The position numbers and the translations under genes were made by a program. From Hysterangium stoloniferum (lineage: Eukaryota; Basidiomycota; Agaricomycetes; Hysterangiales; Hysterangiaceae), in assembly GCA_015178975.1 (NCBI GenBank), contig WHVD01000025.1, positions 248,001-312,000 of the forward strand: 64,000 bases of DNA. The letters are read 5' to 3'. This document shows, one piece after another, positions 1 to 64,000 of the stretch (position 1 is its first letter; the number at the start of each line of letters is the position of its first letter). The notes under the pieces were generated by a model. That model made no database searches. It saw only the letters and a list, made by a program, of their open reading frames with translations, and was not told where the DNA came from.

Positions 1-2
1 CT

Positions 3-586
3 AAGGATAAAAGGATCTCTCTTAATACCAACAACATCAAGATAAAATGGTCTGACCTCCCCGAATACAATGGAACTCAATCCAAAGCTTTGGACTACAT
101 CATGGATATCATGAGTCTCTCGGAGATATCAGACTCCATGAGCACATCATTAGGAGTTGCTCTGCCAAGATGACTCACCGGCAATGCCAAGATCTGGTGG
201 AGGACTCTGGACCGTGAACATCACACTGAATTCAGTCGATCTCACAGATCGTTCCTTTGGGGTATTGTAGAGGGATTACTCGGAACTCATTGGTGCAAAT
301 CCTTAGCCTTAGAATGGGAAGCCATGAAATTTCGACAAGCTGGCCACGATCGTGAGACACCTGTTCACTATATTCAACAGAGAATTAAGCTTTATCGATT
401 CTTGTATGGGTTCCACCAAAATCAAAAGGACGAAACGTGCAGACTCATCCTCACACTGCCCATGGAATGGCTTTACCTCCTACAAGGACAACCCATCGAC
501 GACATCATGAGCTTGCAGACCTATGCTAACAATCTACAAGAGGCTTTGATTAATGCCTGGGTCCAAACACATCGAGAGCGTTATTA
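3..586 (+). pseudogene. copia-type gag fragment, cut by window edge
   Basis: One reading frame enters from the left edge and runs to about 586, broken by a single TGA at 171-173 (AGA TGA CTC, a CGA to TGA change would explain it). It carries the conserved gag blocks KIKWSDLPEYNG, IWWRTLD, ALEWEAMKFRQ and LPMEWLYLLQGQPIDDIM. The same gag type recurs at 19725-23150, where a CCHC zinc knuckle follows. Homology to that copy stops at about 586, where a reversed LTR fragment begins. The protein would form the capsid of a retrotransposon. Family assignment rests on motif resemblance only. Confidence 0.7.
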
Positions 587-756
587 CATAAGTCTGGCAT
601 GTGTGTGCCCACAAGAGTCGATGTACCACATACATAGGTTGTTGAACTAAATATAAGTGTATAATAAAATAGAGAGAAAGCAGAAATAATAATGGAAATA
701 TAGTATGATCTCATCCAGACTATATTCCCTGAGTATATTTCACCGTACCTCTCACA
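587..756 (-). repeat. partial LTR, family E, reversed
   Basis: Read on the minus strand it starts TGTGAGAGGTAC at 756 and aligns well with the first 170 bases of the LTR at 19035. Its other end is missing; it abuts the gag fragment directly. Confidence 0.7.
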
Positions 757-3330
757 CGATGGAATGTGAGTGGTGGTATGCAAAGAGTGAAATCTGTACA
801 ATGAACGACGATGCGTGGAATGGTGATTTGTAGTGACGAGATCAAAGGTGGTCTGCACAGCACCTAGCTTTGGTTAACAGTAGCTAGCCATGATCTGTTT
901 ATGTTAAGTTCATGGTGCTGTTCCTAGACCGTATAACTTTCCATTTGTCTGAGTGAGGTGGCAGTACTCATTGTAAATGGATAAGGACTAAACAAATACA
1001 AATAGACCTTATATAATCCAAAATACGTGGTGAATTCCCAACCGCAGTGACCCAAGCCCTAATGCTTGTGATCCCTCGCTAACCCAAATCCCAGAAAAGT
1101 CAACAAGACATAGGGTGACAAGGAGTATTGATAATGTAATAATGTATCCAAGGGTATCAGTATTGAAAACCTGGGTAAGAAAATTTTCAATTGATACCTT
1201 TTAATGTGCAAGTCTGATGACATTCAGAGATCTGATAGTGTGGATGTCAAATAACTAGAGGCAGTGTTTGGCAACATCAGGGGCCCTGAGGGCTAGTTTG
1301 TTGAGTGCATAGTCACTGGTCCCCTTGTAAGGCTGATGTCCTATTGTCTAACCATAAGTCAGTGTGCCAAAAAAAAGAATGCAAGTGAGGATGAAACTGA
1401 AAAACAGGGTAAGTATAGGTCTCGTCTTAAAATGTAAAACAAAAGATCTAAAATGTTTCAACAGACTTTATATTGAAAGGGTAGCCAAAAAAAATCATGA
1501 GATTGTGTTGGGAAACCATTTCATAGTGTATTTCTAAAAGGGGTAGTCTTAGTATGGAGGTCCCAAAAACAGATGGGTGTATTCAGTGGGAACTCTAAGA
1601 GGTAGTTCACATATATGAGGCACCGAACTGAGAGAGAATCCAGGAGAACCTAAAAATGGGTGGCCAGCAGAGCCTCCACACCCTGGCCAAACTAAAGCCT
1701 TTCCAAATAATATTCAGCTGATTTCTAGTGTAGGATATCACTACAATGGTGAAAACCTCCACCCATTGTTGAGTCTGCCTCTGGGACTGGATTTGTTCAA
1801 CAATTGGGGCTGAAAATGACCCAAATGGTGATTGGTAGAGGATCTGGAAAGGAGGTTGTCCGTAATCATTATAATATCAAATGTTTACTAATAAAAGCAA
1901 TATTTCTACAAAACTTCATCTTTAAATAGCAGTATCTATTCTGAGACTATTATATTGTTAACCACCAACCATGAGAAATAATTCTCCATATTATATCCTA
2001 AACAATTCAGAGTCAATTAATAGAACCTATTGTATATGGTTTTCCAAGTTATGTAAATACTTGCTAATACTTTGGTTGGTCCTTTGTCTTTTAAAAGCTA
2101 AACTGTAGTTATTTCCCAGTAAAATATGTGAGATGTCATTGGAAAATTTTCATCCTATGACTTTCTTTATTTTAAGTGAAGCCACCTATATATTCCAGGT
2201 ATGTTGAATCAAGTAGAAATCTGTTCAGATTGACAGACCCATTCCAATGTAGTACATATGTATTCAGAGATGTCAATGACATACATATACATGAAATGGA
2301 CCATTTAAAAGGGTGTGCTTTTTAAAAGTTTTGATGTTTCAAACTACTAAACTCTTTCATAATCTACTCAGCTCCTGAAAGATGCTTTGTTTCATAATAT
2401 ACAAATAAGTTTTAAACATTCCAAAAGTTTGGGAGACCAAATTAAGTTTGAATCACATCCCAGATGTTTAAATGACCTTTAGAGTATATTAGAATTTGGT
2501 ATACTTAATAGTTCTTAGATATCCTCCAAAGTATTTTTGTTAATTAGGCATGGTACTAGAGGTCCACCCACATCTATCTTTAGAACCCTATTTTCACTGT
2601 GAATTGGCAGATTCTGACTCTGCCAGGACCTTGACTTTGCCAATATTAAATTGTTTTGAGTTGAGCACAATGATCTGATATAATACAGACTGAGAGAGTT
2701 TATAGTCTATAAATTGTAAGGAGTTGGGAGTTATTTTGGATCATCACATGTAAACAATATGAAAATAAACACGATGGCAGAAACATCATCTTCAAAGGAT
2801 CCACCAGTTCAGAGGACATCACAGTCTTCAAAGAAAAGGAATTCAAGTCTGCCAGTGCAGAATAGTTAAACTTGTATATAAATTTGACACTTGATTGGAT
2901 GTTTTGTGTTCAACATCCTACAATTGTGAGGAGCCAGTGTGTGATTTAGCCTCTGTTGATCATGTGGAAAACAAAGGGAGTTTATATTTACTGAGCAGTT
3001 GGAACAAAGGAGAGTTTTACTCAATTGTGGACCATCTAACAGATTCTATATCATTTTGTAATTCTATCAAATTCAGGATGTGAATGGGATTTTAAATTGA
3101 TTGATCAGGTACATATTCTCTGTGATGTTAAATCCTGCAACCACATCTGGGAGTTTTGTAGATTTTTTATTGGATCATCCTCTGACATGTCACAGGAAAG
3201 ATAAAGGGATACAAAACCCCACTGGACTATACAAGGTTGAAGAAGTTTATATTTAATGATATGGTTGATGCTTCAAAGATCCTATGTACACCTGATCACC
3301 CTCCACCTGCCTTTTGGATCCTTGACCAAT
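757..3330. other. AT-rich stretch without a recognisable gene
   Basis: Only short ORFs occur. The piece around 1028-1100 (containing CCCAAGCCCTAAT) recurs around 58085-58150, so at least part is dispersed repeat. I see no domain, splice pattern or RNA gene. A sequence like the GATACATCTGGCT motif found near the HsbA genes occurs at about 3603, downstream of this stretch. Confidence 0.5.
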
Positions 3331-3440
3331 TTTAACTCTTATAAGGATCCAATAGATAATTGTGGGAGTTTATATGAGATAAAGCTCTAGTATGGACCCT
3401 AAAATGTTTTGGAGAGGGGGGTTATCCCGGTTTAACCCCT
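3331..3440. repeat. end of a GGATCC-rich foldback MITE
   Basis: About 110 bases match the right end of the element at 51479-51804, including GGAGTTTATAT, CCTAAAATGTTTTGGAGAG and GGGGTTATCCCGG. The left arm is not seen here. Confidence 0.55.
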
Positions 3441-3943
3441 ATAGCTAGAGCTACATAATATTAGGCTGCAGTGAACTGCAACCCAAAAAAATCCCATCAT
3501 GTCAATAGTTTTGAAATTACATGACTTGTCACGGAATAATGATTGGCTACAGTCATTACGAAATTGGATGCTGTATGGTCTGAAGAAGTCCACAAAGGCC
3601 TAGATACATCTGGCTTCACATCTATCATAACCTAGAGGCGAAGTGACGACTGGGATTTTTACTCAACAAGCGGTTTCAAATTTGACAGAAAAGGCTACAC
3701 TACATCATCAGATTACACTAATAAATGGACAAGCGTGTGAAAGGGAGCAGGGAAGGTGGGAGGGATATCAAAAGCAGGTTCCGTAGACGGAAAAACACTT
3801 TGAAGGAATGTTCATATCAAGGGGAGAGATTCAAAGAATGTTCCGTGTATGATGCTTGTTCATACAATCTGAAAATAAGCGGAATCAACTACATTCTTCC
3901 AGTAGGTAAACTTTTCGACCTACCAGGGAAACCGTCAGGGGGA

Positions 3944-4174
3944 TCAAGTGCTCTCAGCAAAAGGAGCAATGACGTCTACCGGTCTGCCACCGGGGGAGCC
4001 ACCAAGGAAGCTAATGATGGGGAGGCTATCGACGAGGCTACTGAGGAGGCCACAGGTGGAGCTACCGAGGCCACCGGCTTGACACGACTCTACGCTCTGC
4101 CATTCAACGACAGGAGCAGCAGAGGCGAAGGAGAGTAGGGCAACTAGACTGAAAAGATAGGTGAAAGAGGTCAT
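3944..4174 (-). CDS. candidate small secreted protein
   Basis: The minus-strand ORF can start at 4174 with MTSFTYLFSLVALLSFASA followed by AP: a short N-terminus, hydrophobic core and A-x-A cleavage site, which is a classical signal peptide. The mature part is about 55 residues with two cysteines and ends EST. An upstream in-frame Met at 4186 would lengthen the N-terminus by four residues and weaken the signal. The overlapping plus ORF 3725-4138 is highly charged and looks like its shadow. No family recognised; it may continue through an intron downstream. The region 4190-4700 could be its promoter. Confidence 0.4.
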   Translation of the reverse strand: MTSFTYLFSLVALLSFASAAPVVEWQSVESCQAGGLGSSTCGLLSSLVDSLPIISFLGGSPGGRPVDVIAPFAEST

Positions 4175-4711
4175 GATGTAGGACAAATACTCTAGCTGAC
4201 TGCGTTGACTACAGTGAGGTAAACCTTGAGTGGGGATGCTTTAATAGGGAATTTGCAAGTATCCACAGCCACCTGAGAGGAGGTCCGTGGTCCGACGATG
4301 TAAATTATTGCTGTAGGCACGCCGCGAAGAACACAAAGAAGTATAATGTTCATAGATTTCACCATTAATTGTGAAGCTATTGGGACGTCAACATTACCTC
4401 AATACAGAAATAGATCTGTATACACATACTTGTGGTATTATAGATCTTTACTTAACGATTGAAAGAAATAAATAACGGACATTAACGTCTGATCACGTGC
4501 ATCTACAGAGAACTTGAACACGGGCAGCCGTCTGAACGGTTTTATGACAACATGGAGAAGAAAGCACCTGTGTATCTTCTATTTGCAACCTAATTAGCTT
4601 GCCGCATAGCCCCCTGAGCTCCGACCTAATTAGTCCACATAAGCTATTTTGCCGCACCCTACTGGATGGTCCTGCACTTCCCGGCAGCTAGACGAACCAG
4701 ATTGTCAAATG

Positions 4712-5531
4712 TGTTAGGATACACACACAGGCCGGGTTTCTGGAGAAACCCGTGGGATATCCGGTAGGACTTGGCTTCAGCTTATAGGCTGCGCCCTCAC
4801 TAGATCGTGTTGTCCAATTTCAAACAGACGGACGGGGATCCCGGGGAATCCGGGCGGGGTTCGTGGGTCGTAAGTTGTAAGTCGGGGGTCGTGGGTCGTG
4901 AGTCAAATTGGTTGAGAGAGATAGATGCGCCAGAGCCCGTGGGCTCCGACTAGTGCGAGCGATGTGAATTGAGTAAGGTTTTAGAGCGGAAAATATTATT
5001 AGATTACTGGGGGGAATCTAAGCTAATTTTCTGACTGGATTGTATGTACAACATCTGCCAGTTTATATAGACCGTGGAATGCATGACATACCAAATCCAG
5101 TAATAATGAAACGAAAACTAACAAAACATGAAACGGGAATAGTAAACACCAAATTGGTGTTAGGAACGGAACAGAATGGAGCGGAGTCCAAATCGTGACA
5201 AAGCATAACCCATAACGGGAAATGGAGTGGGAGCGGAGTCCTAAATCGTGACAGGTCATTTGACTAAAACGGGAATGGGGCTCGATTAGAGCGGTGACGG
5301 GATTCTAAGCGGGGACCAGTGACTGATGCGTGGGACGAAGACGGACATAGACAGAGGCGGAGTCCGGGGGAAGTCCGGTGACTGATATGTGTCGTAATGA
5401 GGTCGAATGTAACGAGTCCTGACATAACGGAGTCCGGGCGGGAAATCCTATAAACAGACGATTGGTGCTTGTAGCGCGTGGGGGCGTACGGGTTAGTGCC
5501 CGGAGTCCGGCGGGATTGTCTGGTCGTAACA
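4712..5531 (-). repeat. 3' LTR of the chromovirus
   Basis: 820 bp. In sense (minus) orientation it begins TGTTACGACC and ends CTAACA. It contains the conserved hairpin module at 4767-4798 and a perfect palindrome CGGGTTTCTGGAGAAACCCG near 4733-4752. Confidence 0.95.
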
Positions 5532-5544
5532 GTATCCTCCCTTT
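5532..5544 (-). other. polypurine tract
   Basis: On the minus strand AAAGGGAGGATAC lies immediately before the 3' LTR (TGTTACGACC), the position expected for the plus-strand primer of reverse transcription. Confidence 0.75.
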
Positions 5545-5588
5545 ATGCCGAAGTCCCAAAGAGGCTCTAGACCTAAATAAGGTTCTTG

Positions 5589-5690
5589 TCGGCTACGCGC
5601 ATGTGTCAAAAGTCATGTCGGTTACACGTATGTGTCAAAGAGTCATGTGATCTGGAAGGTAAGGTTCAAATGCGACGAGCCTATATAAAA
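5589..5690 (+). promoter_or_regulatory. promoter of the antisense gene: tandem repeat plus TATA box
   Basis: Two imperfect direct repeats of 29-30 bases (5589-5617, 5618-5647; core ATGTGTCAAA and AGTCATG) are followed by TATATAAAA at 5682-5690, 51 bases before the ATG at 5742. The leader is pyrimidine-rich (TTCTTCTTC). This lies outside the LTR and points away from it, opposite to the gag/pol transcript. Confidence 0.6.
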
Positions 5691-5741
5691 ATTTGAAAAA
5701 ATAGAAATTTCTTCTTCTTCATTACCCCCATCTTCGTCACT

Positions 5742-6716
5742 ATGGGACCAAAACCAACACCACGCAAGCCAATGCCTATAGCAGGGCCCTCCACGGGCAC
5801 TCCGTATCGGGCGCCTTGGACCGCGGCCCAATTGTTGGCACGGCGAGAAGAGCAGCGCCAGCTTCGTGAAGCAGCAGAGAGAGAGGCGAGGGAGGCTGAG
5901 GAGGCCCTGGACAGAGAGTACCAGGAAGCGGAAGAGGCCGCGAAGGAGAGAAAACGTGAGGCGGAGGAGGCTGCGCGAGTGGCTGCAGAGAATGCCCGGG
6001 TGGCTGCAGAGAATGCCCGGTTGGCCGTGGAGAGGGCCGCCATTGTTGCGGGAAATGTAAGTCCCAAACTTCACTTGTCGAACTTTTACTGACTTGTGAT
6101 TTTCAGCGCAAAGCGACAGAGGTGGAGTCCGAGTCCGAGGGGGAGCCAGAGAGCCCCCAAAAGGTAGGCCTCATGTCCATGGAATACCCACGGAAACTGA
6201 CCATATCAACAGAAGGCAAGGAAGGCGGCGCCAGTCTGTCTTCCGATGCGGAACGAGCCGCGGTGTTCCGGTTGCAATGACCGGAACACGGAATGCAACT
6301 GAAAGGCCGGCTGCAGGCCGGGATGTTACCAATGCGCGCACCTCAAGGTGAGGTGCTCGCTTGTGCACGAGCAGGCCACGGGGTGTGGGACGTGAGACAT
6401 AAGCGGAACGGACGGGTTGTCCGGGTTGGACGAGGTCCTTGGACGGATCGCCGAGGGCATTGAGGCCCAAAACGAGTTGCTCCGGAAGAGCAACAAGGTC
6501 CACATAGTGGTGGCGAAGGAGCTGTGTGGACTCCGCGAGGAATTTTGGAAGTTCCTGGCGGAGTATGGCAGCTATGTTTATGAGGAGCCGCAAGTCGGGA
6601 GTTCCGAGGATGCTGGATCAGATGAGGACGGGGTTGATGCGGAGGTCGCGGAGCTTCCTGAGGAAGTAGCTGAGGCGGCGGGGAAAAAGGACAGCCCCAT
6701 AGAAGTAGATGAATAA
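5742..6716 (+). pseudogene. antisense gene inside the chromovirus: coiled coil plus six-cysteine zinc-cluster-like protein
   Basis: Three exons fit one frame: 5742-6056, 6107-6163 and 6213-6716, with GT-AG introns of 50 and 49 nt. Residues about 30-105 are a charged Ala/Glu/Arg coiled coil with a repeated AAENAR unit. Exon 3 has C-x2-C-x6-C, nine residues, then C-x2-C-x6-C, the spacing of fungal Zn(II)2Cys6 clusters, the second block reading CYQCAHLKVRC. A long acidic tail ends IEVDE. Two in-frame TGA codons (6300-6302, in the linker between the two Cys blocks, and 6393-6395, after them) break this copy. The frame is otherwise open for over 300 codons. Transcription would run against gag/pol. 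A DNA-binding or regulatory role is inference. Confidence 0.75.
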
Positions 6717-6926
6717 AATAATAGAAATAATAGAACTTGATAATAATTTGAACATGAAAGTAAAGCGTGAAAACATAAAAAAATAAAAGTCAAAGCCAAA
6801 GTCCGCGGAGAGTCCGCTTAAAGACTTGACAAGACATGTCAGAACCTGTAAAAGCAAAGAGAGACATAGGGCGACAGGGAATAATGAAAATGAGTCCAAA
6901 CGTAACACGGGGTCCGCAGAGTGCGG

Positions 6927-7088
6927 TCAGAGAGAAGATAATGGTCCAGGTTTGAGCAGGTAAGCTGTATGAAAGTCAGTAACGATTTCCGTGGCATTAC
7001 CGAGTTCCGTGGCCAAAATCCATGAGGTTTCTTCATCGGTGCCCTCATAACCCGCCCACTTGACCAAGTAAAGCAGTTTACAAGTGCG
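6927..7088 (-). pseudogene. cut-off C-terminal chromodomain of Pol
   Basis: Directly after the Pol stop (TGA read as CGT TGA CGC) the same frame stays open to 6927 and holds LVKWAGYEGTDEETSWI, the core of a chromodomain whose first strand (FEISQILDSKI) is still in Pol. Chromodomains of chromoviruses steer integration to marked chromatin. The stop is explained by one CGA to TGA change. Confidence 0.8.
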
Positions 7089-10000
7089 TCAACGCTTGTC
7101 TATTTTTGAATCTAAAATCTGTGAGATTTCAAACTCGGGTTCTCCGTCAATGACGACAGGAGGAGGCGGAGATTGCACGTGATCCGGGATAGTGTTAGCA
7201 GTACAAGGTTCAAGCATAGAAACATGAAATACTGGGTGTACCGCATGCATGCTATCCGGAAGCCGTAGAGTCCAAGAGACTGAACCTACTTGTGCGATAA
7301 TTTCAAACAGACCTAAATATTTTTCAGCAAGCTTCTTTGATGGACGGGTAGTCCGGAAGAATTGAGCTTTGACATAAACACGGTCGCCAATCTTGAAGTT
7401 GGGTGGCGGGATCCGGTGTTTGTCCGCTGAATGTTGGTATTGCTCTTGCGCAGACAATATTGCAGTCCGGAGTTCCTCGTGGAGCTCGTGGAGGTCCGTG
7501 GTGAACTCTTGAGCACGAACAGAGGCGAGATTTCGTTCTGGATGTACTGTAATATTTGGATTATATCCTTTATTTGCAAAGAACGGGGAAACACCAGTAG
7601 TGGCCGAGGGTGCATTGTTGTAAGCAAACTCTGCAAGTGGTAACAAGGTTTTCCAATTGTCCTGTTGGTAGTTGCAATATACGCGGAGGTATTGTTCCAA
7701 AGTCTGGTTGACGCGTTCGGTTTGTCCGTCACCTTCCGGGTGATGTCCGGACGTGAAATGTAATGTCATGTCCAAGGATTTTCCGAGGGATCTAAAGAAG
7801 TGAGACACGAACTCTGATCCTCTATCGGAAGTCACATGGGACGGAACTCCGTGCTTGGAAAATACGTGGATAATGAAAAGTTCCGCTAACTGCACGGACG
7901 TAATTGTATCATAAGTAGGGATGAATATACCTTGTTTTGAGAATCTGTCAACAACGACTAGAATAGCAGAAAAGCCTTCGGAATCCGGTAGGTGTTCAAT
8001 GAAATCCATAGATATAGAATTCCACGGGTGTTCCGGTACCAGGAGTTGTTTCAAAAGGCCGTATGGTTTGTGTCGCTGGGATTTCGAGTGGGGACAAGTA
8101 GTGCAAGATTTACAATAGTGCTTAACAAATCCACGGAGTCTGGGCCAAGTATATTCTCTTCTTATTAATGATAGAGTTTTGTTGTACCCGAAATGTCCTG
8201 AGAGTGGATGATCATGTTTGTATTGAAGGATCCTGAGGCGGAGGCCGTCAGAGTCCGGTACATAGATCCTATCGTCAAGTCTAATGAAACGATGTTGATC
8301 AAGAGACCACCGAGGTTGATCGGGGTCCACGGGATTGTCCAGATGAGCTTTAGTAACTGGGTCTAGCGGAATTGCCGATAGAATATCTTGATGTAACTTC
8401 TTGATATCCATAATGATAATTCCACGGACAATGGGATTGACGAGGAAAGTTGTGCGGACCGATGCGGTAAGTTGTTGATTCGTGAAAATAGGTTTCAGGT
8501 TGTGCGGATTTACCGTTGCATAGTCGTTGCTCCCCTCTTTAGGATAGACGTCCCATCGTCTAGTTAAAGCGTCGGGTTTGCCGCCGAGACGGCCGGGTCG
8601 AAAGCGGATAATCATGTTGAAGGCGGAGAGATATTCAGACCAGCGGACCTGCCGGCGGGTCAAGAGTTTTGTGGTAGAAAAGTATTCCAGGTTTTTGTGA
8701 TCTGTTACAACGTCAATAGGAGCTCCTGAACCTTCCAAATAGTGTCGCCACGCTTTGAAAGCTGAAAAGATTGCCAGAAGTTCTTTATCATGAACGTCGT
8801 AGTTGAGCTCTGCTCCGGTAAAAGTCCGGGACAGAAAAGCCACGGGGTGAACTTCTCCGTCGGAGTCCTGGATAGAGAGAATGGCTCCAAGTGCATAGTC
8901 GGAGGCATCTGTTTCAACAATGAGCGGGAAGTCCGGTTTCCAATGCGACAGAATAGGAGCTGTAGAAAAAGAATTTTTTAAAAGATTGAAAGCTTTTTGA
9001 CACTTATCATTAAAGTTCCACGGAGTACCCTTACGTGTAAGATGGGTAAGGGGTACCGTGATGTCGGAATATCCACGGATAAAACGTCTGTAAAAATTGG
9101 CAAAGCCGAGGAAGGATTGTATATCTTTAACTTTTTGGGGTTCGGGCCAGTCTTTGATGACTTGCACTTTAGTTTCGTCCATGCGGAGTCCATCGGGTCC
9201 CATCATGAAACCTAGGTATTCCACGGAGTCCATGTCAAAAGTACATTTTTTACCATTTGCGAATAAACCATGTTGCCTGAGCCTCTGGAGAACTTCACGG
9301 ACTTGTTTGTCGTGTTCCGCAGGATTCTCGGAGTAGATAAGAATGTCATCCAAGTAAACAATGATGCATACATCGAGCATGTCGGAGAAAATGTCGTTGA
9401 TAAAATGCTGAAAAACAGACGGGGCATTAGTGAGTCCAAAAGGGATGACCAACCACTCGAAGGCCCCATAGCGGGTTCTAAAAGTGGTTTTCCATTCGTC
9501 GCCCGTGGCAATCCAGACCAAATGATAGGCGTGCTTGAGATCTATTTTGGTGTAAATCCGGGCATTCCGCGGAGCATCGAGCAGGTCAGATATAAGTGGG
9601 AGTGGATATTTGTCCTTTTTGGTGACAGCATTGAGTCCTCTAAAATCAACACATAGTCGAAGGGATCCATCCTTTTTTCTGACAAACAGAACAGGTGCTC
9701 CAAAAGGAGACTTTGAGGGTCGAATAAAACCTATGGACAAATGTTCATCCAGGAAATCACGGATTGCGGATAGTTCCGTGGAAGAAAGCGGGTAAATATG
9801 TCCTAGGGGTGGCTGGGCGCCATCTTCAAGATCGATTTTTAAGTTGTATTCTCTATGAGGTGGAAGCCGGTCAGCTTTTCGCTTGCTAAAAACATCCGCG
9901 AAGTCATGATATTTCTCCGGGACGCCTTCTAGGTCAGCGGCTTGCTCAGATTCAGATACCGGGGTTGAAAAACGTCCAGTTGCTTCATCAATTTTTAAGT

Positions 10001-10814
10001 TGATAGTGAACGCCTGGGACCCATCCATTTTTGAAGCCCTAATAAAAGCTGCAGCATTAATCAGAGAAATGGACGGAGGTGCCGTGGGTTCCGGGGAAGC
10101 TATAGGTGCCGTAGGGATCACAGGAGTCCTCGAGACTGCAGGTGCCGGGAAGGCCATGGGTGCCGTGGAGGCCGAGACAGGCGCAGTTTCCTCGGTCACC
10201 GCGGGAGTCCGGAATGTTATACTGTTAGCTATCCAGTCAATCAACAGATTGTAGCGGGTAAGCCAGTTATGTCCTAGGACCACCGAGCAACTTGAGTCTA
10301 ACTGGGTCACATAGAAAGTGACCAATTGAGATGTTCCACAAGGGAAATTGATGGGTAAATCACAAGCTTGGGTAACAACCGAATTACTTGTGCCATCGAA
10401 GAGGTGGAGGCTGATGGGATTTATCGAATAAGTTGACAAAGAATTTTTTTGCGTGAATTTTGTATCTAAAAAACAATGAGTCGAGCCGGAATCTATGAGA
10501 GCTGAAAAAACAAATTTCGGAATCATATTAGACATAAGTTTAACGAAAAATGAATCAGAATGTGAAAGAGTGGATGCGTTGAGGCGAGTGAACTCTTGAA
10601 TGCGCGGAGAGGCAACACAACCCCTAACCCGCGCGGAGTCCGCGGGGTTGCTTACTCTTTTTTCGAATTGGCAGCCGGTTTGTCCTTCGACGGGGTTTCC
10701 GTGGAGGCTTTGGCTGATTGACCCTTTGAAGAGTTTGCTTTTGCCAGCGGACATTCCGGGACTCGATAACTGGGTTTCCCACACAAGAGACAGAGGTTGT
10801 TGTCCATACGACAT
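7089..10814 (-). CDS. pol: Pol polyprotein: protease, reverse transcriptase, RNase H, integrase
   Basis: 1241 codons, no internal stop. In order: aspartic protease with ALIDSGSTHC (about residue 105); reverse transcriptase with VDFRGLNAV and catalytic YLDD; RNase H with ETDASDYALGAIL; integrase HHCC zinc finger (GHFGYNK ... CKSCTTC) and core with SMDF, TSDRGSEF and the Glu of GQTERVNQT; then a GPF/Y-like module reading KYLGLFEII. It ends inside a chromodomain at a premature TGA. It is probably made by -1 frameshifting from Gag, because the frame overlaps gag by 163 nt. The order PR-RT-RH-INT defines Ty3/gypsy. Confidence 0.95.
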   Translation of the reverse strand: MSYGQQPLSLVWETQLSSPGMSAGKSKLFKGSISQSLHGNPVEGQTGCQFEKRVSNPADSARVRGCVASPRIQEFTRLNASTLSHSDSFFVKLMSNMIPKFVFSALIDSGSTHCFLDTKFTQKNSLSTYSINPISLHLFDGTSNSVVTQACDLPINFPCGTSQLVTFYVTQLDSSCSVVLGHNWLTRYNLLIDWIANSITFRTPAVTEETAPVSASTAPMAFPAPAVSRTPVIPTAPIASPEPTAPPSISLINAAAFIRASKMDGSQAFTINLKIDEATGRFSTPVSESEQAADLEGVPEKYHDFADVFSKRKADRLPPHREYNLKIDLEDGAQPPLGHIYPLSSTELSAIRDFLDEHLSIGFIRPSKSPFGAPVLFVRKKDGSLRLCVDFRGLNAVTKKDKYPLPLISDLLDAPRNARIYTKIDLKHAYHLVWIATGDEWKTTFRTRYGAFEWLVIPFGLTNAPSVFQHFINDIFSDMLDVCIIVYLDDILIYSENPAEHDKQVREVLQRLRQHGLFANGKKCTFDMDSVEYLGFMMGPDGLRMDETKVQVIKDWPEPQKVKDIQSFLGFANFYRRFIRGYSDITVPLTHLTRKGTPWNFNDKCQKAFNLLKNSFSTAPILSHWKPDFPLIVETDASDYALGAILSIQDSDGEVHPVAFLSRTFTGAELNYDVHDKELLAIFSAFKAWRHYLEGSGAPIDVVTDHKNLEYFSTTKLLTRRQVRWSEYLSAFNMIIRFRPGRLGGKPDALTRRWDVYPKEGSNDYATVNPHNLKPIFTNQQLTASVRTTFLVNPIVRGIIIMDIKKLHQDILSAIPLDPVTKAHLDNPVDPDQPRWSLDQHRFIRLDDRIYVPDSDGLRLRILQYKHDHPLSGHFGYNKTLSLIRREYTWPRLRGFVKHYCKSCTTCPHSKSQRHKPYGLLKQLLVPEHPWNSISMDFIEHLPDSEGFSAILVVVDRFSKQGIFIPTYDTITSVQLAELFIIHVFSKHGVPSHVTSDRGSEFVSHFFRSLGKSLDMTLHFTSGHHPEGDGQTERVNQTLEQYLRVYCNYQQDNWKTLLPLAEFAYNNAPSATTGVSPFFANKGYNPNITVHPERNLASVRAQEFTTDLHELHEELRTAILSAQEQYQHSADKHRIPPPNFKIGDRVYVKAQFFRTTRPSKKLAEKYLGLFEIIAQVGSVSWTLRLPDSMHAVHPVFHVSMLEPCTANTIPDHVQSPPPPVVIDGEPEFEISQILDSKIDKR

Positions 10815-11950
10815 TGTCTTTCTTGTGGAGTCAATTTGCCATCGGGTCTGAGTTTGCCTGAGAGGTCGGGTTTTCCGGCTTGCTTGCCGGACTGTTGACC
10901 CTTGTTGTTGTCCTTATTGTCCTTATTGTTGTTGTTGTTGTTTGAAGACTTTTTATCGTTCTTCTTGTCGGATTGCGTGGAGTTCTGGTTGCTGGTTGAC
11001 GAATTGTTGTTATTGTTTTTGTCCTTGGACTTGTTTACTTTGTCTGTGGATGTCTCGTGGGCAACTTCCGTGCGACGTTCCCAATAACGTGCATCCGCGT
11101 TTTGAGCTTTGAGGCGCATATGGGACAGGGTTTTTGGCTTGCCATCTTTTCCTTTCGAGACTTCGTCTTTAAGGTGGGATGGCAGACTGGCATAGAATTG
11201 GTGGCAGGGAGCGGGATCACCCCACTGACAACGAGCTGCAAGATTATTGAATTGGACAATGTAGTCCGTGATGCGCTGCATGTCCTTCATATGAAGATTT
11301 GTGAGACTATTCTCGGTTTCTCCTGTCGGGTCATATGGGCCGAAGTTGGTTTCAAGCTCCTCAACAAATGCCTCCCAATTTTCAAGCCAGAGTGGCTCTT
11401 CCTCGGATATTCCGCTAAAAGCCAGTTCGAACCATTTCAACGTGGATCCCGACAAATATGACAGTGTGTAGTTGACTTTTCGGGAGTCCGTGGAGAATGC
11501 AGCGGCACGATCACGGAAGTTGAAGCAACATTGCATGAGGAAAGTAGAGAGTTTGTTTGGGTTGGAACCCGTGAAGGGTTCCGGAGCATTGACTTTTGAC
11601 CGTGGAGGTTCTTGTTCCTTTTTCTTTTGTTCTTCGAGCAGGTGCGTCATGAATTTATCTATGGTACCTGCTAAAAATTCAGAAGTAGGATCCCCTAAAT
11701 GCGGTCGTTGAACAGGCGGAGGATTTTCAGGAGGGATTTCGACACCTTTGCCCTTGTCGGGGGCCACAGAATTGTCCTCGCGCTCAGATTCGTCCAGGTC
11801 TTCCGGGACTTCTTCGATGCGGGCTTCGGCTTCTTCCATGGGTTCCGACTGGTTCGCAAGTGTCTGACTGGTATACAGAGTTAACGGGGAATGAAGAGTC
11901 GACGGTCCAGGTATTGATGACTGTGTGCGTGTACTTCTTCTTGGTGGCAT
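10652..11950 (-). CDS. gag: Gag capsid/nucleocapsid protein
   Basis: 432 codons, starting MPPRRSTRTQ 37 bases inside the 5' LTR border. A capsid-type region (about residues 110-260, NAPEPFTGSNPNKLSTFL, NFRDRAAAF, WENWEAF-like blocks) is followed by an Asn/Lys-rich linker and a zinc knuckle CLLCGKPSYRVPEC. A canonical knuckle has His where this one has Tyr (TAT for CAT, a C to T change), so RNA binding by this copy may be impaired. The stop TAA sits right after a run of six A. Confidence 0.9.
   Translation of the reverse strand: MPPRRSTRTQSSIPGPSTLHSPLTLYTSQTLANQSEPMEEAEARIEEVPEDLDESEREDNSVAPDKGKGVEIPPENPPPVQRPHLGDPTSEFLAGTIDKFMTHLLEEQKKKEQEPPRSKVNAPEPFTGSNPNKLSTFLMQCCFNFRDRAAAFSTDSRKVNYTLSYLSGSTLKWFELAFSGISEEEPLWLENWEAFVEELETNFGPYDPTGETENSLTNLHMKDMQRITDYIVQFNNLAARCQWGDPAPCHQFYASLPSHLKDEVSKGKDGKPKTLSHMRLKAQNADARYWERRTEVAHETSTDKVNKSKDKNNNNNSSTSNQNSTQSDKKNDKKSSNNNNNNKDNKDNNKGQQSGKQAGKPDLSGKLRPDGKLTPQERQCRMDNNLCLLCGKPSYRVPECPLAKANSSKGQSAKASTETPSKDKPAANSKKE
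10655..10666 (-). other. probable -1 frameshift site at the gag end
   Basis: On the minus strand the gag codons TCG AAA AAA GAG precede the TAA. A one-base backward slip on the A6 run (10658-10663) gives GAA AAA AGA, exactly the pol frame. The frames of the two ORFs differ by -1. Confidence 0.55.
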
Positions 11951-11986
11951 AATGAAAACAATCTGCGAGTATTAGTCAGAAAATAC

Positions 11987-12806
11987 TGTTTGGATACACA
12001 CACAGGCCGGGTTTCCAGAGAAACCCGTGGGATATCCGGTAGGACTTGGCTTCAGCTTATAGGCTGCGCCCTCGCTAGATCGTGTTGTCCAATTTCAAAC
12101 GGACGGATGGGGATCCCGGGGAATCCGGGTGGGGTTCGTGGGTCGTAAGTTGTAAGTCGGGGGTCGTGGGTCGTGAGTCAAATTGGTTGAGAGAGATAGA
12201 TGCGCCGGAGCCTGTGGGCTCTGACTAGTGTGAGTGATGTGAATCGAGTAAGGTTTTAGAGCGGAAAATATTATTAGATTACTGGGGGGAATCTAAGCTA
12301 ATTTTCTGACTGGATTGTATGTACAACATCTGCCAGTTTATATAGACCGTGGAATGCATGACATACCAAATCCAGTAATAACAAAATGAAAACTAACAAA
12401 ACATGAAACGGGAATAGTAAACACCAAATTAGTGTTAGGAACGGAATGGAACGGAGCGGAGTCCGAATCGTGACAAAGCATAACCCATAACGGGAAACAG
12501 AGCGGGAGCGGAGTCCTAAATCGTGACAGGTCATTTGACTAAAACGGGAACGGGGCTTGATTAGAGCGGTGACGGGATTCTAAGCGGGGACCGGTGACTG
12601 ATGCGTGGGACGAAGACGGACATAGACAGAGACGGAGTCCGGGGGAAGTCTGGTGACTGATATGTGTCGTAATGAGGTCGAACGTAACGAGTCCTGACAT
12701 AACGGAGTCTGGGCGGGAAATCCTATAAACAGACGATTGGTGTTTGTAGCGCGTGGGGGTGTACGGGTTAGTGCCCGGAGTCCGGCGGGATTGTCCGGTC
12801 GTAACA
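11987..12806 (-). repeat. 5' LTR of the chromovirus
   Basis: 820 bp, same ends as the 3' LTR, right-hand TSD AAATG at 12807-12811. It carries a second copy of the hairpin module at 12042-12073. Differences from the other LTR are mostly C/T and G/A, many at CpG. Confidence 0.95.
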
Positions 12807-12811
12807 AAATG

Positions 12812-13190
12812 TACCAACATGTGTCGCTTCCACGGGCACTGTGGGCCCCCAAATCGTAACGTGACCGCACTTAGTGCATGCTTCGACATCGTCAACCACA
12901 ACCAGCTACAGAGTGTACTAAACTAAATGCCATATCACTGTATAGAGTATTTTTATTTCACTTGTTATATTTCAATCAATAAGTAGTTACATTTGAAACC
13001 TGTCATGAGATTTATGATTCTGAAGAACTGTGCAATCTTGCTAACGGTGAAGATTAAAGAGGAAAAGGTATAGACAGGATCAATATGAAATGCCAAGATA
13101 AAGTATTAGCAGGGAAACTGGTTGGGAAAGTAAGATAATGGTGCAGATGGGTACGAGCTGGGAAAGGGATGATTGGGTGATGATAATTGT
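12812..13190. other. no gene seen
   Basis: Right flank of the chromovirus. It contains GC-rich target sequence to about 12910, then AT-rich sequence without an ORF or recognised repeat. Confidence 0.5.
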
Positions 13191-13199
13191 AAACCAAGG

Positions 13200-14290
13200 A
13201 AGAGTTATTTGACAGACATCACATAGTCAGATGACTTATCATTGCTGATAGAGAATACAGCATTGGGAGGATTTCTGGAAGAGGTATCACTGTGAGAGGA
13301 TGCCATATTGGGAGTGTTGCTGGGAGCAGTATTGTTGGGAGAGGACGTGATATTCGGTGTGCTTAGTGTCCGGGCTGCTAACTCTGCCTCAGTTAATTTG
13401 GCATTTGCCTTCTTGGAGTGCTTGTCATAACAGATGGATGTTTTCTACACCGTTAAGCCTTCCAGGATTAATAAATTGATTACACAGCCACTGGCTCAAT
13501 ATTACCCCCTATTGCCAGACACCTTGAGTTTCATAGTGGTCATAATTCATCTTGGCAGGACCATCAATATCATACTCCAATAGGATATTCGCTGTGATTG
13601 TGTTAGACATCAAAAAAATAGTAATACAAAAGATGTATACCTAAACCAACATTGATCATTTGTGGCAGTCACCCTCCAATGCCTTGTGACTACTCTTTCC
13701 ATGGACAGGTGGTCTCTTCTCTGTAAAGATATAAACATGATAAATGATAAGTATGCACTGAATGTTAATGAATCACATACCAGAATGAACCCCAGCCAAT
13801 GCATAAGCTTCAAACCTGTGCAAAAGGACTGTGTAATCCATATTGAGGACGTCTTTGCAAAATTGCTGGGCGATAGGACTAAAATAAGACTTCAGTTCAT
13901 GGGTCTGATCTAGACTGCTATGCGCTGCCACATAGAATGTTTCAATCCCAGTGTGAAAATGTGCAGCATGGACCACACCAATACTATTTAGTTAGCTGAT
14001 GAAACTATTATCCAAATAACAAAACATACCTCATGAGTAAATGCCTGGAATGTTGCTGTAACATCACATAAGACAGCTTTGGGTTGCCTACACTTGATTG
14101 CATTCTGGTCTTCCCTTACATCCCGAGGCTCCTCAATGAGTGCTGCATAGTTCTCATCAGATAGGCCGTTGTACCTGGCTTTGACACTTGATAGTGTTGT
14201 TGGATATATTTGGGCAATGTGTAACACTGACCCAGGGGGAGATTTGTTGAAAATGTCAACTTTCAAGCTGAAAACACACATCTTTATCAT
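13200..14290 (-). pseudogene. degraded multi-exon hypothetical gene, probably multicopy type
   Basis: Minus-strand exons can be chained: one with LSSVKARYNGLSDENYAALIEEP and QPKAVLCDVTATFQAFTHE (about 14050-14285), a GT-AG intron, then HTGIETFYVAAHSS and VLLHRFEAYALAG (about 13790-13985), MSNTITANILLEYDIDGPAKM near 13530-13605, and a Ser/Asn-rich tail with CYDKHSKKANAKL and NDKSSDYVM (about 13215-13440). The pattern recalls short hypothetical proteins found in many copies in Agaricomycetes. No function is known to me. The ends are uncertain and frames shift between blocks, so it may be dead. Confidence 0.4.
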
Positions 14291-14475
14291 GTACTTTTGT
14301 TAGCTGCCTCCATTTCTTTCCTGGCAAACACATTCCAAGCACTAGCATTGTGCTTCTGACCCTGCATTTTACTACCTGTCAGGGGACTCTCTGTCACAAA
14401 CCCTAGGAAGCACCATTTTCTCATTGAAGTCCCTGAGTCCACAGTCCAACCCCTGCCTTTGTCACACTCCCTCTC

Positions 14476-15115
14476 TGTGAAGGGTATGCATATATCATGA
14501 TTGGACTGTGGAATAATATACATATTATAGTACTTTATTATCTAGTTTTTATTTCTTTTCTTTAACTCTCTATATCTTTCAAGCATACCCGTATTTCTTA
14601 GTTCAAAGTCTTGTGTATATCTATGGGCGCTCTCGGCACCAAATGACAGACACCTTTTTACCCAGCAGACACCACCTCGTAACGACCCAACATCGAATAG
14701 CAAGAGGTGTCCAGGGTAATATCTCAGCTACCTATAAAGGTAGTGTTCTCTTGCATACTAATAGTCTTTGGACTCAAACCGTGAAGGTTGAGTCCCACTC
14801 CCAAGCCTTCACACTCATCGACACTAAAGTCGACTCATGCTGCTATATCTCTACCCTAGATATTCAGTCTTTCGCTGAATATCTCTCTTACCTCTAACTA
14901 CAAGTTGTACCATAAGGGTCAACTCTTCTTTTCTCCTGTCCTCAACGTCATGAGCAACTGTACAGTTGCTCTTGTGACGTGTAGTGTGTCTCTCTACTAG
15001 TACTATCAGTCTAGTAATCTACGGTATTGTACTGGACGGTCAATACTTAATAATAGTAGTTGAATAAATACTATTCTTCATATATTGAGCAGTCAGAATC
15101 TATCGACTCTTCACA
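14476..15115 (+). repeat. solo LTR, family E
   Basis: 640 bp from TGTGAAGGGTATG to ACTCTTCACA, flanked by perfect TSD CTCTC (14471-14475, 15116-15120). Contains the family blocks TTTTTACCCAGCAGACACCACC and GAGCAACTGTACAGTTGCTC. Confidence 0.85.
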
Positions 15116-15188
15116 CTCTCCTTGTGGATATCAACCACTCTGGCGAATATGTAGAGTAAAGGACTAACTTCAGAAGTTCATAGGATTA

Positions 15189-15460
15189 TGTTAAATTTGA
15201 TGATGAAACACACCATTTTATAGGGGGAGTCCACCAATTATTGCAACTTTTCATATGAAGATGCTAATTGTGGACCATGCATTTGGAGGTTAATGTGTGT
15301 CAGAACCACTATACACCTCCCAGAGCATCCAACCTATATTGTCAGGAGGTGCTACACTAACTGACACAAGATATTGAGACATAAAGTACTTTTATTACAA
15401 GCTTATTAAACCCTTGTATATTGTGTATTGCAATAGAGTCAACTCATACTATTTTTAATA
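15189..15460 (+). repeat. solo LTR, family G, with TG...TA ends
   Basis: 272 bp from TGTTAAATTTGATG to TTTTTAATA with perfect TSD GATTA (15184-15188, 15461-15465). Related copies: 40139-40407 and 63061-63329 (reversed). Confidence 0.8.
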
Positions 15461-15465
15461 GATTA

Positions 15466-16342
15466 ATATTCCATTGTGGGAAGAACCTCTGTTCTGTAAT
15501 AGGTAAAGTTATTTTTAGACTACTGGGTGCCTATGGGTCACACCTGGCAGGGGGAATTCCTTAGACTGTTTCTCTTCAGATTCCCTCCTGCTAGGTGAGT
15601 TAGGTAGTTGTCTGTATGTATGTATTAGTTCTAATATATCTTTGGATTCCCTCCTGCTAGCCTAGTGTGAGTACTGCAGGCTACAGGGCTTGCCCTTACA
15701 CTACCCAGTAGTAGCTGCGACTTTGTCCACTGCATTGTTCTAAAGATATAACATATGAGCAATTCTAGAATATACATCATTAAAAGGTAAAAATTCACCT
15801 ATTATGTTCAGTGCTGATTTTCTCTACCTGAATTAGAAGTTCCTCATGCACTCTATTGAGATCTTGTGTCAGACCAGCTGCCCTCTCCCTTCATCGTGCT
15901 TTCTGTTCATTAGTGAGTTTTATTTGTATGTTAACTTTTGAAGCATTATTTTGCATGGGAGTCATATATGGTGTGTGGCCTCCTCCCACCTCTGAAAACT
16001 CTTCTGTAATGCACTACAGCTCCCTAAGACTCTAATAGTCACAGCATTTCCTCTGGCAGAGATTTTCTATCCCTCCAGCTCACGATATGCCTGTCGGGCT
16101 GCCATCCTCAGGTTCAACGGCTCTGGAGCATATCTTTGGCACCTCAGTCAGCCAGGTCATTGCAATGTTATTTGGAGCATATTCGTATGTGCAGGGGATT
16201 ATGTCAAACAATGTGAGAGGTGAGGACAATTGACAGCATGCACCTTGAAAGCTGCTGATCTTATGCAGCTTCATGCAGTGGCATCAGGTGGCAATTCTGA
16301 AAAAACGCTGTCTAGTCAGGGTAACCAGTGGTTCTCTGGGAG
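15466..16342. other. no intact gene; decayed repeat
   Basis: Short ORFs only. The phrase GGATTCCCTCCTGCTAG occurs twice (near 15580 and 15645). Nothing assignable. Confidence 0.4.
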
Positions 16343-16808
16343 TGTGAGGAGTATGCTTTTACCACAGTTTCATTATGGTAAAACACTCCTTTTATTTTAT
16401 TTATATATTACACATTTTATTCATATTTTTCTATTCTTTATATTCTTCAAACATTTCATTAGTTCAAAGCTTTGTGTATACTTGTGGGTGCACTTGGCAC
16501 CAAATGAAACTCAGACACACTTTTACCCAAGAACCACCACTTGTAAGACATAAACTAGGTCTACTACGAGTGGTGATCAGGGTAACGTGTCAGCTACTAC
16601 ATAGGTAGCAATATCTGAACTATCTAACACTTCTGGCCTCGAACTGTAACAGTCAAGGCCTCCACTCGAATCATCCTTCTCAAATCACCCTTCTCAAATC
16701 ATTCTTCTCAAATCATTCTTCTCAAATCATCCTTCTCAAATCATCCTTCTTCCCATTCTACTCATTTCTTCGTATATAGAACAGTCAGAACTTATACCAC
16801 TCTTCACA
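16343..16808 (+). repeat. solo LTR, family E, with internal 14-bp tandem repeat
   Basis: 466 bp from TGTGAGGAGTATGC to CTCTTCACA, perfect TSD GGGAG (16338-16342, 16809-16813). About six copies of a 14-base unit (CAAATCATCCTTCT, with C/T variants) occupy roughly 16665-16752. It has inserted into copia-type sequence. Confidence 0.85.
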
Positions 16809-16813
16809 GGGAG

Positions 16814-17868
16814 TGCTCGCATTAAGACTCCATCGCCTTTGCAGGCAGAGCCTATAACCTGAAAAAAGAAAAAGTTGTTTCCTTGATGCAGAAAGCATTG
16901 TATGGCCTAAAACAGTCTGGACATGAGTGGTATATGTGCTTGATGCACTGACCTCTTTTGGATTCAAATCTTGCGAGTCCTATCCGGCTATTTTCCAGGG
17001 CGATGAAAAAGACAAAGAATCAGCTCGAGTCTTGATTCAAGATGAAGGATCTTGGAGACTTACTGATCATGGCACGCTTTAACCTGCAAAATGCTGCCAC
17101 CATTTCTACACCACTAGAACCACACGTGATGCTTTCAAAATTACCGTGTCCTATAACGTCATGTCAGTATGAATATATGGGGTGCATTCCATATCGTGAG
17201 ATCATATGCTCACTGATGTGGAACGCGGTTGTGACACCTCCTGACATAGCCTTTGCTGCATCACTCTTGGGTCAGTTCATGGAGCCTCCCAAAAAGGCAC
17301 ATTGGGAAGCTGCAAAAAGAGCTGTGAAGTATTTGAAAGGGATGCGAGAGATGGAACTCACCTTTGGCATCGAGCACACTGGCTTAATGGCCTATACAGA
17401 TGTGCACTGGGGTTCCCAAGACCATCGACATTCCATTTCCGGCTACACGGTCTTGATTAACGGCCGTGCTGTATCCTGGAGCGCGGAGAAACTGTTGCAC
17501 TGTTGAGCACAGAGGCTGAATTCGGTGCTGCAATGCTTGTGGTGGAGGAAGTGTTGTGGTTGAGAACCTCCCTAGCGGAATTCACCTGCCCCCTCGCTTA
17601 CCCACTCATACTGTTATCTGATAATCAGGCCACTATCATGCTTACAAAAGATGCCCAATACTCAGCTTGTACAGAACACATCGATATTCACTTCAAATTT
17701 ACTTGCTATTCTGTCGAAAAAGAAGAACTCAAGTTCATTTATTGTCCCACCAAACATATGGTAGCCGACATATTCATGAAAGCGCTGCCTCGTATCCAGT
17801 TCGACTACCTCATCCCAAATATTCTTGATATTGTTGCATTTTTATTCTTTGAGTTATCAGGGATATAA
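16814..17868 (+). pseudogene. Ty1/copia pol fragment (RT end and RNase H)
   Basis: Reads LMQKALYGLKQS (copia RT hallmark) near 16890, ends that frame at a TGA, then continues from 17042 with STPLEP, YREIICSLMWNAVVTPPDIAFA, AAKRAVKYLKG and the RNase H block TDVHWGSQDHRHSISGYTV. A frameshift at about 17490-17505 splits SWSAEK from STEAEFGAAMLVVEEVLWL. The C-terminus LSDNQATIML, EHIDIHFKF and HMVADIFMKALPR is typical. His replaces Asp in the usual Y-x-D-x-D-W motif. Integrase and most of RT are missing, so the element is dead. Confidence 0.85.
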
Positions 17869-17869
17869 G

Positions 17870-19022
17870 TCTGAAGTACAAAACATGCGAAGGGTTTTTG
17901 AGTCACTGTAGCATCCATCTCCACCCACCTCTCCCTGCCTCTGTCTGTCCTTTCTGCACCCCCACTGCAGCACTTCACACCCTTTTCAGAGCCATTAGGA
18001 AGCCTTGAACCATCCCCAGCCAGCCCTCCTCCTCCTCCTCTTTCCATACCATTACCTTCCCCCTCCACAGAATTGCCCTCCACACTGATGCCAAACCCTC
18101 CACTGAATCTCTCCTCCATACCACTACCTTCTCCCATGTCCAAGCCCCCTCCCACACCGCAGATTACCCCACTCTCCTGAGTGTCACCCAATCTCCTTGC
18201 AGCCACTCCCCAACCTCACACTACCCCAATGCCCTTACCCTCTATGGTGTTGGACACATCCCACATTGTCTCAACAATTCAGAGTCCCCCACCTGCATCT
18301 CCTTGCTTGCCTTGCATTTCCCTCAGGAGCCCCATCCACCAACCTGAAGTTGAATCAATGGACATTGATTCCCCAATCTTGGAAGCCTTTGAGCACCCTC
18401 CCCAGCTATGGAGATCTTCAAAGAGCCTCCCCCATTGAGTTAAAAAGTGAAAGGGAAATGGAGGGCTGATATCCAGGACAACGAGCCTCTTGCCATTGGC
18501 CCCACTCCAGCAGACCCTGTTTGCAGCCCTCCGCCACGACCACCTTCTCCCCCACCCTCTCAGGACACTACCGATTCGGCTTGTGTCCTTCCCAAGCATG
18601 CACCGATTCACTTGGCTGTGGACTTGGTCGATCTGTTGGAGCATTTGCTATTGGACTCCAATGCCCCAGGAGAACTTCTCTCTAGTGAGGAAGCAAGTTG
18701 CACACCACCTCCCACTGCCAACCCGCCATCATTGCATCCCTGGCTTCCTCTCATCACCCACATTACTGATGCCTCCACTGACCATGTTCAAGCTATCATT
18801 CGAACACATCAGAAGGCCTATGGACAATGGGTATCCTCCATTCAGAGACTGGATGGGTTGACATCTGCCAGCGATGTTATGAAGTGGGAAGACATTGTAA
18901 CTTCTTTTCGTGCCAAATGTCTCACTTGGGGAAATGCTATCCTGCACCTCAGAGGTTTGCTCAGGATGCATGGGGGGGAGTTCCAAGTGTCCTTCGACAC
19001 CTTCTTTCACATAGCTCTTTGA
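17870..19022 (+). pseudogene. Pro/Ser-rich extra reading frame between copia pol and its 3' LTR
   Basis: After pol, long stretches rich in Pro, Ser and His are open in changing frames. The last, 18447-19022, gives 191 codons with PPPRPPSPPPSQD, a DLVDLLEHLLLDSNAPGELL segment and a less biased C-terminus (WEDIVTSFRAKCLTWGNAILHLRGLLRMHGGEF is read across 18870-18985, quoted here only as landmarks WEDIV, CLTWGN, LRMHGGEF). A G-rich tract and the LTR follow at once. No family recognised. It could be an extra ORF of the element or captured host sequence. Confidence 0.4.
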
Positions 19023-19034
19023 CCTGGGGGGCAC

Positions 19035-19699
19035 TATGAGAGGTACTGCAAAATACATTCCGAAATATAGTCCAGATGGACCCACACTATATTTCAATTA
19101 TTATTTCTATTTTCTCTTTATTTTATCACATGCATACATTAATTCGATGATCTATGTATTTCTATGGTACATAGACTCTTGTGGGTGCACACATACAAGA
19201 TCTATGTACTCTAGCACCTATATTTAGAACTCAGACACTTTTTACCCAACAGACACCACCTCATAATGACTCAGAACGTCGAACAGCAAGAGGTGTCAAG
19301 GGTGATGTCTCAGCTACCAAGCAGGTAGCATTACTTAACTCACTGTTAGCTTCAGGACTCAAACCACAAAGATCGAGTCCTTCACTCGCATTATTGCACT
19401 CATCAATACCTCTATCAACTCGCACTACTCACACTCTTCCTTAGATAACTAATACCTTTATTAGTTATCTTTCCCTTCTCACAACTGTGAGTTGTACTGG
19501 AATGGTCAACTGCCTTATTCTCTTCACTAGCCATCACGAGCAACTATACGGTTGCTCTAGTGACGTGTATTGTACTCCCTTACTAGTACTGTTAGTCTAG
19601 TAATCTCTAGTATTGTACTAAATAGTCAATACTTGTTATCGTGCTCGAATAGTCAATATTCTTCATATTATAGTGGTCAGAATCCAGTGACTCTTCACA
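19035..19699 (+). repeat. LTR, family E (element LTR, not solo)
   Basis: 665 bp from TATGAGAGGTAC (TG decayed to TA) to ACTCTTCACA. A G-rich tract (GGGGGG, 19027-19031) precedes it as expected of a polypurine tract, and a gag gene starts 26 bases after it. No matching TSD is seen at its two sides, so it is an LTR shared with flanking internal sequence. Confidence 0.7.
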
Positions 19700-20529
19700 T
19701 TTAGAGACCTCTCACTCCTGAGTAATGTTTGAAACTACTCCTGTCACCCCTGATCCCTTCAATGATCCTCTCCCAGTTCGAGACAGACCAATCACCAATA
19801 AAGGTCAACTATCCTTTTCAACAGTGTTTGCCCTGCAGGGAGGAGAGCCTAATGACACATCTGAAAGTTCTGAGGACTTCAAGGATGGCCAAAACCAGGG
19901 ATATGGGTGATGAAACCTGGAAATTCCCAGGATTAATGCCAAAGAGAGTGAATTACCTAAGGACAAGGTGCTTACTCTCAACACCAATGACATCAAGATT
20001 AAATGGTCTGACCTCCCTGAGTATGATGGAAGTCACTCTAAAGTGTTGGAGTATATTCTGGATATCATGAGTCTTTCTGAAATATCTGAATTGATGAGTT
20101 TGCTATTAGGAGTCTGCCCAGACAACTCACTGGTAACACTAATATTTAATGAAGTATGCTAGACCATGAGCATTATACTGAGTTCAGTCAATCTCACAGC
20201 TCTTTCCTCTGGGGCTGTTACGACCTGTTCCTGGATACTTCAATATCTGATATCATCTGAAACATCTGATCTCTGCCCCAAGTCTCCAATCTGACTTCCT
20301 GCCTCAATATCCAAGCCAACTTCCAACTACAGAACAATCATAGTTCCTGTACTTCTGGATCTCACCTTTGTTCTGCATTTGGTAACTTGTTGACTGACAA
20401 GTATTTACTCATTTGCTTATTGTATTCCCATTTTGGAATACTTCCGATTCCATCTTATTGTGATCTTAGTTTGTAGTACAATAACGAGAAAACTTATATT
20501 AGTTTTTGTGAATTTGTACTTTACATTAG

Positions 20530-22266
20530 TGTCACAACTGTCACAAGTCACAACATTGTCACAAATATTCAAAGGTAATATTCGACAACTCTTCGACTTG
20601 ATAAACCTGAACATTATTCGACAACATTGAATCTGTAATGTATTCAGGGGATTCTCTTAGATAGCTCAATATATGCTATAGTGTCACAGAGCTTCAACAA
20701 TAAAACAAGCAAAGGTCCAGTAATTTAAATACTGATAGATTAATGAGCTGCACTATTAAGCTTAAACAACTCAAATCAATGCTTATTTTGATTATTGAAA
20801 GGTTCACTAGAACTGTGTATGACTCTTTTAGCAATAAAAGAACTATTCCTTGAGAATAGGGGCTAGAAGCTGAGTATATGTGCAGTAACTTAGCAGAGAC
20901 TTGATATAAAGCTTCGGATTCTTGTATGCTTATTTGTAACTATTAATAGTTATTTAACAAGGTGTTAAATAATTTATTAATAGAGAAAATAATTTGTATT
21001 GGATTATCTGAGTGCTTGTACTTGAGTAATCTAGTATTGGCAGGGATTTCAGTAAGGATACTTAGATACTTATTAGGTTTATTATCTAATTAATAAGCCT
21101 AAAGGGTAGCTGTGAGGCTGGGGAAACTTAGATGATTAGCTAAGTCCAAGAGTTGCTGACAAAGATTCAAGATTCTGCAAGTGTAGGTGCTTGCAGTTAG
21201 TGTATCAGACTAAGGCTATTATTGTCCTTAGGATGATTAGATAAGCTTCTGAGCTGTGCAGTAAAATGTGTGAGATAGATGATTTTATTGGAAACTTGGC
21301 CCTCCTTATATACATTTTGATAACTCAATGATTAGCTAATTATTTAGTTTATGAGGTCACTAGTTAGATCATAATGACCTCATATTCTACTCATTATTTA
21401 CCCTTTATTTATCACATGATTCCCCTCTCTGAGACAAGGGTTCTAACCTCTTGCTTGAACATGAAGGTTCAAGGCCGCGGTCCCGGGACGGAAGCAAACG
21501 ATGAGTCGGCGCAATCAATTAATGACTCGGGTAGTCACATCCGTGACCTGTGTGACATCCCGACACCAGAGGCTTATCTAATAAGTCATGTGACTAGTGT
21601 TACAGTCACTCGTGTGACTAAATGCTAGTCACTAGTGTGACTGTATGAGCCGGATTAGGTAATGTGTCATGTGACACCCAAATGCACACATACAAGCAAG
21701 GCAATGTGCCGGGCAGTAATAACTAAGTAAATAAAATATAAATAATTAGTTAAAAATTATAATAATTTAATTAAGTAATAATAGCATAATATGAGTCCAT
21801 ATATGCTATTATTTATGTGAAGTTAAAAGGAATAAGGCCTATTTTTCACAATAAACGTAGTAAAAAATACAATAAAAATTCGAGAAAATATTAAATAATT
21901 CAAAGAAAATTAAGAGAACATTATGAGATAATGCTGATACCTCACAGAATCTCTTTTGACATGTCTCATTTCGATGTCACAAATGATTTCATTATAATAT
22001 AGTCATAATGATATGAAGAAAAGCATAAAAGGGCCACAAAAGGAGCAAGGGAAGTCAGTCAAAATATCTGTATATTAGTCATATTAATAATCTAACTTGT
22101 TGTAACTTTGTTGTAACTTCTTCAACAATACTTCCATGAGTTCTTGCGACTGGTAATAGCCTCTTACTTCATCGACAGGGCAAATATATACTTCATCAAA
22201 CGAGGCTTTCAAGTTCAATCAATAGAATATTATTTGACTTTATTGAAGAATAATCAATTCGTGACA
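20530..22266 (+). repeat. solo LTR B nested in LTR A
   Basis: Begins TGTCACAACTG, ends GTGACA, perfect TSD ATTAG (20525-20529, 22267-22271). The uninterrupted relative at 59384-59814 is 431 bp. Confidence 0.88.
20634..21946 (+). repeat. LTR-like insertion C (1,313 bp) nested in LTR B
   Basis: Begins TGTAATGTATTC, ends ACCTCACA, perfect TSD GAATC (20629-20633, 21947-21951). No coding capacity seen; the 84-codon ORF at 21374 has no recognisable domain. A cluster of short palindromes built on AGTCAC/GTGACT lies at about 21585-21650. It may be a long solo LTR or another non-coding element. Confidence 0.75.
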
Positions 22267-23150
22267 ATTAGATCTGATATTGACTTAGTTTCTTATTCCT
22301 TCCTTCTCTCTGTACACTCGATATTTGGAACTCTTTGGAACTCTGAATATCCATATCCTCTGGTGTAAAATCCTGTCTCTGAAATTAAAGACTTTGAGTG
22401 TTTGTGTAGAGGTGCAGCACATATTGCAAGCTGAAGCCAACATCCTGACCCTATTTGGAAGTTTCTGAGTTCCTGGTCACTTTCTGATAGTTCCAGAATA
22501 ATTTCCTGACACAGCACTTAACAAGGTCATTGTAGAAGGATTGCTATGAACTCAATGGCAGGAATAATTAGTTTTTAGAATGGGAAGAATGAGATTTCAT
22601 CAACCTCATCATAATCACAAAGCCCCAGTCCAGTATATTCAGACAAGAATTAAACTATATCATTTCCTTATGGTTTTCATCAAGATTGGAAGGAAGAAAC
22701 ACATTGTCTAATTCTGACTCTACCCATGGAATGGCTTCATTTGTTACAAGGTCAACCGATTGATGACATTATGGGACTACAGACCTATGCCAATAATTTA
22801 CAGGAGGCCTCATCAACACTTGGAACCAAACATATTGAGAGTGTTATCAGTTCCAAAAACCTAGAGTCATGATTGTGGAACAGGAGGAGCTTCACCTTGA
22901 AAATATAGAGGAGTCTCCAACTGGGGATACTGCTCATGGTCACATTCTCATTAGTGAAACTGTGGATAGAAATGCTATGAGAAGAGCTAACCTGGCACAA
23001 GGCAAAGGACATGGGGAAGTTCTTCGAGAGAGAAGTGACAAGAAGAGTGTTGTTAAACCTCCTAAGGAGTGCTGTATCTGCAGGAGCCCAGAACATTTTA
23101 AGATTGATTGTCCTCATGCAGGCAAGATGTCTCACTATGTGTGAGAGGTA

Positions 23151-23620
23151 CCCATCTCATGGGAATGTAACTATGTACATTGAAGCCAAGCTCCACTTGA
23201 CTAGTAGCACAAGATGTGAAGGATTGTGTAAGTTAGCACTCAATGTGTGAAGATAATCATGTGCCATGGAAATGATAGGATAGCTATTTGAAGTCCAAAC
23301 TCTTCGAGCACCAAAATTATATATTTCCTTTGCTAAACGTCACACCTCAAATTACCACTGCAGTAGTACGGCTCTATTCTATTCTATTAAGTGCTAATAT
23401 ACGGGGTTGCAGTTTAACGTGTACTCGATGTCCCCGACACAAACCACAAACCATCATTTGCATTCTTTTCCGTGCATGTACGTCACAGAGGTGTTCTTGC
23501 TAAGCAGTAGATGTCCCCACCAACTAGCAATCAATTTGCAGCTAGGCGTCGCGCGAACTCGATCAGAGCCCTTGATTGAAGACGTTAGCACGATGTAATA
23601 TCATAACAGTAGTAGGCAGC
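23151..23620. other. intergenic, no gene seen
   Basis: Lies between the gag remnant and the 3' end of the aminopeptidase gene. Short ORFs only. Confidence 0.5.
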
Positions 23621-25987
23621 TTACCGTGTCGGACGACCTGTCATGCCAGTGGGCGTGTATGGACCAGCGCGGGAGGCCTTGCAACACTTAGTCAAGCATC
23701 ATAATTATGAGCTACATCAGTCATATTTACCTCCATAGTTCCCTAGAGAAAGAGATCAGCTCAGTTGCGGTCAATGTTGGAATGGATGGTACGAACCCCA
23801 ATGTCAATGTGAGCCCACCGAATTGGTGGTTCTTTCCCATCTTCCGCGTCCACGCCTTCAACAAATTCCTATAATACGACGTTCACCGTCCAAGTTTCTC
23901 AAACAGTAGTAAGGACATGCCTTTAGGAACAACGCGGCAGTGCAGCTGCCACCAAATGACCCTCCCACCTATAATAGACGAATTCAATACAAGTTCTTCA
24001 ATATAAGAAGAAATGAATATATAGTCACATTACAGAGATCAGCATTGCTGGACCTTATTTGAGGCCCAAACTCTTCATCAAGGGGAAGACGCCACATGCG
24101 GTCATGTTCGGCTTCTCCGGCAGTGCGGAGCTCTTCCCAGAGAGAATCCGAAGACTAATGGGAGATATTGGTGAACACCACACAAGAGCCAGGGGTAGAC
24201 ACACTGAGAAAACCCCTGAAAATATTTCACCAAGTGATATCAAGACGGCTCTAACTCAGATTTAGTATGCCCTCCAGGACAAGACGTTCAGACTGACCCT
24301 GTAAGGGTAGCGACATCAACCACCGTATGTGGCTTGTACGTAGTTGTTGCATAATACAATGCATCTGTGACCCATGAGTATCGTCGAGGGCAGAATGTAT
24401 CAACAATCACAAACCCGCTAACACCAGTCGCCCTTCAGCATCGGTATTATCGATTTCGATGGTCTTTCCGTTCATAGCATAGACACTGCGAAAATAATAT
24501 TAAAGGGGGTTAACAGAGCCAGGGTATCCGTATAGCTTACACGTCGCCAGGCTTGTTGGCAGACGGTCCAGGAAGATTCTCCGTAAGAGGCGTGACACTG
24601 ACCAAATTAATCCTATAACAAGGGATCAGAGAAGGAGGAGATATGAAGCACTATAACCTACGGAAGTCTAAGTTTGGCAATGGCGAGTGTTGATGCGACA
24701 ACAGTTGCAGCGCCACCTGCGTTCATTGGGCAATCGTTCGCTAGCGAATATCAATGGAGTTTACGCGTACCCATATCTGCGCGCATTGCTTTCATATCCT
24801 GTTATGCGTGCCTCAGACCGGCAGATCAGCCAGGAATGAAGTGCCTACCTTTGCAGGCTTGAGAGAGATGCCTCCCGAATCAAACGTGATGCCCTTTCCA
24901 ACAAAAGCTAGCGGCTGGGCCTGTTTGGAAGCGGCGCCGTGATAATGGCTGACAGGAAAATTAACGGACGAACATGATGAAGGGGGAGAAATTAAGTGAA
25001 GACATACATTTCCAGGAATTTCGCGGGTTCATTCGTGCCCTTGCTGACGGAGAGGAATGTTCGCTAGGGATGTATAATCAGACGGAGCAGCCACAAAAGT
25101 ACTCATATCCGAACCATGCCCTTTTCCTGTGCCCAAGCTGAGAGAAATATTAGTCAAAGCCAAGGTGGCACGTCAGAACATCTCACCCTCGTCCCGAACG
25201 TAAATGTCAACGTTGGGGATGTCCTTGAATAATTCTTTCACACGTTCCGTAAACCCCTAGTCGGATATATTAACGGTGGAAGAAAGAGTTATGGATATAA
25301 CATACTGTGGGTGTAATGATATTCGCTGGCAACTCCATCAGCTAAACGAAGTTAATTAGTTCCGGCCGACTTTCAGCTGAAGCACTCATGCACCTCTCTG
25401 GCGACATTTTGAGATGACGCATATACTAGTCCAGTTTCCCACGTTAATGGACTGTCTTTCGGAGGCTCCGAAAGCGGTTGAAAGTCAACTTTAGGATTCT
25501 TGTCGCTCTCCTTCGTTCGGAGTGTCGTGAACTTGTATAGCCCCAATGTAGCTCCAACAGCTATTTTATTTAATATATTGGAGGGTTTTGCAGTCTCCGT
25601 GGAAACGGGCTTACCGGCAGCATGCGGCTCAATAGATGCGTCAATGGCTACGTTTTTTGCACCGGCATCTCTGAGTTGTTTAATACCGCTGGCGACAGCC
25701 TTCCGGACCGCCTCCGTCTTGACATGAGCCGCCGTAGTATTAAACTTATTCCCAAGAGACACTATGGCTGTCAGAGCATCAGGCGTGCCCTGAACTTGAT
25801 TATAGAAAATCTTCGTCTCTCCAAGCTCATTCTTTGGCCTTGCAGTTGCCCAAAGCTTCTCTGGGGAAACTTGTTGGTTCTTGCTGGTGGAGAATAGGAG
25901 AAAAGCATCCGGAGAGGCTGTCGTGGACATTTTTCGTGCGGCTAGAACGGAGGTTCGTAGACGGGTCGCTCGTGCTACTTGAAGCAT
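23621..25987 (-). CDS. leucyl aminopeptidase, peptidase family M17
   Basis: Zinc-dependent cytosolic or mitochondrial exopeptidase. Seventeen exons can be joined in frame, giving about 515 residues, the normal length. Exon 1 (25394-25987) holds the N-terminal domain. Later exons give [40 protein letters not shown] (metal-binding Lys and Asp), [16 protein letters not shown] and the signature [14 protein letters not shown], all metal ligands present. It ends TGMTGRPTR at TAA 23621-23623. Exons of 12 and 23 nt occur, and one intron starts with GC (AAG|GCATGT, near 23935). The N-terminus [20 protein letters not shown] is Arg-rich and amphipathic, with a second Met at residue 20, so mitochondrial and cytosolic forms are possible (inference). 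Divergent from the BCAS3 gene. Confidence 0.92.
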
Positions 25988-26746
25988 GTGTGACGGGTGG
26001 TGTGACAGTGCAGCATGAGCGGCTGCAAATCCGTGATCCCATCATCCGGTTTAAACATATCTCCTAAGGCTCGATAATATACTGCACAAGGCACTCGCAA
26101 ACGGTGCTTGAAGTAAATTCATAGGCGATTAAACACGTTGACCTCTGAATGAGTAACTCATCCACTGTCCATAGAGATTCACCCCTGGAGATCTAAGTGT
26201 TTTCACACGACGGATATGTAATGGCATCTTTGATAATTGCATTACTGTCGTCACGACACCACAAATGCAAGTCTTATCTTTGGATATACTAGACTTAATG
26301 GTGAATGTGATTGGTCAATGGAAGCTTGGTGCGCTAAGCAATTTTTTTTTTCGAAGCGGGTTCTAGATGAGAAGATTTAGAGCTAAGCGCTGTGTGATGA
26401 TACACTCTTATCGAATGAGTGACCGCTAAACTGACTGCTGAGCATTTGATCCCATGTTGAGGCTGATCAAATCATCCTGTTCGCTGCGCCCCGTTCCAGA
26501 TTGATAAAAGAGTATTATTTAATCTTTCTATCAGTCAATTTCGAAGCCTATCGATTACCACTAAGAAATCACAAACGTTGTTCTGATTCCTATTCTTGGT
26601 AAGCCTGTCTATATTCGGTCAAGTGACATGCCAGCGTCTCCCAGGCTGAGACTCGAGTCAACAGTCACCAGCATTCTCGAGCCCCCCCTGCGAGGCTCCT
26701 AGATGCACATTGCCCTTTCTACCACCACCTCCACGCTATATAATAT
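25988..26746. promoter_or_regulatory. divergent intergenic region between aminopeptidase and BCAS3 genes
   Basis: 759 bases separate the two start codons and must hold both promoters. A T9 run is at about 26342. Pyrimidine-rich stretches lie within 130 bases of the BCAS3 start (for example 26695-26735). No clear TATA box was assigned. Confidence 0.5.
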
Positions 26747-29700
26747 ATGAACAAGCTCGGACATGGCTTACCCACCTCTCGAAACAATTCCAACAATCAG
26801 AACCAGAGCCAGGGTCGGAAAGGTCGGCAGCAGCAACAGCAACAGCAGCAACGTCGGGACACGACTGATAGTACCGATGTTGGGCAGGAACGTCGGTCTT
26901 TAGTATCACAACCCCATACTAGAGCTCCCACGATCATCCGGTGAGAACTGCTAACTAACAAGCTCTGTTCCTGCAGATGCGCTAACATGGATAACGTATT
27001 TACCAGTGAGCCCTCTGTTCTGGAGACCTTCTCTCGTAATCTGCGCACATTCCTTCCTATAAACATGTCTAATTCACCTCCTGCTCCTCGTCGAAGACCA
27101 CTTTCCTTTGGCTCAGTCCGCTCCGTTCAGGCAACGTCCCCCACTGACGATAGTAACGATAGTGAACGCATTTCATGGGCGACATGGGATCACATAGAAG
27201 GCACTCGCGTGCTGATCCTCGCCTACACATCTGGTTTGCAAATCTGGGATACAAGCAACCTTGTTGCCGTGCGCGAGATACTCAATCTCAAGACGGAATC
27301 GCTACACATCGCTGGCCAGGTGCAGTCTGCCCTAGTGCTGCCTGAACCTGTGGATGGTCCAGATGATTTTGCGAATTCCCGTCCGCTATTGGGAATTGTG
27401 TCAGTATTCTTCTCTCATCCCGTCAATATTTATTGACATGGACCCAGCTCTCCAACCCATTTAACCGTCTTTTCCCTTTCAACCTATTCAGTTATAAAGC
27501 AGCTTCCTTTCACAGATGCTAGTAATGTTGTTGCACGGCCCACATTTATTGTTATCGTATGTACTCTCTTTCCCGATCTCCCTCTAATCTCATAACACAC
27601 TCAGGCTACGAGACATCCTAGCACCCTCCACGTCCTCTCCACTCGCACACTCCAGTCCATTCACACCATCACACTATCCACATCTCCAATATTCGCATTA
27701 TCTCACCGCCTCCTCGCATACGTATGTCCGACTCCGATTCCTCACATGCCCGGGCCTCCGCCTCCCACCTTCATTGCACAGACCCGAGATTCGTTGGGCT
27801 CGTCTGTAATGCGAGTCGGGGGCGAGGTCTGGAGCGGCGTCAAAGCTGCAGTGTCATCTACCCCTATCAACTTCACGGCCCCTGAGAACGATCAGCCCTG
27901 GGGTTTCTCACGCAGCGCTCCGGCGTCCTCTAGTATACGAGGCCGCTGGCCCCACGACGACGACGCCCAGGCATCCACGTCAGCCACTGCGGGGTGGGTG
28001 GCTATTCTGGATCTGAAGCCACTCCTTTCCGGCGGGTCGCCGAAACGCGTCACGTTGTTTGCCCCCTTTCCCTTTGACTCGGCAGGGATTGCGCATTTGG
28101 CGTTTAACGCACCTGGTGCAATGCCGATGCTGTCCGTTGCGCCCCGAGATGGTCAACGTGTTGCAGTCTTTCAGATTCGGATTGGACAGGAGGCACGTCC
28201 TGAAGGGAATGACTCGACCTTTGCCCCTAGTTCTGCGATGTCCTGGCATTGGTACGACCTACGGAGAGGATTAACCAATGCACATGTAGAGAACATAGAA
28301 TGGGAGAGTTCGGGCAGGTGGGCTGCCGTTGTAACCGCACGCCGTACTATACGTAAGTGATTAGTCATCCTTGTTCACACGGTCCATTTAACTGTTCTCT
28401 TGCATGTAGATATATTCGCTACAAATCCCTACGGTGGGAGACCGGATGAGAAGTCACATCTTTCCGCCCGGATACATAATGCTACACGACTCGTATGTTA
28501 ACTTTGTTCTGTCTCGTACACGAGGTATCTGATTGTCTTTAAAGCAACCTCTATCTACCGAGATCACGCCCCTCGTCCGCATCCGTCCTAATGCTAACAA
28601 TGCTAATCTCCCAGATGACTTGGTAGAGTATTCTTCTCTCATCTTCTCATTTCTTCCAACTTCGATGTCACGCGCTCTCCCACCATCGCTCTTTCCGTCC
28701 CCGTCACACTCCCCAGCATCATCACCACGATTCCAAAGCTCTATTAGCCCCACGCCTTTCCAGGACATGCTAGTGTTTGATCCTGCTACAGGGGAGCTTT
28801 CCCTACGTCGGATCACTCTCGATGTTGTTGCTCCACCACTTGATTCAAGCGGTATGCCACACACCGTGAGCGCCCCGGGTGCCGTGAGCGGATACAGCAT
28901 TAGTTTGCCTGTTCCCGTGATGAATATGGGTATGAGTCTAGTCAGGAAGACACGGAAGGAGGCGGGGGACGTGCATGGAGAAGTTGTTGGGAAGGAAAGT
29001 ACGGTTGCCACTTGGTCGCTCAAGAGAGCGAAGGATTGGCCGGATGTTAGAGGTGCTGTGAAGACGGATAAAGCGGTTGAGGTTTCTTCACCCCGTCGGC
29101 TGGGGAAACTGGCGATCACGGCGTACGTATCTAATACATCCACAGACCAATTTTTTTTTGCTAACCCGGCGTCATAGTTACCTCTCCCAAGCTGAACTGT
29201 CGACTCACTCGCGGTCTCCAGCCGTGTTGCCTCGCCCTATCTATCTTGCGCATCAGTTCTCATTCTATGCATTCAAAGAGGACTATCAGGCACTCCTGCG
29301 TCGCTCTCAGCTCAACGTTCCCTGTACCAAGTTAGAGGTACGAAAGGACGTCGAGGTGAGTGCGCATCTGGAAGATGCAGAAAGTGACGTATTTCTGCAC
29401 GATACCGTGGACCTCCAAGTAGCCAGCACCACACCGCGCAGCGCGCGTAATCCGTTCGACGAACCCATCGCCTCCGCTATGCGCTCTGGGCTTGATTACT
29501 CGGGACAGAGCCCCCCCGTGCTGCCGATGCTGCCGAACGGCGCCCCGGTCTCCGTCCTCGAGGCGATCCCGATCCACACAAAGCACGTCGCCGCGGGCGT
29601 GAACGAGGGCTTCGGCCGTATCCGGCGCGAGATCGGCAAGGTGCGCAGCCCTATTCTGCGTCCGACACCTGGAGGTGCGGGGACTGGCCCCGGCCCACTG

Positions 29701-30078
29701 GCAGGCGAGGGGCGGCACGTTCCCCTCGAGTTCGACGAGGCGGACGAGATGATGTTCCTGCAGGGCGATGAGATGGCGGAGCGCGACGACAACGAGGGGT
29801 TGCAGCGCGATGACGGGTCGGGGTCGGGTGCGTCTGCGTCTGCGTCGGTGTCGACGCCTGGCTCGCGCTCGCATGCGGACCTTGTGGTCGACGAGCAGGA
29901 AGAGGCGATCTGGGACGCGTGGGACGACGAGGCGCGGGCTACTGTTGCTGAGGCTGAGATGTTTGATGAGATTTCCGTTACGGGTTTTATGGACGAGGAG
30001 AGCGACATCGCGCCGATCATGGCGGCGATGTCTAGAGCGAAGGAGAAGAGCAAGGGGCCAGGCAGGAAGATGCATTAA
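26747..30078 (+). CDS. BCAS3-like WD40 protein
   Basis: Seven exons join in frame to about 1,000 residues. The start Met is followed by an Asn/Gln-rich head with a poly-Gln run (about residues 28-35). Exon 2 has VLILAYTSGLQIWDTSN, a WD40 strand. Later blocks are ATRHPSTLHVLSTRTLQSIHTI, GWVAILDL, IEWESSGRWAAVVTARRTI then, across an intron, HIFATNPYGGRPDEKSHL, matching the BCAS3 pattern (hydrophobic-F-x-INPYGG). An acidic low-complexity C-terminus ends SKGPGRKMH. In animals BCAS3 binds the phagophore with PHAF1; a role in autophagy here is inference. GC-rich last exon, clear poly-pyrimidine region after the stop. Confidence 0.85.
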
Positions 30079-30919
30079 TAATATTGGGTATAAGGTCTAA
30101 CTTTTTTTTTTTCTTTCTCTTTCCTCTTTTTTTCTTTTTTCTTTTTTTCTTCCTTTTTCTCCATCTCATCGTTATTAGAACTCATACCACCAGATCAGAT
30201 CCTCCCCGTCCGTTTTTCTCTTTCCTGGAGGCTATCTGACAATATTCAGGCCTCCTCTTTTGTAACCGTAGCGTGTCAAAAATACTCACATAAACCCAAT
30301 CGTTGTCTCTTTTCCACAAGACGTAGCTGTTCAGATGTATTGTTGTTTACGTATGCCATGAAATTGCAATTAGATCAAGATGTTTTTAAATTCTGACGGG
30401 CAAGGACTTATCCGTCGTGAAACTGAGGGATCACTACTTAGAATATCGAAATAAAATCCCGGGTTGGGAACCATACCGAGGAAACGGTCATACAACTCGG
30501 GGAACTTTGACTTGAGAGCGGCCAGGAGTGCTTAATAGTGCTTTTTGAGTATGAGAACTGATGCACAAGGTAGACTCTACACCGTGTGTGAGCCGAATGT
30601 TATAGAGACCGTGGGTGTTGACACCAGCTTAGCAGAAGATTCTATGCAGCACATTACTGTTGGCATTATTTACGCATTAAGCCCATTAGTTGTATGTAGT
30701 ACGCATCCCGATATCATTAATTCTTATTTAGTTACTTATTATGTATTACCCAGTTACTCGTTATCTAGGATTTATTACAATGTCAAGACTATACTACATG
30801 AATATAGTTTGATGAAATGTAGGTGGTTCGTGTCTGAACAGAATCAAGAAGTTTCGATACAGGTGGGTGTGTTAAACAGAGTACCAAGGATAATTCACCC
30901 ACAGAAGCATTTACTGTAA
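30079..30919. other. 3' intergenic region between convergent genes
   Basis: CT-rich tract at 30101-30160 just after the BCAS3 stop. A 124-codon ORF at 30545-30919 is open but has no recognisable domain or signal and abuts the stop of the convergent HsbA gene; not called. Confidence 0.45.
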
Positions 30920-31835
30920 CTATGGTCTATTAGTGTAAGCCGCAATTGCCTTGGATATTTTCGAATCTACGGCAGTCTGGAAGGAATTGCCCTGAGCTTT
31001 GAATGCTTCCTGGAATTGCGAGTGAGGAGAGCGTAGACGGATCCGACCTGTCAAGAATAGTAGACTTACGGGAACCGCCACAATAAGAGCTTGAGCAAAA
31101 GCCTTCAAATAAACAGGTGTAGTCAGGATATATTCATAAAAGGCATCAACGACTGGCATCACTCACGTCTATTTCTCGTTCAAATCCTGTCAATCCGAAT
31201 TCCACTCCAATAGCTATCTTCCCCCTGTCTGGAAAACTGTTCATGATTGCATATTTCTTCGTAACAAGGCTATCTAAAGTTTGGAAGATCAGAGGTTCGA
31301 TCTCGTTGAGCCTCTGGAAGATGGTGGGTGCATCTCCTGCGCTCATAGTTGTAACCTTTGTGAACTGTCAGATCTCTTCCAAGAATAATGTGAATCGAGG
31401 CTTACTTACTTTGACATGTTCGGTCCCCTGATACGAGATTCAGTAATGGTGTTTTCAAAAAATTAGATTCTACCCAAGAGAGGAGTGACTACTAACCTGA
31501 TGGATGTACTGGAGAAGCCGCTCACTCTCCCGGCCAATCGCCTATTGTAGCAGCAATACATACGAATGGAGGGTCCAAAGTGACATGACGTACCACTCCT
31601 TGCAGCACTCTGATTTTATTTGGTAAGGAGGTTATAAGGCTTTTGAGGGTTATCTGATGCGTTCGGAAACTCAGTCTCGAGGACATCGTTTACAGACGCG
31701 TGCACCTACCAGACTTGAATTCATGGAGCGAATGTCTCCGAGCACTTCAGCGACAGTGCGTTGTTCTAAGGGAGAGGCCAAAACAGAAAGCGTCCCATAA
31801 AGTAATATGACGAGGGATGGGAAGAGGTAAACCAT
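30920..31835 (-). CDS. HsbA-like hydrophobic surface-binding protein, copy 1
   Basis: Secreted protein of the fungal HsbA type, a family that adsorbs to hydrophobic surfaces. Start at 31835: MVYLFPSLVILLYGTLSVLA is the signal peptide, mature protein from SPLEQRTV. Exons then give ITLKSLITSLPNKIRVLQG, AIGRESERLLQYIHQ, VTTMSAGDAPTIFQRL, TLDSLVTKKYAIMNSFP and, after two more introns, AFAQALIVAVP and EAFKAQGNSFQTAVDSKISKAIAAY. Eight small exons, about 185 residues. An upstream in-frame Met (31877) would spoil the signal. The exon plan is identical to copy 2 at 38075. The last intron ends CAATTCCAG in both copies. The family assignment is by pattern. Confidence 0.8.
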
Positions 31836-31925
31836 GGCAAAGAAGATCGTTTGCAGTTGGAGTTGTGTGAAGAGCACCTGTCCGCCCAGTGCTTAAATGC
31901 GCAAACCATCCTTCGGCTACTGTAT

Positions 31926-31942
31926 GTGGAACCAGATGTAAC
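31926..31942 (-). promoter_or_regulatory. CATCTGGCT-type motif upstream of HsbA copy 1
   Basis: GGAACCAGATGTAAC lies about 95 bases before the start codon; its reverse complement matches the TGGTACATCTGGCT motif repeated before the other HsbA genes. Confidence 0.4.
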
Positions 31943-32208
31943 AGGCATTTTGACTTTTAGCCAGTCCTATGTGGGCGAAGCCAGGCACGCCAATAGTGTA
32001 CTGCTTCTACGTAAACTCACGTGCATTGGGATTGCGATATATATATGACTCTGTTGGGTATTGAGAATTCAGGTTAGCATACCGCAAGGAGATCGAGATT
32101 ATCTGGGGAAAGTTGGCTACCTTTGCGAGCGGTTACCTGGGGTATATAAACATGGGATCATCTGCATTTACAAAGTACACATTCTTTGTTAAAAGTGTAG
32201 AAAATGAA

Positions 32209-32280
32209 TGGCCAGACTGGGGATTGAACCCAGGGCTTCTGCATATATAGCAGGGGTGTTAACCATTACACCACCTGACC
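32209..32280 (-). tRNA. tRNA-like gene in LTR 1, anticodon position reads TAT
   Basis: 72 nt fold as a cloverleaf. The acceptor stem GGTCAGG/TCTGGCC has 7 pairs (two G-T); D stem GTGT/ACAC; T arm CTGGG-TTCAATC-CCCAG is perfect; discriminator A. A box TGGTGTAATGG and B box GGTTCAATCCC are intact, so RNA polymerase III could start here. The anticodon loop is TATATAT: position 33 is A, not the near-universal U, and the first anticodon-stem pair is C-A. It may be a promoter-only or pseudo-tRNA. By position the anticodon would be TAT (Ile). Confidence 0.75.
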
Positions 32281-32491
32281 CTGGGAAGCACTGCTAGCAT
32301 TACTCAAACTAACACACTCCCTTAATGCTAGCACTCAACTATACTATAAGCAGATATAGGTCCTCTCTGGCTCTTTTGTCCAGACTTGTCCACTATACCA
32401 CACACAAATATAGCTGTTCACTCTACACACAGGAACCATGCCCTATAGCACACAGCGGGGCCCATAACCTGTTAAAAGTGTAGAAAATGAA

Positions 32492-32563
32492 TGGCCAGAC
32501 TGGGGATTGAACCCAGGGCTTCTGCATATATAGCAGGGGTGTTAACCATTACACCACCTGACC
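32492..32563 (-). tRNA. tRNA-like gene in LTR 2, identical to the first
   Basis: Same 72 nt as 32209-32280, placed at the same offset in the second LTR. Confidence 0.75.
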
Positions 32564-33059
32564 CTGGGAAGCACTGCTAGCATTACTCAAACTAACACAC
32601 TCCCTTAATGCTAGCACTCAACTATACTATAAGCAGATATAGGTCCTCTCTGGCTCTTTTGTCCAGACTTGTCCACTATACCACACACAAATATAGCTGT
32701 TCACTCTACACACAGGAACATTCTTTTGCAACGAGTTATACTCTCATCTACCTTGCAGAAAGTTGTTTGCTCTTTTTGAAAGCGTTAATTATTTAAACAG
32801 TGAACCAGTATGCAAACCATGCTATAGCTTTGGCTGCTGTATACAACCACACATGCACCAGACGTAACGAAGGACCGCTTCGTACACAAGTTTTCCTTCA
32901 ACTAAGGGGGTGTATATAAAATGCATATGCACGACACACGACAGCGTGTACATAAATGTATCTCCTCTTGTGGCCTGTCCTGGCAAGAATCAGTTGATAT
33001 ACAATGGAGTAGCTTGGACATCGGCTATGCTGAATTGTCCTGACTTTACAGCAAACGTT

Positions 33060-33235
33060 CCACAAAATAAAAACATAAATGGTGTACATATTAAATTACG
33101 AGAATAGGGAAGATTGCTCTGAGTGTGAATGTGTCGAATCCCTAGAGCATATTTTTATCGAGTGCACTGTATGAGATGAGAATAAAATCTGGGAGTTAAC
33201 ACAAAACATATGGCTGACGGGTGACAAGCAGTGGG
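33060..33235 (+). pseudogene. scrap of a LINE C-terminus
   Basis: Reads NYENREDCSECECVESLEHIFIEC then a stop: a C-x2-C ... H-x4-C zinc motif like that after RNase H in fungal non-LTR retrotransposons. Too short to place in a family. Confidence 0.45.
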
Positions 33236-33299
33236 CCAGGAGCTCAATGATGCATTGGAAACGGAACAGCACGCCTAAACGTTATATGGTAGAAAAGGA

Positions 33300-33480
33300 A
33301 TCCACCCCATCTATTTACAAACAGATGAAATGCCAGCAGACATCCTAACCAAAGCATTACCAAAGCCAAAGGTGGAAAAGTTCAGATCTATGATAGGATT
33401 AGGAAATTAAGTACTTCTATTACAAGTTTATTAAACTCTTGTGGATTGTGCATTTACAATAAGTTAACTCATTGTAAGCC
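33300..33480 (+). pseudogene. scrap of copia pol C-terminus joined to LTR G sequence
   Basis: Reads ADILTKALPKPKVEKFRSMIGL and a stop at about 33408, typical of the copia RNase H end. It runs straight into sequence matching the middle of LTR G (TACTTCTATTACAAG), so the LTR start has been lost. Confidence 0.6.
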
Positions 33481-33759
33481 ACCCTGAGGGTGGCTGCAGT
33501 ATGGATCATCTGAGTTTTTGGATCGAGGGATTTTGTTCGGTGTGTTGACGAAGAACCAACAAGTGCTTTCACAGATTTTGCAACCTGTTTACAAGACTGT
33601 ATAATACCTAAGTCTTTGCCTTCTCCACCGTACGTCATAAGCACTTTTTAGCTTTTCGATTCAGTCTAAGGTCAACTACCTATCCATCTGTTTACCCAAC
33701 ATTATGTTTAGGATGCACTGGGATGTGTGAAACAGTGAGTGAAATATACACTGTAGGCC

Positions 33760-33918
33760 TGGTGCATCTGTCAACACCTGGCACGTAGGGTCTATGTACG
33801 GTGGCTTAGTTTATTGTGTGGTTTGTATAGTGAGTACACTTCGTACGCCTGGTCCATCTGGCTTTGTATATAGTTGTCGAGAACTGACTTGGAGTCTTTA
33901 CGTTTGGTACATCTGGCT
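33760..33918 (+). promoter_or_regulatory. three CATCTGGCT-type motifs upstream of the HsbA pseudogene
   Basis: GGTGCATCTG (33761), GGTCCATCTGGCTTTG (33851) and GGTACATCTGGCTC (33906) stand 100-260 bases before the pseudogene start. Confidence 0.45.
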
Positions 33919-34020
33919 CTAGATGCAACAAGCAAAATTATAGGGAGGGTTTGCGTATTTAAGCCCCAGTGCGTGCGAAGTGTACTTCATTCAATCCTAT
34001 TGAAAACGTCCGAGCTTGTC

Positions 34021-34737
34021 ATGGTTTACCTCCTCACATCCCTCATCATGATCATAGTATTTACTTGGACTCTTACTGCTTTAGCTTTGTCCTTGAACAA
34101 TACACTCTCGTCAAAGTTCTCCGAGACATTGACAACATCTCATCAAATCCTGTAGCTGCACATTTCCATTTCTTTACATACTCTCCTTAATATTGAAGTT
34201 CTCTACACAACAGCACGGAATCAACACATCTTTAGCGTCCCTCACTAACGGTTGTGGAAACTTGAGTCATGCATCGGTACTTCCTTCACTCATCGTGTAA
34301 TGCGTGTAATGACGTCTAACTAGCCGGTTTTAAAGAGGTCTTGCTATTTTCCGAGTCCAAAGACATTTTAGTAAACAAGTTAGCAATCGCTGCATGTCTT
34401 GAGTAGAGCCAGAGTTTTGACCATAACCACTGTTAATTATAATCACGAACATAGTGGTTTCATTCTAGAGGCCTCAAAGTTAGAGGACTTGGCAAGCAAG
34501 CTTTACCATGCAACGTTTGGGAAAAGATCTGAATGCTCACACGAGCTTACAGCTCTAAATACAGCTCTAGGCAAAATGGCCTTCTTCCAGATATTTCAAC
34601 CCCTCTAACTGCAATTGTCTAGATGCGTCATCAAGAAACCCCCACCTCAGAGTCTTCCCGTGGCAGGATTATCTACCATAAACGAATCTGGATTGCGAAG
34701 GTTTCAACAAGACACCAATGTACGTGAGGTTGGTGTT
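34021..34737 (+). pseudogene. HsbA-like pseudogene, copy 3
   Basis: Signal peptide MVYLLTSLIMIIVFTWTLTALA resembles copy 1, then a frameshift into LEQYTLVKVLRDIDNISSNP. Further exon remnants occur in the right order: HGINTSLASLTNGCGNLSHAS (about 34215-34275), FSESKDILVNK (about 34345-34378), and QSLPVAGLSTINESGLRRFQQDTN before a GTACGT donor (about 34640-34722). A foldback element starts 15 bases later and the 3' exons are absent. Confidence 0.7.
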
Positions 34738-35278
34738 ATGTATTTTTAGGCTTTTCTATTTTTCTTATTTTCTTCGAACTAAATCGCTAAAAGAAAGCCC
34801 ATTTAAATGTACTTGGATCGCTATGATAAAATTTTACGATACTCTCTTGATTTATCTTGAAATCATGTAATTTATTTTGTATTTTATCTTATAAACTGAG
34901 TGGATACAGAATTTCTGTCTTTTATTCTTTTTTAACTATATATCTTTAAAAACTGGCCACCTGGCGCTTATTACACGAAATTGATGTGACGAGTTGTCGC
35001 CGCATTTTGCGACTGTCACTTGTTGTGACAAATATTCCCGCGCGTTGTGTAATAAGCGCTAGGTGGCCATATATAGTTAAAAAAGAATAAAAAGGTAGAA
35101 ATTTCGTAGTTCCTTCAATTCTTAAGATAAAAATACAACATAAATTGCATATTTTCGAGATAAATCCCAGGAATATTTTAAAATTTTGTTATCACGATAT
35201 AATTATATTTAAAGAGCCTTTATTAGTGATGTCGTTTTGGGGAAATTGAGAAAAATAGAAAAAACCTTAAAAATACAT
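34738..35278. mobile_element. long foldback MITE
   Basis: About 540 bp that is nearly one inverted repeat. The ends are ATGTATTTTTAGG and CCTTAAAAATACAT with TTTTCTATTTTTC inside. The inner arms are TTTTTTAACTATATA / TATATAGTTAAAAAA. The centre has GGCCACCTGGCGCTTATTACAC against GTGTAATAAGCGCTAGGTGGCC (cited as pairing arms at 34956-34977 and 35045-35067). No ORF and no convincing TSD. Confidence 0.7.
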
Positions 35279-35284
35279 GACAGC

Positions 35285-36673
35285 TGTTAAGAACAGAAAA
35301 CTGACTGGTGTAGGTAGACCAAATGGAAGGACTTGGCTTCAGCTTATATGCTGCACCCTTGCAAGTTACCATCAGGTGTCCTTAAATTTCAAGCAGGTGT
35401 TAAGAACTAGAAACTGACTAATGTCGGTGGCCGACAGGGACCGATCGGAAGGACTTGGCTTCAGCTTATATGCTGCGCCCTCGCAAATATCCGTAGGTTG
35501 TCCTTAAATTTCGGGTGGGCGAAGACTAATCCTAGTGAGTACCTTTCGGCGTGATACCGATCGGAATTGAAGGACAAGTCGAGCGTCGGGCCAAGGGGTC
35601 GGGGCCGGGAGTGGGCGAGCGCACGCGAAGGCGGATGGGGGGATTCTTAGTATGAGACTGATACAGGTGTATGAGGGTATTCTGAGTCGATATTCTGATT
35701 GCCTAGTAACTACAATTACAGCGGGTTCATATACAAGTAACAGGCGTCTGGAAAATACTAATGGGGAGAAGGGCGGAACACGGTATTAACAATAAGCTTG
35801 ACTAGGAACGGGAAGTTTATGATTAGTTCGGAGGCCGATGATAACCGAGAGCGGGATTACGGTAAAAGGAAATGGTTCGAGGACTACAAATATAGATAGA
35901 CATATGCGAAACATAAGATTGAACGGATCAACATAATAAAGGGGACGTATCAAAGTTTGACCAGACAATACGAGTTATTTGACGTGGGCGTAAATGGAGT
36001 TTGATCTTCGCGAAACATTCGTCAGCTTCGGGGCCGATGGTTTCCGAGAGGATGACTTGAAACGTTGACAAGTGGCGATAACCTCGGGGCCGATAGGGTT
36101 GCGACACGGTCGTAACAGCAGGCAGAAAACTAGTCCTGTCGAATAATTCTCTCGGTAAGTCACCAATTGGAAGCCGAAGGATAAGTCATGGGTTGGGTCA
36201 AAGGGTCAGGAACTGAGAGTTGGAGACTGAGGGTGTGCGAGTGCAGGTAGAGGTGGAGAGCAGGATATTTAGAGTGAGACTATGAGAGTTATTTAGGAGT
36301 GTTCTGAGTCAATATTCTGATTGTCCTAATACTACGATACAGTACATGAGTGGCTTATATACAGAAATCCGGAATTTATCTGGATGAGAACAGAACAAAG
36401 GAAAGTACTAATGGAGAAGGTGGAATTACATATTGAGTGACACAAAAATGGAGACTGATAGATGGAACATTATAAATCTGGATGTAGACTACTACGGGTG
36501 TGGAAAAGGTGTAAACTGGTTGTATAGGATAAGGGGCAGATGGAAAATACCAATTGGGAACAATAAAGGTGCTTAATGGGGTTAGTTGGGATACTGATGG
36601 TTTTGCGAGTGATTGGAGTTTTGCATGAGGCCCAATTGGGTCCAACAGTGTGCCGAGTGCATGGGTCATAACA
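35285..36673 (-). repeat. solo LTR H1 with a nested solo LTR of the same family
   Basis: From TGTTAAGAACAG to GTCATAACA, TSD ACAGC perfect (35280-35284, 36674-36678). Without the insert it is 664 bp. It carries the hairpin module at 35329-35361. Sense strand is probably minus (begins TGTTATGACC). Confidence 0.88.
35398..36117 (-). repeat. solo LTR H2, nested in H1
   Basis: 720 bp from TGTTAAGAACTAG to GGTCGTAACA, TSD GCAGG perfect (35393-35397, 36118-36122). Hairpin module at 35451-35484. It is richer in CpG than H1, so it looks younger. Confidence 0.9.
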
Positions 36674-36689
36674 ACAGCCCCCATTGCCC

Positions 36690-37200
36690 CCTTGCTTAGA
36701 TATTAACACTTGGTTTCAGCTTTTGTGCTGCACTCTCACAAAATATTTGGTTGTCTTTATTTCAAATGGACAAGTACTTAGCATATTGTTAGATCTGATA
36801 ATGGACCAAGACCAGAGGTTGAGTTAGGGTGTTCAGACAAGTGTCAGGGGTCAGAGTGATCCTGAGACTCAGGAGTTGAGAGAGTCCAGTTACAAAGATA
36901 GGTAGTCCTGATCCTAAAGGAAACCCAATGAGTGGGGAATTTGGTGGAGGTAAACTTTAGTTGGTGTGAATTTGGTTAGGATTAACTGATTGATATTTGG
37001 ATTGGATTGTAAATGCAGAACTACTAACTTATATATGCTATGCCTAGGAGTTATTGCAGAACCAATTCTGACACACAACAAGATGGAAAAGGGACACAAG
37101 AAGGCTAGTATAACATGGGCAAACAGCAAGGACAATAAAACAAGTTGGGAATGGGGATCTTGGGTCTGAGAATATTACAGATGTGTTCAAATTTAACAGG
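36690..37200. repeat. decayed gypsy-type LTR
   Basis: Contains a degenerate hairpin module (GGTTTCAGCTTTTGTGCTGCAC, about 36711-36732, stem CAGC/GCTG kept) and LTR-like AT-rich sequence. Borders not defined. Confidence 0.4.
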
Positions 37201-38074
37201 TGGGTAAAAAAGGAAAAACATAAAGCATGAGTTAGACTAGTTCAAACAGTTAGCATACAGTAGAAACAACCCTCTAGTAAGTTTACACCTCAGCTATTTG
37301 GCTTCACAACGGCATGCAAATACTGATGTAAGATACTATTTCCCTTCTTACTTTATACTCATCATATACACCTATATATACTACTATTATCTAGGTAAAT
37401 AATATTATCTATTTGGCTTTGCAACCGCGTGCCAACACTGAGATATATTCCCATTATTTAATATCTAGCACTGCTTCTTACAAAATTTGCAGAACATAGA
37501 AGTCCGTGTTGTCATACTTCCCTAACAAAATTCTCATTCTATGACTGGGCTTGTTTGTGCTATATTCTTTACAATAAATTTGACAGTAGTGATTGGTTCA
37601 TACACTTCTCGTAGGTTCGTAGCTTGATGGACTCCTCGCTTAGCCATTCAAGCTAGATACACCAGCAATTACGAGACTTCTGTTCGTACGAAGTCGTTGG
37701 TATACAGCTTCTACCTTGTATTTAAAGGATTATGGAATTGAAAAGTTGTCATTGAAGATGATTAGAATTTATGCTAAAGAAGATGCCTAAGTCACTAATA
37801 TACTGCAACATTTTTTTTCACGTATCAGGTTTTTGCTACAGAATGGACATGAAATCAATACTTCTGGCAAGTCTCATTGGACTGGTATGATGTACATGTC
37901 CTTCCAGCTACTCAATAGTAGACTAAATACCAAGCGAGAATAGGCAGGGCGGACTGTAATGGTACATTGATCTGAAATGAACTGGGGAACTTATGATACC
38001 GAAAGTAAACAGATGTTATACGAAGAATTCTCGGGTTCGTTCACAAGCGGGACGTTTACCGCCAGCCTCGTGAT
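37201..38074. other. no gene seen
   Basis: A phrase built on CTATTTGGCTT...AACGGC/CGCG...TGC is repeated near 37295 and 37410. Otherwise nothing recognised. Confidence 0.4.
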
Positions 38075-38990
38075 CTATCCAGCATAGGCCGCAATTGCCT
38101 TAGAAAATGCTGAGTCTATGGCAGCCTTAACGGCGGTACAATTCGCTTTGAGTGCTGCCTGGAATTGGGAGTGGGGGGGTGGGTTAACAAATTCGACTTA
38201 TCAAGAATGGACTCACGGGACCAGCTGCAATAGCAGCGAGATCAAAAGCCTTCAAATAAACAAATGACATTAGGAGATATCGATTAATAATACCAACCAT
38301 CGCCTACATTGCTGTCTTGCTGAACCGCTTTCAATCTAGATTTAACGATGGCAGATATTCCAGGAACAGGAAGACTCTGAAGTGCAGATTTCTTATTGAT
38401 AAAGCCATCCAATGTCGAGTGGATCACAGGTTGGAGAGCGTAAAATCTCTGGAAGATGGCTGTTCCATCTGCGTCGTTTATGGTTATAGCCTACAAGTGT
38501 GAACATTTAGTCCTCTTCCTAAACCATACTCTCGAAACTGGAAAATATTTCTTACTTTGGTATATGTGATGCCCTACATCAATAAATTGTATTGTCATTA
38601 AAAATTGTACCGCCAATCACCAGATTCTTTTAAGAAATGGTGACTACTAACTTGTTTCATGGTTTTGGAAAACCGCGCACTCTCCATAAAGATTGACTAT
38701 TGCAGCAGTATTACACGATTATTAAAGAATTTAAAATGAGATGAAGTACCACTGCTTGGCTGAAGCTTCCGCCACTGTCTGGAAAAGAGGTTATACTTGC
38801 GTTGAGCTTGTGCTGTTGCGTCCAGTAGCTCAGTTTGAGGCTATTTACAGACGTATGCACTTACAAGGCTTGATGAGATGGCATCAATGTGTTGAAAAGC
38901 TGTGGCGCTATCAGCTTTGCCTGAGGGAGTGGATAAAGCAGCAAGAGTCAAGGTAAATACTATAACGAGGGATCCGAAGAGGCGAACCAT
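38075..38990 (-). CDS. HsbA-like hydrophobic surface-binding protein, copy 2
   Basis: Start at 38990: MVRLFGSLVIVFTLTLAALS is the signal peptide. Exons in order give SATAFQHIDAISSSL, HKLNASITSFPDSGGSFSQAV, SIFMESARFSKTMKQ, GITYTK, AITINDADGTAIFQRF with TLDGFINKKSALQSLPVPGI and LKAVQQDSN, AFDLAAIAAGP, and a last exon ending AIDSAFSKAIAAYAG at TAG 38075-38077. All introns are GT-AG and sit where those of copy 1 sit. No stop or shift is seen, so it is probably functional. Same orientation as copy 1, 6-7 kb away, with the transposon-filled copy 3 between them. Confidence 0.82.
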
Positions 38991-39088
38991 GGAAAGCTAG
39001 GAGTTCTATAGTAGAGATTGAGTGAAGTTTCGTACGTCTAGGGCTTAAATACGCAACCTCCCATAATCTTGACTACTGTTAATAAAAC

Positions 39089-39166
39089 CATGTGCACCAG
39101 ATAATAAACTCGTAACCAGTGTCTCCGTTATGTGGACACCAGCCTATAGAGCCAGATGTACCTGGC
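39089..39166 (-). promoter_or_regulatory. two CATCTGGCT-type motifs upstream of HsbA copy 2
   Basis: TGCACCAGAT (about 39092) and AGCCAGATGTACCTGG (39150-39165) are the reverse complement of the motif seen before copies 1 and 3, about 100-175 bases before the start codon. Confidence 0.45.
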
Positions 39167-40138
39167 GTATAAAGAGTACCCAGTACATAAACCTTGTCAC
39201 TATATATAAGACAATATCCCCAAATGTAGCACAAAAGGTGGTATATAAACCTTCCTTTCAATTTGGCGCTGTATATTAAGCCAAGGTCAAGGAAGTCCCA
39301 ATATACAACAAGCCTTCCTATAAGTTTTCCCACTGTATGTAAACTTGTCGCATGACAATTTATTATGCAAGGAACTCTTATGTACAGGGTAGTAGGCCAG
39401 GATCGTATTCAAAGGAGAAAATATCTGACTCAAAATGGGCAAATGGTGTGGCTGCTGATTTTGGCTAGTTTAAGAACCTCCCCGAACCCACAGTTAGAAT
39501 ACCTAAAGGAGTATGGCTATTGCCGGTGGCCACGGAGTACAGCCTGGGTACCGGGTGTTTTTTTCTCCACCATACTTCAATGCATCCATTTTTCAGTTTC
39601 TGATTTCGATCCAAGGTAAACTAACTCGCCTATACTCTTCTCTGTTTAGGATGAACTAAGAGTTGAACGAAAAACATGGCATACGACTGATACATCTGGC
39701 TTTATGTAAATATTGTTGGAATATTATAGCTTAGAGGCCGTAAATCGGAGAGTCACCCAGTGAACATATGCCGCCGACAGGCTCAAAAGACATCGCGTTA
39801 AGTCATCAAATCCTAATTGTCAAGATCTGCAGAGTATTTCGAAGAGATTCAAACCTTCCCGTAGGTTACCCAAACGAAGGGAAAGGTAATCTGGTACATC
39901 CGGCCTTTCATAATTGTCGCCGCAAAATGGGAAAGAGATTTTCAATTACTAATATGACCGAAACGGAAGATATTTGGTTATTCGATGGTATGCTAGTTGA
40001 TTTTTTTTCATATTTAATGATACCATCGGTCTCAGAGATGGGTCGCGAATAAGTCGTGGAACTCTCCGGAACGAAGTATTTGTTGGTTCTTCGAGTCTGT
40101 CAACTACGAATCCGTAGCAAATAACGATGCGTGAAACC
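39167..40138. other. no definite gene; more copies of the CATCTGGCT motif
   Basis: GATACATCTGGCT near 39689 and CTGGTACATCCGGC near 39891 occur on the plus strand, the layout of an HsbA promoter, but no HsbA exons follow. The ORFs at 39365 and 39768 have no recognisable domain. It may be a lost fourth copy (inference). Confidence 0.4.
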
Positions 40139-40407
40139 TGTTGGAATTGGTGATGAAACCACCCTTTTCTTAGGGGCGGTTCACCTATTTCTTCACTTTT
40201 CCATAGGAGGATGCTAATTGTGGACCATGTTTTTGGAGGTTAATGCATGCCAGAACCAGTGTACACCTAAACTAGCATCCTACCTACTATGTCAGAAGGT
40301 GATTCACTAACTGACACATTTATTGAGACATAAATACTTATATTACAAGACTATTACCACCTTGTTGATTGTGTATTACAATAAGCCAACTCATACTATT
40401 CTTAATA
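40139..40407 (+). repeat. solo LTR, family G, with TG...TA ends
   Basis: 269 bp from TGTTGGAATTGGTG to TTCTTAATA, perfect TSD AAACC (40134-40138, 40408-40412). Confidence 0.82.
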
Positions 40408-40412
40408 AAACC

Positions 40413-42124
40413 ATGGTTTAAGAATACACCTCGAAGTTGCTACATGATAGATATATGCCCAACTCAATTCTGTGTCTATACGCAAACTTCTAAATGCTGT
40501 TCGGCACCGCCCCACAAAGGACTAAGTGCGGGGGTCCTTTAGGAAATGTAAGAATTAAGCGCGTAAGCTGGCACGATATGGGCAGTTCCACATGAACTTC
40601 TAACTGTCAACCCACATACTGTTAAAATATGCGTGTCTCTATCACCTCGGGTAGCAGAAGGCCCTCGCAATCGCGCAGGGAGCTATATTCTCATGTAGCT
40701 ACGTATATAAACCCTAAGATACTATATGGGGAAGACAATGGGAATATAACAAAAGGGGGAATAATGGAACAATAGGGGAAGGGAACAAGCAAACATGAGC
40801 TTGGATGATGCTCGAAATCCAACACATACTAGAGTCCACTCGGATCTATCCTATCGACACGCGATGTTGCTCTTCGTCTTCGTCGTCCTCCGCGTTCGCC
40901 GGAAGAGGAAAGCCTTAAGCGCCTAATTATGGCGGTGTAGCGGGTTGATTTAAATGAATCATCTTTTATTTTATCATTCCAATATTACATAACCAAGTTA
41001 AAGATCCATAACCCTAAACCATTAGATCTTTAACCAATATTTTAACTCCATTCAAGATCCTATGTGCGACTGCCAAGGTTTATACCACAGCCTTCATAAA
41101 GGATCCTTTGAATTTCTTGGATCTAGACCTTTTCCGGTGTATGCCCGATACTGCTGTTTCATCGGAAATGATGGCCAATCATCAAAATCCGAGTCATGAA
41201 AAAAATAAGATCTTCCGAGCTTCATGACTATACTCAGTGCTATGAGCGGTGTCTTTTTTTTTTTTGCAACTGATGCTTTGATTGTAACATGACACTCAGG
41301 CCAACTGAAATATGTGATGATACATCTTCAGACATTCACAGCTCTCGGCATGCACCGTTATTAACACTGCTGTTCGCAGGCACATTAGTATAATGCCTTT
41401 TAATCTGGAACGGTCCCAGCGAGGATCCCCCGACTTGCGAGCCCTCCAGACGTAAAGGTCCCGACGCTTAAAATATTTTACTGGGTACATTAGCCTCAAG
41501 TGGAGTCCTATGAAAGTCGGAAATTTTTTGATTTATTTCAAAGTTTGATGAAATAACAATGCACCGCTTGCTTAACGCAAACGTCCTGTCACATGTGCAC
41601 GCCATTCTCGACTTGGAGAAGCGAAAAATATTTGGCAAATGTGTACATGTCGGAACTCGTGGGTTTCCCAACCATGTTTCTTGATCTACATTGTCGTCGC
41701 ATGGTTACTGATAGGACTCGTGTGACTTCTCACAAGCGTGGGAGTTACTAGTAACGTGTTAAATTGAAAATATCACGCCGGTCAGCCTAACCATCATCCA
41801 ATGTCATGATGCTTGACACTTTGAATTTAGTTCGCGTTAAAATTCTGGCGGACAATTAATGACAGACTATTCGCCTGTAAGTGCTTTTCTTCCGTTTTCC
41901 AGTCCTAAACCCCCATATGGTCAGCTCATTCTCACCTCCCTTGCGAGGTAGTCGGATCTTCTGGATTGAATTTTGCACCGTTTTACTCCCGCTATAGTTC
42001 TACCCGTCACCACGGGTTCTAGACAAGTGCAGAGTCCGAGAACTATAGCCGAGAGAATATAAAATGCAGAGCCCTCTGGTGTCAGTGTTCATTTGTCGCA
42101 CGTCACTTAGACATAGTCACCGCT
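40413..42124. other. no gene seen; upstream region of the GH25 gene
   Basis: Short ORFs without domains. AT-rich sequence with GATCC phrases around 41000-41120 faintly recalls the foldback MITE at 51479. The last 100 bases before 42125 hold a probable promoter (AATATAAAATG at 42057-42066). Confidence 0.4.
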
Positions 42125-43058
42125 ATGATGGTCCGCTCTGTACTCTTCATCCTTGCAACTTTCATCGCGCCTTCCTTTGCTCTTGTTCATGCCGTGGATT
42201 CTTCGTCTCTAGTCTCGGTGGCCACCTATCAAAGAGCGAGAGGGGAAGGATTCACTAAAGCCATTATCCGTGGTTTTCAAGAAGCATGTGGGGTAGGAGG
42301 TGAAGTCGACCCGAACTTCGTCGCCACCTACAACAATGCTCGTGCTGCTGGTTACACCGACATCGACACCTACTGGTTCCCATGCACCGGCACCACCCAC
42401 TCCTGCAAGTCCTATGCTACTCAGATCGCCGAAATCGGCGCGACATTCAGTGCACACAGTATGAAAATCGGCACTATTTGGATTGATTTCGAGAAAGACT
42501 CCATTTGTAACAATGTGAGATATTGTTAGTCTTGATAATGCAACAGACTCTCATTTTTTTATAAACATTTAGTGGAATTACGGTACCGCTGGTAATCTTG
42601 TCCAAGCAAAGGCTATTATCTCGGCAATCAAGGCATCGGGATTCAATTTTGGTATTTACAGCACTCCCGGCGTAAGTCTTTATTTTACAAGCAAGGATCG
42701 AGAAAATTCCGATAAAATCATGTTGACCGATTCGCCCTCTGTTTAGGAATGGGGCAATATTTTCGGTTCCACCTCAGTTATCCTAGATAACACTGCCCCG
42801 CTCTGGTTCGCAACTTTCAATAACGTCGAGGTGAACGATGCATCGATCCCAAAGTAAAGACCACTCGCTGATACAATCTCTTTCTCTCAGACCCTCACAT
42901 TGGGAACCGAATTCGGGGGGTGAGTGGCTTACGTATTTCTCGCAGGCTAACTAAAGAAATCCTAATTTTCACCCTCCAGCTGGACCACAGCTGTCGGTCA
43001 CCAATATACCGACGTATCTGCCTCTAAGCAATTTGATCTCAGCGTCTTTGCGCACTAA
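42125..43058 (+). CDS. secreted glycoside hydrolase family 25 (lysozyme-like) protein
   Basis: Five exons (42125-42514, 42573-42671, 42747-42830, 42891-42919, 42980-43058) give 226 residues, normal for a single GH25 domain. MMVRSVLFILATFIAPSFA is a signal peptide. Family landmarks: AVDSSS near the N-terminus, YTDIDTYWFPC, GTIWIDFEKD (the acidic D-x-E of the active site), FNFGIYSTPGEWGNIFG, PLWFATFNN, and GHQYTDVSA near the end. GH25 enzymes cleave bacterial peptidoglycan, so defence against or feeding on bacteria is plausible. The second Met (42128) is an equally good start. Confidence 0.9.
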
Positions 43059-44874
43059 ATAAGGCGTTGCATTGGAATACCATAATTTTTAGAATATATG
43101 AGAATAAAATTTGTTGTGACATTCTCTATATGTTTATACATAGTACCTTCTCTCACTTCACTACACAGTAGGCAACTCTGTCCAGCCTCCATTTGCCTAT
43201 TATATTAACGAGCGTGTCGCTAGCGATGAGTCTACTTCACTCCATTTGGGTCGCCAGGGTGTGATCGTCATTCGTGACCTGTTGGTTGGCAGTGTCATCT
43301 AGTATCATTACCAGCCAAGACGTGGTTATTAATAGGGATCACCGAGATGCAGTCGGAGCTCCTTGTTTCAGATTTATGAAATCCTCCAGCCATTTTCCAG
43401 CCAGCCGTCACTGAGGAGACAGCGTATAATATGTGGCTGTGAAGTCGGGAATCCCTGACATTCGCGGCTGTCAACCAGTTCATACTCATTCATAGTGCTT
43501 CGAATAATTATGATGAGCCAGCTGATTTTGCCACGCCACCATCCCAACAGATTCAACCCCTATATACACATACTAACATTACTATTCGACCACTGCATTG
43601 TGTCAAGTGGAATATGATGGATTGTAAGAAACATTCGAGGCCTGCTGGGTATTCGGCCAAAAACCGGGTGTGTTGCAAAAATCGAACACGCCTAGGAACA
43701 AAAAGCGCCAATCAACTTTCTCAGATCAGGCCTTCTCAGCGCTTTTTGTATGGTTCATTAGACTTTGCGATATGTGCATATATGTGAATAATGCATCATC
43801 TTTCGGCACGACTTATCGATGATGCTTACGAAGCAGGTAAGATAGCGGCCCAATAAAACATGCCGCGACGACGATGGCTATTACTAAACCAGTACTTATA
43901 AAAAATAAAAAATAATTGCCATACATCTTTTTGGAAGCTACCTAGGCGGGATTCTATGATCCTAAATTTCAATTATTATTTCTTGATCTATTTTGCAAAG
44001 AAAAATTCCCCATTTTGTTCAGATATGCTTTTTTGACGATTTGGCGCAAGGAAAATTTTGGCCATTGAGTTTCTGGTTATAATTAAGCGAAATTAGTCGT
44101 CTCATCAGGTTTTCATGCGGGTGAGGAGGTGACAAAGCCCTTATTAGAATACAGCCGATGACTAAGCTACTGTACAGTATGAGACCATAAAGCTCAATGG
44201 CTTGCAACATATCCTAATAAATCCCAACAATACCTTGCTTCAAATCAAGAACTAGTGTCAGTTCATCGCTGTGATTTAGATGATGAGGGATGAGGAACAA
44301 AACTTGTTCAGTGATAAGTAGTTGTTGACTCTTTGTTATCTGCAAGAGGTGGAGCATTTACTTGCTATATACAGTATCTTACATACCAATTCCAGGACTA
44401 TTTTTTATTGGAATGAAAAATGGAAGAGGCTGAGTACACCAGAAGTGCACAGACACTGAAGGGGAAGAGATACATTCACCGGAGTTAACTATGGACACAT
44501 GTATAAGTACACAAGCTGTAACTAATGTGCAAGTCACAATATATAACATTTTTTTACTTGGGGTTCTGCTTACGGCTTTGGAAATCGGCAGCCCTCCGCT
44601 GGCTCTCCCGTATATCATTAGTTCTCTGACTTTCATGGTTTGTTTCATGCTCGGATGAAGTTTCCGTAGCTAACACTATTGTGGTATCCTCTTCCATTAA
44701 AGGGCCTGGAAGGGCTGCGATAAAAGTGTTGACCGTCCCGTCGAACACACTGTCACACCAAATTTCTTTGCAAGCAATTTGAATTCACAAGCATGACCCC
44801 TCTTGTTTGTCAACATCACAATGAAGATTTTTCTGGATCTTGTTCAAAGGTGCAATCGGTAACACTGAAGTTTT
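43059..44874. other. no gene seen
   Basis: Short ORFs only. Those at 44379-44748 on the minus strand have no recognisable domain and overlap one another. Confidence 0.45.
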
Positions 44875-45080
44875 TGTTGGAATTTGTGGTTCAGAACCCT
44901 AAGTACCCACATGTATCCATAATAGTCCCTATCCATGTTTGTGATTCTGTCCAGCATGTGGTCGTCTGAGTTTGGTTACTTCTGGTAACCAGTCTGTGTC
45001 TGTGTCCGAGTGGTGGTCTATTTGTCCACTAGGGTCACTATTATGTGCCCCGATCCCCCTTCTATTCTATCCTTTTAATA
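44875..45080 (+). repeat. solo LTR, family I, with TG...TA ends
   Basis: 206 bp from TGTTGGAATTTGTGG to CCTTTTAATA, perfect TSD GTTTT (44870-44874, 45081-45085). Confidence 0.8.
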
Positions 45081-45519
45081 GTTTTGTGGTGCACGGAAGC
45101 TCGAATTATTGGTGGTCGCCCTGCCATGACCGTGCTCACAGCTTATGACCCCGAAGTGGCACTCCCTTCCAGTGATGCATCAGGCATTTAAAAATCCATG
45201 ATAAGTAGGTCGGCCGCGCAGACTACCTAGACCGTCTAGACCGTCTAGGATACTCGAAGGTGCGATATAGAAATAGTTATTCTAGCATTGTTAGATAAAC
45301 CAGCCCAAGCCAGTTATCGCTCCCAGAGGGGCTAGCGGTTTCAAATTCCATTTTTTGATGAGCACCTGGGTGTCACTCAATGATCATGCGAAAATGACGA
45401 GTGCCTTTAGTTACCATGACTATGGTCTATAAAAATGCAAATACACTCGATGGTGAACAGTGTTGTATTATAGAAGGATATTTCAAAAGTTTTAAGGCTA
45501 TGTTCTTGACCTGCAGTCC

Positions 45520-46427
45520 TCAAATAAGATCGCCTCTTTCCAATGAAGATTCCTTGGACAGTCCTCTCAAAAAACTGTTGCGCAATATTCTGCCCTCAGC
45601 TTCTACACCACACCCAGGCGGAAACGGCTCGCCACTGCCTGTCGCTAATCCGACTAATGATGTAGCAAGGGTCTTGGTGCCAATAATATAAGCCCCGCCT
45701 AGTAGTTTCAATCCTGGAACCAAAGTATACGGATATATATACTGTTGCATTGTAGACGGTTTAAGATGGTCCCCTTCTGGGTCGATGTAGCCTGGCCGAG
45801 CCGAATACACGCGTAGAGATGAGGTGCGATCCGATAACGCTAATAGTGATTTTTCTGCCCGACCCTTGATGTTTCCAAAAAGGAACGGGGTGCGTTCTGT
45901 CATATCGGCCTGTTATGTATATATCACGTCAAGGAACGAGACACTAAGCGAAATAAATTATCACATACGCCCTCTCCAGAAACGAATACGAATTTGAAAG
46001 GCGTCGAGAGTGACGCGAACGCATTCGCAGCAGCCATGGTATAATCATATGTGATCTTAGACACGCAATGAGTGTTCGGAGGGATATCCCGTCCACTGAG
46101 TAATCACCTTTATGTATTGTCTGTACAAATGTTACCATCTGTATTCCGAGATCCAACCATGAGTATCACTCACTCTTTCGAAACCTTGGTTCGGGGGATA
46201 CCCAAGGCCCACACGCATCCATCCGCTCCCTTCAATGTGTCCAACAAGCTCTGGGGATAGCTTTCAAAGTTTTTATGAATAACGACAGACACTTTGTCAC
46301 TTCCATTTGCCAGGGGGACAGGTCGTCGTGATAGTACTGTGACCCGTGTAATCGCTGAATTATCTATACAGTGTTTGAGGACCGCAGAGCCGCACGTTCC
46401 AGTCGCGCCTGTGAGGATGAGATGCAT
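45520..46427 (-). CDS. NAD(P)-binding Rossmann protein (atypical SDR / NmrA-like)
   Basis: Start at 46427: MHLILTGATGTCGSAVLKHC holds the dinucleotide-binding G-x-x-G-x-x-G. Exon 1 continues VTVLSRRPVPLA and CVWALGIPRTKVSK. A middle exon gives ITYDYTMAAANAFASL and FKFVFVSGEG, and the last runs MTERTPFLFGNIKGRAE, SARPGYIDPEGD to the stop. About 240 residues, usual for small fungal proteins of this type. The junction of exon 1 to exon 2 is out of phase by simple splicing, so a further small exon or different donor is likely. Substrate unknown. A decayed copy lies upstream at 47320. Confidence 0.75.
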
Positions 46428-47315
46428 TTGGAGCTGTAGGATTTTTTTTTGCGCTCAATCTTTAGAAAAAAATAGCTCATTTATACATATCTGTTGCCTC
46501 GTAAACGCGTGTTCCGGCTGACCACTCGGCCGATCGGAGTATCGAGGCAATAACGAGAGTACGATAGCCGTTTTAAGATTCATCATCACCCTTCATTCGA
46601 GAGTTCCAAAAAGACATACGACAACTTGCGGCAACGTACCGTGATTCCGGCCCGGAGATTGCGTAGTCTCAAAACGCCTCCGTTGCCGACTAATAACGGC
46701 ACGGCTCCGGCTGCCACTTAGCTGTCTCGCGAGGGTTCCAGGACGATTCCCCCCAACCTATTTGTGGTACTCTTAAAAAATATGTCGGGGTACACTGAAA
46801 ATTTACACAGCCAAATATTTGAAGAAATTTGGTCAAGTTCTGTAATCGTGGTAGCCGTGCGAACGACTCATGGCTTGAGCCGGCGGCAACTCTAATGGCG
46901 AGAGCATGATAGCCGGCTTGCGTCACGAATTCCTGGTGAAAAACTGAAAGGCATGCGTGGACAGTACCGTGGGTGAATCATTCCAGCCAGGAGATTTCGT
47001 GGTCTTCGAATTGATTCTGCGTCGCGCATATCAGGTCATATTGAACTATCATTAAACATGAGCTGAGCCAATTGTAGTAGTCGAAACTTCCCTAGACCGA
47101 CAATGCCCTCATCGACTCGGGGTCACTAGACAGCTTGAAGTCATTCACACATAATTAAACGAAGGAGCTATTCAATGTTCTACACAATGGTTTGCTCTTG
47201 CCGGCAGCCCTGCACCGCTCCCCACCTATCTATGTTGAATATTAACCGACACGACAGAACAGAACAAGATAATGTCTTTCCGTCTTCCTTCAAACCCGGG
47301 CCAGGAAGAAAGAGA
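46428..47315. other. no gene seen; upstream of the NAD(P)-binding gene
   Basis: Contains a T-rich tract at 46441-46449 and scattered CGG-rich sequence. No domain in any frame. Confidence 0.45.
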
Positions 47316-48080
47316 TTTCCATGACCCCCAACGAGGTCAACTGCCTTGCCAAGAGGGCGTGTCCATTTTATGTCTGCCCTCGAAATCTACGGATAATTGG
47401 CACAACAAACGTTTGCATTTTCACTTCAAGTCCGGTGCGTGAACGAGCTTTGAGATGGTCACCCTCATGGTCGATCAGTCCAGCTTGTACAAAAACTGTA
47501 GGGAGTGCTGGAAATTTAGTCTGAAGATTATGGAGGCCGATCTTCCGTCTGACCTTTGACCTATCCGAACAAGGTGCTGGTGCGTCCGGATGGATCAGCC
47601 TGCATGGTTAAACTTCGACTTCAGGAATTTTTTTTTCTGTGGCTGAGACTTATACCTTCTCCAGAGACATGCACAAATTTGAAAGGCTCGTTGAGGGTGG
47701 CAAATGCTCTCGCCCCCTTTATGGGATAATTATGAGTAATCTGTAACGCATCGGGGTTATACTAATATACATCGAACGTTTCAGCGTACCTTCCTCTCAA
47801 CGAAAGATAAATATATTACTTCAATGACAAAACTAACTTTTGCTCATTAATGTCTGGCTAATTCCAAGGATCAGATATAGCTCTCTCGGGTGCCCCCTTG
47901 AGTAGTTTTGATCCAACAGAAGCTGAGGCTACTGCCTGAGGTTATCATGTAACACGACATTCACTTTTTCCTGCCCCTCTGCCAGCCTCACCGGAAGGCG
48001 TAAGATGAACGTAACATGTGTGACTGTTGGGGTGAGATACAGTTTTGTAGGACGGCACCATCACATATCCTGTTGCTCTT
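47316..48080 (-). pseudogene. decayed copy of the NAD(P)-binding gene
   Basis: On the minus strand ILTRATGYV and then QITHNYPIKGARAFATLNEPFKFVHVSGEG-like sequence (about 47665-47745; landmark blocks ITHNY and FKFVHVSGEG) parallel the intact gene, with stops and frameshifts between and a degenerate C-terminal part to about 47320. Same orientation, so a tandem duplication. Confidence 0.6.
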
Positions 48081-48929
48081 GTAAGGATATTTAGTTATTA
48101 GAGTGTTTGCAAAGTGATATATATAAGCAAATTAAATTGGTTCCTCATATAATTATCAGGAACCAGTTCAGTTTACTAATATTTACTAGTTGCAAATACT
48201 TATGCATTGTGTTTGGCTCATTGAAGGATGTTAAGGAGTTTAAGCTAACAAATCAGTTGTGTCTGAAAATCATTGTGTAATCTACTCCTATTGCCCATTG
48301 TAGGTCTGCATGCCTTCCCAATAGTCATATTATTTATTTATTTATTGGAATGGTTACTAGTTTTGTTTCTCAAGCACCAGCCAAGCTTGTTTCTGTTGGA
48401 ATATGACATTGTTAGAGGGCAATACTACAGCTCTAATATAGTCTATTATGATCTCTATATTTCTCTGATATTTGTAGTATTTTTCCTAGCACTGTAGATG
48501 CAGTATTTAGTGAGTTATCTAGTTAGGTACCTGCTGTATAGGTGCTTACAGTGGGTCAAAAAACCGCCCCAATGTTTGTGCATTTTAGAAAGATTGATAT
48601 TGTGTAAAGGAATGCCATTAGCAAAAATTCTGAAAAATTCACATGATATACTAGAACATGTTGGCTATCTACCAACTTAGGAAATCATGTGATTCCAATC
48701 AAAACTCATTTCTCAATAAATCAAACAAAATAATCACTCATTGGGGCAGTTTTTTGACCCTCTATTATTTTCTCTGATTTTCAATGTTACACACCAGTAT
48801 AAGGTAGGAGTGGGTCATGTGAATCATCAACATGTCATGTGACCTTATTTGTATCAATTTGGCATGTTGAACTTTGTTCATTCATCTCCTTGACTCCTTA
48901 CCACCACTATGAAATCTATCTCTGCTGAC

Positions 48930-49470
48930 TGCTGAAAAGCATTCTTCTGTTGTTTCTCTCCTCAATGAGGGGTATTCCCATCATCAAATTCAAGCTAGGA
49001 CTGGCCTGGGGAAGAGTACTATTGGCAGGATCAGTAGGGAGGTAGAGGGGGATAAGGAAAATCATCCTGGTGGCCATCCTTCCAAGCTTTCCCCCTATGA
49101 TAAACAGTCAATTATCTGTCAAATCAGCTCTGGGAAGCTTGACAATGCTGTCCAAGCCACCCAATTCATAAATTCCATCATATCTACCTCCCTCTGTCAC
49201 TCCTCAGACTGTTAGGAATGTGTTGAAGGAAGTTGGCTTTAGGTCAGCAACAAAGAAGAAAGTCCCTATGCTCAAGAGGTCTCATCATCAGCAATGTCTA
49301 AAGTTTGCCCAATACCATGAAAATTGGACTATGGAGGACTGGAAGAGGGTGTTGTGGACTGATGAGCCAAAAATCAATAGGATTGGGTCAGATAGGAAGG
49401 TATATGTTTGGAAGCAACAAGAAGCAACAAGGGGAACCAGTATCAGACAGGACCACCACACCAACTGAAA
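48930..49470 (+). pseudogene. Tc1-like transposase fragment
   Basis: N-terminal helix-turn-helix region: EKHSSVVSLLNEGYSHHQIQ, TGLGKSTIGRISRE and HPGGHPSKLS. A frameshift at about 49195 leads into VTPQTVRNVLKEVGFRSATKKK, then FAQYHENWTMEDWKRVLWTDEPKIN with the first catalytic Asp and GSDRKVYVWK. The second Asp and third acidic residue are absent, so it cannot be active. Confidence 0.8.
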
Positions 49471-49771
49471 TACCCAGTAGAATACTCCACTGTTGGTGTG
49501 GGAAAAGTCTCCTTGTGTTTACTTTCCAATCACACTCACAGGGGTGTTCTGCAAAGCTAAATTCAACTGTTTCAATAGTTTCATGCCAGTCCTGCTAATC
49601 TCAACTCAGCTCATGAATGAATACTTGGAAACAAAAGATGCAACCATTTACATAAATAAATAATTCATGGTTACCATAGTGAGCAAGGGTAGAACTACTG
49701 AGAAATCTCTCAAAATTACTAGGAGATGGAACATAGTGTTTTACTGCTCTCTAGGAATGAAGGGAGATATC

Positions 49772-49965
49772 TATTATAATGATAAAATTGAAGGGGGATT
49801 GAAGTACAAAATAGTGACCCTAGTGGACAAATAGACACCACTCAAACACAAACACATAATGGTCACTAGACTCATACAACCACATGGTGGACAGAACCAA
49901 AGTCATGGATAGAGACTACTATAGGTACATGGGGTACTTAAGGTTCCAAGTCATATATTCCAACA
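49772..49965 (-). repeat. solo LTR, family I, reversed, inside the Tc1 element
   Basis: 194 bp; on the minus strand TGTTGGAATATATG ... ATTATAATA, perfect TSD ATATC (49767-49771, 49966-49970). Confidence 0.8.
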
Positions 49966-50120
49966 ATATCTGTATTAGCTACACAATCTAGACCTCTTTG
50001 TTTGAAAAAGTCTGAAACATTTGGACACTTTTTTGAGCTACTGTATATGTGTACATATGTACAGGCCATTGTTCTTGACCCTGCAATAGTACTGATTTTA
50101 CCAGACTATAATGTGCTTGA

Positions 50121-51419
50121 TGTTAAGAGTCATGCACAGTGTAAGGGATATGCCCTGGCCATGGTTTTATTAAAGTAAAATACTCCTTTTATTTTATTTA
50201 TATTTTACATATTTCACTCATATTTTCCTATTCTTTATATTCTTCGAATAGTGCACCATTTCATTAGTTCGAAGTGCTGTGTATACTTGTGGGTGCACTC
50301 AGCACCAAATAGAGAGACACACTTTTTACCCAGAAACCACCAATCATAAGACACTAAACTAGGTCTACTACAAGCAGTGATTAGGGTAACGTGCCAGCTA
50401 CTACATAAGTAGCATTATCTGAACTATCTGAGCTAACTAACATCTCAGGCTTTGAACTCGTCATCTAGCTCTCTCTCTCTCTCACTCTTTCTAATATTGC
50501 ACTGCAATAGTCAATATCCTTCGTATACAGAACAGTCCGAATACACGACTCTTTACACACAGAGCTTATCAGAGGGTTTCCGGAGAAACCTGCAGGAAAG
50601 CTGGTAGGACTTGGCTTCAGTTTATAGGCTGTGCCCTTGCAAGATCATGTCATCCAATTTCAGACAGGTGGACAGGAATCCCGGGGAGTCTGGGAGTAGT
50701 TGGTGGGTTGTGAGGTCAGAGAGTCGACTGCAGGAATCCTGTGGAGGTCAAGGGGTCAGGTGGTGATGAGTCAGAGGTCAAGTGATAGATGGGTCGGAGA
50801 TTAAGTGATAGATAGGTCAGAGCCCATGGGCTCTGATGAGGTAAGTAGCAGTGTGTTTCAAAGAGGAGATTAGAGTAGAAAATGTACTGAGATTACTGGG
50901 GAGAATCTAAGCTGATTTTTGGACTGGATTGTATGTACAACATCTGCCAGACTATATAGACTGTGGAATGTATAACATACCAAATCCAGTAATAATGAAA
51001 TCCAAACTAGTAATCATGAAACAAGATAAGTAAACGCCAAACTTGGTGTTAGGAATGGAAGGGAGTGGAGCGGAGTCCAAATTGTGACAAGTCATTAGAC
51101 CATAATGGGAACAGGGTGGGAGTGGAGTCCAAAATGTGACAGGTCATTTGACCATAATGGGAATGGGGCTCAGTTAGAGAGCTGTCAGGTTTTCCAAGAG
51201 GAGTCTGGTGACTGGTGCATGGGACAGGGTCAGAGATAGACAGGAGTGGGTTCTGGTGGGTATTCAGGTGATTGATACATGAAGTAACAAAAGTTGAGCA
51301 TGGACAGGTCTGATGTCCGGAGTCCAGTGGGTATTCCAGTAAACTGAGAAATGGTGTGTGTAGGGTGTGGATGCATATAAGTTAGTGCCCAGAGTCTGGT
51401 GGGTTTTCTGGTCATAACA
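50121..51419 (-). repeat. solo LTR J, related to the chromovirus LTR
   Basis: From TGTTAAGAGTCATG to GGTCATAACA, perfect TSD CTTGA (50116-50120, 51420-51424). It holds a family E LTR at 50140-50557; without it the length is 876 bp. Long stretches align with the 820-bp LTR at 4712, with many CG to TG/CA changes. Hairpin module at 50607-50640. Confidence 0.88.
50140..50557 (+). repeat. solo LTR, family E, nested in LTR J
   Basis: 418 bp from TGTAAGGGATATGCC to ACTCTTTACA, perfect TSD CACAG (50135-50139, 50558-50562). Confidence 0.87.
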
Positions 51420-51478
51420 CTTGATAATCCAACATTTAGCTCAATCCTTTTGTATTTCACTGGGAAAAGCTTTTGTTC

Positions 51479-51804
51479 CAAAAAGTTTTAGGATCCCCAA
51501 TAGAAGGCTTATTTTATATAAACTCCACCAATCACTCATTGGATCCTTAACCAATTTAAAGTCGGTTAAGGATCCAACATGTGATTGGTGGGTTTAGAAT
51601 CCAATGAACTTTTGGATCCTTAAAAGATCCATAACTGAGTTAAAATCAGTTAAGGATCTACCATGTGATTGCAGGGTTTAGAATCCAGTAAAATTTAGGA
51701 TCCTCAAAGGATCCCTAATCAATTTTAACCCTTATAAGGATTCAATGGATGCTATTGGAGTTTATATAAAATATGGCTCTACTAAGGATCCTAAAATCTT
51801 TTGG
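51479..51804. mobile_element. GGATCC-rich foldback MITE
   Basis: Inverted arms of about 50 bp: CCAAAAAGTTTTAGGATCC...TATATAAACTCC on the left, mirrored on the right. The interior is built from repeats of AAGGATCC, GTTTAGAATCCA and CATGTGATTG. The similarity to 3331-3440 extends past the right arm to GGGGTTATCCCGG, so the true border may be there. Confidence 0.6.
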
Positions 51805-52561
51805 AGAGAGGGGTTATCCCGGTGTTTGCCATTCTTCTGACACTTCATGTGACGATGTGTCACGCTTCATCATATCTGTCCCCAATTTCATGCTGTGTAA
51901 CGATAGTAATCAGGTATCCCGAACCATGTATACATTTCTATTACTTCATAGGTACTGGAGGTGTAAAAGGATAATAATTTTGTGTATTTCCTGCACAATG
52001 AATATTAAATTCAGCTCAAACGTAGAAGTTAAATAATGCATTGGCCAATCGCTTAAAGGAGCCAAGCCGAACTATTATAAATAGTTTTCCTCCCAGTATG
52101 GGCCAATCAATTTGTCACATATCTTACAGTTCTTCGATAGCGGGTGTCACCAAAAAGACGGGTAGAAGCATCAGTAAAAAAGGCTTTGAGCCAGGCTTTC
52201 GGTACAGCCGATGCCAAATTGCCAATGTATCGGGAGCATCTCGCTAGCATCAAAACTCTCAATAAAAATGGTCGCAGCATCCCATTATTAGTTGCGTGGC
52301 TTCATAGGCTGAGCTTTACTATGTACACTGAACTAACAGATCCAATGGTTAGCTGACGATCTAAGGAATTATGGCTGAAATACCTGTTACCCAGAGAAAC
52401 AGAATGCGAAGCTGTAGTACTGCATGAAGACACCTAGATTAATTTTTCCAAAATATGTCGCCGTATTAACTTACCTGGAAATGCGCGGGACTAGGTTGGT
52501 CGCTGAGGACTCCGGGTGACTAGATCACATTAGGAGTTGTTAAAAAGGACGTAGACCGACT
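51805..52561. other. no gene seen
   Basis: Short ORFs (51773, 52041, 52144) lack domains; the latter two overlap in different frames. Confidence 0.4.
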
Positions 52562-54431
52562 TTAAATACCTTCGATGTCTTCGATGTTCCATATCATCCT
52601 CTTCCTGGATTGACAACCTTCGTAGCATGGCTCAGTATTTAGCGGTTGAAAAATAAATAAATAAGAAGGGGGAGAGAAGACGTACGGAGAGATTGGTGGA
52701 TAAATTTGGGGTTCCCCATGTCCATAGGAACTTGAAGAGGGCGTATAATTATAACCTTGATGTCCGATTGTGGAAGAGGAATGTCCACTGGTTCGACTAT
52801 CTGGACGGGACTCCCTAACAAACTCTCTCAGCTGGAATGAAAGACGAATAATAATATGGGGAAAATGCCGTCCAAATGTACCGAAGCTGTAGCGATGGGA
52901 GGGCTCCGGAAGGTCGGCACGACCCGTGCTACTGTTTGTTGTCAGAGAGCTGTTCGATTCACTACTATAACGATTTAATGTAATATTAGGCTTGATCAAA
53001 CCAGGATTCTGGGTAGAAGAGGAATGTCCACTGGCTTGACTATCTGAACGGAATCCCCTACGAACTCTATCAGTATAAAACACTAATAGTCATATGGGGA
53101 AACACACTGTAGTCCAAATGTACCTGTGCTGTGGCGGTGTGATGGTTCCGGAAGGTCGCCACTACCCCGACTATTGGTCGATCTGTTTGACTCACTACTG
53201 TGACGATTGAATACAGTATGGGGGCTGGTGAGATTGCGTGGTCGGGGAGGAGAGAGGCCGGGCTGTGGATACTGGGGGGAGGCACTCGGTGAGGGAGAGC
53301 GAGAGCTACGCTGGGGCTGAGGTTGAGGTTGAGGGTAAGGTTGAGGATGGGGCTGAGGCTGGGACTGGATTTGTGGAACCGGCCGATTACCTCTGTACCG
53401 CCAATATGTGAGAATAGAGATATGGCATTTTATGTTCTTCAACGAACTGGGTGGTATAGGAGCTTTCGTACCTACTTCTCCTGGGCTGTGGAAAATTCAT
53501 CGAGGAAAGTTCAGTAGAGGCGTTATTGCTGTTGCAGGGATCATGTGAAGTAATGTTAGTATACGGATATGGGTCATATAAGGGGAGTGGAGATTACATT
53601 GTGAACCTTGTATCAGTCTTTGCGTGGCCAACCATCCCACGATCTGACACATCAGACTGTCGCCTTGCACTCTCACCTAATATATATTAAAGATAAGAAT
53701 TAGCTAGAAAATGAGCACACAACTCGGGCGCACTTGATGTTCGAGCAGAGATGTCGTATGCTGGCGCCTCGCTGATTGGTCGTTGAACGACGGGGATAGA
53801 GATAGACAATACAAACCTGAATGATCTTTTCTTATATAACTCTCTGGATGCTGGGTTTCCTATTAGTCACATCATTTAAACACAAGATACTGAATTTTAC
53901 ATTACTGGTTGACGGATTTCCTTGTCTGGGGTGTTTCGCATAGTATTCATTAGATCTTCTCTATCAGTTGGATGAAAATAATTATAAATTACATCTGTCT
54001 CGGTTACATCGCGGAACACTCACCAGTATATCATCTGGCGCTTTACGTATTTTTTCCGATAGGGACTGCATCGCCTCAGTGGACGGATCCCGGCCTAGAC
54101 AGGGAGCACAAGCTGTCACGGCAATGATATGGCTGAGTGAGCCGGGGTGGTCCCTCATAAAATCATCAACCCTCCTTTGACCATCCAAGTAAGAAATTTA
54201 TCGACTGTCGCGGTTCAGTTCAGACACATACCGGTTTATATATTGTACCTCAGTAGAAATTACGTCTGCAGGGAATTCCGCAACGGGGGAACTGGAAATA
54301 TTAGTAATATGCGTGTGAAGCGCTGTTAGAGCATCCCTAACTTCCGGAGGTGCAGCAGAAGGGATGTAGAGAGCTGTGGGGGGATAGCGAGTGCTACTCA
54401 TCAGGAGACGTTGAGGCTGTGTTGACAGCAT
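52562..54431 (-). CDS. hypothetical low-complexity protein, several exons
   Basis: A plausible start at 54431 gives MLSTQPQRLLMSSTRYPPTA and PPEVRDALTALHTHITNISS, then an exon with QRRVDDFMRDHPGSLSHIIA and EKIRKAPDDIL. Further down are a Gln/Pro run (about 53310-53370), and a repeated exon type with NRHSSESNRSTNSRGSGDLPEPSHRHS-like and NRYSSESNSSL/ADLPEPSHRYSFGTFG-like text (landmarks SSESN and LPEPSHR, at about 53140-53220 and 52870-52985). The duplicated block suggests an internal exon duplication. Exon borders are not settled and no function is recognised. The head of the gene faces the kinase gene 200 bases away. Confidence 0.45.
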
Positions 54432-54630
54432 GGGTGCTAAACCCTTTTTAAATATTTGCCAGTGCCACTCGCCTCATGCTTATATAACCACAAGGACTAT
54501 TCCATTCTGGTCTAAAGTATCCAAAGGATATCGGATAGCCCTGTAAGAATCCGTAACTTTAACTGGCGAGCACCGACAGAGTGTGGCTGAGCCAGTCCTG
54601 TGGAACCGAGCCTAAGTAGCGCTCAAAAAG

Positions 54631-55918
54631 TTGCTTCCTCGTAACTGCTATTTGAAAAAACTCATGGAGCATCCTACCATCTTATACAAGCAAGAATATG
54701 TATGGAGACATTATCAACCATTCCTACAATCTCGGGGTTATATGCTTCGCCCAAGATATCACCCCGATTGGGTTGCATCGTGGACATACAATGGTAAAGA
54801 GTCTGGGAGATGCGAAGATTCTTTGTTTAATCCAGTATGTGAACCATATGATATATAATTTAATTAAATGCTTCTATATTGACCTAAATACAGTTTTATC
54901 ACTTGATTGATGCTAGGCGAATCTCGGACGACACTATGGTGTGCCTCAAATTGGTGGAAACCAAGAGGGAAGAACTACCAATTGCGATACATCTCTCATC
55001 CCCAAGCCTACGGTCTGATGCTAGAAACCGCACAGTTCCGGTATTGGATGTAATTCCGTTACCTGATAGTGACGATTACGCCTTGCTTGTCATGCCATTT
55101 CTGAGGAGGTTCGATCGACCGCAATTTGAATTTAGAATTGAGTGTATAGAGGCTATTCGCCAGATGATCATGGTACCCTGTTTTATCTCAATTTTGGTAA
55201 TTTATTTGACTTGCTTAGGGGCTGGAATTTATGCACGAACAGCGTGTAGCCCATAGGTAATAAGAACTCCAACTTCTCATTTTTAGGATTTACAATTTTC
55301 TGCAGAGATGCATGCCGGTTCAACTTTATGATGCATGCAAATAAACTAATCCCAAATGGATTCCATCCTATCATAGATGATTCACATACTGGGGTGAATC
55401 TGTCTGCACCATTTCACTGCCATACTCGGATGGCTGTCGCTCCTGTGGATTATTATTGGATAGATTTTGGCCTTTCCACCCGGTTTGCCACTCAAGACGC
55501 CTGTTATCTAGTTACGGGAATAGTTGGTCAAGACGAAACTGTTCCGGAACTTTCCTTGACGGCGCCTTATGATCCTTTCAAGGTCGATATATACCAAGTT
55601 GGAGGTTTAATTAGATGTTTGATTGAGGTAAATTGGTCTATCTTATATTCCTTCAAGTGTATCTCAATCTTCCATTATCACTAGCGATATTATGACCTAG
55701 ATTTTCTTAAGCCCTTAGCATTCACAATGATGCAAAATAACCCAATGGAGAGGCCTAGCGCTTCTGAGGCATTAGATCAGTTTGAGGGCCAAGTGTCGAA
55801 GTTGAGTCATAATGATCTAAGGAAAAGAGTTTTTACATCCAGAACCTCTCGTTCTTCTATTTCTACCCGCGTGTGGCGTACATTCTTCCGGGAATATTTG
55901 CCATTTATTAAATCTTAG
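54631..55918 (+). CDS. fungal protein kinase-like protein
   Basis: Five or six exons join to about 380 residues. Exon 1 has YVWRHYQPFLQSRGYMLRPR. Then LIDARRISDDTMVCLKLVE (the Lys of strand 3), PVLDVIPLPDSDDYALLVMPF (hinge), GLEFMHEQRVAHRDA with the catalytic HRD reconstituted across an intron ending CTGCAG, an Asn five residues on, NGFHP, YYWIDFGLSTRF (DFG), and NPMERPSASEAL near the end. Key catalytic residues are therefore present, though the Gly-rich loop is weak. The pattern is that of a large fungal-specific kinase family of unknown targets. Divergent from the hypothetical gene at 54431. A tail pseudogene lies downstream. Confidence 0.75.
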
Positions 55919-56189
55919 GATATAGCATTCCATGGCGCATGGCGCGTTCGGTATTCGGAATGGTTTCCTCTTGAAGAACAGAATCTGTCCACGAATGTCT
56001 GTGTGGCTAAGAATTATTCTATCTGCTTCTTTGAATGATCTAGATACCTCATAACTCTTAATGTGATTCAGTTCCGGTATTACACCATTAATAACATGTG
56101 TATCCTAATACTTTTTGTACCTATTTGCCAGGCCCCAAGGGAACTTGTAGCTGCAAGTCGGCAAGCGGGCCGCGCCACTCATCCTGCAT

Positions 56190-56420
56190 TCTGTATTAGA
56201 TGTATTACCGCTTAGACTTTTCCGCTTCGACATTATGCTCATTAACCCCGAGGGGTCCGAGGCACCAGAATAGTTTGAGGGGCACATGCGGAAGTTGAGT
56301 CACAAGGAGATAGAAAGCAGGGTTCTTAAAGATAGATTTTCTCGCGAGCCTCTGGCGTCACATACAATCCAGAAACAGCTCTTGTTTATGGGAAAGTTCA
56401 TAGCTCGAAATAATACAGCG
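56190..56420 (+). pseudogene. duplicate of the kinase C-terminus
   Basis: Reads IMLINPEGSEAPE, stop, FEGHMRKLSHKEIESRVL, parallel to MMQNNPMERPSASEALDQFEGQVSKLSHNDLRKRV at the end of the kinase gene (cited as NNPMERP and FEGQVSKLSH). Same strand, about 500 bases downstream. Confidence 0.6.
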
Positions 56421-57380
56421 ATTTTTAGGATATGATCTTCCATGACTACGTGACGTGTTCGATATGCAGAGCTATTTCTATCTTCTAAAGGGTTATCTAT
56501 ATTTGTTAGTAGATCACCTGGATGCCCTAAATATTCCAACCCCACTCTCGTCGCTTAAGCCCCACTGGATCATAGACTTCACAGTGTATGACCGGCCATC
56601 AACCTACTTTTCCTTTTTAGAGGAACCCTGTCCATCGATCGTTACTCTCACATGAAAGACGGCGCTTGATGACGGGACCCAATGGCTGAGGCTATGCAAG
56701 TAAATTCAAATATCAGGTACCAAATTCCTATATCATAACTACTTTGGGATTAAATGCAGCCTGGTAACACGTGAAATTAGTTATAGACAAAGTTGAATCA
56801 TTGGTAGATCAGCTTTTCCGACTCGAAATTTTGAGGTAGAAATGCAGTAGAAACGTGTGAGTTCCTCGGGCGGCCCCGGCTTCTTTAAATTGTCATGGTC
56901 TTTCCTCATCAAGACCTAATACTTGGATTTCCTTGTAAGACTATTTGCAGCATAAAAAATACAATTGTGCATACTGAGATTATTATATTGGAATCACATG
57001 GTCTTTGTTTTTTGACAGGCATCTGTGAACTGGCCACAAAGCAATTCCGGAACCTTATGAGCTAGGCACAATGGCCACCCGCCACGGTACTCTCTTTGTG
57101 TGAATTCTTGGATATTCAGCCTTATATCTTAAAATCTGTGAACTTGTCCGGTGTTATTCCCAAACCGAATTACTTTCCGTTTCTCTGATTCACGTCATAG
57201 TACTCTTCGTGAACACATAATGACTAAACCCATAAAAATTGTAAGCCTGGTGCCCCAGTCTTACGTGTTTACCGTTGTTTATGATCATGTAAGCCTGGCC
57301 ACCTTACCACATATGCCACCATTCCCAATTACTCCCTCTGTTCGGCTACTCAAGCATTCCTTGTGCCGCCACTCAATTAC
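56421..57380. other. no gene seen
   Basis: Short ORFs without domains or repeats recognised elsewhere in the window. Confidence 0.45.
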
Positions 57381-57382
57381 TC

Positions 57383-57580
57383 TTGACCATTGTTCTCCCA
57401 TTGACCATTGTTCTCCCATTGACCATTGTTCTCCCATTGACCATTGTTCTCCCATTGACCATTGTTCTCCCATTGACCATTGTTCTCCCATTGACCATTG
57501 TTCTCCCATTGACCATTGTTCTCCCATTGACCATTGTTCTCCCATTGACCATTGTTCTCCCATTGACCATTGTTCTCCTT
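57383..57580. repeat. 18-bp minisatellite, 11 copies
   Basis: Eleven head-to-tail copies of TTGACCATTGTTCTCCCA without visible variation; the last copy ends in CCTT rather than CCCA. As 18 is divisible by three, several frames stay open and give artificial repetitive ORFs on both strands. Confidence 0.95.
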
Positions 57581-57689
57581 TTCCTGCTACATCTTCCTTG
57601 TCTTCAGACACCTTTTATTACCACAATCTTATTGTTCCAAACAGATATATAAGTATACATTCCACAGTGATAAGAGGGGAATCTTTTTG

Positions 57690-58581
57690 ACCATAAAATC
57701 CTTTCCCACTCTTCCCTAGGGAGCCTCACATTCATCTTGTATCATACTGCTATTAAAATAAAGAAAACTTAGTCCTGTCTGTGTCAACCGAGTGAGGCTG
57801 ATAACAACAGCCTTTCAGATCACCTTCTATTTGCATTCGTGTTTTGTTCGCATTCACCTTTTGTTCACGTTCACCTATTGTTGTTCTGTTTGCATGTGAT
57901 CACAGTATCCAGTATATAGCCCAGGAGTTTTCCTTCTTTACCTTACTGTACACTGCAACATCCTGTATCCCATCTCAGTTCTAGACAATACACCATGGTC
58001 CTGTCAACTTGTGTGACCCACCTGTGAGCCCTATTGACAATGGGCTTCCAAAAATAGACCCAATTATGCAGAGTGATTCTCCACAGCACAACCCAAGCCC
58101 TAATCATTGTAATCCCTTGCAATCACAGATTCCAGAAATCAAACCGACTGACTAATAAAGCTAAAGACAATTATGTACTAGTAAATGCATGTAAGCAAAA
58201 TGATGAAAAAGGAGAAAATAAGAATGGATCTGACCTCAGTATTGGATGTGAGCAAATGACTGAAGTATAACTAATCAAAGGTCAAGTATATGTAATATGT
58301 AGAAGACAATAAGAAGCAGGAATGATAGGTGGCTTTATGCAAAGTAGGAGAAATGTTTCAGACTAAGAACAAAGAGAACAAAGGAATATTTGTTTTTGTG
58401 GCCCTTCATGGGCAGGGAAGTTCAAGAGTGAAGGACTATACCTATTTTTAACACTGACAGGTAAAATGACATGTATATCACTGTATGTTGCAAAATGGAT
58501 GGTTTGATTCATGCAGGTCATTGAAGGTTTGCTAAGGCATAACTGTTATCCCATTGGTGCCTCATGTGTGATGGGTAATTC
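57690..58581. other. repeat-derived sequence without a gene
   Basis: 57880-58020 is the reverse complement, with divergence, of 63850-64000 (shared blocks CAGGATACAGGA / TCCTGTATCC and GTCCTGTCAACT). 58085-58150 matches 1028-1100. Confidence 0.5.
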
Positions 58582-59206
58582 TGTTAAGCTCTGGGCTTAC
58601 AGGTGTCTCTGAGGGAAACCCATGGATAATCTGGTAGGCAGGTAGGACTTGGCTTCAGCTTATGTGCTGCACCCTCGCACAATTGTCATGTCCAACTTCA
58701 GATGGGGAGAATGGAAATCCCAGGAGGTCTGGGAATACACAAGGTAGGGGGTGGGAGACCCAGGGGTTCTGAGAATACACTATGTCAAGTTGGGATACCT
58801 GCAGGCTCCAGAAATATGTTGGTATGAGTTCTTAGAGTGAGAGATAGAATACTGGGTATGCTAAGTTGATTTTCTGATTGGATTGTAAGCACATGTTTAA
58901 CTAGACTATATAGAGCTAGAGATTATTGTACTACAAATCTGGTGAGACAAAAAGACAAAACAGGTGAACAAGAAAAGACTAGGCATACCATCCTAGGGAC
59001 AAGGGTCAAGATGAAACAGGAACAAACATGGGAGGCATAATAAACCAGATGTCAAATGGGTTCAGGGGCAGATAGGGACAAATATCTTCAAGGATCTAAG
59101 GCTCTGGAATATCCAGGCAGGGCCTGGTTGGTGAGTCATACTGTAAAAGAGAGTGAAGTGCTTGTAGGATGGAGTCTGGGACCTGGCAGGTTTTCTGGTC
59201 CTAACA
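58582..59206 (-). repeat. solo LTR, gypsy type
   Basis: 625 bp from TGTTAAGCTCTGG to GGTCCTAACA. TSD AATTC / AATGC, one mismatch. Hairpin module at about 58645-58677. Confidence 0.75.
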
Positions 59207-59326
59207 AATGCTGTAATACTCAGTTAACACACTTAGGTGAAAATCAACAAAATTTAGTGCCTGTGATAAGTAATACTACAGTGCTGTAAGTGAACTACAA
59301 ATAAGGTGCAACAAAGGGTAACATAC

Positions 59327-59840
59327 TGTTAGATTGTGTAATGCTAGCACTGTTTCCCAGGGTCAGGTGGTGTAATTGATAACTGTCACAACCGTCACAA
59401 GTCACAACATTGTCACAAACAATCAAAGGTAATATTCAACAACTCTTTGACTCATCAAATTCGACTCGATAAACCCGAACATTATTCAACAACATCGAAT
59501 CTCTTTCGACATGTCCCATTTCAACATCACGAATGATTTCATTATTAGTTCATAATATAGTCATAACAATACGAAGAAAAGCATAAAAGGGCTATGAAAG
59601 GAATGAGGGAAGTCAGTTGAAATATCTGTAAATTAGTGATACTAGTAATCTAACTTGTTGTAACTTCTTTGACAAATACTTCCATGAGTTCTCGTGACTG
59701 GTAATAGCCTCTTACTTCATCGACAGGGCGAATATATACTTCATTGAACGAGGCTTTCGAGTTCAATCAGTAGAATATTATTCAACTTTATTGAAGAATA
59801 ATTGATTTGTGACAATAACACCCTTGCTAAAGTGAGCCTG
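59327..59840 (+). pseudogene. fragment of the tRNA-carrying TRIM, split by LTR B
   Basis: AATGCTAGCAC, CCCAGGGTCAGGTGGTGTAAT and, after the insertion, AACACCCTTGCTA align with the tRNA-like gene and its 5' flank at 32280. The T arm is missing or unrecognisable, so no tRNA can be made. Confidence 0.65.
59384..59814 (+). repeat. solo LTR B, complete
   Basis: 431 bp from TGTCACAACCG to TTTGTGACA, perfect TSD ATAAC (59379-59383, 59815-59819). The empty-site relative of the interrupted copy at 20530. Confidence 0.9.
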
Positions 59841-60468
59841 ACTGACCAGCATCCCACATAAAAATATTGCTCCCAAATGGTCCATTGAAGTTTTGATGCC
59901 TTCAACTGTATCCTGGTCAATTTTGAGGTTATCAGACACTAAGAACTTTGAATTCCCCTATCCTAGTGTCTCTGGACTAAATTGATGTTAGAAGAATTGA
60001 AAATAGGAATTTAAGATCACTCACCAGGCAGTAATTGTCACTACATACTGTGACTTCTGTAAGCTCTTGGCACTATCAAACCATATTAGAATGGCTATAG
60101 AAATGATAATAGGTTAGTACCTTTGGTATGATTGTTCCAACTCGTTTGTAGTAAGCATTTGTCCAATCTCAGTCATTTAATATAAAATTGATGACAAAAG
60201 GTAATCAGAAAGAGCTAGAAAGAGTAGGATTGATTCATACCTTTCTTATCAATAAGACTCTTCCTCTTTTTTGATGCAGGCTCCACATCTGTTGTCTGTA
60301 TTTCCCCATCTTCATCTGCTGTGAATTTTTGCTTTCCATCATCTTCAGGGGATGCTGCAAATGATTGGATTGTTCTAAAGTGCAGCTGATAATTGCTTGC
60401 ATTGGCTGAAGAATGTAAACATCATTTTATGGTTGGAGGAGATATACACACCAGTTGGAGGGGCCAGT

Positions 60469-61729
60469 TGTTACAACCATGTTGCAACCTGAAGATAACT
60501 GATGACACTATCATCTCAAGTTATTGTCACGACTTCATATTGGCCACCGTTGGTAAACCCAACACTGACATACACCCTCACGGTGATCAAACCCCACGAC
60601 AGCCTCTGTCAAATTATACTTGTACTATCTGGTTATACTCTGATATGTATGTCCCTTTATCCTTTGATGATCTGTCTATTCTATGTCTCACCTATGCCTG
60701 TATATACCATAGACTGTTTCCTTTTTCGTAGTTATAACCCTCAGTTATTCATGGCCTCTGACTTTATCATAACCTTCCTGTTCTTGGTCAAGTTTATTTG
60801 TCATTGGGATTTCCACTCTTCCCTTAGTTAGTATTTTTCTAGATGCCGATAATGTTACAACCCATTCCCAGATACTTCAATATCCTACCCCTGACTTCCA
60901 ACTATGGAACATCATAGTTCCTGCATCTTCCATAGTCTTCCCTTGTTCCACATTTGGTAACTTGTCCGTTGACAAGTATTCACTCATTTGTTTATTATAT
61001 TCCCATTTTGGAATACTTCCTTTTCATCTTATTGTGGTCTTAGTTTGTAATACAATAACAAGAAGAATTTTATATTAGTTTCTGTGAATTTGTACTTTAC
61101 TTCAGATCTAATATTGACTTGGTTTCTTATTCCCTCTTCCATCTTTCTGTACACTTGATATTTGGAACTCTTTGGAACTCTGAATATCCATAACTTCCAG
61201 CATAAGTCCAGTCTTTGAAATTAAGGACTTCCGAGTGTTTGTGTAGAGGTGCAGCACATAAGCTGAAGCCGATGTCCTGACCCTATCTGATAGTTTCCAA
61301 GTTTCTGGTGACTTTCTGATAGTTCCAGAATAAGTTCTGACATGGCACTTAACAGATAACTCATATATAAACCCACTGTAATGTAGCTACTAAGCAATCA
61401 GAATATCAACTTAGATACACCTCTAGTCTCTTCCATTCACAACCTCCGCATTCCGATGCCATCCAATTTCACAACCTCCGCATTCCGATGACATCTGATT
61501 TCATGATCCAACCTACATTTACATCTTCGACCTTGACTTCCATATTTGTCACTTCGGTTTCTGACTGTTCACATATGGCTCAGTTTCTGATCACTGAGTA
61601 TTACCCTATACGTTTGAAATTTAAGGACATATAACAGTATTTTTGTGAGGGCACAACACATAAGTTGAAGCCAAGTCCTTATGTTTGGCCCCCATCGGCT
61701 CTCCGAACCTCCTGTCCCAGTTCTTAACA
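60469..61729 (+). repeat. solo LTR H3 with a nested solo LTR A
   Basis: From TGTTACAACCATG to GTTCTTAACA, perfect TSD CCAGT (60464-60468, 61730-61734). About 754 bp without the insert; its right part matches H2. Hairpin module at 61645-61680 with a compensated stem. Confidence 0.87.
60853..61354 (+). repeat. solo LTR A, complete
   Basis: 502 bp from TGTTACAACCC to CACTTAACA, perfect TSD GATAA (60848-60852, 61355-61359). Hairpin module at about 61243-61280. Confidence 0.9.
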
Positions 61730-62223
61730 CCAGTGTGCATTGAGGTAGCACAGAAGAATCTCTGGAGCCTGTAGTAATGGCTGTAAAGGGAATATAAGTA
61801 TTATTATAATGGATAATCAGGATACAAACATACCTGGTGATCCAATGAATTCAAGGGTCACAAAAAACCCCCTGCTGATAGGTCCTTGTGCACTGCCTTC
61901 TTGAGGTAGTAGAAGTCCTCCCACACCTACAGACACTGATTAACCATCTTTTACTGCTATATTAACAAACTATGAGACTCCTGTTCATGTGACTAGTCTC
62001 TACATTGTCTTTGGCCTCACACTGGAAAGGTTGAGAGTTGTCACTTACTCAGGACCTTATCTTTGACCTTGACTTTTTGTCACATTTCTGTTGTATCTGC
62101 TCCTCAACCTCAAGTGGCTTCCTTCCTCTCCTGTAAAACCATTCACAGTATATCTTTCATTATTCAAAATGTAGTCCTGTGAGGAATCAAACCATAAAGG
62201 TCATTTCCTTAATTATAACTAAC

Positions 62224-63055
62224 TGTGATGAGTTGCATATTTTACCACTCTATGTGTGAATAATATTGATATAAATAAGTGTGATACCCTTGACATTGAG
62301 AAGTACAAGTAATGAGAATAACTAATAAAGGCAATCACTCAATAATATGGGATCAACCTTAAAGGTTCAATACTGACAATGACAATTAGAATGAAGTAGG
62401 TTCAGTCAATAGTCAATACAAATTATTAATAGTCATAGATTTAGTTAGAGTAGAGTTGAGAGTTGAAGTAGGGTTCAGTAGGGAAGTGAAACTTGTGAGT
62501 AGGGACTTTGAGTGTTGATAGGGCAAAGTCCAATGAGCAAGATGAAGTAAAGGTCAAATCACGATGATGAGGTTCAATATTGAGGATTTCTAGTAGTGAT
62601 AGTGTGAAGTCCCAAGTGCAAGACAAATGAAAAGATCAGGATAATGAAGTCAGAAGTAGTTGAGATGATGAGACTTGTGATTGGCACTTTGACTATTGAT
62701 AGTATGAAGTCCTAAGAGCAAGATGAATAAAGAATTGAATTGTTGAGGTCAGAAGTAGTTGACACAACTCCCGAACCACTACTTGCAGTTCTTTCAGGTG
62801 GTGGTTTCTGGGTAAAGGTGTGTCTGGCATTTATTAGTGTACATGTATGTACATAACTCTGTATGCATATGCCCACAAGAGTCTATGCTCATAAGTGTCT
62901 ATATCCCACAAGTGTACATAGACCTTTGAATTAATGTGAGGCAAGATATTCAAAGAATATCTTAAATGGAAAAATAGTAAAAATATATAGGAAAATTAGG
63001 AAAATATAATAGAGTGGATTACTAGGTCTCCTTGCCAGGAGTGGTACCCCTCACA
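62224..63055 (-). repeat. solo LTR, family E, reversed
   Basis: 832 bp; on the minus strand TGTGAGGGGTACC ... CTCATCACA, perfect TSD CTAAC (62219-62223, 63056-63060). It contains imperfect internal repeats of about 100 bases at 62480-62760 (phrase AGTCC-AGAGCAAGATGAA). Confidence 0.82.
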
Positions 63056-63060
63056 CTAAC

Positions 63061-63329
63061 TATTAAAAATAGTATGAGTTGACTTATTGTAATACACAAT
63101 CTACAAGGGGGTAATAGACTTGTAATAATAGTACTTGTTTGTCAATCAATGTGTCAGTTAGTGAATCACCTTCTGACATAATAGGTTTGGTGCTAGTTTA
63201 GGTGTACACTGGTTCTGGCATGCATTAACCTCAGAATGCATGGTCCACAATTAGCATCTTCATATGAAAAAGTGAAGAAATGGATGGACTGCCCCTAGGA
63301 AAAGGATGTTTTCATCACCAATTCTAACA
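63061..63329 (-). repeat. solo LTR, family G, reversed, with TG...TA ends
   Basis: 269 bp; on the minus strand TGTTAGAATTGGTG ... TTTTTAATA, TSD CTAAC (63056-63060, 63330-63334), the left one shared with the adjoining LTR E. Confidence 0.82.
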
Positions 63330-63411
63330 CTAACATTGAGCAACTGTTCAGATTGTGTGTATTATGTTAGAACTCATATAGTGTTGCATGTCATTGAGGA
63401 AACTCACACTT

Positions 63412-63860
63412 TCATAGTTTATTTGAATACACTTGGCTAAGCAGTACATTACAGTTGTACTTGATGCACATGAGTTGGAAAGAGGTAACTTTAGGTAACT
63501 GTAAGTGCAGCTCTAGAAACTCAGCAAAAAGATGAATGACCATACCCATATTGAAGGACCATGTATTTTCACCCTGTATACCGACAGGGTCAAAGTGGAG
63601 GTGGTCATGCAACCACTGAGGTGGTTCAAAGATGTATAAACATTGTGATAGGGTGCAGGTAGGTCCCACCTTCATGGTTTGGTTTCCACCCTGGTTCAAG
63701 ATGGACAAGGCTCTGTGTATGCACTGGAAGTCTTCCCTGCCTTCTCTTCCTGACTCAGCTGATGTCTACTACATTTTATTTTTGAGGGGCAGTGTACCTG
63801 CCAAAGGATTCCTACTCACTCAACTGCTCCTTTGCATGCTGGAATCCTGTTGTCAATGAG
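63412..63860 (-). pseudogene. hypothetical ORF, probably part of a repeated gene
   Basis: A 98-codon minus-strand frame (63412-63708) reads CLYIFEPPQWLHDHLHFDPVG, GENTWSFNMGMVIHLFAEFLE and QLPKVTSFQLM. Its balanced composition suggests former coding sequence, but no start context, splice partners or family are recognised. Confidence 0.3.
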
Positions 63861-64000
63861 ATCACTGGTAGTCACATGAGTTGACAGGACCACAGTGTAT
63901 TGTCTAGAACTGAGACAGGATACAGGAGGTTACAGCATACGGTAAGGAAAGAGAGAGAAAACTACCTAGGCTATATACATGTATGATGTGGTCATGTGCC

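Follow-up and report, generated by a model that had tools for sequence, protein, structure and literature searches.

The window, i.e., the whole stretch of 64,000 nucleotides analysed here (C168:248001-312000), contains two copies of TTCTT, at 32182-32186 and 32721-32725, which bracket two direct repeats and a spacer. The repeats (32187-32438, 252 bp, and 32470-32720, 251 bp) are identical at 250/250 aligned bases, with one of them carrying a single extra terminal base, and the spacer between them (32439-32469) measures 31 bp. The tRNA-like sequences of the repeats sit on the minus strand, and on this account the sense of the element is the minus strand. Read in that direction, the locus comprises a canonical 5' LTR of 128 bp (32470-32597), a canonical internal region of 155 bp (32315-32469) and a canonical 3' LTR of 128 bp (32187-32314, TGTTAGTTTGAG...CTTTTAACA) that is identical to the 5' LTR. 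Upstream of the 5' LTR, an extra 122 bp (32598-32719) correspond to interior positions 34-155 and form an abnormal 5' end, such that the copy runs interior 34-155, LTR, full interior, LTR. The TSD on the 3' side is TTCTT (AAGAA in the element sense; 32182-32186), and that on the 5' side is either TTCTT (32721-32725) or, if it is of 6 bp, ATTCTT (32720-32725). Directly after the LTR end ...CTTTTAACA comes the PBS GGTTATGGGCCCCG (32456-32469), which we take to be the half-tRNA-iMet form. At the other end of the interior, a polypurine tract read from the sequence, AAGGGAGTG (32315-32323), adjoins the 3' LTR, the junction in the family being this tract followed by TGTTAG. A cryptic polypurine tract, TATAGGGCATG, lies at 32437-32447, and the extended 5' end begins at the interior base next to it. 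The window copy has no ORF of 150 aa or longer.

Two further features of the window involve LTR elements. On the plus strand, positions 59327-59383 hold the first 57 bp (89% identical) of a relic family LTR, the broken second copy noticed in the original prediction. The relic is interrupted by a 431-bp insertion, TGTCACAA...TTGTGACA (59384-59814, plus strand; TSD ATAAC), which is probably a solo LTR. Separately, the long open frames of a minus-strand gypsy element at 7089-11971 encode Gag, protease, RT, RNase H and integrase domains; the element also carries a Tf2-1-like domain.

The tRNA-like sequences of the 3' LTR (32280-32209) and of the 5' LTR (32563-32492) are each called by ARAGORN as a minus-strand tRNA-Ile(TAT) of 72 nt, and both match the Rfam family RF00005 at 46.8 bits (cut-off 29, E 7.4e-07). 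The RNA is predicted to adopt a cloverleaf-like fold (-26.7 kcal/mol, z -2.18, with 7/200 shuffles folding equally well), in which the anticodon loop reads UAUAUAU and has no U33; a cloverleaf in each repeat and a loop without U33 had both been anticipated from the letters alone. The further suggestion that this RNA might prime replication fares worse, as the PBS, presumably of half-tRNA-iMet form, is a different sequence from the tRNA-like one, and self-priming is thus not supported. A box B (GGTTC) is present in the tRNA-like part, while box A, TGGTGTAATGG, deviates from the TRGCY form quoted in PMC10886601, and two T4 runs stand right after the tRNA-like sequence. The LTR tRNA-like sequence is a putative Pol III-type promoter. 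Comparison of 102 distinct LTR copies, however, gave 0.0173 and 0.0241 substitutions per site and copy for boxes A and B, respectively, versus 0.0170 for the rest of the tRNA-like part, i.e., no excess conservation that would speak for selection on the boxes. LTR position 113 (element sense), a site not covered by all of these copies, accumulated 43 substitutions among them; since it lies within the first T4 run behind the tRNA-like part, Pol III termination may vary between subfamilies.

A tRNA scan of the genome, with the best 63 of 5384 candidates scored, returned at least 62 matches. These include many sequences of 94-95 nt, most of which ARAGORN labels tRNA-Stop (L066, L067, L069, L070, L074 and others); several lie on C112 (0.98-1.22 Mb) and C68, and some form tandem repeats of ~0.4-1.2 kb. 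We take them to be intron-bearing tRNA-Lys-like genes that do not belong to the window family.

The assembly (111.1 Mb, 554 contigs) was searched with the 534-bp window unit, yielding at least 46 matches from the best 40 of 511 candidates, which were scored; 5 matches cover the full query and 35 extend over the first 411-425 query bases only. This confinement identifies the ordinary family element as a 128-bp LTR, a 155-bp interior and a 128-bp LTR, 411 bp in total. Removal of duplicates by their flanks reduced 60 fetched loci to 43 clusters that contain one or more complete LTRs; in 35 of these clusters, two or three LTRs are complete. Perfect 5-bp TSDs lie at the ends of the 128-bp LTRs in 32/35 of the latter; the exceptions are L018 with 4 bp, L028, which lies on a 15-kb contig and has none, and the window copy, whose TSD lies outside the extension. 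Four of the 35 (L002-L005) are three-LTR units, all four with perfect 5-bp TSDs. The outer LTRs are identical at 128/128 positions in 26/35 copies; at a fungal substitution rate of 1.05e-9, as given in the available text of PMC5689174, a single difference would correspond to ~3.7 million years, so that most of these copies are young. LTR 3' ends of the family number 309 in the assembly (up to 3 mismatches), as against 0 for a reversed control pattern. The family is hence a dispersed non-autonomous LTR element that encodes nothing, and segmental tandem duplication, raised earlier as a possible explanation of the locus, is ruled out by the dispersal and the TSDs. The genome search and TSD comparison proposed in the original prediction thus came out in its favor as regards dispersal and flanking duplications. 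Its anatomy of TSD, LTR, 31 bp, LTR and TSD holds for the locus, where repeats, spacer and TTCTT are real, but 251-252-bp LTRs around a 31-bp interior do not describe the family: the 252-bp repeat is a 128-bp LTR plus interior sequence, and is seen in this form only in the window copy. Some loci depart from the ordinary structure in other ways. Two ordinary copies are diverged (C219, C399:273871), the family LTR at C544:520311 is truncated, and C527 retains an interior and a 3' LTR with no LTR upstream. At C520:241321-241781, three family interiors are spaced exactly 220 bp apart rather than 283, as a tandem array of shortened units.

The original prediction knew of no fungal element with a tRNA in its LTR, a view superseded by the Helenus TRIMs. 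Described in 2024, these occur in fungi, animals and plants, and their hosts include Agaricomycetes and rusts (PMC10886601). These elements measure 311-1263 bp, and the fungal families have 5-bp TSDs and a PBS that mostly corresponds to the tRNA-iMet anticodon loop (PMC10886601). The window family is likewise a short non-coding two-LTR element, 411 bp in its ordinary form, whose LTRs each contain a tRNA-like sequence, with a 5-bp TSD and a polypurine tract before the 3' LTR. The PBS GGTTATGGGCCCCG after the 5' LTR would, by its form and by the description of fungal Helenus (PMC10886601), be of half-tRNA-iMet type. Judged by the structural features described in the text, the family is a fungal Helenus (TRIMp3). 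The element is accordingly of a kind already known, and the window copy, which differs from Helenus in its extended repeat, is a structural variant of it.

The abnormal 5' end appears to be peculiar to the window copy. A pattern for the interior sequence at which the extension starts has 90 sites genome-wide, and a pattern that also spans the adjoining upstream interior has 89, of which 86 are shared with the 90. Three further interior starts (C408, C399:284107, C475) were read and have a PBS upstream; they are ordinary copies that have diverged or carry small deletions. This leaves the window copy as the only one of the 90 with neither the adjoining upstream interior nor a PBS upstream. Its extension starts 4 nt after the GGG of the cryptic tract (after GGGCATG), just as the LTR starts 4 nt after the GGG of the true tract (after GGGAGTG), and from this parallel we infer second-strand priming from the cryptic tract. 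Specifically, second-strand synthesis would have begun at the interior tract TATAGGGCATG instead of the true tract AAGGGAGTG; both ends of the product would then consist of extension plus LTR, and the interior would shrink to its PBS side of 31-33 bp. LTR-like ends of interior plus LTR around an interior of 31-33 bp, as expected from such a start, match the window copy. This origin is suggested by a single copy, and the GGG+4 correspondence was noticed post hoc. At its very 5' end the copy reads TGTTCC where the interior has TGGTTCC, which implies either a 6-bp TSD (ATTCTT) or the addition of one base. The window copy is a possible case of an LTR enlarged by a misplaced polypurine primer.

Other accounts of the locus have to be weighed against this origin from the cryptic tract. 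The copy might descend from an ordinary three-LTR array (LTR-interior-LTR-interior-LTR) from which the 5' LTR and a further 33 bp of interior were deleted after insertion; four three-LTR copies are indeed known in this genome (L002-L005), and Cassandra arrays with incomplete end units are described in the available text of PMC7215508. A deletion reaching into the flank, however, would take away the TSD, yet TTCTT or ATTCTT stands exactly at both ends, an arrangement expected by chance in about 1 in 1000 cases or less, and we regard this history as unlikely. A TRIM with LTRs of 251-252 bp and an interior of 31 bp, as originally proposed, is the literal description of the locus, but the other 34 two- or three-LTR copies have LTRs of ~128 bp, and the TSDs at that boundary are perfect in 32; among the 90 interior starts only that of the window lacks adjoining upstream family sequence; little credence can be given to it. 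We find it just as hard to believe that the tRNA-like sequence represents a tRNA gene, functional or of recent capture, and that the LTR around it is incidental. Although both ARAGORN and Rfam score it as a tRNA, it has no U33 in its anticodon loop, its anticodon calls vary from one family copy to another (Ile-TAT, Thr-TGT or none), and it sits within an LTR having TSDs outside.

The PBS combined with the LTR end, AACAGGTTATGGGCCC, occurs at 631 sites in the genome, while a control pattern occurs at none. A search for copia RTs, in which the best 150 of 1270 candidates were scored, gave 33 distinct matches on the contigs of the first 100 of the 631 sites; in 15 of these listed matches the exact PBS lies 2.9-5.2 kb upstream in the same orientation, and 18 have none in that range. 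Several copia copies in the genome therefore share the PBS. The family probably relies on copia-superfamily elements with the same PBS for its copying in trans. Two patterns for a host tRNA-iMet gene detected none in the assembly, the second giving 3 weak unrelated matches and 1 control match. At C4:59982-60632 and C35:1081409-1081742, PBS copies lie 317-318 bp apart on one strand and perhaps belong to a small tandem LTR element.

Comparison of two pattern lists, one of 80 LTR-PBS junctions and the other of 82 PBS-interior starts, with 70 loci in common, revealed composites between the family and foreign sequence. Of the 10 junctions without a listed interior, C195 and C399:459944 have a family interior at lower identity and 8 run into other sequence. 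Conversely, 12 interior starts have no listed family LTR end; they include 3 diverged copies (C219, C399:273871, C475), the truncated LTR on C544 and the LTR-less start on C527, and the remaining 7 follow foreign sequence whose last bases are AACA. In all, 9 loci (C24, C58, C124, C135, C140, C141, C290, C533, C540) show a joint between the family and foreign sequence that lies exactly at the PBS, and at least 4 of the 9 are joined to copia. A copia Gag (PF14223) follows the family LTR and PBS at C135, C140 and C533, with a copia RT match containing one TGA further downstream at C140. Upstream of the C124 joint lies what looks by eye like the 3' coding end and LTR of a copia, and this LTR start is found again 5 kb upstream. 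At C140, the coding end that precedes the family interior resembles a copia RNase H by eye but has no match in Pfam. Of the other five loci (C24, C58, C141, C290 and C540), C290 and C540 have the same partner. The stretch identical to the foreign partner measures 4-8 nt at 7 joints on the LTR side and 12-15 nt at 7 joints on the PBS side.

In addition to these nine loci, a second tRNA-bearing LTR family, with a 250-bp LTR and a 67-bp interior (L094, L098, L105, L106; C2, C35), is joined to a copia-type element at C35 and probably at C2, two loci met via other lists and not by a random draw. Its LTR is labeled by ARAGORN as Tyr-ATA or left without a determined anticodon. At C35, the second-family LTR on the 5' side is followed by an RT match with an open frame of 1385 aa and then by a different 3' LTR of 350 bp. 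C2 has the second-family LTR at both outer ends, and its inner LTR belongs to the 350-bp type, with 85.5% identity over 256 bp; the 4.25-kb spacing of its two PBS copies suggests a copia between these copies, with no copia RT match on C2 among the best 150 of 1270 candidates.

The outer ends were read in five of the 11 composite loci, and in each of the five they carry identical 5-bp TSDs (C140 AGGTA, C124 ACAAT, C135 GCCAT, C2 TTTTT, C35 AGAGA), two of which, TTTTT and AGAGA, are low in complexity. A single outer TSD pair, the feature of template-switching complexes, is thus seen in 5/5 composites read and in 4/4 same-family three-LTR copies, and such matching TSDs point to integration of the composites as units. 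In the simplest route to them, Helenus RNAs and the RNAs of several copia families would be reverse-transcribed in the same particle, with second-strand DNA transferring between the co-packaged RNAs at the shared PBS. At C140, the copia coding end meets TTTAACA and the PBS directly with no copia LTR, so that a further template switch would be needed. Alternatively, the partners might have integrated separately and become joined only afterwards in the chromosome, through recombination or nested insertion. Triticeae complexes arose mostly by chromosomal recombination (20 vs 2; PMC1950507), and nested insertions are present in the genome studied here (C141/L060; window 59384). We nonetheless consider a chromosomal origin improbable: the outer TSDs match in every composite read, the joints fall at the PBS between partners sharing little beyond the PBS itself, and at C140 both outer LTRs, identical at 124/129 positions, are of one subfamily.

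The TSD-flanked composites are hence the best evidence in this analysis that Helenus may be copied in copia particles. It seems quite probable that the window element is a Helenus-family copy, copied in trans by copia elements sharing its PBS, that the composites result from co-packaging and that the abnormal window end derives from the cryptic tract. A bolder reading, which we hold to have about an even chance, is that the same particles take in RNAs of two or more Helenus families together with those of several copia families, with transfer of second-strand DNA at the PBS, sometimes twice running, yielding composites as a regular by-product. By this reading, and with the same even chance, copia would have come to lie behind a tRNA-bearing LTR (C35, C140 and, by spacing, C2), and Helenus between a foreign LTR end and a copia gag (C135, C533). 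If true, the shared PBS would be a recombination port besides a primer site, and composites would directly name the helper elements. Copia had been proposed as the partner of fungal Helenus from PBS and interior similarity (PMC10886601), and the identity of Helenus helpers has so far rested on such similarities; composites with a single TSD pair would be physical records of co-packaging. Should they hold up, helpers could be identified family by family, one TRIM could be seen to use several, and a route would be suggested by which copia might acquire Pol III-type LTRs. The terms "chimer" and "template switch" are absent from the text of the Helenus paper in a term search (PMC10886601), and composites of Helenus and copia are named in no title or abstract opening of a survey that covered few subscription journals.

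Among known systems, Cassandra is comparable in having a small RNA gene with an internal Pol III promoter in its LTR and in forming three-LTR and longer arrays, but that gene is a 5S gene in plants, according to the available text of PMC7215508, as opposed to a tRNA in the window family; no 5S rRNA-derived sequence was found in the window, where the Rfam search gives tRNA only. For Cassandra, there is no indication of a helper, according to PMC10886601, which also reports Helenus tandem arrays in one fish family of elements. Closer to the composites are the Triticeae complexes of Sabot and Schulman (2007), three-LTR units with 5-bp TSDs ascribed to strand transfer between co-packaged RNAs by the same TSD argument as used here (PMC1950507). 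VejuL and BARE2 likewise appear to have formed by jumps between different packaged RNAs (PMC1950507), so that co-packaging chimeras as such are not new. The Triticeae complexes, however, combine similar elements (Angela-like, Squiq, Opie), and their switch lies at R (PMC1950507), whereas in the genome of the window unlike families, a TRIM and copia, are joined, and the joint is the PBS.
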